A stretch of DNA of 64,000 nucleotides from Dissophora ornata. Its lineage: Eukaryota; Mortierellomycota; Mortierellomycetes; Mortierellales; Mortierellaceae. The translations under genes and the position numbers were made by a program. Below the pieces are notes generated by a model. It saw only the letters and a program-made list of their open reading frames with translations, was not told the origin of the DNA and ran no database searches. Shown here in pieces: positions 1 through 64,000 of this stretch (its first letter is position 1; each line of letters opens with the position of its first letter). Location of the stretch: the NCBI GenBank assembly GCA_025201705.1, contig MU616631.1, positions 1-64,000 on the forward strand, written 5' to 3'.

Positions 1-1080
1 AAAAAAAAAAAAAAAAAAAATAGAGTGCGCAAATAAATAAACTATGAGCAGTGTTGTTGCTCGACCATGGCAGCGAAATAATCAAACAATAAAACAAAGG
101 GACGCATGAGAGGGAGAATTAATGCGAGTGCAAGCAAAGCGAGGTGACTGAATGAGCACTTTGGAATGGAAATAGATCATCGCGGCCCACTCGAACGGAG
201 CAGAGTGCCATTGCGCGTGCCCCCTTGCGCCTACGGCGCGACAATACATCGGGCCACGGCCAATCGCGAGCGCGATGGCGCTGCACCCTGCAGCGACAGT
301 TCATTGGGCAAAGACAAGACATGATTACGACGAGACACAGCTCCTATCCCGCCTAGTCTATCTGTCTCAGCAGCGAGACGGGCGCAGACACACAGTGGGC
401 GAGGAGGAGACTGAGAGTCTCTCCTTGAGATTGCGGTGCACGTTCCTCGGCGAGGATTCGGGGCAGCACCCTGCGCGGCATTTGTCACAGCTTGAAACGA
501 CAACTCCACACAGACGATGTGCACATTGCAGAGCAGCAACAACAAAAACGCGCCCACAAAACACCGCGCGCGTTGTGTTGTTTTACTTGTTTACATTATT
601 GTAATCCCGCTTGCCTCCTTTGGCTCCCTCCTGCCTTTCACCCTCTCTTTCTCTCTCGTCCTCCCTCCAGCCCTTTCTCCTCAATTCACGTCCTGGACAG
701 CATGGCATCCTGATCCACCTCCTCTGCCATACTCCTGCCAACCGAATCCCTGACCTCAGTTTATTTTCTTTCTCTTGCCTTTTGTACGCTTGCATTCCTT
801 CATTCATGGCTCATTCTCATTCCGTTTCACTTCTCGCTTTCTTTTTTCCATCTAACCGCCAAATCGAGCATCCGAACTTTACTCCTTACTCCCCAACGTC
901 CCTCTCAGCTCTTCACTCTGCTCGGCATTTCATTCGCACCGGCAGCACAGCATAGAATTCGCTCCTCTTCTCTTTGCTACCTTGTCCTAGAGCTGCATTC
1001 TACACTAGCTCCCAGGAATCTGTTTTTTATTTTTTCACACTTTTGCATTGCACACCTCGCATTTCACGCTTTGCATTTCA
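1..1080. other. 5' intergenic region of the TRP-channel gene
   Basis: I see no convincing gene here. Short open frames on both strands overlap each other and lack recognisable domains. From about 600 to 1040 the plus strand becomes strongly pyrimidine-rich with little purine, as is common just upstream of fungal start codons, so this is probably the promoter and leader of the channel gene that begins at 1081. The first 20 bases are a pure A run. Confidence 0.6.
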
Positions 1081-4000
1081 ATGCCCCTTTCTCCTTTAAG
1101 GCTGTCGCCAATAAGGAGTTTCCGCTCCTCTGGTTTGCTCTCACTCCTTCTCATCCTATTCAGCTGGGCCACCGTCCAGACTGCAGAAGCATGGCCCTAT
1201 GTCGACTGCTCGAGCTCGAACCCTATCTTTGCGCTCGAGAGGGTCACTGCTTACTATAACCGCACCAACAATTCGATCGGCTTGTTGCTCAACGGCAACT
1301 TCACAGACGCGTACTGGGCTCAGGGGTATTCGGCAGCAGCCACTAGTCAATGTAGGTTTAGCAAGCACACTTCTTCAGCTGATTTGTTTCTGAACAGAGG
1401 GAGTGGCCACACCCCTCTGAAAATCCAATGGCGCACTGCGAAGAGGGAAATATTGGAGAACAAAGGGCGGCGCCCATGTCCAAAAGTTCAGTGTTGTTTT
1501 GGGATTGGATCGATAATTTTTTTTTGTTGAAAAATGTGCGTATGTAATTATTTATAGAATCGCGTAGAATTATTTGTGCCTGGAGTTTGACTTTGCAGAA
1601 ATAGCCAACAGCACAAGACGCTGGCAATGGCAGCGGTAGCATGAAAAAAAAAAAAAAACGTCGCCGTTTGGCGACTAAGAGAGTCGAATCGATCGACAGC
1701 AAAGAAAAAAAAAGGCGGCGCGTGATATCTCTGTGCGACGGTGACCCCTCGTGCCATGCCTTTCCCTCTTTTATTTTATTCGCTCGTCAAGCAAAAAAGG
1801 AATGGAATGCCACACACGGCTATTCTTTTCATTCATTTTGACGCCATTTCCAATTATCCGTGCAAAATGCACTGCATGCAGGCACGGCGAATTCAATTCC
1901 AACTGAAACCCCTTGAAAAATTCCACACGATCCATCGCCCTTGGATGTTATTATTAAGGATCCATAAAAAAACAACACCTAACAAACCCAGTGATGCGTT
2001 CATGAATTTCTTTCTAGGGCGGACATCAATCCAAACAACCATCATGGGAGCTCAACTCTACAGGAGCGAGGGACCAGCCTGCATGGCGGACGGAGGCATG
2101 ATCGTAGGAGGTTGCCCTACCGCCCCTGGCGTAGGGACTATTCAAACCGTAATGTTACCCCCCTACCCTGAACATTTAGTGCGCTGCAAGGTACAGTGGC
2201 AGTATGTCCAGCTAACACGGGTTCACCGTTGTACTGCATACATAGAGCTTCAACATCTCGCAGTCTGCTCCATTTGCAGAGTTGATGGTAACCATGCAGA
2301 TCATCGGCAGTAACAACCAGTCGATTGTCTGCGTGGCTGTCCTGCTCGAGCAGACCATGCCGCAGGTCAGCACTGCTATCAGCTATTTACCGATGGCGCT
2401 CGCCTTTTTCTCAGGAGGAATCAGTCTTGCAGCAACAATGATGAGAGCATCAGTCGGGAACGGTTTCTTGGGCGCAGTGGCGAGTTATGGCTTACCAACA
2501 GAGGCCATTGCTGTCCACACCCCTGGGTTCTTTGACATTATCTTTTATACCCAGTTCATGCTGATGACAGGACAGCTCTCGATCGACTATCCTTCTTATT
2601 ATTCGACATTTACCGCCCTCTTTCATTGGTCGTTCCTGGAGTTCGCAAACACATTGGTAGGGAAGGGGCCAGCGAACGCGACGGACGTGCTGATGTATGG
2701 TGGAGCTGGGTCTGTGAACCAGATCAAAGCTACATTCAGTAATAGCAGTTGGAGCAACAGCAGTCAGAGTTGGGGCTACAGCAGTGATATCGAGGTTGAA
2801 AGTGGGCATTTCCTGCAAGGAGAGACGTACAAGCAGCTGCTGGACGCTGGACTTATACCAGCCACCGGAACAGCTGGAGCTACGGCAGTTCTGAGATATG
2901 CGGGCATGGCGCCATCAGTCCCCACGTCAACATTACATTTGGAGAAGCGACAGGCAGTGTCCACTCACTCTAGCGATACCACTTCGTCAACCACAACCGC
3001 ATCGCCATCATCATCATCAACATCGTCGACGTCATCGTCATCGACGTCCTCTTCGTCCAGTTCTTCGAGTTCTTCCTCGTCTTCATCGTCTTTCAGCTCT
3101 TCAGACTCACCTTCACCACCGCCTACAAGTCGCTCCAAGACGACTTCAGGTGTCAAGCCTACATCATCCTCCGCCGCCACACGTACAACGGTTAACCCTA
3201 CAACTGCATCAACAACTGCGACGCTTGTTATCCCTACCATCACGGATCCCTTCACAAATACAAGCGTAGGTTCTGTACAACACAATATGTCAAGGTTCGG
3301 TGTTGAGGCCTATGCGGCAGCTATCGGTGCATTTCCCTCAGCACTGTTCCTGGGAACCCTGATCAACGCAAGCCTGGCAGCGGGGGCATCTTTGGTCCTA
3401 TCGGCCGCGTTGCTCGGCGTTGCTTGGATCATGGCAAAGGAGAACCACCAGAGAGGCAAAACCCTCTATCATGCCATAAATTTTGTCGCCGGTAAGCATA
3501 AAATGGGGATTTTTTTTTTTTTTTTGGCAAGGCTGTTTTTCTGACATGCAGTAATGCAATCACCGTTTTACATGGATGTTTACGCTAAAACTAAATTTTT
3601 GTCTGCATTGTTGGGTTGATTAGGCAATTTGCTTCGTGTGTGGACACTGCTCTATACCCCACTGGCTCTCTCGGCCATGTACCAGCTTACGATATCCGGC
3701 AGCATCGGCCTCACTATCGCTGCTGCAGTATCTTTACTCATCATCTCTGTAGGCGCCACCATCTTCTTCACCTGGCGAGTCCTTCGCGCCTCCTCCGAGC
3801 TCTTGCTCTACGACGATCAGGCTACTCTGCTTAAATACGGTACCCTCTACAACACCTTGGCTCCGGAGGGCACACTCTTCTTCCTCGTGACACTTCTTGT
3901 TCGTTTTCTTTGGGGACTCGCCATCTCCATGTTGTCGTCCTTTGGAATCGCACAAGTAGCAGTGTTGATGGTAGTCGAGTTTGGATATGTGCTCGTCTTG

Positions 4001-7000
4001 GGCGTGAAATGGCCCTACGCAGAGTCTGGTGACAACAAGTTCCATCTATTCCTCGGGATCATTCGGGTCGTCATCACTGGGTGCTCAATCGCATACATTC
4101 AGAGCTTGGAGGCGTCGCCGGATTTGAGGCAGCTGTTTGCGTATATCCAAATGGCATTGCATCTGGCGGTCTTCATCGTGATCTTTGCCCTGGTGTTGTG
4201 GAACTTTATTCAGGTCTGTATGTTCTGGAGGATGAGACATTCGGATGCTTGGAGGGGTCCAACAAAGACCTACAATTTCGAGGATCCTGTTGATGAAGTC
4301 GAACAGGGTTGGGGGCTTGCGAGAAGACCGCATCCGAGAGGCCCTGGAGGACATACCAGAGGGGTTGTGGTCAACCGCCATGGAGAGGAAGTGGAGGCGG
4401 ACGAGTTTGATCCATCCAAGAATCGGAGCTTTACAGTCATGTCGTACTCTTCACTCGGAAGCAGTGCTCCGGTTGGTGGCAATGGGGCAAGGAGGGAGAC
4501 GATGCAACACGTTTTGCATGGGCCTTCACCCACGCTTCTTTTGCAACAGTATGACAGCTCGGATGAGGATACGCTGAGGTTCGGGTCCCCCGCGGAGAGG
4601 TATCGACAGTCAAGGCTGTCAGACAACCATCGGTCCCAGCTTGGGCAGTTGGTTTCTGACGGTGACTCTTTGGCGGATGAGGCCTTGGTGGACAGGCGGC
4701 ACGAGAGTCTAATGCCTATCGCAGGACCGACTATCGGAGCCTTGACCGTTGCAGCTGTTGTCGGTTCAGGATCGAGTTCTTCACTCCCGCATTCACAGAG
4801 TGCACCGTCCAGCGATGCGGGCGAATCGACCAAGATTGATCCTCGGCAGTCGTTGATAAGGGGAAATCTACCTCAGAGAGAGTCGTATGCTAACCTCCAG
4901 AGAATGTCTCATCAGGGTGCACCGGACCCACGGACGAGGAGAATGTCGGACATCATGCGTGATGGACCATATCTTTTCGCCGCTAGAAAAGAGGAGCAGG
5001 ACAATGCCAGTGCAAAAGCTAGTGCAAAAGGTAGTGAAAAATCTAGTGCAGCTATAATGTCCAGTGAACCCAAGCAGAGCCTTTTGACAGGACTGAAGGC
5101 ATCCCTTGGCAACGCATTCCGATTCGGCAAACTATCTTCCAACGCGCCTTCCGGCGATGGCTCGAAACCCAAGGCATTTGAAGTCATGCGGCCCTCACGC
5201 CCGAACTATGCTCCTGAACCATCGTCCTCAGCATTTGTGGACGAGACAGGATCTCAGGCAGGAGGGGATCAACTTCGAGAACTCAATTCACTCGGCATTT
5301 CAAGGTTCTTCCAAGAGTCCGATCGCGGATACGAGAGGAACCGGAGCCTGTTTGTGGCGAATCCTTCGGCTATGATCTCGAGAACAGGAAGTCTAATGTC
5401 AACAATCTCGGGGGCAGTACCGCATAATACGAATACGGCAGCATCTGCGAGGTTGAACAGGGCTGGTTCAGGAACTGCCGAGTCGATCAGGACCCTGAAC
5501 CAGGCGAAGTCTAGAGGTGCTGGCGTTGGGTCAAGTTTAGGCCCTGCAGGAGGAGGAGGAGTAGGAGTAGGAGGCCTAAGCGTCGCTGGGGACAGAAGTT
5601 CAATGGCTGCTAGCGTGGTTGGTGGAATTGACCCTTCAATTTCGGAGCATGGCGGCACCGCCTCCATATCGGATAAGGATTCGCGTCGCACGTCATCAGC
5701 TATTGTGGGCGGTGCTGCAAGTGGAGCCGGCAGTCAATTGTACCCTCCACGACACTCTGCGGAGAGTTCTAACAACATAGCAGAGGCGCTTGCTACTGAG
5801 AAGACACTGGTGCTGGAGGGAGGAGCTATCCTGCGAGTTTCGAAGGGACCCGAGAAGGCAGTCCAGTATTGGCATAATAAGACTGGTCAGTACGTAGAGT
5901 CGATTGCAGAGTCCTTGAAGGACGAGAAGGCAGAGGATCAGCGGGAGAAAACTAGAGATCCAAGAGAAGGAACAACAGCTGCAACGGTCTTAACGACGTC
6001 GCCCTTGCTCTTGCCTTCTCTTAAGACTCAGCAGCAACAGAAGCAACCCCGACAACAACAAGAGCAGCATGCGGAACAACAGCGACAGCCATCTTCGCCT
6101 TCAAATAAGAGTCGATCCATGGCCGAGAGCAGCACGAGTGCGGGATTGAGTAGTGCTCCCGAGAGTCCTACAGAGAGTCAGGAGAGTCCTACAGCAGCCA
6201 ATGTTGCCGCCAGGATGCATGAGATTGTAGGCCGCATGTTTCCGGATCGATCGGTGGTTCTGCATAGCGACCATGAACATGACTCTGACTCTATCCTAAG
6301 CGAGGATACGGCGTCAACGTTTTCGGGACGGATGTCTATTGGTCAACGATCGATCCTCCAGCAGACACAGCCATCTCAGCCAACAGTGGTGCAACCGGGT
6401 GCAGGATTACAGCTCGGTGATGCCGACGAGAAGCATCACCGCCAGGACGAAGATGCTCAATCGACTGGGCCTTACGATATGCTGGTGCCGGTACATGGGG
6501 GCTCGGACGTAGAATCAGAACAGGATCCTGACGTGACGCCTCGGCAGTCAGATTTTGGGGCATCTTCGCCCAATTCTGACGCCGGTAATAGCAGGGTGTT
6601 CGTGCAGGGAGAGACGCACACTCAAAAAGAAGTGCCACATGGGCTTGGGTCAGATCATGTTAAGAGATCCTCGTCCTCTGCAAATGAGAAGAGTCAGCCA
6701 GGCACGCCATTGATGCGGACATTTTCTGGACCGTCGAAATTGACATCGGCTGGAGTATCAGGAGGTTCTCTTCGACCGGGGTTGCTAAAGTCCAAGCAGA
6801 ACTCGGTTTCGAGTCGTCCGCTGGCGCAATCGCCCCTTCACTCGCCCTCTGTTCAACTCGGATCAGGGTCGGTATCAGGATCTAGCATGGGTGGCCTGGC
6901 CGATTTGAGTCGTCAGTCGTCCGTCCAGTCTGCGGCCGGCTCAAAGTTGGAATACTTGGAGTGGTTAGACCATCCTCACAACAACGGCGATATGGATGAG

Positions 7001-7120
7001 ACAAACACCAACTTTTTGAACCGTAATGCATCGGTTGGTACGGTGCGCACAGAGGCATCATATGTGACAGCGAGGTCACAATACCCTTCTTCCGATGACG
7101 AGGATCAAGAAGGACTGTAA
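1081..7120 (+). CDS. TRP/ML-like domain membrane channel (FLC/Pkd2-type) with very long disordered C-tail
   Basis: Predicted exons are 1081-1351, 2018-2190, 2264-3491 and 3624-7120, giving 1722 aa in one frame. The first ATG at 1081 starts a hydrophobic signal peptide ending near the Ala residues before WPYVDC. An extracellular N-terminal part with several N-glycosylation sequons follows, then a Ser/Thr-rich mucin-like stretch (about residues 385-470). A block of about nine hydrophobic helices lies at about residues 490-740. It carries the typical TRP-family features: GNLLRVWTLLYTPLALS, then a helix ending in WPY before the last pair of helices. This matches the fungal TRP/flavin-carrier (FLC/Pkd2) family, multi-pass proteins of the plasma membrane, ER or vacuole involved in calcium and cell-wall homeostasis. 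The last ~960 residues are low-complexity, Ser/Gln-rich and probably cytosolic, far longer than in yeast FLC proteins. The gene is convergent with KRI1. Family assignment is strong; transported substrate is unknown. Confidence 0.85.
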
Positions 7121-7287
7121 AAATATATACAACAACAATGTAAAAGCGAAAAAGACGCTCTTGTACTTTTAAACATTTAATGGTGATCTAAAGAGTAGGT
7201 GGATGTGTATGCAGTGGTGGAGGATTGGTCTATGCAATATAGTACAAGTTACAGAAAGCGATAAGGCTGAGGTGTGAAGTCTTCCAG

Positions 7288-10203
7288 CTACTTGTCCTCC
7301 TTCTTCTTGCTCTTCGTCTTCTTTTTGCTGTCGTCGTTGCCGTCTTCACTGTCACCCTTCTTTTTCTTTTTCCGCTCACCCTCCTCCTCCAAACTGTCCT
7401 TTGAAGACGAGACCTTCTCTTCAGCCTCGGCCTTGCGCTTCTTCTCCTTGTTCTTCTTCTTGCTCTTCTTTTTCTCCTCCCCATCTCCCTCCTCCTCCTC
7501 CTTCGCTTCCAGTGCTGCCTTCTCTTCTCGCTCTCGCTTCTCCAGCTCCTTCTTCCGCCTCTTGACGGGATCCCAGTCCTTATCCAGCTCCTGATCCTTG
7601 ATCTGTGACTTGAGCTTATGCCTGAACATCTGAACACGGTTCTTCTTGGAGTACTTCTGGATATCCGCTTCTTGTTCATCTGTTCTGCGATAAGGTGCAA
7701 ACTTCTTGAGCGAGACAAATTCGTTCAAATCCTTATCGTCCGCCAACAGGATCTCGACCGGCGTCAGTCCGAAAGCTGAAGACTTGACCTTATGGTACTT
7801 GAATCTCGTAGGAAGATCACCAACCATATCCTCGTAATCGAGTTGGTAGTACTCGTCCAAATAAGAGTTGAAATCCTTCTTCTTGTCTGCATCCAACATG
7901 CTCCTGGAGGCTTCGATGGCAGCGACAGCAGTACGGACAGCAGCAGAGTTTCCACCCTGGGAGAGGGCCAGCTTGGCCTGCTTCTTTTCTTCCTTCTCCC
8001 GTTGGGCCCGCTCCTTCTTGGTTTCCTTTTTGGCAGGTTTACCATAATTCTCGCCGCCAGGGAGATAGTCTGCGTCCATCATGACGTCCTCCTCATCGCC
8101 GCCCTCGCCATAGCCATACTCATCGTAACCGCCATTCTCGTCATAGTAGCCCTCCTCGTACCCACCCTCTCCATCGTCATATTCAGGTGGGTAGGCCTCA
8201 TCTTCGACGTTGGTTTCTGCCTGCTCCTCATCATCATCACCATCGCCACCCTCAGCAGATGAGGATCCGTTGTCGTTGTCGTCTTCCGCTTCATAGTCGG
8301 CAGTATCGATATCGTCGTCAAAGACGGGCTTTTCATTCTCGTCACCGTCATAGTACTTGTCGCTGAACATGCTTTCCATCTTTTGGTCATAGTCCTCTGG
8401 GTTGAAGTCCGTCTCCAAATCGATCTCATCAAAACCAACAGCTATACAGATTCAAAGGAAGCCAATGAGAACAACAACAAAAACAAACATGTCAGTATCA
8501 ACTTTCCCAGTCCTGCACAGTTGGCGTGTTCATATCAAATAGTACAGGGGGGGAGCCGCTGATTTCTTACTCTTGTTGCCAGTGATCTCCTGGATCTGCT
8601 TGAGTTTGTTAAAGATCTCCTGCTTCTTGACGTTCTTGGCGCGTTTAAGATCCTCAAGTTGTCGGGTCTTTTCTTCTTTCTTGCGTTCCTTGGCAGCAGT
8701 GCGCTGACGCTTTCTCTTATCGTCCTTGTTACGAACAGAGTCGTCGATCGTACGTGTGTATCCCGTCAACGAATTTCCTTCACTAGCAAAGACCATACAT
8801 TTCAGATTATCAGCAACAGAAACCCCAGAAAGATAGGGAAGTAACCGCTGGATGTGAACATGCAAACAAAAAGTGGGACAAGAAACTTACGCCTCCTCGA
8901 AACGGAAGTTGTACTTGGACTCGAATTCTTCCGCTGCATCGAGTTCGTCCTCAGACTTTTCGAGTTCATCAAAGTCCTCCTCCCGAACAATCTCCTTGTA
9001 ATGGGGCGTCTTCTTCTGGGACTTGTCTATCCAGCCACGGTTCAAAATATAACTAGAGAGTGGAAAAGGAGGAAGAAGTATTAGATTTAGCCTTGAGCCT
9101 CTACACAAGAAAGATACCCCAACTTGCGAATGAAGCAAAATCAGTCATTTACTCCATCAAGAAAGCCTCGTCCTTGTCCATCTTGGGCCCATTCTTGTAT
9201 TCCCTCCAGTCCTGGAATGCCTCTGCGCCTCCCTTCTTGGATCCCATGCTCTCCATCAAAAACCTCTTGTAGTCCTCCTCCTCTGCTTCCTCATCCTCCT
9301 TCGTCTTCGCTTTTTGCGTGAAGAACGAATCCGCATCCTCGTTCCCCTCATCATCATCATCACCGGCCATGAACGCATTCTTCATCTCCCGTTTCAAATA
9401 CTCCTGCTGTTCCACATGCGTCATCTCTGATTCATCCTTAATCTTCTTGTCCTCTTCCTCCTCATCCACGATGCCTCCATCCTCCATCAGCACCTTTCGA
9501 TGGTAATCTTGCAAGTTCATCGGTTTGTTCTTCTTCTCCTCCGCCTGCTTCTCTTTCCACTGCTTCCTTGCCTTTTCCATCTCGGACGGAATGAAGAAAT
9601 GAGACGTGGCCTCGTAAATCTTGGGATCCTGAGCGCGAATCAGTCCAATGGTCTTCATGATCTGGCCATCAACCTCAGGCGTGATAAGCTCACCGACTTC
9701 ATCCTCCTCTTCATCGTCTTCCGAGTCATAGGAGTCGTAGTCGTAGTCTGCATTCTTGGTGTAACCGTATTTATGTTGACGTTGTGCAATCAGCGCAAGG
9801 CGGCTCTCATCCATGGGGCCATACTTGTCGCGGACTGTTGTGGTTGTCGAAAGGTTGTGCGAAAGGAGGAGAGGTGAGAGTCAGAACAGGATATTGTTTG
9901 TTGCGGGTAAAGATAGTATGGCCGATTTGCAGATGGGGGGTGGTGGGGAAACAGAGGTGAGACAGCGGAGCACAACAAAAGGCACGAAGAGAATGAAATA
10001 CAAGGTCAAAGACAGGAGAAGCTGTGAGTGATATGTCTCTTTGCAAAATCAGGTTCCTCGGGCGCAAAATGACAGAAAACGGCAGTAAGAGGTTTGGGCA
10101 CACACATACTTGCAGATATCTCCTGGCCACGTTTGGAAGAGTCATACTTGTCCGCAAACTGCTTATTGATTGTAAACGTGATCTCTTCGTTGTCGCTGAC
10201 CAT
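7288..10203 (-). CDS. KRI1: KRI1, nucleolar 40S ribosome-biogenesis factor
   Basis: Five exons on the minus strand (10203-10110, 9834-9153, 9052-8891, 8782-8571, 8441-7288) join without frame break to 767 aa, a normal size for the family. The N-terminus (FTINKQFADKYD, then DKYG) and the central YNFRFEE motif are characteristic of Kri1. The Kri1 C-terminal domain is clear at about residues 575-640 (LDEYYQLDYEDMVGDLPTRF, ILLADDKDLNEFVSLKK). Long Asp/Glu-rich segments and a Lys-rich tail fit a nucleolar RNA-processing protein. In yeast Kri1 binds the KH-domain protein Krr1 and is needed for 18S rRNA maturation; that role is inferred here by homology. The ATG at 10203 starts the conserved N-terminal motif. 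It lies 159 bp downstream of the stop of the next gene on the same strand. Confidence 0.93.
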
Positions 10204-10362
10204 GTTGAAGAAGAGAACTCAGGGTCGATGGGGTGATGGAATGAAGGAAAAAAAAACAACAGCTTAAACCCCACTGGGCAGCAGCGACTTGAAAAAAAAA
10301 AAAAAGTAAGGCTAAAATGTAAATAATGCCACGTGATTTTAATGTAGTGTGACTCTTTATTT

Positions 10363-13300
10363 CTAAGATTTACTTCTGAGCGCCAGTGGCTTCTTGGGCA
10401 CCAAGGGTTTCTTGGTATCAGATGAGGCACTGTTCGATCTAGTAGGCGTGGGAGGTTCCTGGACCTCATTCTCAGCAGATGGCCCAGAGCTTCTGCCCTT
10501 AATATGCTCTGATTCCGTTGCAATAGCCATGCTTCGCATATTGATATTCATCGAGTTATCATCGCTTTCCTTGGCGACAGAGGGGGTAGTCTCCAGAGAT
10601 GCCGAGGCCATGCCTCCGGCGACGACTGGTCGAGCTGCCGGTCGAAGTGAAGGTCGAGGTGCTGAGCGAAGAGCAGGCTGCAGTGTCGGGAATGGGAAAA
10701 CTTGACTGGCTCTGTTGGCTGGTCGGACTGCAGGAGTCAGCGAGGGGACTGGCGATCGTCTCGGTGCTGGAGACGGCGCCGAAGCTTGAATTGAGGCAAC
10801 ATCCGACTTTCTCATAGAGCGCTGCAGGACCTCTTCCTCTTCTTGCTCATTCTCTTGATGTTCTTCTTCCTCGACTCTGTTCTTCGAGCTGTGCGAAGAG
10901 ACTGGCCTCTGGTTTGGATCCACATCGGTTGCTGCGACTCCCTGATTAGAGACCCCCGAGCCAACTGAAGATGGTGGCAAAGATTCTGATTGTGAATTGC
11001 TATCGGTATCTCCATGACCTTGAGAAGCCTGGGAGCCCTGGGCTGCTTCCTGCTGCTGCTCATCTGGCAGGATCGCCTGAGGTCCACGTCGCACAGGAGC
11101 CTTGACGGGATTTGCTCTGATCTGCGGCAATACATTAGCTGAGCTAGCGTCATTCTCCGGTTCTTGCCCCCCTGGAGTTATGGCAGTAGTCGATGTTGGT
11201 TGTGTCACAGCCGCCGATAGTCTGGCGCCAGTGGGTGCAGGACCAAAATCATACGCGTCCCCATACGGCGAAACGGAGTAGGTCACTGCGCCCTGTGTCC
11301 TTTGGGAAGATGGTTCGACATATCCATCCTGTTGCCCCGGTGGCAATTGCTGCTGTTGCTGCTGCTGTTGCAGCTGTTGTTGTTGCTGCTGCAAGTACAA
11401 TTGATGCTGATGTGCTGGCGAGAGCGATGATGGGTATTGATGGTGTTGCTGCTGCTGCTGCTGCTGCATATACCCTGGGTGCTGCTGCTGCAGGCCAGGA
11501 CCCCAGTTGGATGTATTTGTTTGATTGGTATAACCACCATATTGCCCATAGTTGTTGAATTGCTGGTCCTGACCATTCATCATAGGTCCATTATAGGGCA
11601 GTGGGACTGGTTCATTGGCGTACTCTGCGTGATACCCCTGGTATACTTGTTGCTGATGTGGGAATTGAGGCTGGTAGTTCTGATGACTCTGCTGCTGTTG
11701 AAGGTAGCCCTGGGGATGTGGGTATTGTGAGTAGGAATGATGTCCAGCATACTGCTCCTGATACTCGTCAGATGCATGGTCGTGAGCTGGGCCAATAGGG
11801 GGGTTGTGAGAGTAAGGGGGGTAGCCCGGCGAAGGAACTTGACCCTGCATCTCCAAGTTTTGGATGGTCATTGCATGGAGCCGCTGTTGCTCTTGGCTGC
11901 GGAGGAGTTCGCGTTGCATCTCCTCCGTCTGCTTCCTGAGCTGCTCAAGACGCTCGTTTGCTAGTCGATCCTGATATTCCTGGTCGGAGATAATTTGAGG
12001 TGGGTATAACGCAGGCTGAGGCATTGTGTGAGGCAGATCTTGACGACTGTAGTCCGGAATGAAAGGCTGAGGCATAGCCATATGAATCGGCTCAGGTCCA
12101 ACGGGAGACACGGGGATCTGTGCTGGTGGATAGAGTGCTGGATGAGGTGGATGATTTGGTTGCTGTGAATCAGAGTGCTGTGAAGCTTCAGAGATAGGGT
12201 GGACGTGAGAAGCGTTCTGGCTGCTTGCTGCTGCCGCCGCGCTTGGGTCCATCATTGACATCGGCCTTTGTCCTGCGCCTGTTTCTGGGGTCTTGACATT
12301 AAGCCGTGTCCGTCGCAATAGCGGGGTCGAAGGCACTTCGTCCTCATCCCCCTCAGTAGTAGCGGCAGCTATAGGATAGCTTCCCGGTAACGAGACACGG
12401 GGATAGCCATGATCATGCCCAGAAGTTGCTGCACTGTGTGTGCTCGATGGGGTTGCAAAACGTGCTCCTTCGTCTTGGTCCGTCAACACAGTCTCCTCCT
12501 CTGCAAAACTGACACCGAATGCAGCCGGGGACTCAGCGTGTACTCTCCTGCCATACAGTGGGGCGTACGGCGGAAGGGCAGTTGGTACAGAAACTAGAGA
12601 CATACAATGCGGTCGACCCGTGAAGTTAGAGACATGGTTTTGTAAGAAACACCCAAAGCGTAAGAACCAATGATGTACCTGAGGATGCTTTGGGGCGTCC
12701 GGAGACATGGCCAGCAAACTGATTCGTGTTGGGGGTTGTTGCTGCAGATGACCGTCCTGGTGTCGTCGGATTTGCAAGTAGCTTTTGACGAAGTTCCTCT
12801 GTCTTTTTGCGCGATTCTTCCTGCTTTTTACGCGTCTCTTCTTGTTCCTTGCGCCGAGCATCCAGTTTTCTTTGATTTTCCTGTTCTTCAAGCTGCCGCT
12901 CACGTTCTCGCTGCCGCTCCTGCTCTCGCTGCCGATCCTGCTCTCGTTGTCTCTCTTGCTCTCGCATTCTCGCACCTCTTAGCCTTTCTTCCTCCTGTAA
13001 CCTCTGGGCGGCCAGTTCCTTCATCTTCCGATCCTTTGCAAGCTTAGCTTCCTGCTTCATTCTTTTCTCCTCCTCAATCTGTCGTTGAATCTCTGGGGAA
13101 TCCAGGACAACCGCCGGAGTCACACCTCGGGACTGTAATGTAAGCTGACACTCCTGATACGCGTTCCTGTTCTGCTCTAGGGTCTTCCTGGCACTTTCGA
13201 GCTCCGTGTGGGCGACCTGGATGAGGTTTTGGATCAACTGCTCGGGCGGTAGTGTCGACCCTACAATCATATTGGCATGCGAGATAACATCCTGAATGAT

Positions 13301-14095
13301 TGAGTGGAAAAGTTGTTCCTCGAATTCGGTCAGATTTTGTTCCGTGAAGTGGCCTTGTTTGAAACTGGCCAGGACAGGCTCCCAGGCTCTGAGGGCGTCC
13401 CGCTTCAGATCTCCCAGACGCTGCATAGAATAATCACCTGGGTTGAAGGACAAGAGCCAGGCAAGCATCATGGTCTGGAAGATGGGGTGACTCTCAAACG
13501 TATCGAGCTCCTCACGGAGCTCCCTGACCCTGGACTCTGTTGTGGCGATCTCGATTAGCATGGTCTCCATCTGCTCCTGCAGGACAATGGTCGGGATCTC
13601 GTCGTCAGCTGCAGCTGTCGGCTGCGACGGCGAAGGTTGGGTGTGGTTTGTCATACGCTGGAGACCTAGGTTAGGCTGTTGGGGTCTGGAGTGGAGGGTC
13701 TGATTATTAGTGTTCTGCAGATGCAACTGATAAGGCGTTGGGGCGTATTGTGAGAGACGATGTTGCTGGTGCGGCTGTTGTTGCTGTTGGCGTGGTTGAG
13801 CAGGAGCAGGGGGAGGAGCGGGTCTATGCTGTGTCATGGGTACATAGGGCGTGGGACTAGGTCGAAGCGGTGAATTGGTCGAGGCGCTAGGGGGGTGGAT
13901 AGGGATGTTGGAGTGGCTTCCTCGGACAGGTCCTGAGGTAGTACCAGTGGCTCCTGATCCTGAAGAAGAAGAAGAGGCAGCGGCTGTGGCGACCTGGGTC
14001 TGCTTGTTGGTGGAGCTGTGGTGTGTTTTGCCAGAGGAAGTGGCGCTCGAGCTGTTCTCAGTCTGACCAGCAGGTGTCGAAGGAGAATTTCCCAT
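10363..14095 (-). CDS. Large Gln-rich coiled-coil protein with possible N-myristoylation signal
   Basis: Two exons (14095-12679 and 12593-10363) join through an 85-bp intron to 1215 aa. I do not recognise the family. The protein starts MGNSPST, with Gly2 and Ser6, which fits the N-myristoylation consensus. A disordered Ser/Thr/Pro/Gln-rich stretch follows. One helical, ordered-looking region lies at about residues 165-330 (VRELREELDTFESHPIFQTM, then further amphipathic helices). Next comes a long Arg/Glu/Gln charged coiled coil (about 345-460). The second half is Pro/Gln/His-rich with several polyQ runs, and it ends in a basic Pro/Lys tail (KKPLVPKKPLALRSKS). Possible roles include a membrane-tethered scaffold or endocytic/polarity adaptor, but this is inference from composition only. 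ATGs upstream of 14095 in the same frame exist, but I prefer MGNS because the upstream translation looks like untranslated leader. Confidence 0.75.
11348..11468 (-). repeat. CAG/CAA (polyGln) microsatellite tracts
   Basis: Two blocks of CTG/TTG on the plus strand (11348-11393 and 11446-11468) read as CAG/CAA on the minus strand. They encode consecutive glutamines inside the Gln-rich protein. The CAG/CAA mixture stays in frame, so the repeats are translated rather than intronic. Such tracts commonly vary in length between strains. Confidence 0.85.
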
Positions 14096-15330
14096 GCTGC
14101 CCGTTATTACGTTAGTTACGCAGAAGCAGCGAGGGGACTGTCGATAATGGGTACCGGCGCGATGAGAGAGAATGAATGAGACAGGGTGGGGAATTGAATG
14201 AAGACGGATGGTTGGTTGATGAGAGAACTTGGAAGAAACCCAATTATTAAAAAAGATTGACAAAGGTTCTGCGTGCTTTTTGTGCGGTCGCCTTTTCCCA
14301 TTCAGCCATTCAGCTACACCAGTAACAGCCCTCCCTCGCCATTAACCTACGCTGAAGTCTATGCGGATAGGTCTGATATTTTTTTGCATTTTTGACTCCG
14401 TTTCTCCTTTCCAGGTCCCCTGCCTTTTCTCTTTTTTGCCAAGAATAACAACCACTCAACACAGCCCCAGCCACAGCATAAGAAAAAAGAGTAGCGATAT
14501 TAATATCCGCAGTGTAATCTTGCCTAGGTTCCACCCATTTAGATCCGCTTCGCTCTCGAATCTTGTACTAAACCGCAAAACGACGCGGATGTGTGAGGAG
14601 GGCTGTAGCATGCACTATATTTTTGAATGACGTCTCCAGCATTGGTTTGTGCTTCGCCTCGGTCACACAACACAAGAAATAGGGCATCCGAAGCACCCAA
14701 CCACACACAAGTCTTGCAAACGCGCCAAGCAACGTGGGGTGGGACTTCACAAGCAAAGCGCAATCACCGATTGATGGCATGAAGGCAAAACAACTTGAAT
14801 TTTGTTTATTGGGCATTTCTCCTCCAGCGGCGAAGGTGTAAGATACAAGAATGATACACGAAAAAATGTACAAAAAAGTACAGCAACAAACGTTGGAACA
14901 TTTGTAGAATGAAAAAGATAAACCGTCGTGATTGATTGTCTGCTTCGTCTCTAAGTAGTTCCGCTCATTGGAGCAACGAAGGAAACAAGTAAAATAAAAA
15001 AAGGGAAGGGAGGGGAGAGAAAGAAAAAAAAAAAAGACAATGGGAAAAACAGGTGGAGCCGTAAACGATATTCTCTAAGGATGATGAAGAGTACTTCAGG
15101 ATTACCCTCAACAAGAAACAGGAATGAAAAAGAACGAAAGATAAAACATGCACATGGTATGAGTACACATAAGAACAAGCAAATCGCAAACGGTGGGGAA
15201 ACACATGCAAAAGAGAAAGAAGTAAGGAAATGGAGGTAATACAAAAAATACAAAACACGAAAAATTAAAAAAAATGGAATGAGCGCAGCGCGACAAATCT
15301 AACCAGAAAGGCGTACACAACGAACAGCGA
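14096..15330. other. Intergenic region between two minus-strand genes
   Basis: This 1.2-kb stretch probably holds the promoter and leader of the Gln-rich gene (14096 to about 14500) and the 3' region of the disordered-protein gene. From 14950 to 15290 it is A/G-rich on the plus strand, giving low-complexity Phe/Leu/Ser-rich open frames on the minus strand. I regard these as non-coding. No RNA gene or domain was recognised. Confidence 0.55.
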
Positions 15331-17160
15331 CTAGTTTTCAAACTCTCTCCGGGGCCGGTCCACCGTTCTGCGCGATCCAGATGTAGATCGGGGCCGCTCC
15401 ACTGCTCTTCTTTTGCCCCGACCATGATGTTCATCATCGTCCTCATCGTGATTGTCACGATCCTCATGCTGACTTTGATCACTGCGCTTCCAGATGCCGC
15501 TGTCCCGACCTCCATATGCCGACCCGAAGCCTTGTCGCGAACTGCCCACTCCAGATCCAAAGCCCCCGTAGGCTGAAAATGCATTGGGGCCAGAGACGGC
15601 CGATAGTCCAAGTGACTGATTCTGGCCAGCGGGAAAGGGGGATGCCTGGCGGATAGAGGCTGGGCGAGAGTGCGACTGAAATGGCTGGAAGGCTTGCTGG
15701 ATTTGTTGCTGGATCTGTTGCTGGATGGTCTCCGTCATTTTGGAAAACCCATCGCCCATGGCGCTTCCTATGCTCATGCCAAGCTGTTGGACCGCTTCTC
15801 GCTGAGCGTTCTCTACAGACACCACGGCACGTCCAACACCTTCGACTTGGTCGGCCAGTCGAGTGAATGCTAGCTGAAGGGAGGCATAGAGCTCCTCGCG
15901 GAAATGGGCCAGTTCGTCCTGGTTCAGGCGCTGTGCAGTCTGCAGCTCGGACAAAATGTTGGTCTGACTAGTGTTGATGGCATTCAACAATAATGGCGTC
16001 TTGCCAAGAATCTCCCGGTCCTCCTCGCGCTCGACAGCTCGTCCTTTTCCTTTTCTGTCGCGTATAAAATTTTCAACGTGCGGCCTTTGCAGGTGACGCT
16101 CGGAATGGAGCCGGTGTGCTGATGATTCGGCGCGGAGACGAGGCTGATACGGGTGATGGCGGCTAGTGACAGGCCGCCCGTGGTTGGCATAGGGTTCCTC
16201 ATCCCGATGCATATCTTGGTATTCATCATCTCCGTTAAACGAGAGCGTTTTTTGAAGCGTGACACCTAGGTCACGAAGGCGGGGATCTTCTTTCATGAAT
16301 CGAGGGGATGGAGCGTGTGGTTGCCTTGATGACTCTCGTTGCATGGGATCGTCTTCATCTTCAACTTCGTCTACACTCCGGCGACTTTGCGAACGTTGCC
16401 GCTCCAGTTGATTCGGCGAGAGTCGAAATTGCCCAGAGTGGCTTGAGGAGTGGCGATGATGTGTCTCTCCATCACCTCGCGTAGATCCTGCCTGTGATGG
16501 CTGGATGAAATTTTGGACAGGCGGGACTCTGGGCGACGGTGCAGTCGACTGCGGAGAAGGGAATCCAGACTTGCTGACTGGGGTATGAGTTGAGCCCTGG
16601 TCGCCTGGTCCATCCGTCGCGGTCGCCATGGTGCCGAAAAGTCTACTCTCGGCTTGACGAGCACTTCTGGACAAGATTTCAGCCGTCATAGCATGATATG
16701 ACGAACGAGTGGTGCTCGGAACAAACTGATCACCAAAATTCTCGTCCTGACTTGGACGCTTTATCCTGCCAAAGGGCCGTTGCTGGTGGGACGACACGGA
16801 ATGCCGGCGATAGCCAGAAGTCGTGGATGACGGTGGTGGCATGATGTCGCTCTGCTGATCCAGGGGATGTTGCGGAAATTGGAGTTGGTGGAGGGTGGGC
16901 ATGATTTCCATACCATTCAGAAGCGATCCTCCGCTCGCATGGGACTCGCCTCTTGAAACTTGTGACGGAAATGATGATCGGTTCATTGAGGGGTTAGAGT
17001 AAATCTCCAAGCTCGCTTCATCGTCGTCGTCGGTATCGGCGCCAGTTCTCCAGGTGCTGACCTGCTCCATGATACCCGTCGTCAACGAACTACCCACAGC
17101 TGAAGATATTACGCTCAGCGAGGATGTGCTGGGGGTTGGAGTCATAGTGGTTGTTGTCAT
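15331..17160 (-). CDS. Uncharacterised disordered protein with short C-terminal coiled coil
   Basis: A single open exon of 609 codons starts at the ATG ending at 17160. I do not recognise the family. Most of the protein is Ser/Gln/Arg-rich and predicted disordered, with repeated basic RxxS-type stretches that could be kinase targets. The only ordered-looking part is an amphipathic helical region at about residues 395-490 (LNAINTSQTNILSELQ, then heptad-like QLAFTRLADQVEGVGRAV and a Gln-rich IQQQIQQQIQQAF helix), which could oligomerise. The C-terminus is Gly/Ser-rich and then charged and basic. A long pyrimidine-rich stretch upstream in the gene's sense (about 18600-19110 complement) may mark its transcription start, which would give it a long leader. 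Function is unknown. Confidence 0.75.
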   Translation of the reverse strand: MTTTTMTPTPSTSSLSVISSAVGSSLTTGIMEQVSTWRTGADTDDDDEASLEIYSNPSMNRSSFPSQVSRGESHASGGSLLNGMEIMPTLHQLQFPQHPLDQQSDIMPPPSSTTSGYRRHSVSSHQQRPFGRIKRPSQDENFGDQFVPSTTRSSYHAMTAEILSRSARQAESRLFGTMATATDGPGDQGSTHTPVSKSGFPSPQSTAPSPRVPPVQNFIQPSQAGSTRGDGETHHRHSSSHSGQFRLSPNQLERQRSQSRRSVDEVEDEDDPMQRESSRQPHAPSPRFMKEDPRLRDLGVTLQKTLSFNGDDEYQDMHRDEEPYANHGRPVTSRHHPYQPRLRAESSAHRLHSERHLQRPHVENFIRDRKGKGRAVEREEDREILGKTPLLLNAINTSQTNILSELQTAQRLNQDELAHFREELYASLQLAFTRLADQVEGVGRAVVSVENAQREAVQQLGMSIGSAMGDGFSKMTETIQQQIQQQIQQAFQPFQSHSRPASIRQASPFPAGQNQSLGLSAVSGPNAFSAYGGFGSGVGSSRQGFGSAYGGRDSGIWKRSDQSQHEDRDNHDEDDDEHHGRGKRRAVERPRSTSGSRRTVDRPRREFEN

Positions 17161-20100
17161 GCTCGTATTCCTCGAGAGCTGAAAAGAGGGGATTTTTTTG
17201 GTTGGTGGCGTAGAGAATTCGAACGCTGATTGGAAATATGCTGGATCCTGCGAATGAGACTTGTTGATTGTCCATACTCCACCATCGTGGTTGTATCGAA
17301 AGCAGCTCCCTTTGTTTGATTTGGCCGTTGAGTTGTAGCTCGACAGGATCCGCTGAACTCTCTATCATGTAGTCAATGGAGAAGAAAATTGCGTTAGTCT
17401 ATGATACCAGAAGATAAGACATGAATATATATGCCTGATCTGGGCTGTCAACGGGCTAGAGGGGACGATATGGACTTTCCAGTGCTGGAATGCGCAGTTG
17501 AATGGCGCTTCGCTCTAGCTTCCAGACGCCATTCCGCACACAGAGAGAAGCGTAAACAACACTCTATCCGAACTAAGAATGAGCCCATGCCACCGGGATG
17601 CATGCACATGTTCTTTTGCAGGGAGGGAGACTAGGCGATAACGCCCAGCATGCGGCCGAATAATATTAAACAAAAAATGAACAGGTGGTCATCTGATTGC
17701 CAAAATCACAGCGTGATATATGGAGTCAGCGCCCGTACGTCGCCCATACTCTCTCTCTCTCCTTTTACAATGTTGCCTGTCAAACGGCCTTTCCAAAGCC
17801 ATGGAGGTCCACGTACGCCATGTTACGACGTTTACGTGCGAAATGGTGGTATTTCATATTTTCACCGCGTCCGCCTCTGAGCAATTGTGGGAAAGAAAGA
17901 AAGTGGGATGTGCTGACTGTGTACATGTGTGTGTGTGTACGTGTGTGTGAATGCCATTCGAAGGATAGGAAATAAGGTATGGCATGCCGTGGTCTTTCAG
18001 GGCCGGGTCTCAATGACGATAAATGTGCCACGTTTGACGACAAACATCAAAAAACAGGGAGAGACTCAGCTATTTCCTGTGTGAATAAATTACTTACTTT
18101 GATAAACGATGCCGAGGAAGATGAAGAGTATGGCGCCTGGATGAGCACCAGGCGATGTGCAATATCGCGTGAGGTTAGACCCGCTGGTTCCGAGAGTAGG
18201 ATATCCTGTATAGCCGAGACTATGGTGATAAACAGAAGTGGGCGCCGAGTGTTTGATGTTAGTGCGTCTGTCAAGGAGAACAGTGCAAGCACAGGTAAAG
18301 TACAAAAAGACGTCTTTCTTCTTCCGGGAAACAGGCACCATACCAAGACAGGCTGTCTTGTCAGCCGAAGATGTGGTGGACATGCGGCAAGTGGAAATAA
18401 ATAGGCTGTTTGCAAGGCAGGTTGCGGCGAAGAGTGATATCGGGGCCAACGACTTTGTCGGGAAACGTTGAAAGAGAGCGAGGATATGCAGACAGCGTGG
18501 CTGATAGGCAACGGTAGAAAGGTATTGTGTGTAGACTGTGGGCTGTTGCTTAAGTGTTGCGGAAGCGGCACGGGTGGAGCAGTAAGCGGAATCGAATATG
18601 AGATCCGTTTCTTTGCAGAGAAGGGACAAGGACGGCGAGAGGTGAAAAGGCGGTCGAGTGCAAGGTCGGAAGGGGGAGGATTGGCGGGGTATCAGCTAAA
18701 GTAATATATGGGCGAAAGAAAGAGCAGTCCGTCCACAGGTGAAAGAGAATATGATGGACGATGGATGGGCGGGCCGCAAGGGTCCAGTTGTCTCTGGCAC
18801 GCAAGTGCGCTTTGTCGGTCTGTGTTGGGTCGGGCTTGGTGCCTGTCGGTGTTTAATGGGATGTGAGAAATTAAAAGCGAGAATGTGAGGCACGAACGAG
18901 TCACGGAAGCGGCGGGCGGGGCGAGGGGGGGAAGGGAGGACAACGGCGATGGGGGGCGGTGGTGGGTCAAACGAAGGCAAGGCAGTGTAAGCGAGGGGGA
19001 AGGGAAGGGAAGAGAGGTGCAAAGAGAGTTTGTGTGGGTAAGACAGAAATATTTATGGAAGGATGCGCAAGAGAGAGAGAAAAGAGAGAGAGACGCACTG
19101 CGTTCATATTTTTTCGTAATCACGGGATTCTCTACCCTACGATGCACGCACACGCACACCCACACCGACAGCTTGTACACAAGGGGGTGCTGCTGTCTGA
19201 CGACGGCGAATGAGGCAAGCCCAAGAGGACAAGAGGAATATGAATTTTTTTTAAGGAGCGAGGCGGAAAGATGGGCCACGCAGACGGCGAGGGGGTGCGA
19301 GAGCGAAAAGAGGCGAGAGGTGTGAGGCGAGAGGCGTGAGGCAAGAGGCCAAATCGGAGGAAGAGTCGGTAGTAGTCGGTTGTAGTTGGTAGTAGTTGGT
19401 GATAGTTGATAATAGTCGATGGATGCGGATGCAGATGCAGCGATGCAAGCGACGTGCCGGTGAGTAACGGACCAACAAGTCCAGATGAGACAAAGAGGTG
19501 GAGTGAATGTGAAGGACAGCCCAGGTTACTGCTGATCTAGATATGGGACATGGGTGGATGGAGGAGCAAGGTGGATAGGGCCAATGTGCTTCTTTATCGC
19601 TGATAGGCGAGTGGAGAGACGGGGGAGGGGGGTGATAGCGAAAGAACAATAGGAAGAATAGAAGGGATGCAGCGTATGGTTTACTGGGTATTGGACGACG
19701 AGGCCATGAGGTGGACAGAGGGAATGGGACACTGTCGATGGGGTGCATGACCTTTTTTATAGTTTTATAATATGGCAAACCTAAAAGTGGTGGCGTCTTA
19801 TTTGAACTGGTGTGTCCCAGATGGGAACAGCGTCGCTTTCTTACTGCTGGGCGCGGGGCTTTGAAGCAGCGACAGGTCATCAGACCACGGACGAATGTGT
19901 TTGGGAAGGCACAGCGGTTAATTTTTGGCAGAGTCCGCCGGGGGGGGGGGAGAGTCGCTCGATAATTGCATGGAATTGCATGGTGACACGACGAATGCTG
20001 CTCTCCTTTCTCTGCTGCCCCTCCCCCCTTTTTTGATCTCGCATCCCTTTCAGTTGCTTGCAGGACAGAGGCGAACACACAACTGACTGCGGATCAGGGA

Positions 20101-20576
20101 CTTGACGAGAAGGTCGTCCACATGTTGTTTTTTTCCGTGTCGGGTCGAGAGTCTACCGGCGCTTCTCGGAATGAATGCATTGCAGGCAACGCCCTGGACA
20201 GAGACGAAGGGCATGCCATGCATGCATGGATGCATGGACATGGTTGGCACAGAGTGGGACATGGCTCAACCCCGTGCTAGTGCAGTAGCAGATGCAAATG
20301 CCACGGTGACCCACGTGTGTCGTCCAATAGTCCGGCAGGGAGCCTAAATTAAATTCGGTTGCACAATAATTGCCTATTGCTCGACGGTATTAAAAGTTGC
20401 AATTGGCAATCCGTACCCCAGGCACACACGCAGGACTGACAATAAGAACAACGCTCGCCGCCCTATATTCGTATATTCGTCGCTGCCATCGGCCCTATCC
20501 CATCACACTACTAATCTCCTCATCATCCCATCATCCCATCCATCCATCCATCCCATCCACCCCCGCGAGAGATCCA
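17161..20576. other. Long divergent intergenic region with simple repeats
   Basis: These 3.4 kb separate the minus-strand gene ending its coding start at 17160 and the plus-strand gene starting at 20577. Open frames are present on both strands but are low-complexity and without recognisable domains. Visible structure includes a GT-rich run (17921-17950), strongly purine-rich plus strand (about 18600-19110), GAGGCG-like repeats (19305-19350), degenerate TAGTCGGTAGTTGG repeats (19365-19425) and an ATGCATG-rich cluster (20212-20243). It probably carries two promoters and long 5' leaders. Confidence 0.5.
17921..17950. repeat. Imperfect GT dinucleotide repeat
   Basis: The plus strand reads nearly continuous GT dinucleotides interrupted by a few A and C bases. 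It lies in the intergenic region and does not appear to be translated. Confidence 0.8.
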
Positions 20577-23003
20577 ATGCTAGGACGGAACCAGAATGAC
20601 CCGGCCAGACACACCCTAGACAAGGACCAACACCGCAACGCCCCTACACAGGCCCACGCGCAAACCCCCTATCGACCCCAGCGCGCCAAAAGAGCCATCC
20701 CGGACCCAGCTGGCACCCCATCCCTCGGCTCATCCCTCTCACAAATGTCCCTTTTCGAGGACCATGCATCCAGTCATTCCTCCTTGCCGTCATCCCCTTC
20801 CACTGTCTCGCTAGCCAACAGTCTAGGCGATGCACGCCAGCTTGATTCCGGGATCGATCTTCAAGAGGCACCGCGACCCTTGAACAGGAGATCCAATCGA
20901 GATTTCAGAATCATCCCAGCTTCAGAGATCGAGGTCATGAACGAAACCAATCTCCAGGAAAGCATTCGACGCAGCCAACCTCCACCCAAAAGAACACCAC
21001 TGCAGCAAAATTCCTTCAGCAGTGCACAGGGACAAGTACTCCCAATTGTCAAGGTGGAAGAAGATGACGAAGAGAGCTATTTTGGGGATATCCTCGACAA
21101 GTATTGCAACTCGGACGATGACCCTGTTTCGCCCGTGGCAACTTCACCCACCACACTGTTCTCAACTGCCCCTGGATGGAAGACCCTTCAGTCCGCTCAA
21201 CCGCCTACACCGCCAGTCTCGCGCCCCTTCAGTCTCCAAAAAACCGTCCCTCCTCCAACGCGAGGAGAAGGAGCCGCTGCCATTGCCTCGAGGAGCAATC
21301 AATCCTCCCATCCATCACAGTCGTACTCTCAGGATTCGAGCCGTCATGGGCAGGGATATAGTCGACGCAGCGACATTTCTGGATCCTCCACAGTCTCACC
21401 CTCGTCCTCGCCCATGAACGCAGCGACTGCAAAGTTCAACTTGTATCAGAATGCTGCTGCCGCAAGAAGCAGCCATGATTCGCTATCAAAAACAGGCTCG
21501 TCCCCTTCGTCCTCGCCGTCGCTGTCATCGACTCCAGCATATTCGGCAGCCACCACTCGACCATACTCAAAGAAGCCGCTACCCCCGCCAAAGGATACCC
21601 CTCCATCAATCTCGAAAAGCTCTTCGCAGCCTCCAGGGCCTCTCCTGGCCAGGACATCATCTTTATCAAACAGGAGCTACGCTCAGAATCATCATCATAG
21701 CAACGTGTCTTCGATTGACTTACGAGATACTAAACCAGAGCCGCCACCCAAGGATAACACCAGGCGGATGCATCATAGCGGTGGCAACAGCAACAGCAAC
21801 AGCGGCACCTCGCAGCCGCCAGTACTCTCCCTGGATACGCAACCATCGGGACAGTTTAACAGCTTCACAGAAGTCGTCGAGGCATCAATGAGTAGGCATC
21901 GAGCATCGCCCTCCGTTTCTAGCACGGCGTCTGGACTATCGCACCACACCGAGTCAGTGTCACAGTCTCAGGCGCAGCCTCCATCATCGACAAGGACTAG
22001 CTCTATTCAGAACTATTCCAGCAACGTGTCCCGTTCAGGGATGGACCGCCCTCTAGAGTTGCAGTCGTATCAGAGCAGCCGATATGACAAGGGGCAAGGC
22101 TCAAGGAACGAGTATGGACAAGGACAGGATAGATCTCACTCCTCACGAGATCAAGGACATAATGTCAATCATCCGCAACAGCAAAATGACACCCTCTATC
22201 GCATTCACGGCTCCGCCTCACAGCCGGATTTGACAGGGCCAGGGTACAAACCATCCACTGCTTCAAAAATCTCTGCTCGCACATCCAGTCAACCAGGCCC
22301 TTACACAAGCGAACGCACCTGGTCACAGAGTCAGGGGTCTCTCTTACCAGCCTCATCTGCCACACGACATGGATACCCAAGCGCTTCTCGCAGTCTGAAA
22401 CCGGCGATTATAAAGACTCCTATTGCTCGTGCAAGGGCGAAGGAGGCTCGTGGGCCACGGAAGGTCGTCTTTGGCGATATGATTACAGTCGTCACAATCG
22501 AGCGCTCAGAAACGCCTCCCCCAGTTCCACCTATGGATAAGAAGATGAAGAAGAAGCTAAAGCAGTCAAAGAAGAATTCATCGAGCAACGGTGGCCAGAT
22601 GCCAAACTTTGATCCGGAATACAACGCTGCCTTCTATGAAACGCCTTATACTCCAATGCCTGTGGAGGTCGTTGTCACAATTGCGCCTTGGATCGGAAAC
22701 CCGAACTACGAAGAGGAGAAGCAGAATTCAAAGTTTTACTACGATGACGAGTACGACCAAGAGTATGGGGATGACGACTATGAAGCGCCATACGAGTCTG
22801 ATATCCGCCTAGGCCCTGACGACGATGACGATGACGATGACGATGATGACGATGACGATGAGGATGAGGATGACGACAACGATGAAGACTATGGATCTCG
22901 GGCTTGGGGACATGGGATTGCAGGGCCTGGTGGAGCTTTGCCAAAGAAGAAGGGCGGCATGTTCAAGTTCAAGCGGGCCGTCAACAAGTTGCTTCGCAAT
23001 TAG
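20577..23003 (+). CDS. Uncharacterised Ser/Pro-rich disordered protein with acidic run and basic C-terminus
   Basis: A single exon of 808 aa starts at the ATG at 20577 (MLGRNQNDPARH). The open frame extends further upstream, but that part encodes a low-complexity leader-like peptide, so I chose this Met. Residues 1-600 are Ser/Pro/Gln-rich with proline motifs such as KKPLPPPKDTPP and TPPVPPMDK that could bind SH3 domains. The C-terminal 200 residues look more constrained: GPRKVVFGDMITVVTIER, then a Lys-rich patch, then FYETPYTPMPVEVVVTIAPW. They end in a pure Asp run (about residues 748-765) and a basic amphipathic tail (KKGGMFKFKRAVNKLLRN). The tail could bind membranes or chromatin. I do not recognise the family; a signalling scaffold is a guess. 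Confidence 0.78.
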   Translation: MLGRNQNDPARHTLDKDQHRNAPTQAHAQTPYRPQRAKRAIPDPAGTPSLGSSLSQMSLFEDHASSHSSLPSSPSTVSLANSLGDARQLDSGIDLQEAPRPLNRRSNRDFRIIPASEIEVMNETNLQESIRRSQPPPKRTPLQQNSFSSAQGQVLPIVKVEEDDEESYFGDILDKYCNSDDDPVSPVATSPTTLFSTAPGWKTLQSAQPPTPPVSRPFSLQKTVPPPTRGEGAAAIASRSNQSSHPSQSYSQDSSRHGQGYSRRSDISGSSTVSPSSSPMNAATAKFNLYQNAAAARSSHDSLSKTGSSPSSSPSLSSTPAYSAATTRPYSKKPLPPPKDTPPSISKSSSQPPGPLLARTSSLSNRSYAQNHHHSNVSSIDLRDTKPEPPPKDNTRRMHHSGGNSNSNSGTSQPPVLSLDTQPSGQFNSFTEVVEASMSRHRASPSVSSTASGLSHHTESVSQSQAQPPSSTRTSSIQNYSSNVSRSGMDRPLELQSYQSSRYDKGQGSRNEYGQGQDRSHSSRDQGHNVNHPQQQNDTLYRIHGSASQPDLTGPGYKPSTASKISARTSSQPGPYTSERTWSQSQGSLLPASSATRHGYPSASRSLKPAIIKTPIARARAKEARGPRKVVFGDMITVVTIERSETPPPVPPMDKKMKKKLKQSKKNSSSNGGQMPNFDPEYNAAFYETPYTPMPVEVVVTIAPWIGNPNYEEEKQNSKFYYDDEYDQEYGDDDYEAPYESDIRLGPDDDDDDDDDDDDDDEDEDDDNDEDYGSRAWGHGIAGPGGALPKKKGGMFKFKRAVNKLLRN
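22817..22880 (+). repeat. GAC/GAT (polyAsp) microsatellite
   Basis: An uninterrupted run of GAC and GAT codons, passing into GAG/GAT, encodes a polyAsp/Glu tract in the disordered protein. It is in frame and probably length-variable. Confidence 0.85.
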
Positions 23004-23178
23004 AGATACGTCATTTTGACCCGTCCGTCAGGCTTCTTTGATCTCGACAGCCTCCTTGCTGTTCTTCATAGATGTATATATCCCTTTCTTCATGCATTCT
23101 CATTGTCTATTGTTTTGTACATTATTTGAGATATGAAAGAAAAAAATGAAAGCCAGTAATCGAAAGCGTATGTTTTAT

Positions 23179-23853
23179 TTATTCTGCATCCTCAGTCACC
23201 TCGGCGAGGCCACGCAAGAGCCTCTGCAGCGCATTCTCGTTAGCCTCTTTGAGCGCCTGCTCCTTTTTCTGCTTGATCCTTCTCAGTTCCTCCATCGCCG
23301 CCGCTTGCTGTGACATCCTGTTCGCCGCGGCCTCTGCAGTCGTCGACGAGATTTTTGATAGCTTGTATTCGACAGGTGAAGGGTCAATGCAGTGACCTGT
23401 AGGATCAGTTCGTGGTGTGGATACTGCTGCTGCTGTCGATAATGTGGATGGCGATGAGGTCTCCGGTGTGGCCGGTGTCGGTTGAGAAGGGGTCGTGGAG
23501 GGGTGTTGGCGTGTGGTTGATCTTAGCCGATGGCTATTGGTAGCGAAGGATTGATTCAAGCTTGCCCAGGAATGCTCGCTGTCGCGATCGTCATCACAAG
23601 AGCAAATCTGCTCGAGCGGAAGACCGGCCAGGACTTGTGTAATGTGCAGACCGCAGCCTAACGACAGTTTGGCATGATGACCGACACAAGGTTAGAAACA
23701 CTTGAGGAGTTGGGGAGATGCCAGGTCACCTTCTTTCTCAAGTCGGAGAGATGAAACATTAATATATCTTAGCCCACTTCCTCATATTCCATGGATCCTT
23801 TTACCTGTCCAAGTGAACTTGCCGCAATCCTGGCAAATCGTACGGTGGCACAT
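23179..23853 (-). CDS. Small conserved Cys-rich zinc-binding protein with added disordered tail
   Basis: Exon 1 (23853-23805) encodes MCHRTICQDCGKFTWT and exon 2 (23657-23179) continues G-CGLHITQVLAGLP...CSC, giving 175 aa in frame across a 147-bp intron. The pattern C-x4-C-x2-C-G-K-x-T-W-x-G-C-G-x-H with a later C-x-C is that of a short, widely conserved family of uncharacterised eukaryotic proteins, usually about 50-80 aa and probably metal-binding. Here a disordered Thr/Pro/Ser stretch and a C-terminal coiled coil (EELRRIKQKKEQALKEANEN) are appended. The first exon is too short to stand out as an open frame, and it was recovered from the splice sites. Function is unknown; the zinc-binding call is inference. 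Confidence 0.8.
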
Positions 23854-24154
23854 AATAAAATCGATTTATCTTTCTTTGCTGTTGGGGTCAACCTAATGTT
23901 CTTTATGCACACAAGTGGGATGAAGGTGAGGGCAATGCAATTTCAATCGGGAAGGTCAAGGAGAGAATGATCGGATGCACCACCGAGGGCATGAACGCAC
24001 ACTTTGTGCTGGGAGCTATTGGGCTTAAGGTTCGCTTTAAATCCATGCAAAATCCGAGCTTGGCCAAATGTATTTCCTGTATTGTCGTACAATACTTTTT
24101 CCCGGCTGGTTTTTGGGAAAGTTTTTGTTTTGCTGAAATACATCAGACATGAAA

Positions 24155-24177
24155 AGAGAGAGAGAGAGAGAGAGAGG
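24155..24177. repeat. GA dinucleotide repeat
   Basis: A run of GA dinucleotides sits in intergenic DNA downstream of nothing recognised and upstream of the possible gene remnant. Confidence 0.85.
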
Positions 24178-24494
24178 GACAGCTGCAAAATGGACTGAAG
24201 TATCAACGAGTGCATCTCAACGTGAAAGCTGGCTTCATGCGTTCATCCCTGGTTCAACGAGGACCTGTTAGGACACGGGGCATTAGATGCCACATATACC
24301 AATAAAAAGGTCCACTCAGTCTGAATGAATGGTTCGTTTTTTTGATGGTTGAAAGGGGAGAAAGGGGTCCCTGAAGATGTATATCGTGTTTATATTTAGT
24401 GTAGGTAATTTCCAGCATGTAGAAAATACACAGGTTATCTTACGGTACGATAGCTTTGTGGAAAGCGGTGCAGAGGTTTGACTTGTGATGTGAA

Positions 24495-25130
24495 ATGCCG
24501 GACGTTTTTACTTTTCCGCACGCTCGGGAGGACAGCGCCTCTGTCACGTTTCACAACGCCACTGTCCTCTTGGCCACCCTTTCCCACCGCGGATGTGTGT
24601 TGGTCCAAAATCTTTCCCCAATGAGGGCTACGCTGATCAAAGCATTGCCGAAACTTGGTGTCAAGACAGGGGCAGCAGAGCTTCCCAATATGAAGTTACA
24701 GCTTCCATCTCAACACCTGGACCAACAACTTCAACGCTGTGCTCCCTCCTGGTGGCCTTATCTTTCAAAACGTAAGGAGCAATTTCAGATACTCTGGCCG
24801 TCGTCGGCCTCTGCTGCGCCTGCTAGCATCCACCCATGGTATCATTGCATGTTTTCTATTACTGTAAGAGACAAATATTTCGTCTGCCGACGCAGTCCAG
24901 GGCGACCTCGCCAAGGAATACGGGAACGAGGGCGGCGGTGTCTTTGATCGAATAGACCTCAAGTTTTGTTACGGATAAATCGAGGTCGGGAACGTTGGTG
25001 CTCTAATTATTCATGCACTGCAATCCCTGTAATTTATTATGACGTGTCCGCTGCAGGTGTAGGAGCCACTGTCGCCTTGTCATTGCTCGCACCTACCTTC
25101 CTACTTATTCCAGCCATTGTTTCTTAGACA
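24495..25130 (+). pseudogene. Possible decayed gene of unknown family
   Basis: Several short stretches in different frames look more like protein than background: NEGYADQSIAETWCQDRGS, HLNTWTNNFNAVLPPGGLIF followed by a GT splice-like site, GDLAKEYGNEGGGVFDRIDL, and a hydrophobic VGATVALSLLAPTFLLIPAI that follows a good CAG acceptor at about 25055 and ends in a stop. They are in the same strand order but not connectable without frame changes, so if this is a gene it is broken or highly diverged. A membrane protein is suggested by the last segment. I could not assign a family, and chance is not excluded. Confidence 0.25.
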
Positions 25131-26590
25131 CGGAAAAGTGGTGCCAATGCCAGTCGACGATGTCCATGGCCATCGACGTTATCGACGTTCGAGGTGCAGG
25201 GTGCAACTACTTTACTTTCCACCCTCCATTCACCTTTTCCCTCTTCCGCATGTGAGCGAGGCGGGGAGGGTTAGTTATCCGCACGTATTTTTGTCACGCA
25301 ACGTTGTTTCTTGTCCTCCTATCATCGAGCACAGCATCGTCCTTCTCATTGGCTACGACCGCAGTGACTTCCTGTGGACTGAAGAATCATTATTAATCCA
25401 ATCGACATCGAAGTTGTTCTTGTAGGTCAGCTTGAATTATTCGACATTATTAGTCGTCAGGCCATAAATAGATTCTTACGGCTGGGAGTGTGTTACAGCG
25501 CGCTGCAGGGCACGCGTGTGTGGCGGTCTGTTAGTTATATCCATGAAAAAGACAGACTCAGCCGCTTCGCCAACAGGGGCTCGAAGCTAATGTGAAGGAA
25601 GAAGCGGTAGGTATTACTAGTGAATCGTTCCCTGGAGCCGCTCATATCCCACTAGTTCACATGGGAGCCTCCCCCGGCAAATCTTCGGTTTACTGCGCGC
25701 TGGGGCCAAAGAATCTAGAGGCGATCCAGGCGCTGTGATGAAGGCCAAAATACACTCCACGTGCGGACGCCAATTATCATATCGTGGCTGTGTTGACGAG
25801 AAATTGCTTACGGGTACTGAAGGTGCTTATGAATGCTCTTTGACGATTTTTCATTCCCTTGAGTTCACCCGGGCCAACCGTTTTTCTCGTTGTGTTCTGC
25901 TGGGTTCGTTTTGTGAGCCCTTTGCTTTGTTTTTGGTAATATTTGTCCCTTCTCCCAAGAAAAATTTCCCCAGCTGGACTAAATTATTCGCAAAATGAAG
26001 ACACGCCGTGGGTTTGGCGTACCCCGATCATACACAATGCTTCTTCAGTCGGAATATTTAATCTAGGACTGTAACGATTTTCAACGCTTCCTCGATAGAA
26101 ATCAAGTCTATGGATCCACGTGTAGTACGGACTTGGGAACGCCATAGCTCCAGTCCGTTCTTCCAGCCCTTTTCGCATTCTCCCGATCATTCCCTTCACC
26201 CTATTGGCTAACTCTAGTCGCGTCCTTGCATTAAGGCGTGAACACAAGATGGAGTCGAATTGGATTGGGAGAGAGGGTGAATGCGCGTGTGAGCGCAACG
26301 GAGGGCAAACAGATGGGCCAACGTGCTAAAACGGCAAGGGCACGAACAGCTTTGTGAGAAAAACAAAACGAAGTGCTCTCATGTTCATTCCCACTGGTGG
26401 AGTGAAGCCGATTGATTATCCTGTGAAAGTAAGAGAGCCAAACACAAACCCAGTTTTTCATGCAGGCATGTAAGCAACTCCCGAGAAAAAAAACTCGTCT
26501 TTGCGATGAGGCGTGTTTACGATACATGCTTGCCATGAATGGGTAGCGTATATGCTAGCGCCTTTCCAAGAGCGTTTTTTAGACCCATGT

Positions 26591-26600
26591 TATAAAAAGA
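26591..26600 (+). promoter_or_regulatory. TATA-box-like element of the phosphatase gene
   Basis: TATAAAAAGA lies 115 bp upstream of the ATG at 26715 and is followed by a strongly pyrimidine-rich stretch up to the start codon, the usual arrangement for a well-expressed fungal gene. Confidence 0.55.
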
Positions 26601-26714
26601 GCAATGTCTCTTCTCTTTTTTTTTTCTCCTTGTCTTGCTTTTAGTCCCTCTCCCGCCCTTTAACTTCCCGCTTTACATCCTCACCTCTCTCTTTCTCTTC
26701 CATCAAAACAGACC

Positions 26715-29271
26715 ATGCGTTTTTTGACAGTCTTGCCACTTTTGGCCGTGGCTGTTGCTGCCCATGGCCACTTTGAAAAGCGTGTTCAGCCTGGTGCCCC
26801 TCAGCCCACCCCTGTCGACTTGAGACCCCTTACCTGGGGTGATGTGAACATTATCCAGACCACTGGTAAGGAACACACAGTATATATTACAGAGGAAACT
26901 TGTGTTGCCGACCAGAGATTTGAACAGTGTCTCACACGACTCCTCTCAATTCTAATGCGAGCATAGACACTCACGGTTGGTTGTCTGGGTAAGCTAAATA
27001 TCGAACGCGTCAATCCATCCGCACCTCAAATGTCGTCCACAACATATTGTAGGCAGCGGTGATACCTAACCATCTCCTCCATTACTCCATGTTTTTCAAT
27101 TTACTTAATAAGCCATACCAAGGAAGCCTCGTACTCGGCCGATTTTGGTGACTTTGCCTCTTTCCTGCACCACATGCGCCAGCAGGCAGACCACCGTCGC
27201 AAGGACTTGCTCGTGATTGATTCTGGTGATTTGCACGATGGCAACGGTCTTTCCGACGCCACCACTGTCGACGGCCAGGATTCTAACCCAATCTTCGAGA
27301 AGGCAAGTTTCTTGGCTATTTTGCACCAGTGCGTTTTTCTAGCCGAAGGATTCTGTTCTAACTGAGAACTTACATTCCCCCCCTCTTTTTCACCCACTAT
27401 AGTTGAACTGTAAGGGGACAAAAGCGGAGCTTCAATGAATCGGTTCATAGGAAAAAACTCTGATAAGCATACAAAATGTCAGCGTGTTTATTTAGGCTAA
27501 CTCTTATTTTTTGTTATGGCTCTCAATATCGAAAACCTAGACGACGCTTTGGCTATCGGTAATCACGAACTTTACGTCAACGCAGTTGCGGAGGACACCT
27601 ACAGAAACTTTGCTCCCAAATGGGGCAGACGTTACCTGGTACGCACTTGTCTTTTTTGTTGAAAAAATCATCTTGATTTGAAAGAAATGCATATTTTGAA
27701 CTTGTTGGCAATATTGCACATATGATATCCTCCTAGACCTCCAACGTTTTCATCAAGGATGGCTTGACTAACAAGACCGTCCCCATCGGAAACCTGTATA
27801 ACAGTTTCCGCATGAAGTACGGCAGTAAGTAAAGCTGGAAAAAGTCTTGTGCAGCAACTTTCAAAAAAAGTACACTTTCTAAGTCCTTGTGCAACCTGCA
27901 TCTTATAGCCCAAGTGATGAGCTATGGTTTCATGTTCAACTTCAACGGCAACGGTAACAACACCGTTGTCGAGCCTGCCAATGTCACTGTTTCCAAGCCT
28001 TGGTTCAAGGAGTCCCTCAAGAAGGACGTCGACCTCTACCTCGTTGTTGGACACGTCCCTGTCCGTTGGGCCGAGGCCCTCACTGTCATCCAGGCCATTC
28101 GTGCTGTCCACCCCTCCAAGCCCATTGTGCTCATGGGAGGCCATTTGCACGTCCGCGACTTTGTCCAGTACGATGCCCGTGCTGTGGGTATGTCCAGCGG
28201 TCGCTTCTTGGAGACTGTCGGATGGATGTCCGTCGATGGTGTCCATGACCGTTCCTGCCACAAGAACGAGACTCAGTGCGTTGGAAAGAACTTGACTGTG
28301 ACCCGTCGTTACCTCGACAACAACGTGCACACCTACAAGACTCACTCGTTGGCTCACCCCAAGCAGAAGTTTGATATCTGGAAGGGTCGTCAGATCACAA
28401 ACGAGATCACCAAGGTCCGCAAGGCATTGGACTTGTCGATTACATTGGGATGTGCCCCCCAGGACTACTACTTGGACAGATACCCCGTGACCGACTCCAG
28501 GTCGCTGTTGAACCTGGTCGCCAATGAAGTTCTGCCAATCGGTGTTGTGAACGCTACGAGACCCAACCAAGCTCTGGCCATTGTCAACTCGGGCTCGCAG
28601 CGTTTTGATCTGCTCAAGGGACCTTTCACCCTCGATGACACTTACATCGTCAGTCCTTTCCACGACGACTTTGTGTTTGCTACCGTTCCTTACAAGGTAA
28701 AGACCTGGTGCTTTGTCAAGTCCGCATATTTTCCACATCAGTTCTGAGCAGATATCTGACTTTTTTTATATATATTTTTTTAATCGACTTGTAGGTTGCC
28801 AAGAACGTTGTTAACGCTCTCAACAACGCTCCCTTCCAGAAGCGCTCCCTTCCCACTGTCCAAAACGTCACCTTGACTCCTGGATATGTAAGTTGTTATT
28901 TCCAACAAAAAGGGAGCTCTCCACATCCCATCAAAGAACAAAGCGCCTAATATTTTATATTTTTGTTTTTTTTTATCATTTCAAAGGTTACCAAGGATGA
29001 CTACGGATATGGCGGTGACGACTGGCCTCATTCCCCTCTTCCTTATGCCGATTCCCCCAACTACATCTCTTCGCCCCTGCCCGCGGGCCTTACTGATGAC
29101 ACCCCCGTTGATGTCATCTGGCTGTCGTTCTTCTCCAACTTGATGACTCCTATCCTCAAGAAGCTTGACCCCACCACCACCTACACGCCCGCCACTTACC
29201 GTAGCGATATCGATACCAACACCATGTTCTTGAGTTTCGTCAAGGCCAAGTGGAGCGGAACCACCTGCTAA
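26715..29271 (+). CDS. Secreted metallophosphatase / 5'-nucleotidase-like, with microexons
   Basis: Nine exons (26715-26865, 26967-26988, 27113-27302, 27403-27409, 27541-27638, 27737-27824, 27909-28696, 28795-28887, 28987-29271) give 573 aa. The start [18 protein letters not shown] is a signal peptide followed by a KR site. Metallophosphoesterase motifs appear in order: DTHGW (residues 51-55), [25 protein letters not shown] and GGHLHVRDF, which supply the di-metal ligands. Several N-glycosylation sequons are present. The family includes calcineurin-like secreted phosphatases and 5'-nucleotidase-like proteins of fungi (yeast YHR202W type). A role in phosphate or nucleotide scavenging outside the cell or in the vacuole is inferred. 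Exon 2 is 22 nt and exon 4 only 7 nt. The intron before exon 4 uses a GC donor. Both microexons are needed to complete the conserved DTHGW and [12 protein letters not shown] motifs. Confidence 0.9.
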
Positions 29272-29851
29272 AAAAGTAAATAATCGGAATTGGGTCTCCT
29301 CCTCACGGAAAGCGAAGAATTTGCTGACCCTTCTATCCTATCGGCACTATGTGATCTAGAAAAATAAACAAATAATGTGTTACTCTTTTATTCCAACGTT
29401 AAAAAAAAACTGGCCAGAACATGGCGCCTATTTTCGATGACCGCAATCCGTAAAAATTCAGTTCTCAGTTATCCATATTTGCGTCGCGCATCAGGTGTAA
29501 AAGACCATAGATCCGCAGCTCCCGTCTGCGTCATAACGAGAAAATACGCCCCGAGCAAAAAAAAAGAAAAAAAGGTGGCATTTAAGAACTAAACGCGCAT
29601 TGCGATATTTATTCACGTTTTTCTCTTTCGCTCTCCTGTCAAAATCCATGGAAGGGGGGTTTCTCTCCGCGTATCAAGGTTCTCTCCGAAAAAAAAAACG
29701 CGAACCTTATTCACGATTTCGCCACCAAAACGCAACTTTCGTCGGAGCGAGAAATAAACGTGATCATGGGAAAATCAAAAATGCTGGAGTGGTTGTTCCC
29801 TTCATTCATAGTTTTTTAACATCTTGTCCCTCTCCCCCACTGAAATCACCA
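29272..29851. other. Intergenic region between phosphatase and M3 peptidase genes
   Basis: It contains the phosphatase 3' end with a polyadenylation signal, then A-rich sequence and the presumed promoter of the peptidase gene. I see no gene; the open frames here lack conserved features. Confidence 0.6.
29363..29368 (+). terminator. AATAAA polyadenylation signal
   Basis: AATAAA lies 92 bp after the stop codon of the phosphatase gene, a plausible distance for its 3' end processing signal. Confidence 0.55.
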
Positions 29852-32800
29852 ATGTCAGAATCACCCATTCAACTCCCCACCTCCGCACAGGAACTCGCCG
29901 AGATCTCCTCGCGTGTCGAGGACCTTTTGCGCGTCAGTGGAGACGACCTGGTCGCGGTCCCTGTTGCTGAGCGTACTATCGAGAACACATTGTTGAGACT
30001 GCAGGAGGCCCAGAGCCAGGCTGCTGCCATGCAGACCCAGTGCACTTTTCCAGCCATGGTAGCGGCCCAATCCCCCCTCCCCCCCACCCAACATGTTGAG
30101 TTGCGCAATCCAATTGAAAAAAAAAGATGTGCCCCTTGACCAATTGCGCGCTATCTCTCTTTCTTTTTTTTTTTTTACACTTGCGTAACAGGTGCATCTG
30201 AATAAGGAGGTCCGCGATGCTGCGACCGATGCGAAAAAGTCACTACAGAAGGCTTGGTCTGCGTATGTCATGTCTTCATTTGGCTGCGTTTTTTGAAGAG
30301 AACAAGTTATCCGAATTAGGATGCAATTGGGGAGAATATAATAATAACCAGCCATGTGTCTTTTGTCCCATTTTTGCTTCCATAGTCTTTTTTCCAGGAG
30401 AGTAAGTTGGCGTTTATTGTGGCCAATCAAAAGGGAGCCGTCGTTTGTGAGCCCTTAAACTGACCAAGCACACATAACATTGCTAAAAAAAAAAAACTCG
30501 TGCTAGGACGTGTACGCAATCTTGAGTGAGCTGGATCAGGGGTCACACACGGAAAGCGACTCGCAGATCCAACGCCTACTCAAACACACTCTCCGCCTCT
30601 TTCAACGCCATGGTGCCGCGCTCTCTGAGACGGATCAACAAAAGCTTTCAAAGATCCGCACAGAGATCGGTGGCCTCGAACTTGATTTCCAAAAGAACTT
30701 GAATGAGGACACGACAGACATCCTGCTGACAGAAGCCGAACTCGAGGGCTGCACCGAGTCCTGGATCTCTGGACTCCACAAGACTGAGAAAGACGGCAAG
30801 CAGGTTTACAAAGTCACAATGAAGACGCCCGATATCTTGAACGTGAGCAGGAATGCGATTCTGCCAGAGACCCGAAAGAAGGTCACAGTGACGTACCGTC
30901 AAGTCTGTACCTCGACAAACGGGCCTATTGTGGAGCGACTGATCCAGTTGCGACACGAGGCTGCAGTGTTGTTGGGGTACAAGAGCCATGCGGCTTATCA
31001 GCTGGACATCAACATGGCCAAAACAGTTGACAATGTGGACGAGTTTTTGGATACGATCACGAGCTCCATCTCGGGAAAGCTGGAGAGTGACAAGGAGACA
31101 TTGTTAGAGTTGAAGCGCATTGAGTACGATAACCGTGGATGGAGCAGTCAGCTTGATGGCAAACTTTATTCTTGGGACGTGAAATACTACCAGGAAATCT
31201 TGTTCAAGGAGAAATACGCGGTTGACAACTCATTGATTCAAGAGTACTTTGAACTCGAATACGTTCGAGACCAGATCATGGGCGTGTAAGTTTTTCATAT
31301 AAGCCAAATCTGTTATAGTATGGTTTTTTAGGGTTTTCGTTCGCGGATGATGTCAAGTTTTTAACACTCAGCTATTTTTCGGTTCGACGATCCTCTAAAA
31401 AGCTACTCTGAGATCTTCCAGCTGAGGTTCGAGCAAATTCCTGGAAAGTACTGGGCAGAAGATGTGACCTTGTTCGCAGTCTACGACCAAAAGGCGCAGA
31501 ACGAGGCTGGTGAAGCTGGCAAAAAAGATCCTTCCGCGTTCAAGATTGGATACTTTTATCTTGGTAAACTGCAATAACCTATTTTGATCCGCGCATAGAA
31601 GTGAATTTGATCATAGAAGGGATCAGAAATGATACTGACACCTTGTATTTTTTGCTGCATGGTTACAGATCTCTTCCCTCGGCCAGGTAATGACTAGCAG
31701 ACAAACGGTCTAAAAGATGGTTGTCATTGAAAATGCTCCTAGCCTTAACATAGAGTCGCTGTATGTCTAGGCAAATACGCTCACCAGTGCGTCGTGCCGT
31801 TGCGCCCAAGCTACACTGTTTCTAGCACTGGGGAGCGCATGCTGCCAGTCGGTAAGGATTGTGCATGCAGTTGTTGCGATTACTTCAATAGAAAATATCC
31901 TACTAAAAAGCATTATGATTTTGCGTCGTCAATAGCGGTCAATGTCGGCAATCTCTCGCGCCCCACAGCTGACCGACCTGCGCTGCTCAAGCACAGCGAG
32001 GTTAGATTTCTACAACTTTTTGGAGAACGACCTCAAAGTAGATGGATGGGGTCGAAAAATAAGCAATGCAATAACTAACGTGGAGCCTTTTTTATTTTTA
32101 TTTTTTTTCCCTCCATGCAAATATCTATAGGCCAACACGTTCTTCCACGAATTTGGTCATGTATGCCACGCAATGTCTAGCAAGGCTCGCTACTCGCTGT
32201 TCAACTTTTCGTGGTCCGCTGTTCCATACCCAACGTCGTTGGCCATGGACTTTTTGGAAGTCCCTAGTATCATGCTCGAGAACTGGCTCTGGGAACCCAC
32301 GGTGCTCAAGCGCCTTGGCAGGTATGAGTCGGATTGTTAGCATGTTGGGCGATATGGTATACAGTTTTGCTTTGTTCTGACACTCCTTACACTCTCTCCG
32401 CCTCTATCACCGAATATCCAAAAGACACTACAAAACTGGGGAAGAACTTCCGGATGACTTGATCGAGTCTCTCGTCAAGACCCGCAAGGTCCTCAAGGGC
32501 CTCCTGTTTTCTCAGCAGATCGCTGTTACTGCCATTGACATGAAGCTCCACAGTATCGACCCAAAGCAGCGCACAAAGTCGATCCCTGAATTATGGAAGG
32601 AAATGAGCGAACAAATTGTCGGTGTCAAACTCGAGGATGAACCAGACACCAACCCTGCTTGTCAGCTGTACCACATCGCGATGGGCTACGACGCCGGTTA
32701 CTACGTCTACGCCTGGTCAGAGATGCATGCCCATGACCTCTATACCCGCTTCAAGGACAACGCGGGCAGAGATTCACAAGAAAGAACAAGGGCGATGGAT

Positions 32801-32935
32801 GGAAGCTTGGGACGAGAGTATTGGGAAAAAGTGTTGGTCCCGGGTGCGACTGTCGAACCAATTGAGTTGCTGAGAGACTTTTTGGGAAGGGAACCGAATG
32901 CGCAGGCCTTCCAGCGCTACCTGACGGAAGCATAG
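29852..32935 (+). CDS. M3-family zinc metallopeptidase (thimet oligopeptidase / saccharolysin-like)
   Basis: Ten exons (29852-30058, 30192-30262, 30386-30401, 30507-31285, 31403-31563, 31669-31686, 31771-31851, 31936-32000, 32131-32321, 32425-32935) give 699 aa, the usual size of the family. The zinc motif HEFGH is at residues 472-476 and the third ligand Glu at 509 in FLEVPSIMLENW. The stretch between them is about eight residues longer than I recall for mammalian thimet oligopeptidase. The substrate-loop region (MGYDAGYYVYAWSE) is conserved. These enzymes cleave short cytosolic or mitochondrial-intermembrane peptides. No clear targeting peptide is visible, so cytosolic action is inferred. 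Exon 3 (16 nt, encoding ALFSRR across its borders) is my best choice by family spacing; a 4-nt alternative (30398-30401) also keeps frame. Exon 6 is only 18 nt. Confidence 0.9.
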
Positions 32936-32967
32936 ACCAATGTCTAACTAATAATATGTTCACGCGA

Positions 32968-32973
32968 AATAAA
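32968..32973 (+). terminator. AATAAA polyadenylation signal
   Basis: AATAAA lies 33 bp after the M3 peptidase stop codon and 126 bp before the convergent RAMA-PHD gene's stop. Confidence 0.5.
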
Positions 32974-33098
32974 ACATAGAGTTGACGCAAATGGCCCCTC
33001 AGCGCTTTATGTGCGATATGTCCCCTCCTTGTCTACTGAAGTGCACGCAAATCGACTCACTTTCGGACTTGCATTTATTGTACAATGTTCAATTTTTT

Positions 33099-36000
33099 TC
33101 ATACGTAGTCTGGAGTCTCGTTCTTCTCGGAGGTTGTATCAGTCAATAGTAGCGTTGACGCGCTCCTATTCCTGTCTCTGATCCCTTGTGCGGCTTCAGC
33201 AGCACTTCCAGCTTCCTTCATCTCAACGTCCCCAGAGTCAGTAGTGACTTCATGCTGCTGCTGCTGTTTCGACTGGTTCGTCTCTAAAATTTGCAGTTCC
33301 TGTCCGATTTGGTGGTATGGCACTGACTGGCGACGAGAATATGGTCTGCTATTAAAGTAATCTTCTATATGGGCAATGTCCCTGTGGCGCTGGCATCGGC
33401 AGCTTGATACTCCTTGGCATTCCTGTGTTGCTGATGCAGCAGATTCCTGATCTGACGACGACGATGGAGTAAAAGCCAAGGACCGCATCAACGGAGGCAA
33501 ATCCTGCAGGGTGTTAACAACAGAGTAGTGGCGATCATAAATTCCACCAAAGCTATTGAAACTCGGTTCAAAAGGTGACGGCGGATAGGAGGTATAAGGG
33601 GTCGAGTTGACAGGTGTATTTGCGCCACTGAAGATCGTCAGCAACGCCTCTGCAGCAGCAACTTCCGCGACGGACTCTAATGACGCCGACATGGTCCTTG
33701 AATGGGTTGACGGGAACATAGGACTGTAGTTGCTGTAAGGTGAATTGGCTTGAGATTCAGAGTCAGAAATCTCTTGAGCCGCCTTGAGCAGATCCATGAT
33801 ATCGTCTTTTCGTTTCCTGCCGTGCCTGCCGTGATGTTGCCAGTCTTCCTCGTTCCCCGAAGAAGGCTCCCTGCTGCGCTCGTTTGTACTGTCTGCTCGC
33901 TGCGATCCATATACATGAGGCCCTTGCCATGGACTTTGCTCAACAGAATTAACCGCGGAGAATACAGATGACGACGACGAGTGCGTAGGCGAGGGAATGG
34001 GAGTTGGTATGCAGGATGGACAGAAATACTGTTTCGAATCCTCGCCAAGTTCTTCGTAGTCACGATCTTGGAGACCCTTGTCGCAAGCGACATGCACCCA
34101 GAGCGAGCATCCATCGCAAAAGATCATCGGTGTCTCGTAATCGTCGTCCTCATAGGTCCGACAGCAGAGGGGACAGATATTTCCCTTCTCGGCCAGAGTC
34201 GTGCACGAAGGGCACAGCGCACAGCCATTCGACCAACGGCCCTCGCCAATACCAGATTCTTTGGATTCAGATACGGTAGTAAAGTCCTCGTCTACCATGT
34301 CGACATCGGTTGCTACTGCTGCACGGCATCCGCATTCCACGCATTCTCTGCAGTCAAGACATATCCACTCCATCAAACTGCGAGATGCGCTTGATCGGAT
34401 GATGTCCTTAAGAGTTGGTTCTCGTACGAGCTGGCATTGAAGGTGGACGGACTGGTGGCATTTGTCACAGGATATTATTTGAATATCCTCTGATGTAGCT
34501 GCCTGCGCTGCCAGTCCCGACATCGCACCCTTGCTTGAATGAAGTGATGGTACCTCGTGGACTGACTTTCGGCAACAGCTGCAGATGGTACATCGTGGAC
34601 ATTGCCGTGAATTCCCAGCCTGCAAAGACGCCTGCTTGCCGGTAGTGGTATCGGGGGGTATACAGTCAAGATGGTAGTAATCGCCACAGTCAAGACAACG
34701 CTTCATTGCACCCTGGCTATAGCGGACATTGTTCGCCGATGACTCTTTGCCGTCCGCATAGGATCTGTGGCTAGAAGATTCCAGGGTTGAGCGGCGGCGG
34801 CGGGGTGTGATCACTTCTCCCGTGGTACCACACAGGACACAGAGGGTTTCATCGTTCTTGCTTAGCGACAAACCTAAAGGAGCCATAGCTGGCGCCAACG
34901 ACAGGGCCTTCACAGCCCTCAGTGCCGACACGCGGGTCCTAGATGAATGTGACCATAGCAACTCTTGCTCCTGTCGGTGTCGTGCCAGACTTTCCAGCGG
35001 TACGGGGTGTTTGTGTCGATGCGACCTTTGTCGTGACCCTTGATTCCTTGTTCCATGACGAGTATAGGTTCCCAAGGTCGGCGATGAAAAGGGATCCTGC
35101 ATCGCAAAGAGTGCGCCGGCTGCCTCCAGGTGCAGCTGTCGATCCTGCATGATGTCTGAGCTGACCATTCCGGATAGATCTGACATGGTTCTCTTCCTTG
35201 GCCGAGTTATCCCTGATCTGCCCTTTTGCACAGCCGTGCCAGTCTGAGTTGTGATCCTTAGCTCTGTCTTCTCTGCAGCAGCGATCACAGGGCGCTTGCG
35301 CTTTTTTCTGTCCATGACGGCTGAACCTATAAGTTCCGCAGAAAAAAAACTTTCAGTCACACAATACATAGCGAAATGGCGCGTGCTTGCAATATCTACA
35401 ATAACAATGGCTTCAAAATACCTTTGCCCGTGTGTGACGACCCTCCCTCTGCTTGTCCTGAGCCGTCCTCCGTCATGTCTGCCAAGTAGCGCTTCCTTAA
35501 GACGTCCAGCGACACTTCTGTCAACCCCTGACCTTCAAACATCTTGCTCAGCTCAGGGACCTGTAGGATCGGAATCTTAATGGCTGACCATCCATTGACG
35601 GCTACCTTGCCCGTTCTGCCGCCCTTGACCATTGCTGTAGCCCATGCACTGGGAGTCTCATATTCGCTCTGAAGCCATGGATAAAGTGTTATGGCATCTG
35701 CCTCCTTGAATTGCGGAATCAGCGTCCCCTTTGCAGTGACAACCGCGCAATGTTCACGGAAGATAGCCAGCGTGTCAGCAGGAAGGTATCCGGTCGAAAC
35801 GAGGTTGTACAAGTTGACGCGGAGCTGCGCTGCAGACTTTAGCGTGGACGGTTTGATGTCCGTCGGTTTACTCCCATTCGATACGGCTGACGTCGCTGTT
35901 GTTGATGGCTCAGGCTCTACTTTGGAGTTCCCCTTTGCGGGTTGTTTCGTCGATCCATGTCCTTGCTGTCTCCTTGTTGTCTCTGGATCCGAGAGTCTGC

Positions 36001-36730
36001 CTGATTGGTCATGACTCGAGTCCTCGTCCTGGCCATTATGCCTGCGTTCCTGAGCCAACAGCGCGTCTGCGGAGGCAATCGAGTAGGGTCGTGTCTTTTT
36101 CCTCTCACGAGGAACTGTAATCTTTGACAAGTCGCGTCCTGAGAAGGCAGAATGGGTCTGTGAGATGCTGAGGGCTGTCAGAGAGTTTGCAGTGGCAGTG
36201 ACGGGGCTTGCCAGAGGAGAGGGTATCGTGTGGTTAGTGACAGGAGACAGAGCGGCTAAGTGAGCGCCGTTCGAGTGCGACCTGCCATGTCCAGAGAGGC
36301 GTGGAGGAAGAGGAGGTCTCTGGTGGGTCTTCTTGTCCATGTCCGTACTGGTGCGATATGGACCATAGTGCCGCTTGAAGGTTGCGGTATCGTTGTTTTC
36401 ACTACTGTCAGCGGATCCTGCATCACCCCAGGTCATGTCTGCGCTTGACAATGAATCTGATGATTCAGTTGATCCTTGGGCGCAGCTCTCGTTCGATGAT
36501 GCATCAGTTGACGATGATTTCTTTTCTCTCACGTCCGAATCCATGCTAGGCCGTCCAGACGGTGTCTGCTGCTCGTCCATCACATCTGTTTGACTGTCCA
36601 GTAAAGTTCCGGAATCCGGCGCATGGGCCGAGAATGAGGTTCGGTCTCGAGATGAATTGCGATAGTGTTTTGGCATGGCGAATCCGTTGGCACCTTTGGC
36701 CTCGACTGCCTGCAATTCTTGAGCTTGCAT
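33099..36730 (-). CDS. RAMA-domain and PHD-finger-cluster chromatin protein
   Basis: Exon 1 (36730-35422) and exon 2 (35326-33099) join in phase across a 95-bp intron to 1178 aa. The start is the first in-frame ATG (MQAQELQAVEAKG). Residues about 300-390 form a RAMA domain (LRVNLYNLVSTGYLPADTL, then ETPSAWATAMVKGG and NGWSAIKI), named from its occurrence with restriction enzymes and adenine methylases and proposed to read modified DNA. Residues about 597-872 hold a Cys/His cluster of several PHD fingers (CVLCG, CLDCGDYYHLDC, CDKCHQSVHLQC, CPLCCRTYED, FCDGCSLWVHVAC, FCPSC), resembling the multi-PHD block of trithorax/KMT2-type proteins. The rest is Ser-rich disordered with nuclear-type basic clusters (KKRKRP, GRHGRKRK). 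A nuclear reader of DNA and histone marks is inferred. The two parts occupy different frames and could be mistaken for two genes. Confidence 0.85.
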
Positions 36731-37468
36731 TTTCGATGTTGCGACGCTGTTGATCGATTGGAACACGATTTTGTCTCTTCTTTCCTTCCTGTGCTTGTCG
36801 TCACGATCAGAATTCTAGCAGAGATCGGACAGAGGATCGTTGATTAGGCGGCTAATTCGTATGGTGGAGGCACGATCTCAACCACTGATCAGGTGTCAGT
36901 TGGTCCAGTCCGGGTTACCTTGCAACGGTTGGCGTTGGACCTCGTTTTGCAGTGTGGGTGTAGACAAAAAAATGACTGAAGCGTTCAAGAATGATCAACG
37001 GAAGGCTCGATGGATCTGCATGCGCTGGGGGGTCGCGATGTTGGTGATGTTACAGTTGCAGCAGCAGGTCAAGATCTAGGTTGGTATGGAATGAAGGGCA
37101 ATGGGGTTCAGAAATGACAATGCAGTGTGGACAGGCCGTCAGCAGCATCGAGAAGCAGAGGGAGGAGTGGAGTGCAAAGACAGGGCGAACTCTGGAACCT
37201 GCCTGTGGTAAAAAATGGTAAAAATATATATTTTTATTTTCCTTTTCAGAGAGAGAGACCGGGCAGTGAGATTCGACGGGGATGGACCCACGCGAGGAGG
37301 CAACTGAAAAGAAGGTTTGCATGCGAATGCCAATTGAGCAAGCTCAAATGTCATTCCGGGCCTAGAGACCAGCTTTTCTTCATCGCCTTTGCCACTATTT
37401 CCTCCTTTCTCATTCTTCACCTCCTTTTTCAACAACTCTTGCTCCATCCATTGCCACACCCGAACACA
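36731..37468. other. Intergenic region between RAMA-PHD gene and Crinkler remnant
   Basis: This is the divergent upstream region of the two flanking loci. It becomes pyrimidine-rich on the plus strand from about 37370 to 37465, consistent with the start region of the Crinkler gene. I recognise no gene. Confidence 0.6.
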
Positions 37469-39336
37469 ATGACCGAACCTGTTCTGTCTTGTTGCTCAAG
37501 AGCCCTTGTCCTTCTCGGTCCTCTGATACTGTCGATGATCTCAAGGAACTCATCAAGACTAAAAAAGACCAACGCCTTGAGCGACATCAATGCAAACAAG
37601 CTCATTCTCTGGCGCGTCTCCCTTCCTGTCACTTCGGACAAGCTCAAGCCAATCTTCCTAGTCGATATTGAATCCAAGACCGAACTCGACCCAACAGATG
37701 ACATCAGAGATGTCATAGAAGAGGAGCCGCCCAAGAAAACAATCCACGCCATCGTCCAGCGACCTCGTCCAGGTAACGCAAACGCCCCTTGTCCTCATTA
37801 TTCGTACCTCACTCATGAGCGTTCAGGGTTACTATCCTATTCACTTCCACTCCTGACATCGTTGTGCAGACCTCATGTCGGAGTTTGATGTGTGCTATAC
37901 GTGGTGATCAGCGAAGCTCCTCACACAACTCAATTTCGGTAACACCTTCGTCGGTTCAGTCCTGGAAAGGCTCCTTGAACAGTGTTGGCAGCATGGAGCT
38001 GGATCGAACCCCACGATACCATCGTCCACGGTTTAGGGAGAATAGGACGTTTAGACCAGAAGCAATGCTTCACGATCTGTACTCTCAGGACGTTGGATCG
38101 GTACAAGCCTTGCCTCCTTTTGCAGACATCACCAACATTATGAGCCTCCCACATGGTATTCCTAGTTTGCTTGAGAGCAGGAGGTGATCCCAATGCACCA
38201 GATTCAGTTCTCTTCCCCATTGAGATCAAGAGACCCGCTCTCCTACGGCCGGCAGATTTTGTGGGTGATTATAGGGCGCAGGAGCAGGCTAGTGTAGCAA
38301 TAAGTCCGGTACGCGCACTCAAGCAGATCTTTGGGTACATGCGCCTCAACGGATATCAATATGGTGTGCTATCGACCTACGAGCAAACATGGTTCCTCAG
38401 GCGAGAAGGACGATCGCCTTCGATCGTACAGAGCCTTCTCTCCTTCAGTGTTACCTGTGGTTCGTGAGTGTAGAGGCCGTGAGTAGTTTCTAGGATCTGG
38501 GGTCAGGGGATCAGGGGGTCAGGGGTCGGAGAGGTGAGGGTGGAAAAGCTGCTTTATTATGATCTTGCCAGATCGGTTCTTATATAGTATTATCATGTGG
38601 CGAGGTGGAAGAGACTCTCGTAGATGAGAATCGACCCGACGACAAGCGAAAGCAAGACGACAGTCAGTACAAACCAAAGAAGAGTCGATTCAAGGACTCA
38701 TATCCTCCATATAGGTTGACACGCATTTGTTGGTGTTTCAAGCCAACTCGTAATCAACGCTTCTCATGAAAACAACCTAGGTTGGATCCTCTCAAGACGC
38801 GATCAAGATCCAAGGATACCTCTCAGGTGGTTGTGCCCACTTTTGACAGCATGGAGCTGATCTCGCACGGTGAGCACGCGCAAACTTACAAAGCATCATG
38901 GCAAGGCTGTGGCGTTGTTGTGAAGAAGTGCGACATCTGGAACGAACGCCCAGTGATGGAGGAGCTGAAGCATGAGGCAGAGATTTACCATACGCTGCGA
39001 AATCTTCAGGGGCAATGCATTCCCAAGCTGAAGATCGCAGGAATAGCGGATGGTATGGAGATGATCTTGGTGACCAACTATGTAGGGACCGACGTCCGCT
39101 AGGAACGTTTGGAGGAATCTGGCCAGGAGAAGACCCGGGCGGCACTGTCTGCTATCCACGATTTAGGGGTCGTTCATGGCGACATCCTGCCACAGAACAT
39201 TGTCGTGCAGCGTGATGGACCGAATGCCCGGTTCTATTTCGTGGACTTTGGATCGTCGTGGATAGCTGCGGACCAGACCGACCGTCAGTGGGATACAGAT
39301 ATTCTGGAGAGATTGCTGCAAGACATGACTGCGTAA
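37469..39336 (+). pseudogene. Crinkler (CRN)-type effector remnant: CRN header, PD-(D/E)XK-like region, protein-kinase-like domain
   Basis: The start at 37469 opens a Crinkler-like N-terminus, but its pieces lie in different frames: NLFCLVAQEPLSFSV, then SDTVDDLKELIKTKK, then TNALSDINANKLILWRVSLP and ending IHAIVQRPRP before a good donor at 37772 and acceptor at 37869. Frame breaks therefore occur at least twice, one within an A6 run near 37565. A nuclease-like segment follows at 38195-38455 (LFPIEIKRP, RALKQIFGYMRLNGYQYGVL). A stop lies after CYLWFVSVEAV at about 38510. A kinase-like part (38782-39336: GCGVVVKK, HDLGVVHGDILPQNI, FVDFGSSW) is split by a TAG at 39100. CRN proteins with REase-type and kinase-type C-termini are known from oomycetes and Mortierellomycotina as secreted or host-directed effectors or conflict proteins. 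This copy appears inactive. Confidence 0.75.
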
Positions 39337-40685
39337 ATTGGCGGCCTTGAAGCTGGATCCCACGACCAGCAGCGCGTCGTTATTAGCTGAAGCAATATTA
39401 GTAGCCTAGTCCCCCCATCTATTATTCCATGTGCACCCAAAAATAAAACTAGGCTCTTCATGTGTCCCTCCTCTAGTCTATCCCACTTTGTCAAAAGACA
39501 AGTCGGGTCAACGAATGTCAATGTGATGGTATTGTTCACTTCGTTTGTGCCAAAGGACGGGCATCCGACGACTCTTCCCATTTCTCCTCCAACGCCTCAG
39601 CGAAGCCTTTGCAATGTAGATCTGATGATATTGTGAGTCCATTTGCCCAAACCTATGCTCCCAAAGCTCTTTAGTCTCCTATCTCGTTTTCGCTTGCTTA
39701 CTTTTTGAACAAAATAAGACTGGAAGGACTCGTGCAAACACGACAGCTTAATCTTTGACGAAACTGCTCAAGACCGACACCAATGACGGCCTTGTTGCCG
39801 ATATCGAAGGACAAAAAAGCAACGCCGCAATGAACGCTTGGGCTGCCGCAAGCCATTTGTCGCTCCTCCCATTAGCGTGTTTTTAGGACGGAAGAAAAAA
39901 AGGTTGGTGTCTTTTTTTTTTTTGACATCAAGTTCTGTTTTTGAAAGTCAAGGTGTAGCTCGTACGAACAACAAATCTAAGAATAAATTGGCTGGTGCGT
40001 TTAACCCGGACCCTTGCTGCCCTTCGTGGGGGCGAGCTCAAGGAAGTCTATCACTCCTAGGTACTGCAAACCCTTGAGGCTCGTTAGCACAGCCCGATCG
40101 GCAACTCGGGGGTCTGGTTACTCGCCAGGGCACTGACCATTCTCGTGCTCCGTCAGAGACTTGCCGCATAAACGCTCGTTCGCTCGAGGGCTCTGGCCGT
40201 ATCTCAACACCCACGGTCGCGCTTGTTGACCCTCTGGTCGGTTCCGCTTCTTCTTCTCCATGACCCTGTTGGATTGTTCCCATGCCACCGTTGCTGTGAC
40301 CTTGGTCTCCATAGACGCTCGCGGGCCTCCTTCTCCATCACCTGGTTCCATCCTTTGATCTTTTCCGGTATCCCTTGCTTTGTGTCTACCATTCCTTGAC
40401 CTTGAACTTTTTCCTTTTCTTACTGCAGCCCCTTGATCTTTTCCGGATATATTTTTTTTGGCGCATCTAGTTAAGTAGACCCCTGGTGTGTTGAGCCCCC
40501 TTGTGCTACCCGAAACGGAATATGTCGACTGCATACGCGTTGCGTCGCCGTTAGACGATATGTCGGTCTGTGGTCGGTAGATTTGGTGGATTGTCGGTGG
40601 ATTGGGAGCGGCAGCTTGGTTTTCTCATTTTCTCGTGGCCAAATGACAACAACACGATTTGTCTAGTCTGTTTTACCACCCTTTC
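39337..40685. other. Gene-poor stretch with possible mobile-element debris
   Basis: No intact gene is visible. About 39750-39880 reads LKTDTNDGLVADIEG-like on the plus strand, without identity. The minus strand of 40118-40534 has a 138-codon Arg/Lys/Gly-rich frame resembling retroelement gag sequence in composition only. I found no terminal repeats or polymerase motifs, so a transposon origin is a suspicion and not a call. Confidence 0.35.
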
Positions 40686-40686
40686 A

Positions 40687-40697
40687 CATATATAAAG
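40687..40697 (+). promoter_or_regulatory. TATA-box-like element upstream of the Cys-rich secreted protein
   Basis: CATATATAAAG sits about 300 bp upstream of the ATG at 40999. A possible 5'-UTR intron (GTAAGG at 40866 to CTAG ending at 40964) would shorten the mature leader to about 200 nt. Both are inferred from sequence only; the element could alternatively be part of a transposon long terminal repeat. Confidence 0.4.
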
Positions 40698-40998
40698 AAG
40701 CTACATCTACCTAGCTAGCATCTTGCACCAACACACATCTGATCCTTCCTCAAGACTCTGGAATCGCAACAGAGTTCCCAACGCTCGCAAGAACCGTCGC
40801 AACAGCCGCCCACAAAGACCTGCACAACACCCCCCACACGCCTTAACATTCTTGACAAGACTCTTGTAAGGCTATATGACAGAACTTCTGCTATTACACT
40901 CAAGGGGCAGCGGCAGCATTTCGTAACTGACGACTCCCCTTTTTTACTTCCACTTTATTTCTAGCCTTTTATTACCACCGAATTGCAAGAGAACTACG

Positions 40999-41379
40999 AT
41001 GTTCACACGTCACCCACGAAACACTTCAGCATGGCGCGCCCTCTTTAACAAATCGGGCCGTTTCCTAGCAGTTTTGCTGATACTTTGCTTGTGTATCACA
41101 AGCGCTAAGGCAACTGAAGATTGCTTAGTTGACCAAACCGAGGAGTGTTGCATAGCTCTGTGTGAAATGGGTTTGGGCTCCTACGTGTGTGTGAACCATT
41201 TCGACTGTACCAGGATCCTCCAGAACGAGAAGTTTTTTGAGTGTGTTGCTCGGAGGAAGTGCCTGCAGTGGTCTGACCCGAGGTGCGAAGGTCACAAAGC
41301 GGACGAGGTGACAGGCCCCCTTCATTGTTTTTGTCGAGAGTATGACATACGTTGTAGTGACTTGGTTCCGCAGGCGTAG
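40999..41379 (+). CDS. Small secreted cysteine-rich protein (effector-like)
   Basis: The 126-aa product has a basic N-terminus and a hydrophobic segment (FLAVLLILCLCITSAKA) typical of a signal peptide, with cleavage probable before TEDC. The mature ~85 residues contain 12 cysteines, suggesting six disulfides (EDC, ECC, ALC, YVC, FDC, FEC, RKC, RC, HCFC, RC). I recognise no named family. No transmembrane segment follows, so secretion is likely. Its position 1.7 kb from the Crinkler remnant and beside possible mobile DNA fits an accessory, fast-evolving locus. Role as an effector, antimicrobial or surface protein is inference. The first ATG is used, and no intron is needed in the coding part. 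Confidence 0.7.
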   Translation: MFTRHPRNTSAWRALFNKSGRFLAVLLILCLCITSAKATEDCLVDQTEECCIALCEMGLGSYVCVNHFDCTRILQNEKFFECVARRKCLQWSDPRCEGHKADEVTGPLHCFCREYDIRCSDLVPQA

Positions 41380-41790
41380 TTGCTTCGGCACTACATATTT
41401 CAAAAAGGTTCCGCATGCGCGACTCTTTCGAAGCCGAAGCGTAGTTTGAAGCGTAGTTTTTTTTTTTTAAAAAATATATTCCCACCGGTTTACTTTTCGC
41501 TGGTTACAAGGCACCATGTAATCCTTGTCCTCGTCCACCTCTTCGTCTCGCTCTCCCAATCCGCCAACTCTTACTTGCTCGACCAACCTGCAAGAGTGGA
41601 TGTCGACACACACATGAGAAAAGCGACGTGCTTTTTCTCATATCTATGAAGGTCCACTGAGTATATGGTGATAGCGAAAGAGGAAGAAGAAAGAGAATTG
41701 GGCAGATCTGGACCAGGACATGGTCGTCGTCTTGCTAGCCATTGCCATATCTAGTTGTTCGCATGGGTATTCATTGCTCTCCTCTTTCCG
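41380..41790. other. Convergent intergenic region
   Basis: It separates the 3' ends of the Cys-rich protein gene and the unknown minus-strand gene. I see only an A/T-rich patch near 41460-41480 and no gene. Confidence 0.6.
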
Positions 41791-43745
41791 TCAAGAACCG
41801 GGCTTAAGTATATTTCTCAAATATATACTATCAAAGTGAAACCTCGTCAGCGCCGCTTTGGCGAGTTTTTTTGGCGAAGAAAGAGTACGGGTGGGGATAG
41901 GTGGAGTAGAAGGGCGACTTAGCCCAGACATAACGTCCTCGAGTTCTTCAACACTGGGATTGGACCAGTCCTCCACCAGCTTTGCCATTTCTTCCATGCG
42001 TTTCCTGAGCAGCAAAAACTTTGTCACCACGACCAAAATTCTGCGGATGCTCGTATCTGTCCATTTTGACGGAACTGAGATGGCATGTTCTCGCCTCAGA
42101 CGGTAGTAACGACCTTTCAGATTCCCCATTGAAACAAATTCAACTCGCAATCCAGACACAAGGAGTCCATATACTTGCAGCGTGTCCTTGACCTCGCTTG
42201 CCCGGTAAGATTGGCTATAAATATGGTCAAACATGTCTTTCAGAAGCTTTGCAAGCTTCCTTCCATCTTTCAAGACCTTGGTCCCCGTGGCGCCGTCATC
42301 TACCTTTCCTATCTCCATCGCACCAATCTCGCTCCGGGTCTTTCTGCATGCGATCAGACCATCGATTTTGTTGCCTTGAGCGTGGCGGGTATCAAGCTCG
42401 CGACCCTTATTCTTGCGATGGGATGAAGCACTTGAGCAAACCTCGCCAGGCTCATACTCCAGCCACTCACTATCACCAACAAGGAGCTTGACAAAGATTG
42501 CCCAGACTTCTGTTGCATACCATGACTCGGATTGCGATTCAGGGAGGCTGTTATTGTGATCCTCGTAAAGACAGGACAGACACAGTAGGACGCGATACAG
42601 CACCTTGCGGAATCCATCAAGTTCACGCTGTACCACCGTGGTGGGTAAATTGTCTTGGCCAGGATGCTTCCATCCATGACTCAGTTGATCCTGCAATGCT
42701 TCCGGGGCTAATGAGTACCGTAAAATCTCCTCTCGCATCCATTCTGATAGCAATGGTACTGACAATCCAGTATCATGAGAGTCGACAAAAGCCTGGAAAT
42801 GGGCTTGATCCTCTTCTTCAAAGCACTGCATAACTGACCCTGTTTGGTCCAAAATAAACGAATGCAGTGTTGACTCTACATCTAACATCATCACATGCTG
42901 GTAGATAACCTCGTCGACATTGGTGCCACTTGATAACAGCCATGGCGCTCCGCGGTACTCTTTGAAATTAGTCGCAAATTCGGCTCTCATACGATCCAGC
43001 GTTCCTGGTGTAAGGATGCTGCTGGACACAGAGGATGACGACGATGATGACTTTGATATCGGTGATGACAACGTCGACTGCTGCAAAGGCGGAGATTCCA
43101 AAGGGACAGAGGCTACGCACAAGCACATGCAAAATGCCAGTTACTTGACGATCACAAAGACATTCAGCTGGACAGACCTCTTACAAATCCTTTACCTTGC
43201 ATTGTTAGCTCCTTGACTTTCTGCTTTGTGAGAAGGGGTGCCCGCTCCGCTACATCCTTCCACTCGCAGAGACCACACGCTCTGAAGAGTGCCATCCAAC
43301 CATTCCACTCCTTGCTGACTATTGCTGGCTTATCACTGGTGTCCATAGCACGAAATTCAATATAGCCCTCGATTGAAAGGTCCGCTGGATTTGGCAACTC
43401 TAGAAAATATTTGGCACCAGTCCTGCTTGACCGGAGTAGTCTGGCGACTGATGTCGAAGCTACATCATCACTATCATTACCTGCAATGGTTGTTGATGCA
43501 GATATTTCGCCACTTACAGTGGTTAGTGATGCCTTGTCACTGGCTTTGCGCTTGGCCACTACTATATCACTATAAAATATATTGAAAATGTAATGGTTAT
43601 TAACAGCAACAGCACCGACCATCTTGTGTGCCAAAACTCGCGCCAAAAAAGAGGTTGTCTGTATCAGGAGAATTGAGTCGAGCACCTCCTCTTTAGAAGC
43701 AAAGGACAGTGCAAGAAAGTTGTGAGTCCTTGTTGCACTGGTCAT
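41791..43745 (-). CDS. Uncharacterised two-exon protein
   Basis: Exon 2 (43112-41791) and the upstream exon (ending at 43196) join in phase through an 83-bp intron. With the ATG at 43745 the product is 623 aa. Other starts are possible: the ATG at 43622, or an acceptor at 43570 with an upstream exon. I do not recognise the family. The sequence is mostly ordered-looking and helical: KYFLELPNPADLSIEGYIEF, EWNGWMALFRACGLCEWKDV, then after a Ser-rich linker EFATNFKEYRGAPWLL and a long helical C-terminal half. No signal peptide, membrane segment or catalytic motif is visible. It lies in the accessory-looking island. Its N-terminal coding region overlaps one arm of a local direct repeat, which makes the start uncertain. 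Confidence 0.6.
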
Positions 43746-43860
43746 CGGCGTATTGTGCCTATTTTCCAGACCACCTCCACACAGCACACAAATATTCAAG
43801 CGTGGGATGGGTACTCTGAACCGTCAGCACCGCCTTGCTCGCTCTTTATGTTATATACGG
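43677..43860. repeat. Direct repeat, copy 1
   Basis: This segment is repeated in the same orientation at 44001-44182. The core (GTGCAAGAAAGTTGTGAGTC through GAACCGTCAGCACCGCCTTG, about 130 bp) differs at only a few positions, and similarity fades gradually at both ends. Copy 1 overlaps the 5' coding part of the unknown minus-strand gene. Confidence 0.9.
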
Positions 43861-44000
43861 TTTTGTATTCTCAATACAGGTCCGACTCCAGTGGACAAGT
43901 GCATGTTGCATTCCGTAACAGATGCCAAAGAAATACAACTTCAACCTTTACCAGTGTCTCTCAAGACAAAAGGCAGGTCTGCAAAATGAGAGTTGGCAGA

Positions 44001-44182
44001 ATCGAGCACCACTTTTAAAAGCATGGACAGTGCAAGAAAGTTGTGAGTCCTTGTTGCACTGGTCATCGACGTAATGTGCCTATTATCCAGGCCACCTCCA
44101 CACCGCACACAAATATTCAAGCGTGGGATGGGTACTCTGAACCGTCAGCACCGCCTTGCTCATTCTTACGTCAGATAACCGA
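44001..44182. repeat. Direct repeat, copy 2
   Basis: Second copy of the approximately 180-bp direct repeat, offset by about 325 bp from copy 1. On the minus strand it preserves the same reading NICVLCGGGL-NRH found in copy 1 with some substitutions, so the duplicated piece may derive from an exon. Confidence 0.9.
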
Positions 44183-45045
44183 AGCAAGTCAACACCATTA
44201 CCTTGTCTGTTGGGTGAGTGAGTGAGTTGCATGTCTCAGGAGAGGTGAGCACACCACGTAAGAAATGGGCGCGAAAATTACGTCACAGAAGTGACGAAAC
44301 TCTCACGCCCAGCCCCGAATCTGCAGTTGTAGTGTGTTTGCGGACACACAAAGTTTTACAGTCCCACTAAAAGATCAAACCCAACGGTTAGACTTACTCA
44401 AACGATGTCTTCGTTGTTGTAACAAAGCATCAACAATAGACTTACCGGCCATCAGAGCCATAGGACCGGATTCGCGACCACGTATCGCTTCAACGCGCGG
44501 GGCGAGCCCCAGGTACGCGCTACGGTATTCAAAAGAGGAGAGCTTGGTTAGTCCTCGAACTATCACTCTCACCCCGTCATCCCCGCAAGATAACCTTCCG
44601 TCGCCTATCGCTGTCATCATCACACCGATACACGCACATTGCTGCAACAACGGAACTTTAGTTCACATTTTATTCCGAAACGTACAAAGACAAAAACACA
44701 TCCAATTTTCCTTCTGCAACCTTCTCTGATCCCCCCCTGTCACCGCATTCAATGACTAATATAAGCTCAATCAGCTTAAAGCTAATACAGAAGATGTCGA
44801 CTATGACGTCCCTTGAGGCAGGGAGAAATGCTTTTCCACTCGTCAGCCTTGATGGATACTGGCGTAGCCATGATTGAGGCGCGACGGCATTCCTTTGTTT
44901 GTTTTGTTCCTGGGGATTGAGCTCCTCGGATAAAAATGCCGACCTGTCTCCTATTTCCTTCCTCTCTTCTCGTCCTTTCACATCTTTTCCCCATCTCAGT
45001 TTGTTCCCAGAGTTAGCAAAATAATAAACCCCCCACCCAACGACA
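44183..45045. other. Intergenic region upstream of indoleamine 2,3-dioxygenase
   Basis: Apart from the repeat copy just upstream, I see no gene. The last 100 bp before the dioxygenase start are pyrimidine-rich on the plus strand and likely contain its transcription start. Confidence 0.6.
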
Positions 45046-46192
45046 ATGCTTACAAACGCCGCTTCCCATCAACAAATACAGCCAATTGCGCTGCCAGTCC
45101 TTGAGGACTATCATGTCTCGCCTCAGACAGGGTTTGTCCCATATCCACAGCCTCCGGCTCGATTGACCCAGCCCTATTACCAACCATGGGAAGAGATTAT
45201 GGATCAATTGAACCATTTGATCGATTCGAGACAACTCAGATCTCGTGTAGACCAGGTAAAGAAGAAATCGTGGGACTTTTTTCTTGCCACCAAAAAAAAA
45301 AAAAAAATACTGCAAAAAATGACTAAAAAAAAATAAAATGATGGATTCCTGTGGTCTATTGGGTGTTTGGAATAGATGCCGTTGCTTGACGTGGATCTTT
45401 TGGAGACGAGACAGGAGCAGCAGCGCGCGTATACACTTTTGGGCATCATGGCCCATTCTTACGTCTGGGGCCATGGTCTTGACATTGCTCAGGTACAACA
45501 TATTTGTATAAAAAACATCCCCCCAAAAGAGAGTTCAATCAGATTCTCAAACAAACATTGTATATGCTCCGCAGCACATTCAAAAAAACAACCCTCGCGC
45601 CCAAAAGTTGATTGATTGTCTTTTAAACTTTCTTTTGAAAAATACAACACTAGTCTATTCCGGAATCGCTTGCGGTGCCTTGGCAGGCAGTCTCGGACAA
45701 GGTCGACATCCCACCGGTCTTGACGTATGCCGCGAACAATCTCTGGAACTGGAAACTGAAAGATCCTCAGGGACCCTATACCATTGAGTAATGGATAAGC
45801 GCCGTCTCTATTTTTCTTCTTTGGCTCTCATGTCCATGCTCTACTTCCTACAGCATGTTTTTTCTCATCACACACATTGATTTTTCTTTATAAACCACAG
45901 AAACCTTGAGACATTGTCGACGATGACAGGCACGTACGACGAGACTTGGTTCGATATCGTCTCGGTTGCAGTCGAGATCGAGGGCGGTGCTGCTCTGCAG
46001 CCATTGCTCGACGCCATGAACGCGGTCCGCGAGGACGACATGGAGACTGTGATTGCGAAACTCCATGTAGCCCTGCCTCGTTTGGAGCAAATCGGCAAAA
46101 TCTTGCGTGAGTATCCTCAAATCAATCTTTTCAATTCGATCTTTGATCCCATGGCCATGGCAACAGAGACAACGCCGCGTTTTTCTCTTTTA

Positions 46193-46234
<42 letters not shown>

Positions 46235-46964
46235 GCTCATCTGATTGTTGTTGTTGTTTTCCTAAATAGCACGCATGTTCGAGAAATGCGACCCTGCAGT
46301 CTTCTACTGGAAGATCCGCAAGTTCCTCGCTGGGTCCGAGAACATGGCCGCACTCGGACTTCCCAATGGCCTCGAGTTCAAGGGTGTGAATAATAATGAG
46401 CGCAAACATCACATGGGCGCTACTGGTGGTCAAACTTCCCTCTTCCCAGCCCTTGATCTCATCTTTGGAATCGACCATCACGAAAACTCTCTGGAGAAAA
46501 AGACCCCCAACACTTTGCTCCTCAAGATGAAGGCCTTCATGCCAGGCTCGCACCGCGCGTTTTTAGATCACCTAAGCTCCGTCGCCAACCTCCGCCCATA
46601 CGTTCAATCAAAGTCCCAATCTGATGAGTCAGATAAAGCCAAGGAATTGGTCGCGGCATACGACGCCTGCGTCCAAAAGATCAAGTTGTTCAGAGATTCC
46701 CACATCCAAGTCGTCACACGCTACATTCTGACACAGGCCAAGAGAGGCCCACCCGAGGGTTGGGAGGACTACCGCGTCCAAGTGCCCGCCGCTACGTCTA
46801 CTACTGGCCAGGGACCTGAAAAGCAGAACGGGGAAAAGAAAGACGAGTGCGACGAAGAACCAGCCGTCCAAGGCACTGGAGGAAGTGACTTGATGCCCTT
46901 CCTCAAAAACAGTCGCGACGAGACCAATGCCGCCAAATTGCAAGCCGCTGCTGCTAACAAGTAG
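45046..46964 (+). CDS. IDO: Indoleamine 2,3-dioxygenase
   Basis: Five exons (45046-45255, 45376-45492, 45654-45787, 45901-46106, 46270-46964) give 453 aa. Family motifs run in order: RTGFVP-like QTGFVPYPQPPARL, then SRQLRSRVDQMPLLD, QRAYTLLGIMAHSYVWG, IPESLAVPWQAVS, NNLWNWKLKDP, TGTYDETWFDIVSVAVE, FLAGSENM, GATGGQTSLFPALDLIFGI, MPGSHRAFLDHL. The His pair at about residues 293-294 (GIDHH) is the probable proximal haem ligand region. The enzyme uses haem to oxidise L-tryptophan to N-formylkynurenine, the first step of the kynurenine route to NAD (yeast BNA2). The hydrophilic Lys/Gln-rich tail is disordered. The product is cytosolic by lack of targeting sequence. The fourth intron carries a long TC repeat. 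Confidence 0.93.
46198..46232. repeat. TC dinucleotide repeat in intron 4 of the dioxygenase
   Basis: Perfect TC dinucleotides lie inside the 163-bp intron 46107-46269, upstream of its acceptor. This tract may be length-polymorphic and serves in effect as a long polypyrimidine stretch. Confidence 0.9.
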
Positions 46965-47075
46965 ACCGTTGACCATATTATATATACAGATTCTTTGTCT
47001 TCTTTAGACGCGTCAATCAAAGTGCTTGGTGTGTGTGTGTGAGTTTTTTTTTCTTATCGTAGAAAAAACGAAAAG

Positions 47076-47081
47076 AATAAA
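47076..47081 (+). terminator. AATAAA polyadenylation signal
   Basis: AATAAA lies 112 bp past the dioxygenase stop and 89 bp before the convergent cullin stop. Confidence 0.5.
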
Positions 47082-47169
47082 GTTTTGTTGTTGTGCTCCT
47101 CAATTGCGCAAAAAGAAAAAGAAAAAAACTTCAATCGCAGAGAGGAAAAGCTGCCCCTAGTATGGTCCT

Positions 47170-50100
47170 TTACGCTACATATTTGTAAAGACTTTGGTCG
47201 TCCTTGTCACGTTCCAGGTAGTCGCGATCGATCAAACTCTCGATTCGCTTCTTCAAGTCCGAAGGCTAAAAAAATAAAAATAAATAAAAAAATGAGCATC
47301 TGTCTCCTAATCCTGGTGTCTGAACACACCACCATGTATATTCCTCCGTTACCTTGATGGCAAACTTCAGTTGATCAAAGAGTTCGCTGATAAGCAACGT
47401 GTGCGAGAGCTGCTTTCGTGTCTTCATGATCCTGACAATCGCCGCATCGACCTGGAATTGTCGGTCCTGGAAAATACGCTCGTTCGTCGATGCGTTCTCC
47501 TCCTGTGTCTCCTTCATTTGGATTGCATTGATCTTTATCCTTGTCAACGAAGCTGTGAAATCTTTGTTGAAAGAAAACTCATCTGTCTCTGACACATCCT
47601 TCGATTTCGGATGCTTCACCAAGACACGGTACTTTCCGCAGGCCAATGACTGCAGCGTTCGACCCAGCTCCTTTGGTTCTGTTATCAAATAATGGGAGGA
47701 TGTCAGAACTGGTCATCGCCAAAAACATATGATCTCCGCGATATTGCTGAAAGTCACTTACCGATATTCGATAGTTGCTTGATGTCTTTGTATGACAAGT
47801 GAGACTCACCGACATCGTTAAACAGTAGCAAGATGATGGCTTGGAACAGACTCAGCTGCAGCTCCTTGGTGCCCGACGGGAAATGGGCCTTCACCACACT
47901 GTGTCCGAGAGAATTTTGCCACATCAGCCTCCTGCCTTTGTGCTTGGATAAATAAAATTCCTTAAAAACTTCCTGGCATCGAGAAATCTGGTCTGGAATG
48001 TTGGCTTCGGCTGGGGGGTAGGTTGGCCAGTTTCCTTGCGTCAACACGTTGACATTGAGGTCCAGTTGACCAATTTTGTTGTGCGTTTTGCTCGCCTAAA
48101 GGAACTTGGTTAGATACGCGTCTGCCATATTGGTCATGCAAACTAAATACGATTGCGTTGAACCTACTCTAAAATTGATCATAATGTCCTTGGAGGTGTC
48201 CATATCTTTGAACATTCCCTCGAGTTTTGTGGTAAATCCAGATCCGCATTCTATTGTAAGTTCAGTCGTAAAAGAGTATCCAAGATTAGGTTCTTTACCA
48301 TTATCACTCTCCTATAGCCTTGCTGCAGCAACGAAAAGGCGAGGGGCACATACCTGCTTTCAGCTTGCTTAGCATGCTCTTCTCCGCGTCAAAGGACGCG
48401 CTCTTATTGAGTAGCAACCTTTTGGCGAGGTCTCGCTTATAGAACGCTTCGAAAACATCTTTGCCTTGGATATAACGGAACAGAATGAGGACTCGGTCAA
48501 GCGTCGACTCCAGTTCCTCGTCCGATAATTCCTGAAATTAATCAAAACGCACAAGTTAGTTACACCATTGGGAGCGGATTGGTGTGAATGAATTCGGGTA
48601 AACATATTAATCAAGTCAATAGAATTAGGGGTAAACGCTCGGTATCGATCGCCTTGTTTACCTTGTTGCCACTGCGCAGTCGGAGGTCCAGATACTTCGC
48701 TACCAGTTCCGCGGGTTTGTTCTGCCGGGTATTGACGAACGACTCAAAGCATTCCTTCAACACGTTCAGGAAGAGCTCGGAGCTCAGGAAACACTTGCTC
48801 ACAACCTCGTCCACGCCATGTTTGAACTTGAGCAGATCCTCCACCATAGAATCATCTCGCGCAGGATCCACCACTAGTGCCTTGCCAGTTTTCTGGATAA
48901 ACAAATCCAACCAGAGCCATGGTCAAATCATATAAACCTTGTCCAGCCGTGTGCATCGCCAAGAAGCTGCATATCAAAGTGTATCCTACCTTGACATAGT
49001 TTCCAAAATGAAGACTCAGCTTCTCTAGACCGTTAACTCTTGTCAGCAGGTCATACCAGAGCTTCAGATCCGCCAGATTATGATCCACCATCACACTCTC
49101 GAACCCCTTTTGCAGAAGCATGTCTGTCCACCTCTCCAAAAGTTCGCCTTCCACAGCAGAGATCAATCCTCGCCTTGTAGACTTGTCTAGATAGCCCTCA
49201 AAGCGCATAGTCTCCTCAGCCAACCTCTGCTGCACATAGCGGAGATACTCTGGCACGGTGAACTGGTGCACATTGGCCTGACCTTCGACATGATAATACT
49301 GGCGAGAGGCTTGCAAGAATGGTGTCTCAAAGACGGAGGTATACATGTGGATGTCTGTCAGCATGCGCAGCAACGAGAGCACCAGCGGTTGCGAGATCGC
49401 ATCTCCGCCGCGATCCTTATCAATCAAGTGGAGGATGCCTCCCAAAACTTTGCTTCGGATTTCCGTCTGGTTCATAACCAGCCGCCGCCAGAGATCAAGA
49501 CCCATCTCCCAAATACTAGACACACCCAATGTTTGAAGCACAAACGTGCGGTCCAGATACAGAAAAATGCTGCGAATCATGATCAACTGCCGGCAGTGAT
49601 CAGTCCATGCAGCATGAACGGCTTCCAGGAACGTGTCTTTGTCCGAGTCGTTCTTCGAGAGACCCTCGACCACCGTACGGACATGACGTTCGATTTCTGC
49701 GGATAGTTTCTTATAAAGCGTGTCACCATATTTTTGATGGCACAGATTTTCACACGTCTTGTAAAGCTCTTCTAGGGATGAGGTCACAGGCTTGGACTCT
49801 TGGATGGCCTGAACAGCTTGCTGAAGCACCTTCCATGTCTCGAGCTCATAGTCCTTGGGCAGCTGCGGTGTTACTGTCGATATATGAACGTGTGAACATA
49901 TTTGAGCACCATCAGTAATCGCCATCTTGAGAAACAATCGAACGCTGGGGGATCATAGGCACAAAAAAATGTACCTGTAAAGTTCTTGATGACCAGCTTC
50001 TTGACAGGCTGTTTCCCTTGGACCCCCGTGCGACGAACCACAGGTGCGCTGCTCTTCATGCCGTTGGTAGTGACTGCGCTGGAAGCAGCACCATCCCCTG

Positions 50101-50478
50101 TCCTTGGGCCGGCGCGACCAAGCCCGATTCCTGTAGGGCTAGACCCAGCAATTGTGCAAAAGTTGGGGTGGGATTCGATAGACATGTTGCTGTTCTCGTT
50201 GTTCGTTAGACTCGATAAAGGTGATTCCTTTGTAAGGGTGCGTCGTCGTTTCGAGTCTTCGAGTTCGCGTGCGCGGGCAAACGAGTTTTCAAGAGAGTTT
50301 GCAGGCAAAACTCTAAAAGGCAGCGCAGTCGAGGACGAAGAGGTGGAAGGTCGCTGCGGGAATGAAGTAGAAAGGGAGGAGAGGGAGGAGGTTGAGGAAG
50401 AGGAACCTTCTCCAGTGGCTGGTTCAGACGGACGCGCGGCAAAGCTTGACGACTTTCGTTTCTTGCTCGGGCTAGCTT
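47170..50478 (-). CDS. CUL4: Cullin-4-type ubiquitin ligase scaffold
   Basis: Eight exons are supported: 50478-49975, 49873-48990, 48892-48662, 48531-48354, 48250-48168, 48095-47762, 47678-47353, 47265-47170. They read through in one frame. After a Ser/Arg-rich N-terminus comes [23 protein letters not shown], the start of the CUL4 helical repeats. The cullin-homology region follows ([34 protein letters not shown]). The neddylation site region is clear ([18 protein letters not shown], Lys in IVRIMK) and the protein ends in the winged-helix [20 protein letters not shown]4 scaffolds DDB1-RBX1 ligases acting in replication licensing, DNA repair and chromatin. The exact start is unresolved. An acceptor at 50479 implies an upstream 5' exon; the open frame continuing past it encodes an implausible poly-Leu segment. 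An internal Met at 50185 is an alternative. Confidence 0.9.
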
Positions 50479-51146
50479 CTGCGGTGGTAATCGCGATTAG
50501 CGTTGCAGGTGCAAGGACGAAAAGGAGGTGACGAAGGTGAGAAAAGAAAACGAAGAACAGAAGCAAAAGTAGGAGCAATACTAATTCGGCGTCAACATGC
50601 ATGTCCTGGAGGGAGGAGAGGAGAAGCGAATTGATGCACAAGAAACGACGCACGGGGGAAAAATATCTCTTTTCTGAAATGTATGCAAAGGTTGGTTGTT
50701 GTGGACAGTGGCTCCCTCCCATTCATTCCTGTCACGCAGCAACCGTGCTTGGTGCCATGGCAATAATTGCATTTGTGGCATTCCCGGACGCACTCTTGTC
50801 GATCAAAGGCCATACTATGTACCTTGCACAGGCGACCTGTTAGAGCTCATAAGAATTAAGCAGTTGGAGCGTTGTATGAGGGATGTCTGTAAATTTTGAT
50901 CTGGATTCCAATCTCGTCCAATTGAACAACAATACGTAGATTTGAATGGAGGAGCTGGTTGTGTTGCAAGGATGAACGGCAAGAGAATAAAAAAAAAAAG
51001 AATGGTCGCAGCTGAAGCTCAATGCATGCACCGCAGACCTTCCACGCGAAACAGAGGCGTTTTGGAGCCGCAGGAAATCCATTTCGGGCACTTCGTGATT
51101 AGTGGCTGAAATTGGACTGTCATTTTTTAATGCTTTCGAACAAGAC
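50479..51146. other. Region upstream of CUL4, probably holding its first exon
   Basis: The cullin model lacks a start, so a short first coding exon probably lies here on the minus strand. In-frame Met codons at 50602 and 50722 precede a Leu/Phe-rich stretch that looks like an intronic pyrimidine tract. A Cys-rich frame (50592-50813, minus) has no recognisable domain. I could not choose a first exon. Confidence 0.45.
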
Positions 51147-53722
51147 CTAAAACTCGATTAGAGGCTTTTCCTCAGCCGGCACCACGGGCGCAGCAGGTGC
51201 AGCAGGTGTATAAGATTGAGAGGGCTGCTGCTGACTAGTATATGGTGCGTAGGGCGCTTGGCCGATCTGGTCAACTGCAGTGGGTTGAAGCTGTGCAGCC
51301 ATGGGCTGGTACCCCTGATGGTGGAACTGGGCAATAGGCTGCGTGCCTGGTGGTGAAACGGCAGAGGGCATAGGTGCAGATGCATAATAGGGGTCCTGGA
51401 GCGGCTGGAAAAGCGGTTGCGAGGTCATAGATTGAGATGGTGGCGGGGCTGTAGCATACTCTGGTCCTGGGAGGCCACTTATATGCGAAGAAATGGCAAA
51501 TGGTGCGGTGGCGACAGGCTGGGCAGATTGGTACTGGTAAGCCGACTGTGGTGGTAGTGGAGCTTGTGGCGCAAAGGATGGAGCAGTCTGTTGGTTGTAG
51601 GGTGCACCAGGAACGTATTGGGTGTACCGAGAATCTGGTCCGTTCAAGCTGGGGTAAACGTGGTTGTTCTGAGGTGAGTTGAAGCCCCCTTGCGATCCTC
51701 CTGTCTGCTGCTGCTGCTGCTGTATGCCAGGGTATGCGTAATTGTTGGCGTTCATACGGCGCTGATATGAGGCATTGAGACTCTCTTGAAGAAGGTGGTC
51801 ATACATCTTGACAGCTTGGTCAATTTGCTCGTTGAACTGGATCGCCTCACCTAGAAAATGGAATGAATGATAATGGGTTAGTAATACTTAAGTACATGGA
51901 TCGGTCCAGAGATTACATTGATCATGAGCTTACGTTGCTTCTTATCCGCTTCCTCTAGGCTTTGAGTGACTTTCATCTGCAGTTTTGATATCTGTTCGTA
52001 GAGTGCTTGAACTTCCCGATTTCCTGCGACATCGCCATTCATCGCCTGAATTCTATCCACTAGTGACGAGAACATCTCAATATTCTCCTTCTCGGTCAAT
52101 GTCAAATCGTTGGTCGTTTCAACAATTGCCTGTATGACGATGAATCATCGAGTTAGTTTTGAATATCGTAAGGGCAATTGCACTAGCAGCCTAAAAATCG
52201 TGGTCCTGGAGCTGTTTCACCTACCTCTGGTTTGGTAGCGTAGGTGTAGGCCGCATAAGCCGACTGACGCTCTTCTGGTTGAGAGGCATTTGAGGATGCA
52301 TGCAGGCTGGTCTCTCTCAAAGAAGCTTCAATTGCGGCCAACAGATCTGTATCATCGTCTTCAGCGGGCGGTCCTGCCATTTTCTTGCTAGACTCAGTCT
52401 CCTTGCGAGTCGATGAAGGTGCCATGTATCCTGGCTGGGAGTTGGCCTCTTTGAGAGATAGCTCAATCGCCTTCAGCAAGTCTGCATCCTCGTTCCCAGC
52501 ACTTGATTCAGCTGCGCTGGTGGATGTGCTGACAGTAGGTTGGTTCGACAAGTTCGTGCTGGGTATAAACTCAGCAGGTCCACCTAGGCCAAAGCTATCT
52601 TGTACAGCGGTGCCTTTGCCACCCATCTTCTTCTTGATCCAGCATCCATCGCACACGCGGACTTCCTGTGTGACCCCCAGATGGGGCAGCGACATTGTTT
52701 TGCTAGAGCACTGACCACAAAAAGTCGAGCCGCAAGCACGACAGTGGTGCTTTCGGTTGGTGAGAGTGAATGCAGTCCTGCAACGAGTACAGACGTCAGA
52801 GTCAGTCCAGTCTGGAGGCTAAAATGGGGGGCAATATACAGGTCGTGAGAGGGATGCCCTGAAAACAGATTGGGTCTAATCAAAAGAGTCTCGTCTTACA
52901 GCTTGGGTCTCTACGAGCGCTGCGCCGACGTTATCAACAGGTGGGAATTCGTAACCCTCGTGCTGAAGGATCATGTAGGTGTCGCTGACATATCCCAATC
53001 CCTGCTTTCCACGGAAGAGACGCCCCCAAGTCTGGAGCAGGTTAAGGATCTTATTCTTGACCTCCAGATTGCAGCCAGTCTACGATTTGATGAACTCAGC
53101 ATGCATTGTCAGTCAGGATGAAATTGCGAACGTGAAATCGAGAAGGAGGTCTGTAGTTAACAAAAAAAACCGCCTTACCGGAACCTTCAAAACCGATGTC
53201 ATGTTGTCGATAAACTCGCGAGATGCAACTTCGACCAGAAAGTGCTGGCCTCCGTTTTTGACGCAAACATCCGTCAGCTATACCAAAAGTCGAAAAAGGA
53301 GCTATGATGTCAGGAACCCTGGAAAGGTAGCCGCCAAGACTTTTACAAATTCGTGACCACCAGAAACAAACGCACTCATTCAACTTACACCAAGGGCAAG
53401 AAGCTGGACATTGGGGTTCTTGTGACTAATACGACGCTTGAGTGCCCTGGCGGCATCCTTGGGCGACACCTGCTTGGACCTGATCTGGTCACAAATCTCG
53501 AGGTTCAGTGCCAAGTCTTCTGAGCCCGCAAGCAAGTTTTCAGAGGTGGCCTTGTCTGAAAGTTGAAGCGAGAATGAGCAATGCATTAGTCAGTGGATTC
53601 TATGAAAGGTACGCAGCTCTGCTGGGAAAGGTAGGTGTGTAGAAGTCGACAAGTTGTGGCAACTAAGGAAACGCCCTACCGACGAGCTCATCGATAGGAG
53701 ACTTCCCAAAGGGCCAGTTCAT
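51147..53722 (-). CDS. VPS27: VPS27 (ESCRT-0 subunit, HRS-like)
   Basis: Seven exons (53722-53680, 53555-53389, 53277-53179, 53079-52900, 52818-52225, 52129-51934, 51850-51147) give 660 aa. The N-terminal VHS domain (residues about 5-150) starts [25 protein letters not shown] zinc finger at about 164-232 has the PI3P-binding basic motif [10 protein letters not shown] and all paired cysteines. Two ubiquitin-interacting motifs lie near 272-288 ([13 protein letters not shown]) and 316-333 ([13 protein letters not shown]). A helical GAT-like region follows, then a Gln/Pro-rich tail that ends PLIEF, a clathrin-box. This is the full ESCRT-0 Vps27 architecture: it binds PI3P and ubiquitinated cargo on endosomes and recruits ESCRT-I and clathrin. 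The start MNWPFGKSP is the family's usual beginning. Confidence 0.95.
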
Positions 53723-54323
53723 AGTTTCTGAGCGACTATTTGCTTGATGTTGGGGAAGGGGAGAGTGATGAAAGCGGAAGGAGAGTTATATGATGGAAAT
53801 GGATTGAGAATTGAGGGAGGGAAGGATAATGAAAGGAATGAGAGAGATGTTATTCCTCTCTGCTGACAAGCCCTTTAGTGGCAGCCAATGACGTACGGAT
53901 CTAATAAAGTTTGAGTGGCGGACCACAGGCACAGGTGGTTGCAGCACTTTTTTACGTGGAACGCACAGAGCAAAGTATTCTTGGTCAGGAGAATGCACAG
54001 GGCGCTCGATCTGAAGCGCAGCACTTTGAAGTCGTGTCAGAGCCACTCAAAGCTTCGCTCACTGTAGTCTCAAGCGCTGTGGTGCGGAGAAAAAAGAAAA
54101 GGTTCGTCCCTACGCAAGCCAGATGTTATTCTTTTCAGGCCCCGCCTAGAGTAAGCGGTGCGATTTGGCATTGCCGTCAAACGCGACGCGACGCGACGGG
54201 CCAAGTTCCGCCTGCTGCTCCAATTGACACTTGACGCCACTGTCGAACTCTCTAACCACACCAATAAATAAAGCCAGTGCGCAAGGGTCAAAAAGCATTC
54301 TTTCCTCAACATCTCTTTCCATA
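53723..54323. other. Divergent promoter region of VPS27 and the SNF2 ATPase
   Basis: This 600-bp gap separates two start codons pointing away from each other. I see no gene. No clear TATA element stands out. Confidence 0.6.
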
Positions 54324-57300
54324 ATGGAATCTGAAAGTCTTCCTCCTCATCGAAGCAGGATCCCAATCGGTTCATGGGAAACTCAGAGTCAAACCGAACT
54401 GCAACCGGATTTTGAATTCACTCCCAGACCCTTCCTCAATGCTGAGAATCTCCTCCTACGCGACAGTCGCATGGTGAACGCTTTTGCGTTGCTTGAGCGA
54501 GTCAATATCCTGCAATGCCATCAACTCAATTTCACCAGTGGAACCGGGCAGAAACACAGCCGGTTCTTCATATACGCTGTTGACAACATCAATGGCACCC
54601 ATAGCACAGCTCCTCGCTCTGGTAGAAGCAAAGTAAAGAAAACTCTGCTGCAGGATCAGGTCAAGTCGGCTCTGACCATGGTCTTACTAAACATGAACGT
54701 TGACCCATGGGTATTCCGCAACGAGCTTGAAACAACGCCTCCAAGTTACTCTCCGACAACGATCTTCCAGGACGACCGAGTCAGGCGGCTTATCAATATC
54801 TATCTTGATATGCCCTCACCTAGAGCGAGCGATGATCCGTTTATGAGGTCGGATGTTCGTCCTTCATCAAAGAGAGCAGACCGGCTCTTGCGGCGAGCCA
54901 TCGAGCGTCCTGCACCCAGAGGGATGCGGACGAAACTATATGGCTACCAGAAGAATTCTCTTTGGAAGCTGCTACGGCGAGAGCTTTGTCCAGATTACAT
55001 CCTAGATCCTACCACGGTTGCGATGCAAGATGTAGAAGACAGGCCGTACTACATCAACATGGCTCACGAAGGTTTGATCATTTCCCGCGAGCCCGATGCC
55101 AAATGGGATGATGTAGCCGGAGGGATTATCTGCGAGGAAATGGTAAGTTTCTTGCCTACACCAAGCGTCATATTTTCTTTTCCTATGTGCCACATGCGGA
55201 CAACAATTAACGTCATGTTGATGAATGCAGGGTACGGGCAAGTCCTGCATCTGTATTGCGCTAATCTTGCACACCTTGGGTCAAGTCAGCCAGCCTCCAA
55301 CGTTAGACACCCGTGTATATTGCGAGCTCTATCCTTTCGCGCCATCGACCGAAGTTTTCACTCAAAACCGGATGACTTCCATGTCCGACGTCTCAGTAAA
55401 TTCATCGCCTGGACGGGTTCCGACTTTGCGGGATTTTGCAGCAGCAGCAGTCAAAATGAGTAGGATAGACTACACCCCCATTCAGGACTACATAAGCGCT
55501 AGCATCGTTGAATCCCTGGATGAAATGTCTGTGTATTACTGTCCAAACGAGCCGAGAGGACGGTGCGGTCTTGTGAGAGCAAAGCAGTATAAATCGGCTG
55601 ACCGGACACCAGAGGTCTTTCTATCCAACACGACTCTTGTAATTGTACCACCGAATCTCATGGACCAATGGTGCAACGAAGTGAACAAGGTACCAATCCT
55701 GAAGGATTTAGAGCATTACATCGCCTGCCTGCGTTGGTGCAGAAGAGTTGACAAAGTGGCCCTCTACGTTATTGGAGTAGCACACCAAGGATCTTGCTCT
55801 AAAGATGTTGGCACTAGCGCCCGGCCAGGACAAAGAAATCCCAGATCATAGGACACTTATGAATTACGACATGGTCCTTATATCCCAGAATCGCTTTGCA
55901 AAGGAATACGAGCCGGGTGCCTATTCCAGGAAGCATGTCAAGGGTAATTCTGAGCACTAACATTTCGGTTCTACGATATCGCATTCGGATGCCAATTCTG
56001 ACCCTTTGACCCCAATCTACACTCACATAAATCTGTAGAGAACACACCATGCCAATGCAAAAGTTTGTACATGCGGTGCCGCTGCCCAATTTCGCGGACT
56101 GTCTCGCCTTTGATGCAAATTCACTGGAAGAGGGTGATCGTAGACGAAGGTCACAGCATGGGTCTAAAGCTCTCAGACCACACCTTACTTGCACAAATGT
56201 TGCACGTGGATCATCGATGGATCTGTACTGGAACCCCGACGTTCAACCTCGCCAACCCCAGCGCACTCTCTATCTCAAATGTGAGGTCGTCAGCGTCTGA
56301 CAAGGGCGATTTGAGTCGGCTGGGGACGCTTATGCAATCGTTCCTTCACCTTCAGCCGTACCATGACGATCAAAATCTCTTTTCCAAGGTGATCGTAAAG
56401 GCTCTTGGAGATCACCACCGTGTTCGCACAGGGGGCAATGAAGGTGATTGGTCACTGGAAAGTCTGAGCAGTGTGTCGCGACTCAGATATTTAATGGACA
56501 GGATAATGGTCCGAAACAGACCTGAGGATGTTCAGCAGGATGTGAGATTGCCGCCACTCCATGAAAGGATTGTTCGGCTGGAATTGGAGCACTTCCAGGT
56601 CCTGGCCCTCAACTGCCAGATTGCGCTCATCCAGGCCAATGCAGTCCTGTCAGAACGAGTGGATCAGGATTACCTTTTCCATCCTAGCAATCGCAAATAT
56701 TTGATGCGTGTGATCGAGAATTTGAAGGACGGATGCTTCTGGTATCCTGGAGGCCAAAACTACCGAGACCAACTCATCAGCGCCTTGGGCAGTATCGAGC
56801 GCGCAATTGTGAAACACCGGAGGGACTCACGGGGACACTACTCCTCAGAGGACTTTGATCTTATGAATGATATTGTCCAACATATATCAGTAGCTCTTGC
56901 GGATGACGGCTGGAATACGCTGCAGAAAATCCAGGAGGTTGGATACTATTGTGAAAACCTCCCGATGTCTGTGCAGAAGACGCATACCCTAATTCCTACT
57001 TCACACTTTCCTGTGAGGCTGCCGGAGGCTGGTACATCACCATTTGGAGGTGGCGGAGAGTCAGCGATGGAGGGAGTGTCTAAAAGTCTGGATTCAGAGC
57101 AAGCCAGTGTGATGCTGGCCAAGCAGATCACAAAGCTTCGGGAAATAGTGTTGAAGGACGAGCAACAACAAGAGGAGGCAGGAGATAATGGTGATCCTGG
57201 AATCGCGATACCCCCTCCTTTGTTGGTTGAGCAAAGGGCCGCAATTCAACTCGATGTACCTGTTCTCATGCCAAACGACAACGCTGTTGGTGCGTCAAGC

Positions 57301-59547
57301 AGCAGTGCTCCAACAGCGCTTAATTCAGTCTCCCAACCAAGTGGCACTGTCATACTATCAGATGAAGTAGAACTCAGGCAGTCTATGACAAGAGAGAGAC
57401 TATCGCAAGCAAAGATCTTGTCCAGCACCTCCAGCAAACTGAACTATATCGTCAGCCAGATCTTGCGCCACCAAAATTCCGAGAAATGCGCTGTCTTTTG
57501 TCAAAGTCGGACAGCCTTGTTCTACATCCATGAGTACCTTACACTCGCTAGAGTCCGCTGTCTTATGTACCACACCCATGGCATGGTAAGGGAGGCTTCA
57601 TATCTCGATGTCCTTTTTGCATTCCTGTATCATACAATTTGGTGTAGTTGTTGAAAAGTAGAGATCAATCTGCCCACGTGGTTTACTTAGTCTGAAAAGG
57701 AGCGCTCCAACAACATCGTGACCTTCAACACCAGCGAGAACGTCTCTGCGATCATCATGGATACAAGACACGCAGCTTTTGGTATTGATCTCTCGAGTGC
57801 CTCTCGCGTATATTTTGTCTCCCCTGTCTGGGAGACAGCAAAGATGCGGCAGGCCGTCAAGCGCGCTCACAGAATCGGACAGAAACGACCAGTCTATGTC
57901 GAAACCCTAGTCATCAAAGATTCATTCGAAGAAGCAATACTTAGTCGCCGACACGAAATTGACAGTGAGGAGGTCTGGGGGACGCCTGAGGTACCGCAGC
58001 AAGTCGACCAGGGGGCGGTCAGCAAAAGTCACAAAAAGAACCTCAAAGGTGGTACAGGCAAAGATGACTGGATGAATGATGGAAAGATGAGAGACCTCAT
58101 CAGCCATATTGGCTTCATGCCCCTGCCGGAGACAAGTTATAGCAGTAGAGTTCACACCACAGCTCCTGACCCTTCAAGTCCTACTACGATGGACAGAGTG
58201 GACTCACACCATATATACGCGACCCAGGATGACCGCCTGGCGTTTGAAGAAGACGATCGTGATAATAGGATGGTGGGTAGTTTTGACGTCCCTGTAGTGT
58301 TTCCAAGCAAGAGCACCGCAATTGCAGTTCAGCAGCATAGAGACGCGCTCGAGACGCAGGATGTCACCGCGGTGGACCAAGATCATGAGTTTGACCGTGA
58401 TAATGAGGCAGGGCCCTCGAGATATTATGAAGAGGTCCAGTCGAGTGACGAAGACGAGGATTTGGTGGTATGGGAGAAGCCGGCTCCGACAGTCACCGAT
58501 AAGAAGCCAACAACGTTTCCGCATGAGAAATCTGATCAAATCATGGATAGGCCTGTGCTGATAGACATGGACATTGACCAAGAGCCAACTTCAGAAGACA
58601 GTCAGCATTATTCCATCGCCGCAACCGCCACTGCCGAGCCTTCAGTAGAGCGCTATTTGAAAATGTCCCTAGATCTACAAAAAGCAGAGGAGGCTCGGTT
58701 AAATGCAGAAATGGAGACCAAGAAGATCAAAGAGCGGCTTCACTGGCTTGAGTGTGAATTCGAGGAGATGAAGCGTAGACAGGCATCAGGAGAAGGACCG
58801 TCGTCACCACTAGCCTTGCCAACGCGTCTGGGCCAACTGAAGATCGAAAGCCGTGCTGGTGGCAGAGTTCTTTCGGAGAGAAAGGTCAGGTTTGAAGACG
58901 ACAAAAAGGTTCAATTTGAGGAGGACAGCAAATCAAACATGTCGATTCCTGCCCCTGAGCCGGCGTACTATGTCCTCCTTGACGGCGATGATGACAACAA
59001 AGAATGTGTGGCTCCGAAGGGTGAGATAAAGGACGAGATAAAGGACGAGATAAAGGACGAGATAAAGGACGAGATTAAGGACGAGGTGAAGGACGAGATA
59101 AAGGACGAGGTGAAGGACGAAGTGAAGGACGAAGTGAAGGACGAGGTGAAGGACGAGGTGAAGGACGAGGTGAAGGACGAGATAAAGGACGAGGTGAAGG
59201 ACGAGGTGAAGGACGAAGTGAAGGATGAAGTGAAGGACGAAGTGAAGGACGAAGTGAAGGACGAAGTGAAGGACGAAGTGAAGGACGAAGTGAAGGACGA
59301 AGTGAAGGACGAAGTGATGGACAAAGTGAAGGATGAAGTGAAGGACGAAATGAGAGGCGAGATGAAAGTCGAGGATGCAGATCAAGTAATGAGATCGACT
59401 ATCGTAACCGATGATGACGAGGAAGATTCCAAGACTCAGGCTATTGGTACCAGGCGCACTCTACCAAAGCGGTCACCCAGCTCTATCAGTCGGGACAGTG
59501 TCGAGTCTCTGGGAGAGTCTAGCGCCAAGAGGGTGCGGTTTGGATAG
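54324..59547 (+). CDS. SNF2-family helicase-like ATPase with long acidic/basic KDE repeat tail
   Basis: Five exons (54324-55142, 55231-55689, 55781-55943, 56039-57585, 57691-59547) give 1614 aa. Helicase motif I is EEMGTGKS (about residues 271-278), split by the first intron, where SNF2 proteins usually have D-E-M-G-L-G-K-T. Motif Ia-like LVIVPPNLMDQW follows. The DEGH motif II is at 516-519 (RVIVDEGHSMG), then CTGTPTFN (motif III). The C-terminal lobe holds CAVFCQSRTALFYI and the diagnostic RAHRIGQKRPVYVETL at about 1054. A Cys-rich patch (CQCKSLYMRCRC) lies at 485-496 just before motif II, and the two lobes are separated by about 300 residues. A coiled coil and about 28 KDEV/KDEI tetrads (about 1440-1552) form the tail, which ends SSAKRVRFG. 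A chromatin or repair remodeller is likely. Subfamily is unresolved; the architecture is not typical Rad5 or Swi2. Confidence 0.88.
59019..59360 (+). repeat. In-frame 12-bp tandem repeat encoding KDE(V/I)
   Basis: About 28 tandem copies of a 12-base unit (GTGAAGGACGAA and GATAAAGGACGA variants) encode Lys-Asp-Glu-Val/Ile tetrads in the SNF2 protein. The unit length is a multiple of three, so expansion keeps the frame. Base variants are clustered: ATA (Ile) units are concentrated at the 5' end and GAA-type units at the 3' end, consistent with successive local expansions. Confidence 0.95.
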
Positions 59548-59626
59548 CATGGTTTAGGGACATCTTGTTTTATTATCAAGCCGTGTCAAAGCGGCTTCAA
59601 GATCATACATGGACAGTTTTACAGAG

Positions 59627-62028
59627 CTACGGGTTCATTTGAAGATGGATGGGGTTCTCTGAATCCTGCAGAGTGGACACCAATGCCGTGAACATTCTCT
59701 TCCACTCCAGAGGATCGCCCTATCATTGGCGAGTAAGAAAGAAAATCAATTTAGTCCGCATAGCGCATTTACATAATTTTAAAAAACTTGAAGATTGTTA
59801 TCACGACTTACTCGACTCTTGTCAAACATGACGAGCTGACTATCCGATCCATAGGGAACAACCTTGACCTCGCCTGTCAAGAAACACCGTCTTTGATCCG
59901 TGGTCGAAATGGCAATCTAAAAAGGATAAATGGAATGTCAATATCCCGTTCCTACGGCTATTGAAACATTGCTGTTTGTAAAATGTCTCGCCTTGGCTCA
60001 CCTTTTGAAGATTAGCTTGGACTGTATGAGCAACCAAGTTGCTGACCATCGCGTCCGCAAGGGCGTCGATGATGCTCTCTGCATCTGACTGCGAGAAGAA
60101 TCTCGTCAAGCGTTCTGAGGAGAAAACCTCCAAGAAAGTCGCCTCTGTGAACTGAGTCGCCTATAAGATAGGAGATGAGAAATATAAAAAAATGGATCAG
60201 TTCCAGAACGTAGGTATTTTCATACGGCATATCCTTTTGTGGCACACCAAGCTGCTTACAGGTTGCGACAGCTGCAAAGCTTCATCTTGCCAAGAGATCG
60301 CAATCCTCGTTCCCAGTGAACTATCAGACGCTCTTTCGTTGTTACGGGCAGGCTGGGATGACGCGTAGTGGCGTGCATCAAAAACGGGATTCTGACTTTG
60401 TGCATAACGTCCCGTGTTCAAAGGCTGCGAGTAGGCCACGACCGGCGAGCACGTGGAGGAGTCATTGACGTTCTCCATGAGCAATGCTGCCAGTTGGACT
60501 GGATCATTGACGAAACCGTCGGTCACCAGCGTGTTTGGTCTTCTGTACCACTCGTGTCTCAAAATATGCTTGATAGAGTATCGTTTCGCAGCATTTATCC
60601 GTAACATGCCCAGGAGAAGTGTTCTGACGGGCCCTTGGAGTCTGTTCCATGGCTCGTGTGTGGGGTCCCCACGAGATTCTGTATATAGCCGAAACTCTTC
60701 ACTGTCAGCAGATGGCAGTTCCCATGGTGTATCTAAATCGAAAAGAGATACACAAGTACTCAGCGAAAAGAACCGTGAGAATCGATGGGTACTTTACACT
60801 TATTGATAATGCAAAGTGGACTTACTTCCGATCATCATTACATAAAGAATGATGCCACAGGACCAAATATCAACGGCATCGCCACTGTATTCTTCGTCTA
60901 GAACCTATTACAGGATAACGCAATTGTCAGATTATCATCCTTGCAATTCAACTCAAATCATAGCGTATTTTCCCCACAGAGAAAAAAAAATCGCTGAGGG
61001 TGTACCTCTGGTGCAACATAGGGTGCACTTCCGCAGGGCGTCTCCAGCAATCGGGTTTTCCCTCCATATTTGAATACTGTGGCCAGTCCAAAATCCGATA
61101 TTTTGAGTGTTCCTGTATTATTACGAATTATCGAATGTTGCATCCAGTGTTAGCAGCCTCGGACAGGAACGGGGTCATGCGGTCGCTAGCCCGATTACTT
61201 GCCTGATGCATCTAGGAGAATGTTTTCTGGTTTCAAGTCGCGATGTGAGATGCCTTTGCTGTGCATATATTTCTACAAAGATCACAACAGAATATGTCCG
61301 TTAGTCCCTGGAACCCTCAATTTAATCCGTGCCGTGCCGTGTCGATGGTGAATCTCACTGACCACTCCTGCTATCAGCTGCAGAAAGTACAAATGTGCCA
61401 GGTCCTCCTGAATTCCACGATCAGGTTCTAAAATCGAAGCAAATGAGTGGATCTTAATAGTCAGTCGCTGTTGTACCTGGGTTTCATTACTGGAACACGT
61501 ATCGCACACATCGTGCGGTCTGGTTTTTTTTCTTTTTTTCTTTCCTCTCTCTAACTACAACTCACCGATCTTGTCGAATAATTCTCCCGCTGCAGCATAC
61601 TCTACAAAAAAGTATATGCACTCGTGTTCTTCCTTGGATTCCAGGAACCTTGAGATATTTCGGTGTTGCATTCCACGATGAATTGTCAGTTCCTTTTGAA
61701 TAGATTTTGTGAGTCCTGTTTCAACGTCCTTGGGGATAATCTTGACTGCAGCTTTTACGGCGGTTTTCCTGTGGGTTGCCAGCCGTACACTAGTTTCAGC
61801 AGAGGGGGGGGGGGAGGCGTTTGAAGGGGTTGTGTGAGTGAGTTGCCGCATCTCGTGATTTTGGGCAGCATACTAGTGTTTCTCAGGCACAATATGGGAG
61901 GGTGGGTCATACACAGCGTAGGCACCAACACCGAGGGTCTCCCCTAATTCGTAATCACCAATCTGTTCCGCCTTGGTGACAGTCTGCGATGCCTCAGGAA
62001 GCGTTGGGGCTGAGAGATGCTTGTACAT
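59627..62028 (-). CDS. CHK1: CHK1-like checkpoint serine/threonine kinase
   Basis: Ten exons (62028-61913, 61789-61566, 61427-61363, 61272-61203, 61112-61006, 60904-60826, 60732-60260, 60160-60002, 59916-59812, 59719-59627) give 496 aa. Kinase features in order: LGVGAYAVVRLATHR (Gly loop), AVKAAVKII (ATP-binding Lys), HRDLKPEN at 145-152, SDFGLA at 164-169, then LLETPCGSAPYVAPE of the activation segment, DIWSCGIILYVMM. The kinase is N-terminal and starts almost at the N-terminus, and the C-terminus holds a KA1-like regulatory domain (TRFFSQSDAESIIDALADAM, PLEWKRMFTALV) as in Chk1. Chk1 acts downstream of ATR/Rad3 to restrain mitosis after replication stress. The intron after exon 4 uses a GC donor (CAG|GCAAGT). 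The gene is convergent with the SNF2 gene, with the stop codons only 79 bp apart. Confidence 0.9.
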
Positions 62029-62997
62029 GGCGATGTTGCTGTGGAAGATGAGGGGTACGGGATGGACAGGCTAGTTCGTGAAGACACTCCTGACAGGGGA
62101 GCAACGCGAACCAAAAAAACCCCCGACCCCCGATCGTAGTGGCTTTGACAACGCCACCAATCAGGGCGTCACTGGGCACAGCACGGGCGCAAGGCGGCAA
62201 GAGCACCAGAGCACCTGAGTAGGAAAAAAGGTCGGCTGAACATTGAGTGTCCAACCTTTTTATTTCGAGAGCTTGCATTCTGCAGATACACCGCCCATCA
62301 TGTTGTAAATGGGCTGCTCTCCGTGATTTGCGTATGCATGCCAGCATAGGTCTTTAGTTTGCGAGAAGACTTCATTGACGTCTATGTCGCCGGGCCCCAT
62401 GTCGCTGCTACCAGGCACACGCAGAGGGGGGCTATCCAATCAGGCGCGGTTGCATGTCAATGGTACCAAAGACGCTCTGCAATGAGACTCCTCAGCCAAG
62501 AACAGCAGTGGGTGCAGCAGCTCTTCTGTTTCAGTTCTCTGAGAGCTGCCTGCCGAGAAAATAAGGGAGGGGAGGGGGTGCAGTGTGGGGGGTGTGGAGG
62601 TGTTGCATTCAGCCACAGCGAACGAGCTTTTGGCTTCGTTCGTCTGGGCAGTCAACACGAGAATGGAATAACGCCGAAAGGGGTTGGGACGACAATGGCT
62701 CTCGGCACTACTTTGTCTTCTTGCCCTCACTCCATCATCGTCCTCTCCATCCCTTTGCATCCCAATCCGCCATCTAACCCCAGACACCCTCCCATCGTCC
62801 CTCCTCTCTCTCTCTCTCTTGCTTTCCTTTTCCCCCTCTTTGGTGCTCGGTTAGCTAAAAAGAGGACTGAGGTTTATTCTCTCCACAGTTCGTGCCACCG
62901 AAATATTCAAAAGATCATACGAGTACTTTTGCAACGGCTGTCATACGACCAAGAAGCATATTCATTGCTCCTTCCATAATCGCCCATCGTCTTATCC
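62029..62997. other. Divergent promoter region of CHK1 and RING-CH gene
   Basis: I see no gene in this 970-bp region. A CT-rich stretch (62790-62860) precedes the RING-CH start on the plus strand and likely marks its transcription start. A 206-codon frame at 62359-62979 overlaps it but has no recognisable domain. Confidence 0.55.
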
Positions 62998-64000
62998 ATG
63001 ACTCTTGTATCTGGTCCTGCCGGTCCATCTACAGGTCACCGTGAGCCAACAATGGCTTCCTCTGCGCCGTCACCTTTGACCTCAAACCCAACAGTGGAGA
63101 CAGAGGCAACTCCAGCTTGCTCCGCTACGCAAGAGGATAGCTCCTCGTGTCCTCCATACCCGCTGCTCGCCAGCAATGCCCGGTGCTGCCGTATCTGTCT
63201 CGATGATGACCCACATGGACTCTACTCGCCGTGTCGATGCCGAGGATCGATCAAGTTTGTTCACAGCCATTGTTTGACTCGATGGTAAGCATACATATCT
63301 TCACGTCTTTTCCACGGGACAAGAGATTGGTGTGTCCCATCCCGAGGCGCGAGTCAGCGGGGGCCCTGGCTCGGTCCACGAATAACAGACCTGCGGGAAA
63401 AAAGAGGACACAAAAGAAGGAAGCAACATGCGTCTGGGCCATGTGATGTGATCCAGGCAGTGTGTGGAGCAGGCTCAAATTGATGTACTGTACCACCCAT
63501 TCTCACTTCAACCTTGAATATCCTGTTTGACATCCTCTGTGTACGTTTCCCTGAACCACAGGAGAAAGAGTTTGATGGCCCATGGGCGAGACGAGTCTGC
63601 CAACTCGTGCACTATGTGCGGGTTTAACTATGTGCTCAAGAAGCGAGCTCGGTTTTACGAGCTGATCTCGTACAGAGGTAAGCAAACGTTTGTTTCAGCT
63701 GCTGTATTACATTCAAGCATGTGAAAGACAAGGGTCGAGAAGTATAGAGTTGGCAACCCTAACTTTTAAATTGGATTGGCACAGGCATCCGAATGGCTAT
63801 CACGGTCCTGTTTGTCATGGCTATGCTCTTTCCGTCGGGTTATGTGATGAAAGTCTGCGTGTTACTCTCGGGATACAAGGACACTCCAGGAACGACTCCT
63901 GCTACCTACTTTCAGACTCTGCGTGATATCTCCACCAGTATGGATGAGATGAACGTCTTCCCAATCTGCAAGGCAAACAGCAATCGATTGTCATTTGGCA
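62998..64000 (+). CDS. RING-CH (MARCH-type) membrane E3 ubiquitin ligase, 5' part
   Basis: Three exons are visible (62998-63284, 63562-63677, 63785 to beyond the window end). After a Ser/Pro-rich N-terminus, a RING-CH finger is formed across the first intron: CRICLDDDPHGLYSPCRCRGSIKFVHSHCLTRW, then CTMCGFNY, giving the C4HC3 pattern. A transmembrane segment (AITVLFVMAMLFPSGYV) starts the next part. The family includes yeast Doa10/Ssm4-like and MARCH ligases, which ubiquitinate membrane proteins at ER or endosomes. The 3' end lies outside the window, so topology and full length are unknown. Confidence 0.85.

What the first reader, a model, noticed from the sequence alone, without database searches (positions are those of the whole stretch)
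33099..36730. RAMA domain fused to a multi-PHD cluster: candidate reader of modified DNA and histones
The two halves lie in different frames and are easily annotated as separate genes, but the splice phase (exon ending GGGCAAAG, acceptor TTATAG) joins them exactly. RAMA is associated with adenine-methylation systems, and early-diverging fungi are known to have abundant 6-methyladenine at ApT sites. A protein combining RAMA with histone-reading PHD fingers would be a natural 6mA-to-chromatin link. I am not aware of a characterised protein with this pairing.
Basis: partly seen in the sequence, partly recalled or inferred. Interest (0 to 1): 0.78.

Follow-up and report, generated by a model that had tools for sequence, protein, structure and literature searches.

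The report
RAMA–MLL reader of fungal chromatin
A Dissophora fungus has a two-exon gene predicted to encode one protein that joins a RAMA domain, which likely grips DNA and possibly adenine-methylated DNA, to three PHD fingers, the last of which keeps the four residues that human MLL1 uses to hold the H3K4me3 histone mark; it is a testable candidate for the adenine-methylation reader that a 2026 review says is still unknown in fungi.

The parts
35422..36730 (-). Exon 1: ATG at 36730, residues 1-436 plus the first base of codon 437
   Evidence: six-frame match to P0016 at 61% identity
35327..35421 (-). Intron, 95 nt, GT-AG, phase 1 (predicted)
   Evidence: apparently unspliced homologs break off just after the same place while full-length ones run on into DRKKRKR
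33099..35326 (-). Exon 2: rest of codon 437 to the stop after residue 1178
   Evidence: match to P0016 at 62% identity
35471..35833 (-). RAMA domain, residues 300-420; predicted DNA contacts T359, S361, W381
35292..35312 (-). Basic motif DRKKRKR, residues 442-448, nuclear-localisation-like (inferred)
34590..34841 (-). PHD1, residues 599-682
   Evidence: zinc-ligand columns invariant, one nearly so, in alignment A4 of 17 sequences; PHD stretches
34350..34583 (-). PHD2, residues 685-762
   Evidence: zinc-ligand columns invariant in A4
34203..34343 (-). Four-cysteine spacer C765-C768 and C808-C811 between PHD2 and PHD3
   Evidence: columns invariant in A4
34011..34175 (-). PHD3, residues 821-875, MLL1-PHD3-like; predicted H3K4me3 cage Y828, Y833, M837, W846
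   Evidence: MLL PHD3 entries are the only solved-structure sequence matches at E <= 0.001; best fold matches 3lqi, 2kyu, 3lqj; cage residues from PMC8022399; kept in 36 of 38 PHD3-like fingers
33624..33683 (-). Conserved linear motif SLESVAEVAAAEALLTIFSG, residues 985-1004, function unknown
   Evidence: 97% mean identity to 17 Mortierellaceae for residues 981-1000; 45% in Jimgerdemannia and 40% in Tieghemiomyces for that block
32381..32935 (+). Neighbour, not part of the gene: last matched frame of a convergent M3 peptidase, ending 163 nt downstream, which leaves no room for an ePHD-FYR-SET half in place
   Evidence: Pfam Peptidase_M3 to profile position 454 of 457; an earlier piece of the same family match lies at 30507-31289

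Best explanation
The gene is predicted to encode one two-exon protein with a RAMA domain followed by an MLL-type PHD1-2-3 cluster, and it likely works as a bivalent chromatin reader in which RAMA would hold promoter-proximal DNA (possibly 6mA-marked ApT) while PHD3 would hold H3K4me3 on the neighbouring nucleosome. Shown by sequence and model: the open join, the RAMA fold with the DNA-contact positions of MPND, the MLL1-like PHD3 with an intact cage, and no ePHD-FYR-SET half in this gene or found elsewhere in this genome. Shown in relatives: the same N-terminal half sits on a Trithorax/MLL-like backbone whose SET domain lacks the NH-motif Asn. Inferred: the SET domain stopped being an enzyme, and the Dissophora-Gamsiella lineage then dropped that half and kept the reading modules. 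The likely writers are separate: an MTA1-type adenine methyltransferase and a Set1-type H3K4 methyltransferase in the same genome. The protein would help hold 6mA and H3K4me3 together at active promoters, perhaps through partners bound by its conserved linear motifs. The 6mA preference is the weakest step.
For: Join; homolog P0038, uninterrupted at the junction, against its 83%-identical relative P0005, which runs into other letters there. RAMA: (the only solved match at E <= 1 is MPND, E 0.064); contacts. PHD3. Family backbone. Pseudo-SET. Loss here. Conservation peaks at RAMA and PHD3, among others. Writers present: MTA1-type; Set1. 6mA and H3K4me3 co-locate at promoters in AMT1-bearing eukaryotes (PMC12695648, passages) and in Rhizopus (PMC13297926, passages).
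Against: No RNA, binding or methylation data for this species. MPND's RAMA bound DNA whether or not it was methylated, contacting the backbone only (PMC9963953). The same review that calls fungal 6mA readers an open question says the effects of 6mA appear to work through nucleosome positioning and blocked transcription-factor binding rather than dedicated readers, and the 18-species survey found that lowering H3K4me3 in Acanthamoeba left 6mA nearly unchanged and that co-occurrence may only reflect transcription. The RAMA scores of the window and of the full-length relatives scanned are below Pfam's curated cut-off. MLL1 position Q1587, which contacts the H3 peptide and matters by mutagenesis, is F839 here. 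The bromodomain that strengthens MLL1 PHD3 binding is not detected. The PHD-cluster model is weak (mean pLDDT 64), and MLL3 PHD6, solved with histone H4, follows MLL1 PHD3 closely in the fold search.
Confidence: 0.6

Rival explanations
1. RAMA here is a general DNA- and histone-binding module without interest in 6mA; the protein is an H3K4me3 reader with a non-specific DNA anchor. This overlaps with the best explanation, which leaves 6mA open.
For: In MPND, 6mA made no difference to binding, contacts were to the backbone only, and RAMA also bound histones (PMC9963953). The conserved positions in this family are those same backbone contacts.
Against: No Dikarya protein appeared among the named hits of three capped searches, which fits the 6mA-rich lineages, and an MTA1-type writer is in the same genome. 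An earlier pull-down study reported 6mA selectivity for MPND (cited in PMC9963953).
Confidence: 0.4
2. Two separate genes: a RAMA protein ending in the 'intron' and a PHD protein starting inside exon 2.
For: The frames differ, the exon-2 frame is open through the intron, and three Podila records of 396-414 aa (one marked partial) carry the RAMA segment without PHD fingers.
Against: 35 of 51 collected proteins carry both halves in one chain, though most are predicted gene models. Homologs share the same junction, and P0038 is uninterrupted there. The window's intron has GT-AG ends and joins in frame.
Confidence: 0.05
3. An active H3K4 methyltransferase of the Trithorax/MLL type, as some relatives and even SET-less ones are named ('Histone-lysine N-methyltransferase 2B').
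For: Relatives carry SET, and some ePHD and FYRN, in Trithorax order, and the SET of P0013 matches human KMT2D/2C best.
Against: The window protein has no SET, ePHD or FYR match. Searches of the genome find no such half, while the same search finds the N half at 61-62% identity. In relatives the NH-motif Asn is missing in 21 of 21 readable SET copies; in MLL5 an Asn-to-Arg change in that motif led to loss of cofactor binding (PMC5094779, passage).
Confidence: 0.03
4. A decaying remnant of an MLL-like gene without function, left after loss of its catalytic half.
For: The C half is missing in D. ornata and from the annotated Gamsiella, D. globulifera, Lobosporangium and Gryganskiella proteins. 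PHD1 and PHD2 are only moderately conserved, 19-60% per block.
Against: The frame is open over 1,178 codons. RAMA (69-97% per 20-residue block) and PHD3 (89-97%) are among the best conserved parts, against 11-28% over residues 1-120. The cage and contact residues are intact in the two Dissophora and the Gamsiella proteins.
Confidence: 0.05

Closest known systems
MPND (RAMA-MPN protein of animals, PDB 7YDT/7YDW)
   Different: MPND carries an MPN/JAB domain; this protein has PHD fingers instead
CcrM RAMA domain (bacterial DNA adenine methyltransferase, PDB 6PBD)
   Different: There it is the C-terminal part of a methyltransferase; here no enzyme domain was detected
MLL1/KMT2A and Trithorax
   Same: PHD1-2-3 block; PHD3 matches MLL1 PHD3 (E 3e-11) and keeps the cage Tyr, Tyr, Met, Trp; full-length relatives share the domain order on to SET
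   Different: RAMA present; no CXXC or bromodomain match; SET degenerate in relatives and absent here
MLL5/KMT2E
   Same: MLL-branch protein with a non-catalytic SET whose NH-motif Asn became Arg (PMC5094779, abstract start and one passage), as in 16 Mortierellaceae copies
   Different: One PHD finger and no RAMA (recalled); the window protein lacks SET altogether
Ichthyosporean p1 subunit of the AMT1 complex, with a PHD domain
   Same: A single protein that may link 6mA machinery to H3K4me3 (PMC12695648, passages)
   Different: p1 is a partner of the writer; RAMA-PHD would be a reader

Membership tests
RAMA domain (PF18755) | Profile match | tested here: met
   14 of 14 segments at E <= 1, best 1.5e-9; the window's own 2.7e-5 is below the curated cut-off, 24.5 against 35.2 bits. 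Not listed for the whole window protein, P0013 or P0012
RAMA domain (PF18755) | Same fold as MPND and CcrM RAMA | tested here: met
RAMA domain (PF18755) | DNA-contact residues of MPND | tested here: met
   T359 (for Ser), S361, W381; motif present in 48 of 51 proteins; it is missing in P0037, P0043 and P0051, where no RAMA segment was found
RAMA domain (PF18755) | Binding of 6mA DNA | not testable with these tools
   needs purified protein; disputed even for MPND
Trithorax/MLL (KMT2A/B) methyltransferases | PHD1-2-3 block with an MLL1-like PHD3 and its H3K4me3 cage | tested here: met
   binding itself not measured
Trithorax/MLL (KMT2A/B) methyltransferases | ePHD, FYRN and FYRC downstream | tested here: not met
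   absent from the window protein and not found in the genome; in relatives ePHD and FYRN by Pfam in Dimargaritales (some below cut-off) and ePHD in Jimgerdemannia, by motif only in Mortierellaceae
Trithorax/MLL (KMT2A/B) methyltransferases | Catalytic SET with NH motif and post-SET cysteines | tested here: not met
   no SET here; NH-motif Asn 0 of 21 in relatives
Trithorax/MLL (KMT2A/B) methyltransferases | CXXC domain or bromodomain | tested here: not met
   no Pfam match in the window protein or in ten RAMA-bearing relatives scanned; a bromodomain only in the RAMA-less P0051
MPND/MYSM1-type deubiquitinases | MPN/JAB domain | tested here: not met
   no Pfam match

The most novel reading that the evidence does not exclude
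This is the missing 6mA reader of early-diverging fungi: a Trithorax/MLL-related protein that took a RAMA domain as its DNA-targeting part, lost its methyltransferase activity, and became a two-mark coincidence detector that binds only where 6mA-ApT linker DNA lies beside an H3K4me3 nucleosome, tying the two promoter marks together.
Probability: 0.33. Interest if true: 0.87.

Novelty: new variant of a known kind. Interest (0 to 1): 0.69.

Why it matters
A 2026 review of fungal DNA methylation says that no canonical 6mA reader has been identified in fungi and calls the existence of such readers an open question (PMC13297926, passages); a 2025 survey of 18 unicellular eukaryotes says that identifying readers is key and finds 6mA sitting between H3K4me3 nucleosomes (PMC12695648, passages). 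A conserved protein with a DNA-modification-associated domain and an H3K4me3 pocket in one chain, found in three early-diverging phyla, turns that into a bench experiment. It also suggests that a Trithorax/MLL-type backbone existed in early fungi and lost its catalytic role there.

Tried and rejected
A six-frame family search of the genome with PF18755 found nothing, not even this gene, so it cannot show that other RAMA proteins are absent; a search with the window's RAMA segment found only this copy at E <= 10. All three homolog searches scored only the candidates sharing most words, so absence of Dikarya or Mucorales among the hits is weak evidence. The locus C511 matched the PHD3 region of P0016 at 46% but its frames read as a different PHD protein. 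The PHD-cluster model is poor outside the fingers, so only PHD3 is used. Paper searches with 'RAMA domain' and 'PHD', 'RAMA', '6mA' and 'SET domain', 'early-diverging fungi', '6mA' and 'H3K4me3', 'RAMA domain', '6mA', 'reader' and 'Mortierella' (no paper), 'adenine methylase associated' and 'fungi' (no paper), and three broader ones (of which only 20 of 35, 20 of 54,977 and 10 of 114 papers were listed) showed no paper, among those listed, whose title, abstract start or passages seen describe a RAMA-PHD or RAMA-SET protein; I read passages only. The Iyer et al. 2016 BioEssays survey of eukaryotic adenine methylation (recalled) is not held and may list such fusions. In PMC9692433 on fungal SET proteins a text find gave no occurrence of 'rama', 'fyr' or 'mortierell'.

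Full report
What is there. On the minus strand, exon 1 (36730-35422) and exon 2 (35326-33099) flank a 95-nt intron with GT-AG ends; joined, they give 1,178 residues and a single terminal stop. The product differs at 2 of 1,178 positions from BGZ58_001877 of Dissophora ornata, a member of Mortierellaceae, Mortierellomycota, so the window comes from that species or a very near relative (inference). A convergent M3 peptidase frame ends 163 nt beyond the stop, which bounds the 3' side.

Is it one gene? No RNA was available. Three lines favour one gene. First, 35 of the 51 proteins collected carry both the RAMA motif and a PHD3-like finger in one chain; most are predicted gene models. Second, homologs share the junction: apparently unspliced ones (P0001, P0002, P0003, P0005, P0009) run into unrelated letters just past it, while full-length ones continue into DRKKRKR. 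Third, P0038 is uninterrupted at that place although its relative P0005, 83% identical over 414 residues, is not; both come from the source 'lgn', which I take to hold calls made without splicing (recalled, and inferred from P0005), so P0038 would be a transcript or an intron-less copy.

The PHD cluster. Residues 599-875 hold three PHD fingers and a four-cysteine spacer, with zinc ligands invariant or nearly so in 17 aligned sequences. Only MLL PHD3 entries match by sequence among solved structures at E <= 0.001 (3 distinct sequences, best E 3e-11), and MLL1 PHD3 bound to H3K4me2 or me3 leads the fold search, with MLL3 PHD6, solved with histone H4, at rank 6. The model of the whole cluster is weak (mean pLDDT 64). 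MLL1 holds trimethyl-lysine between Tyr1576, Tyr1581, Met1585 and Trp1594 (PMC8022399, passages). By the alignment these are Y828, Y833, M837 and W846. All four are kept in 36 of 38 PHD3-like fingers; the exceptions are the Coemansia protein P0050 and the RAMA-less P0051. One further peptide contact, Gln1587, is F839 here, and the bromodomain that tightens MLL1 binding was not detected. H3K4me3 reading is therefore likely but unmeasured.

The family it belongs to. The full-length homolog search scored 7,990 candidates (a capped list) and returned 41 proteins. Many are 1,800-1,980 residues long and carry SET. Pfam gives RAMA, PHD, ePHD, FYRN and SET in Tieghemiomyces and Dispira (FYRN in Dispira and ePHD in Tieghemiomyces below their cut-offs) and RAMA, PHD, ePHD and SET in Jimgerdemannia. 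In Mortierellaceae Pfam finds SET, while ePHD and FYR are seen only by motif. The order is that of Trithorax/MLL proteins (recalled; P0051, shows it). Four organisms checked fall in Mortierellomycota, Mucoromycota (Endogonales) and Kickxellomycota. The SET domain of P0013 matches human KMT2D and KMT2C best but looks inactive. Of 23 SET rows, one was cut short (P0022) and one is the canonical RAMA-less P0051. In the remaining 21 the Asn of the NH motif is Arg in 16, Gly in 2 and Gln in 3; the chains end at or shortly after the SET domain without the post-SET cysteines that P0051 shows, though P0016 is a partial record. In MLL5 an Asn-to-Arg change in this motif led to loss of cofactor binding (PMC5094779, passage).

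Loss of the C-terminal half. In this genome (31.4 Mb, 968 contigs) the full-length relative P0016 finds the N half at 61-62% identity; for the C half it finds only weak SET matches at 33-36%, and the C half of P0013 finds one at 38%. That SET frame (C390) belongs to a Set1-type protein, best match 'H3 lysine-4 specific'. These searches score only the best candidates and the assembly may be incomplete. On the tree, both Dissophora proteins and Gamsiella form a clade (96/93), and all three lack the half. Lobosporangium and Gryganskiella also lack it in annotation, M. claussenii keeps an FYR remnant, and the two Actinomortierella proteins keep an ePHD motif but no SET. The label needs 6 changes on the tree, at least 3 forced, but some 'missing' rows are partial or odd records (P0019, P0036, P0038, P0046). 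Only D. ornata was checked in DNA.

What is conserved. Per 20-residue block, mean identity to 17 Mortierellaceae is 69-97% across RAMA and 89-97% across the PHD3 finger, but 19-60% across PHD1-PHD2 and 11-28% over residues 1-120; other short motifs are also high (70-79% over 161-220, about 80% over 481-520, 80-97% over 941-1020). Conservation thus appears to hold the reading modules and some linear motifs.

The writers. The same genome has an MT-A70 gene on C401 with DPPW whose 56-aa fragment matches the 7F4R/7YI8 'MT-a70 family protein' (recalled as Tetrahymena MTA1) at 53.8 bits, against 21 for METTL3. A second, on C30, matches 7CV6 best. Whether this species has 6mA was not tested; Mortierellomycota is listed among the 6mA-dominated early-diverging fungi (PMC13297926).

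Mechanism and doubt. The most likely reading is a bivalent promoter reader: RAMA on DNA, PHD3 on H3K4me3. Co-occurrence of 6mA and H3K4me3 just downstream of start sites (PMC12695648) would put both ligands within reach. The 6mA preference is not established: the MPND structure paper saw no effect of 6mA and cites an earlier pull-down that did. The review that calls readers an open question also says that 6mA effects appear to work without dedicated readers, and in Acanthamoeba lowering H3K4me3 barely changed 6mA. I give the bivalent reader 0.6 and true 6mA dependence about one in three.

Membership. It contains a RAMA domain and an MLL-type PHD1-3 block. It is not filed as a KMT2 methyltransferase, because SET, ePHD and FYR were tested and not met; nor as an MPND-type protein, because no MPN domain was found.

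Noticed in passing
L019 (G000:C511, 15036-18311): A second multi-PHD protein with a PHD3-like finger (KGRFCPVC...NRWVHMDC); its finger is 46% identical to the PHD3 region of P0016. No RAMA was seen in the 3.3 kb read.
   Followed up: partly
L015/L016 (G000:C401): MT-A70 gene of the MTA1 type with DPPW in one frame and LEIFGRKNNLRDYWVTVGNEL in another; likely 6mA writer of this fungus.
   Followed up: partly
L014 (G000:C30): Second MT-A70 gene (DPPWQN) closest to PDB 7CV6, named Methyltransferase-like protein 2 there; METTL4-like (recalled).
   Followed up: partly
window 33624-33683: Conserved linear motif SLESVAEVAAAEALLTIFSG after the PHD cluster, partly kept in Endogonales and Dimargaritales; perhaps a partner-binding helix.
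   Followed up: no
window 36095-36238 (residues 165-212, exon 1): Two further conserved motifs in the N-terminal region, IPSPLASPVTATANSLTALSIS and GRDLSKITVPRERK, in blocks 70-79% identical among Mortierellaceae.
   Followed up: no
protein P0040 (Actinomortierella ambigua): After the ePHD motif the annotated protein runs into a stretch that by eye resembles a transposase DNA-binding region, so a fused gene model or an insertion.
   Followed up: no
window 2246-7120: TRP-type ion channel matches in two neighbouring open frames, presumably exons of one gene.
   Followed up: no
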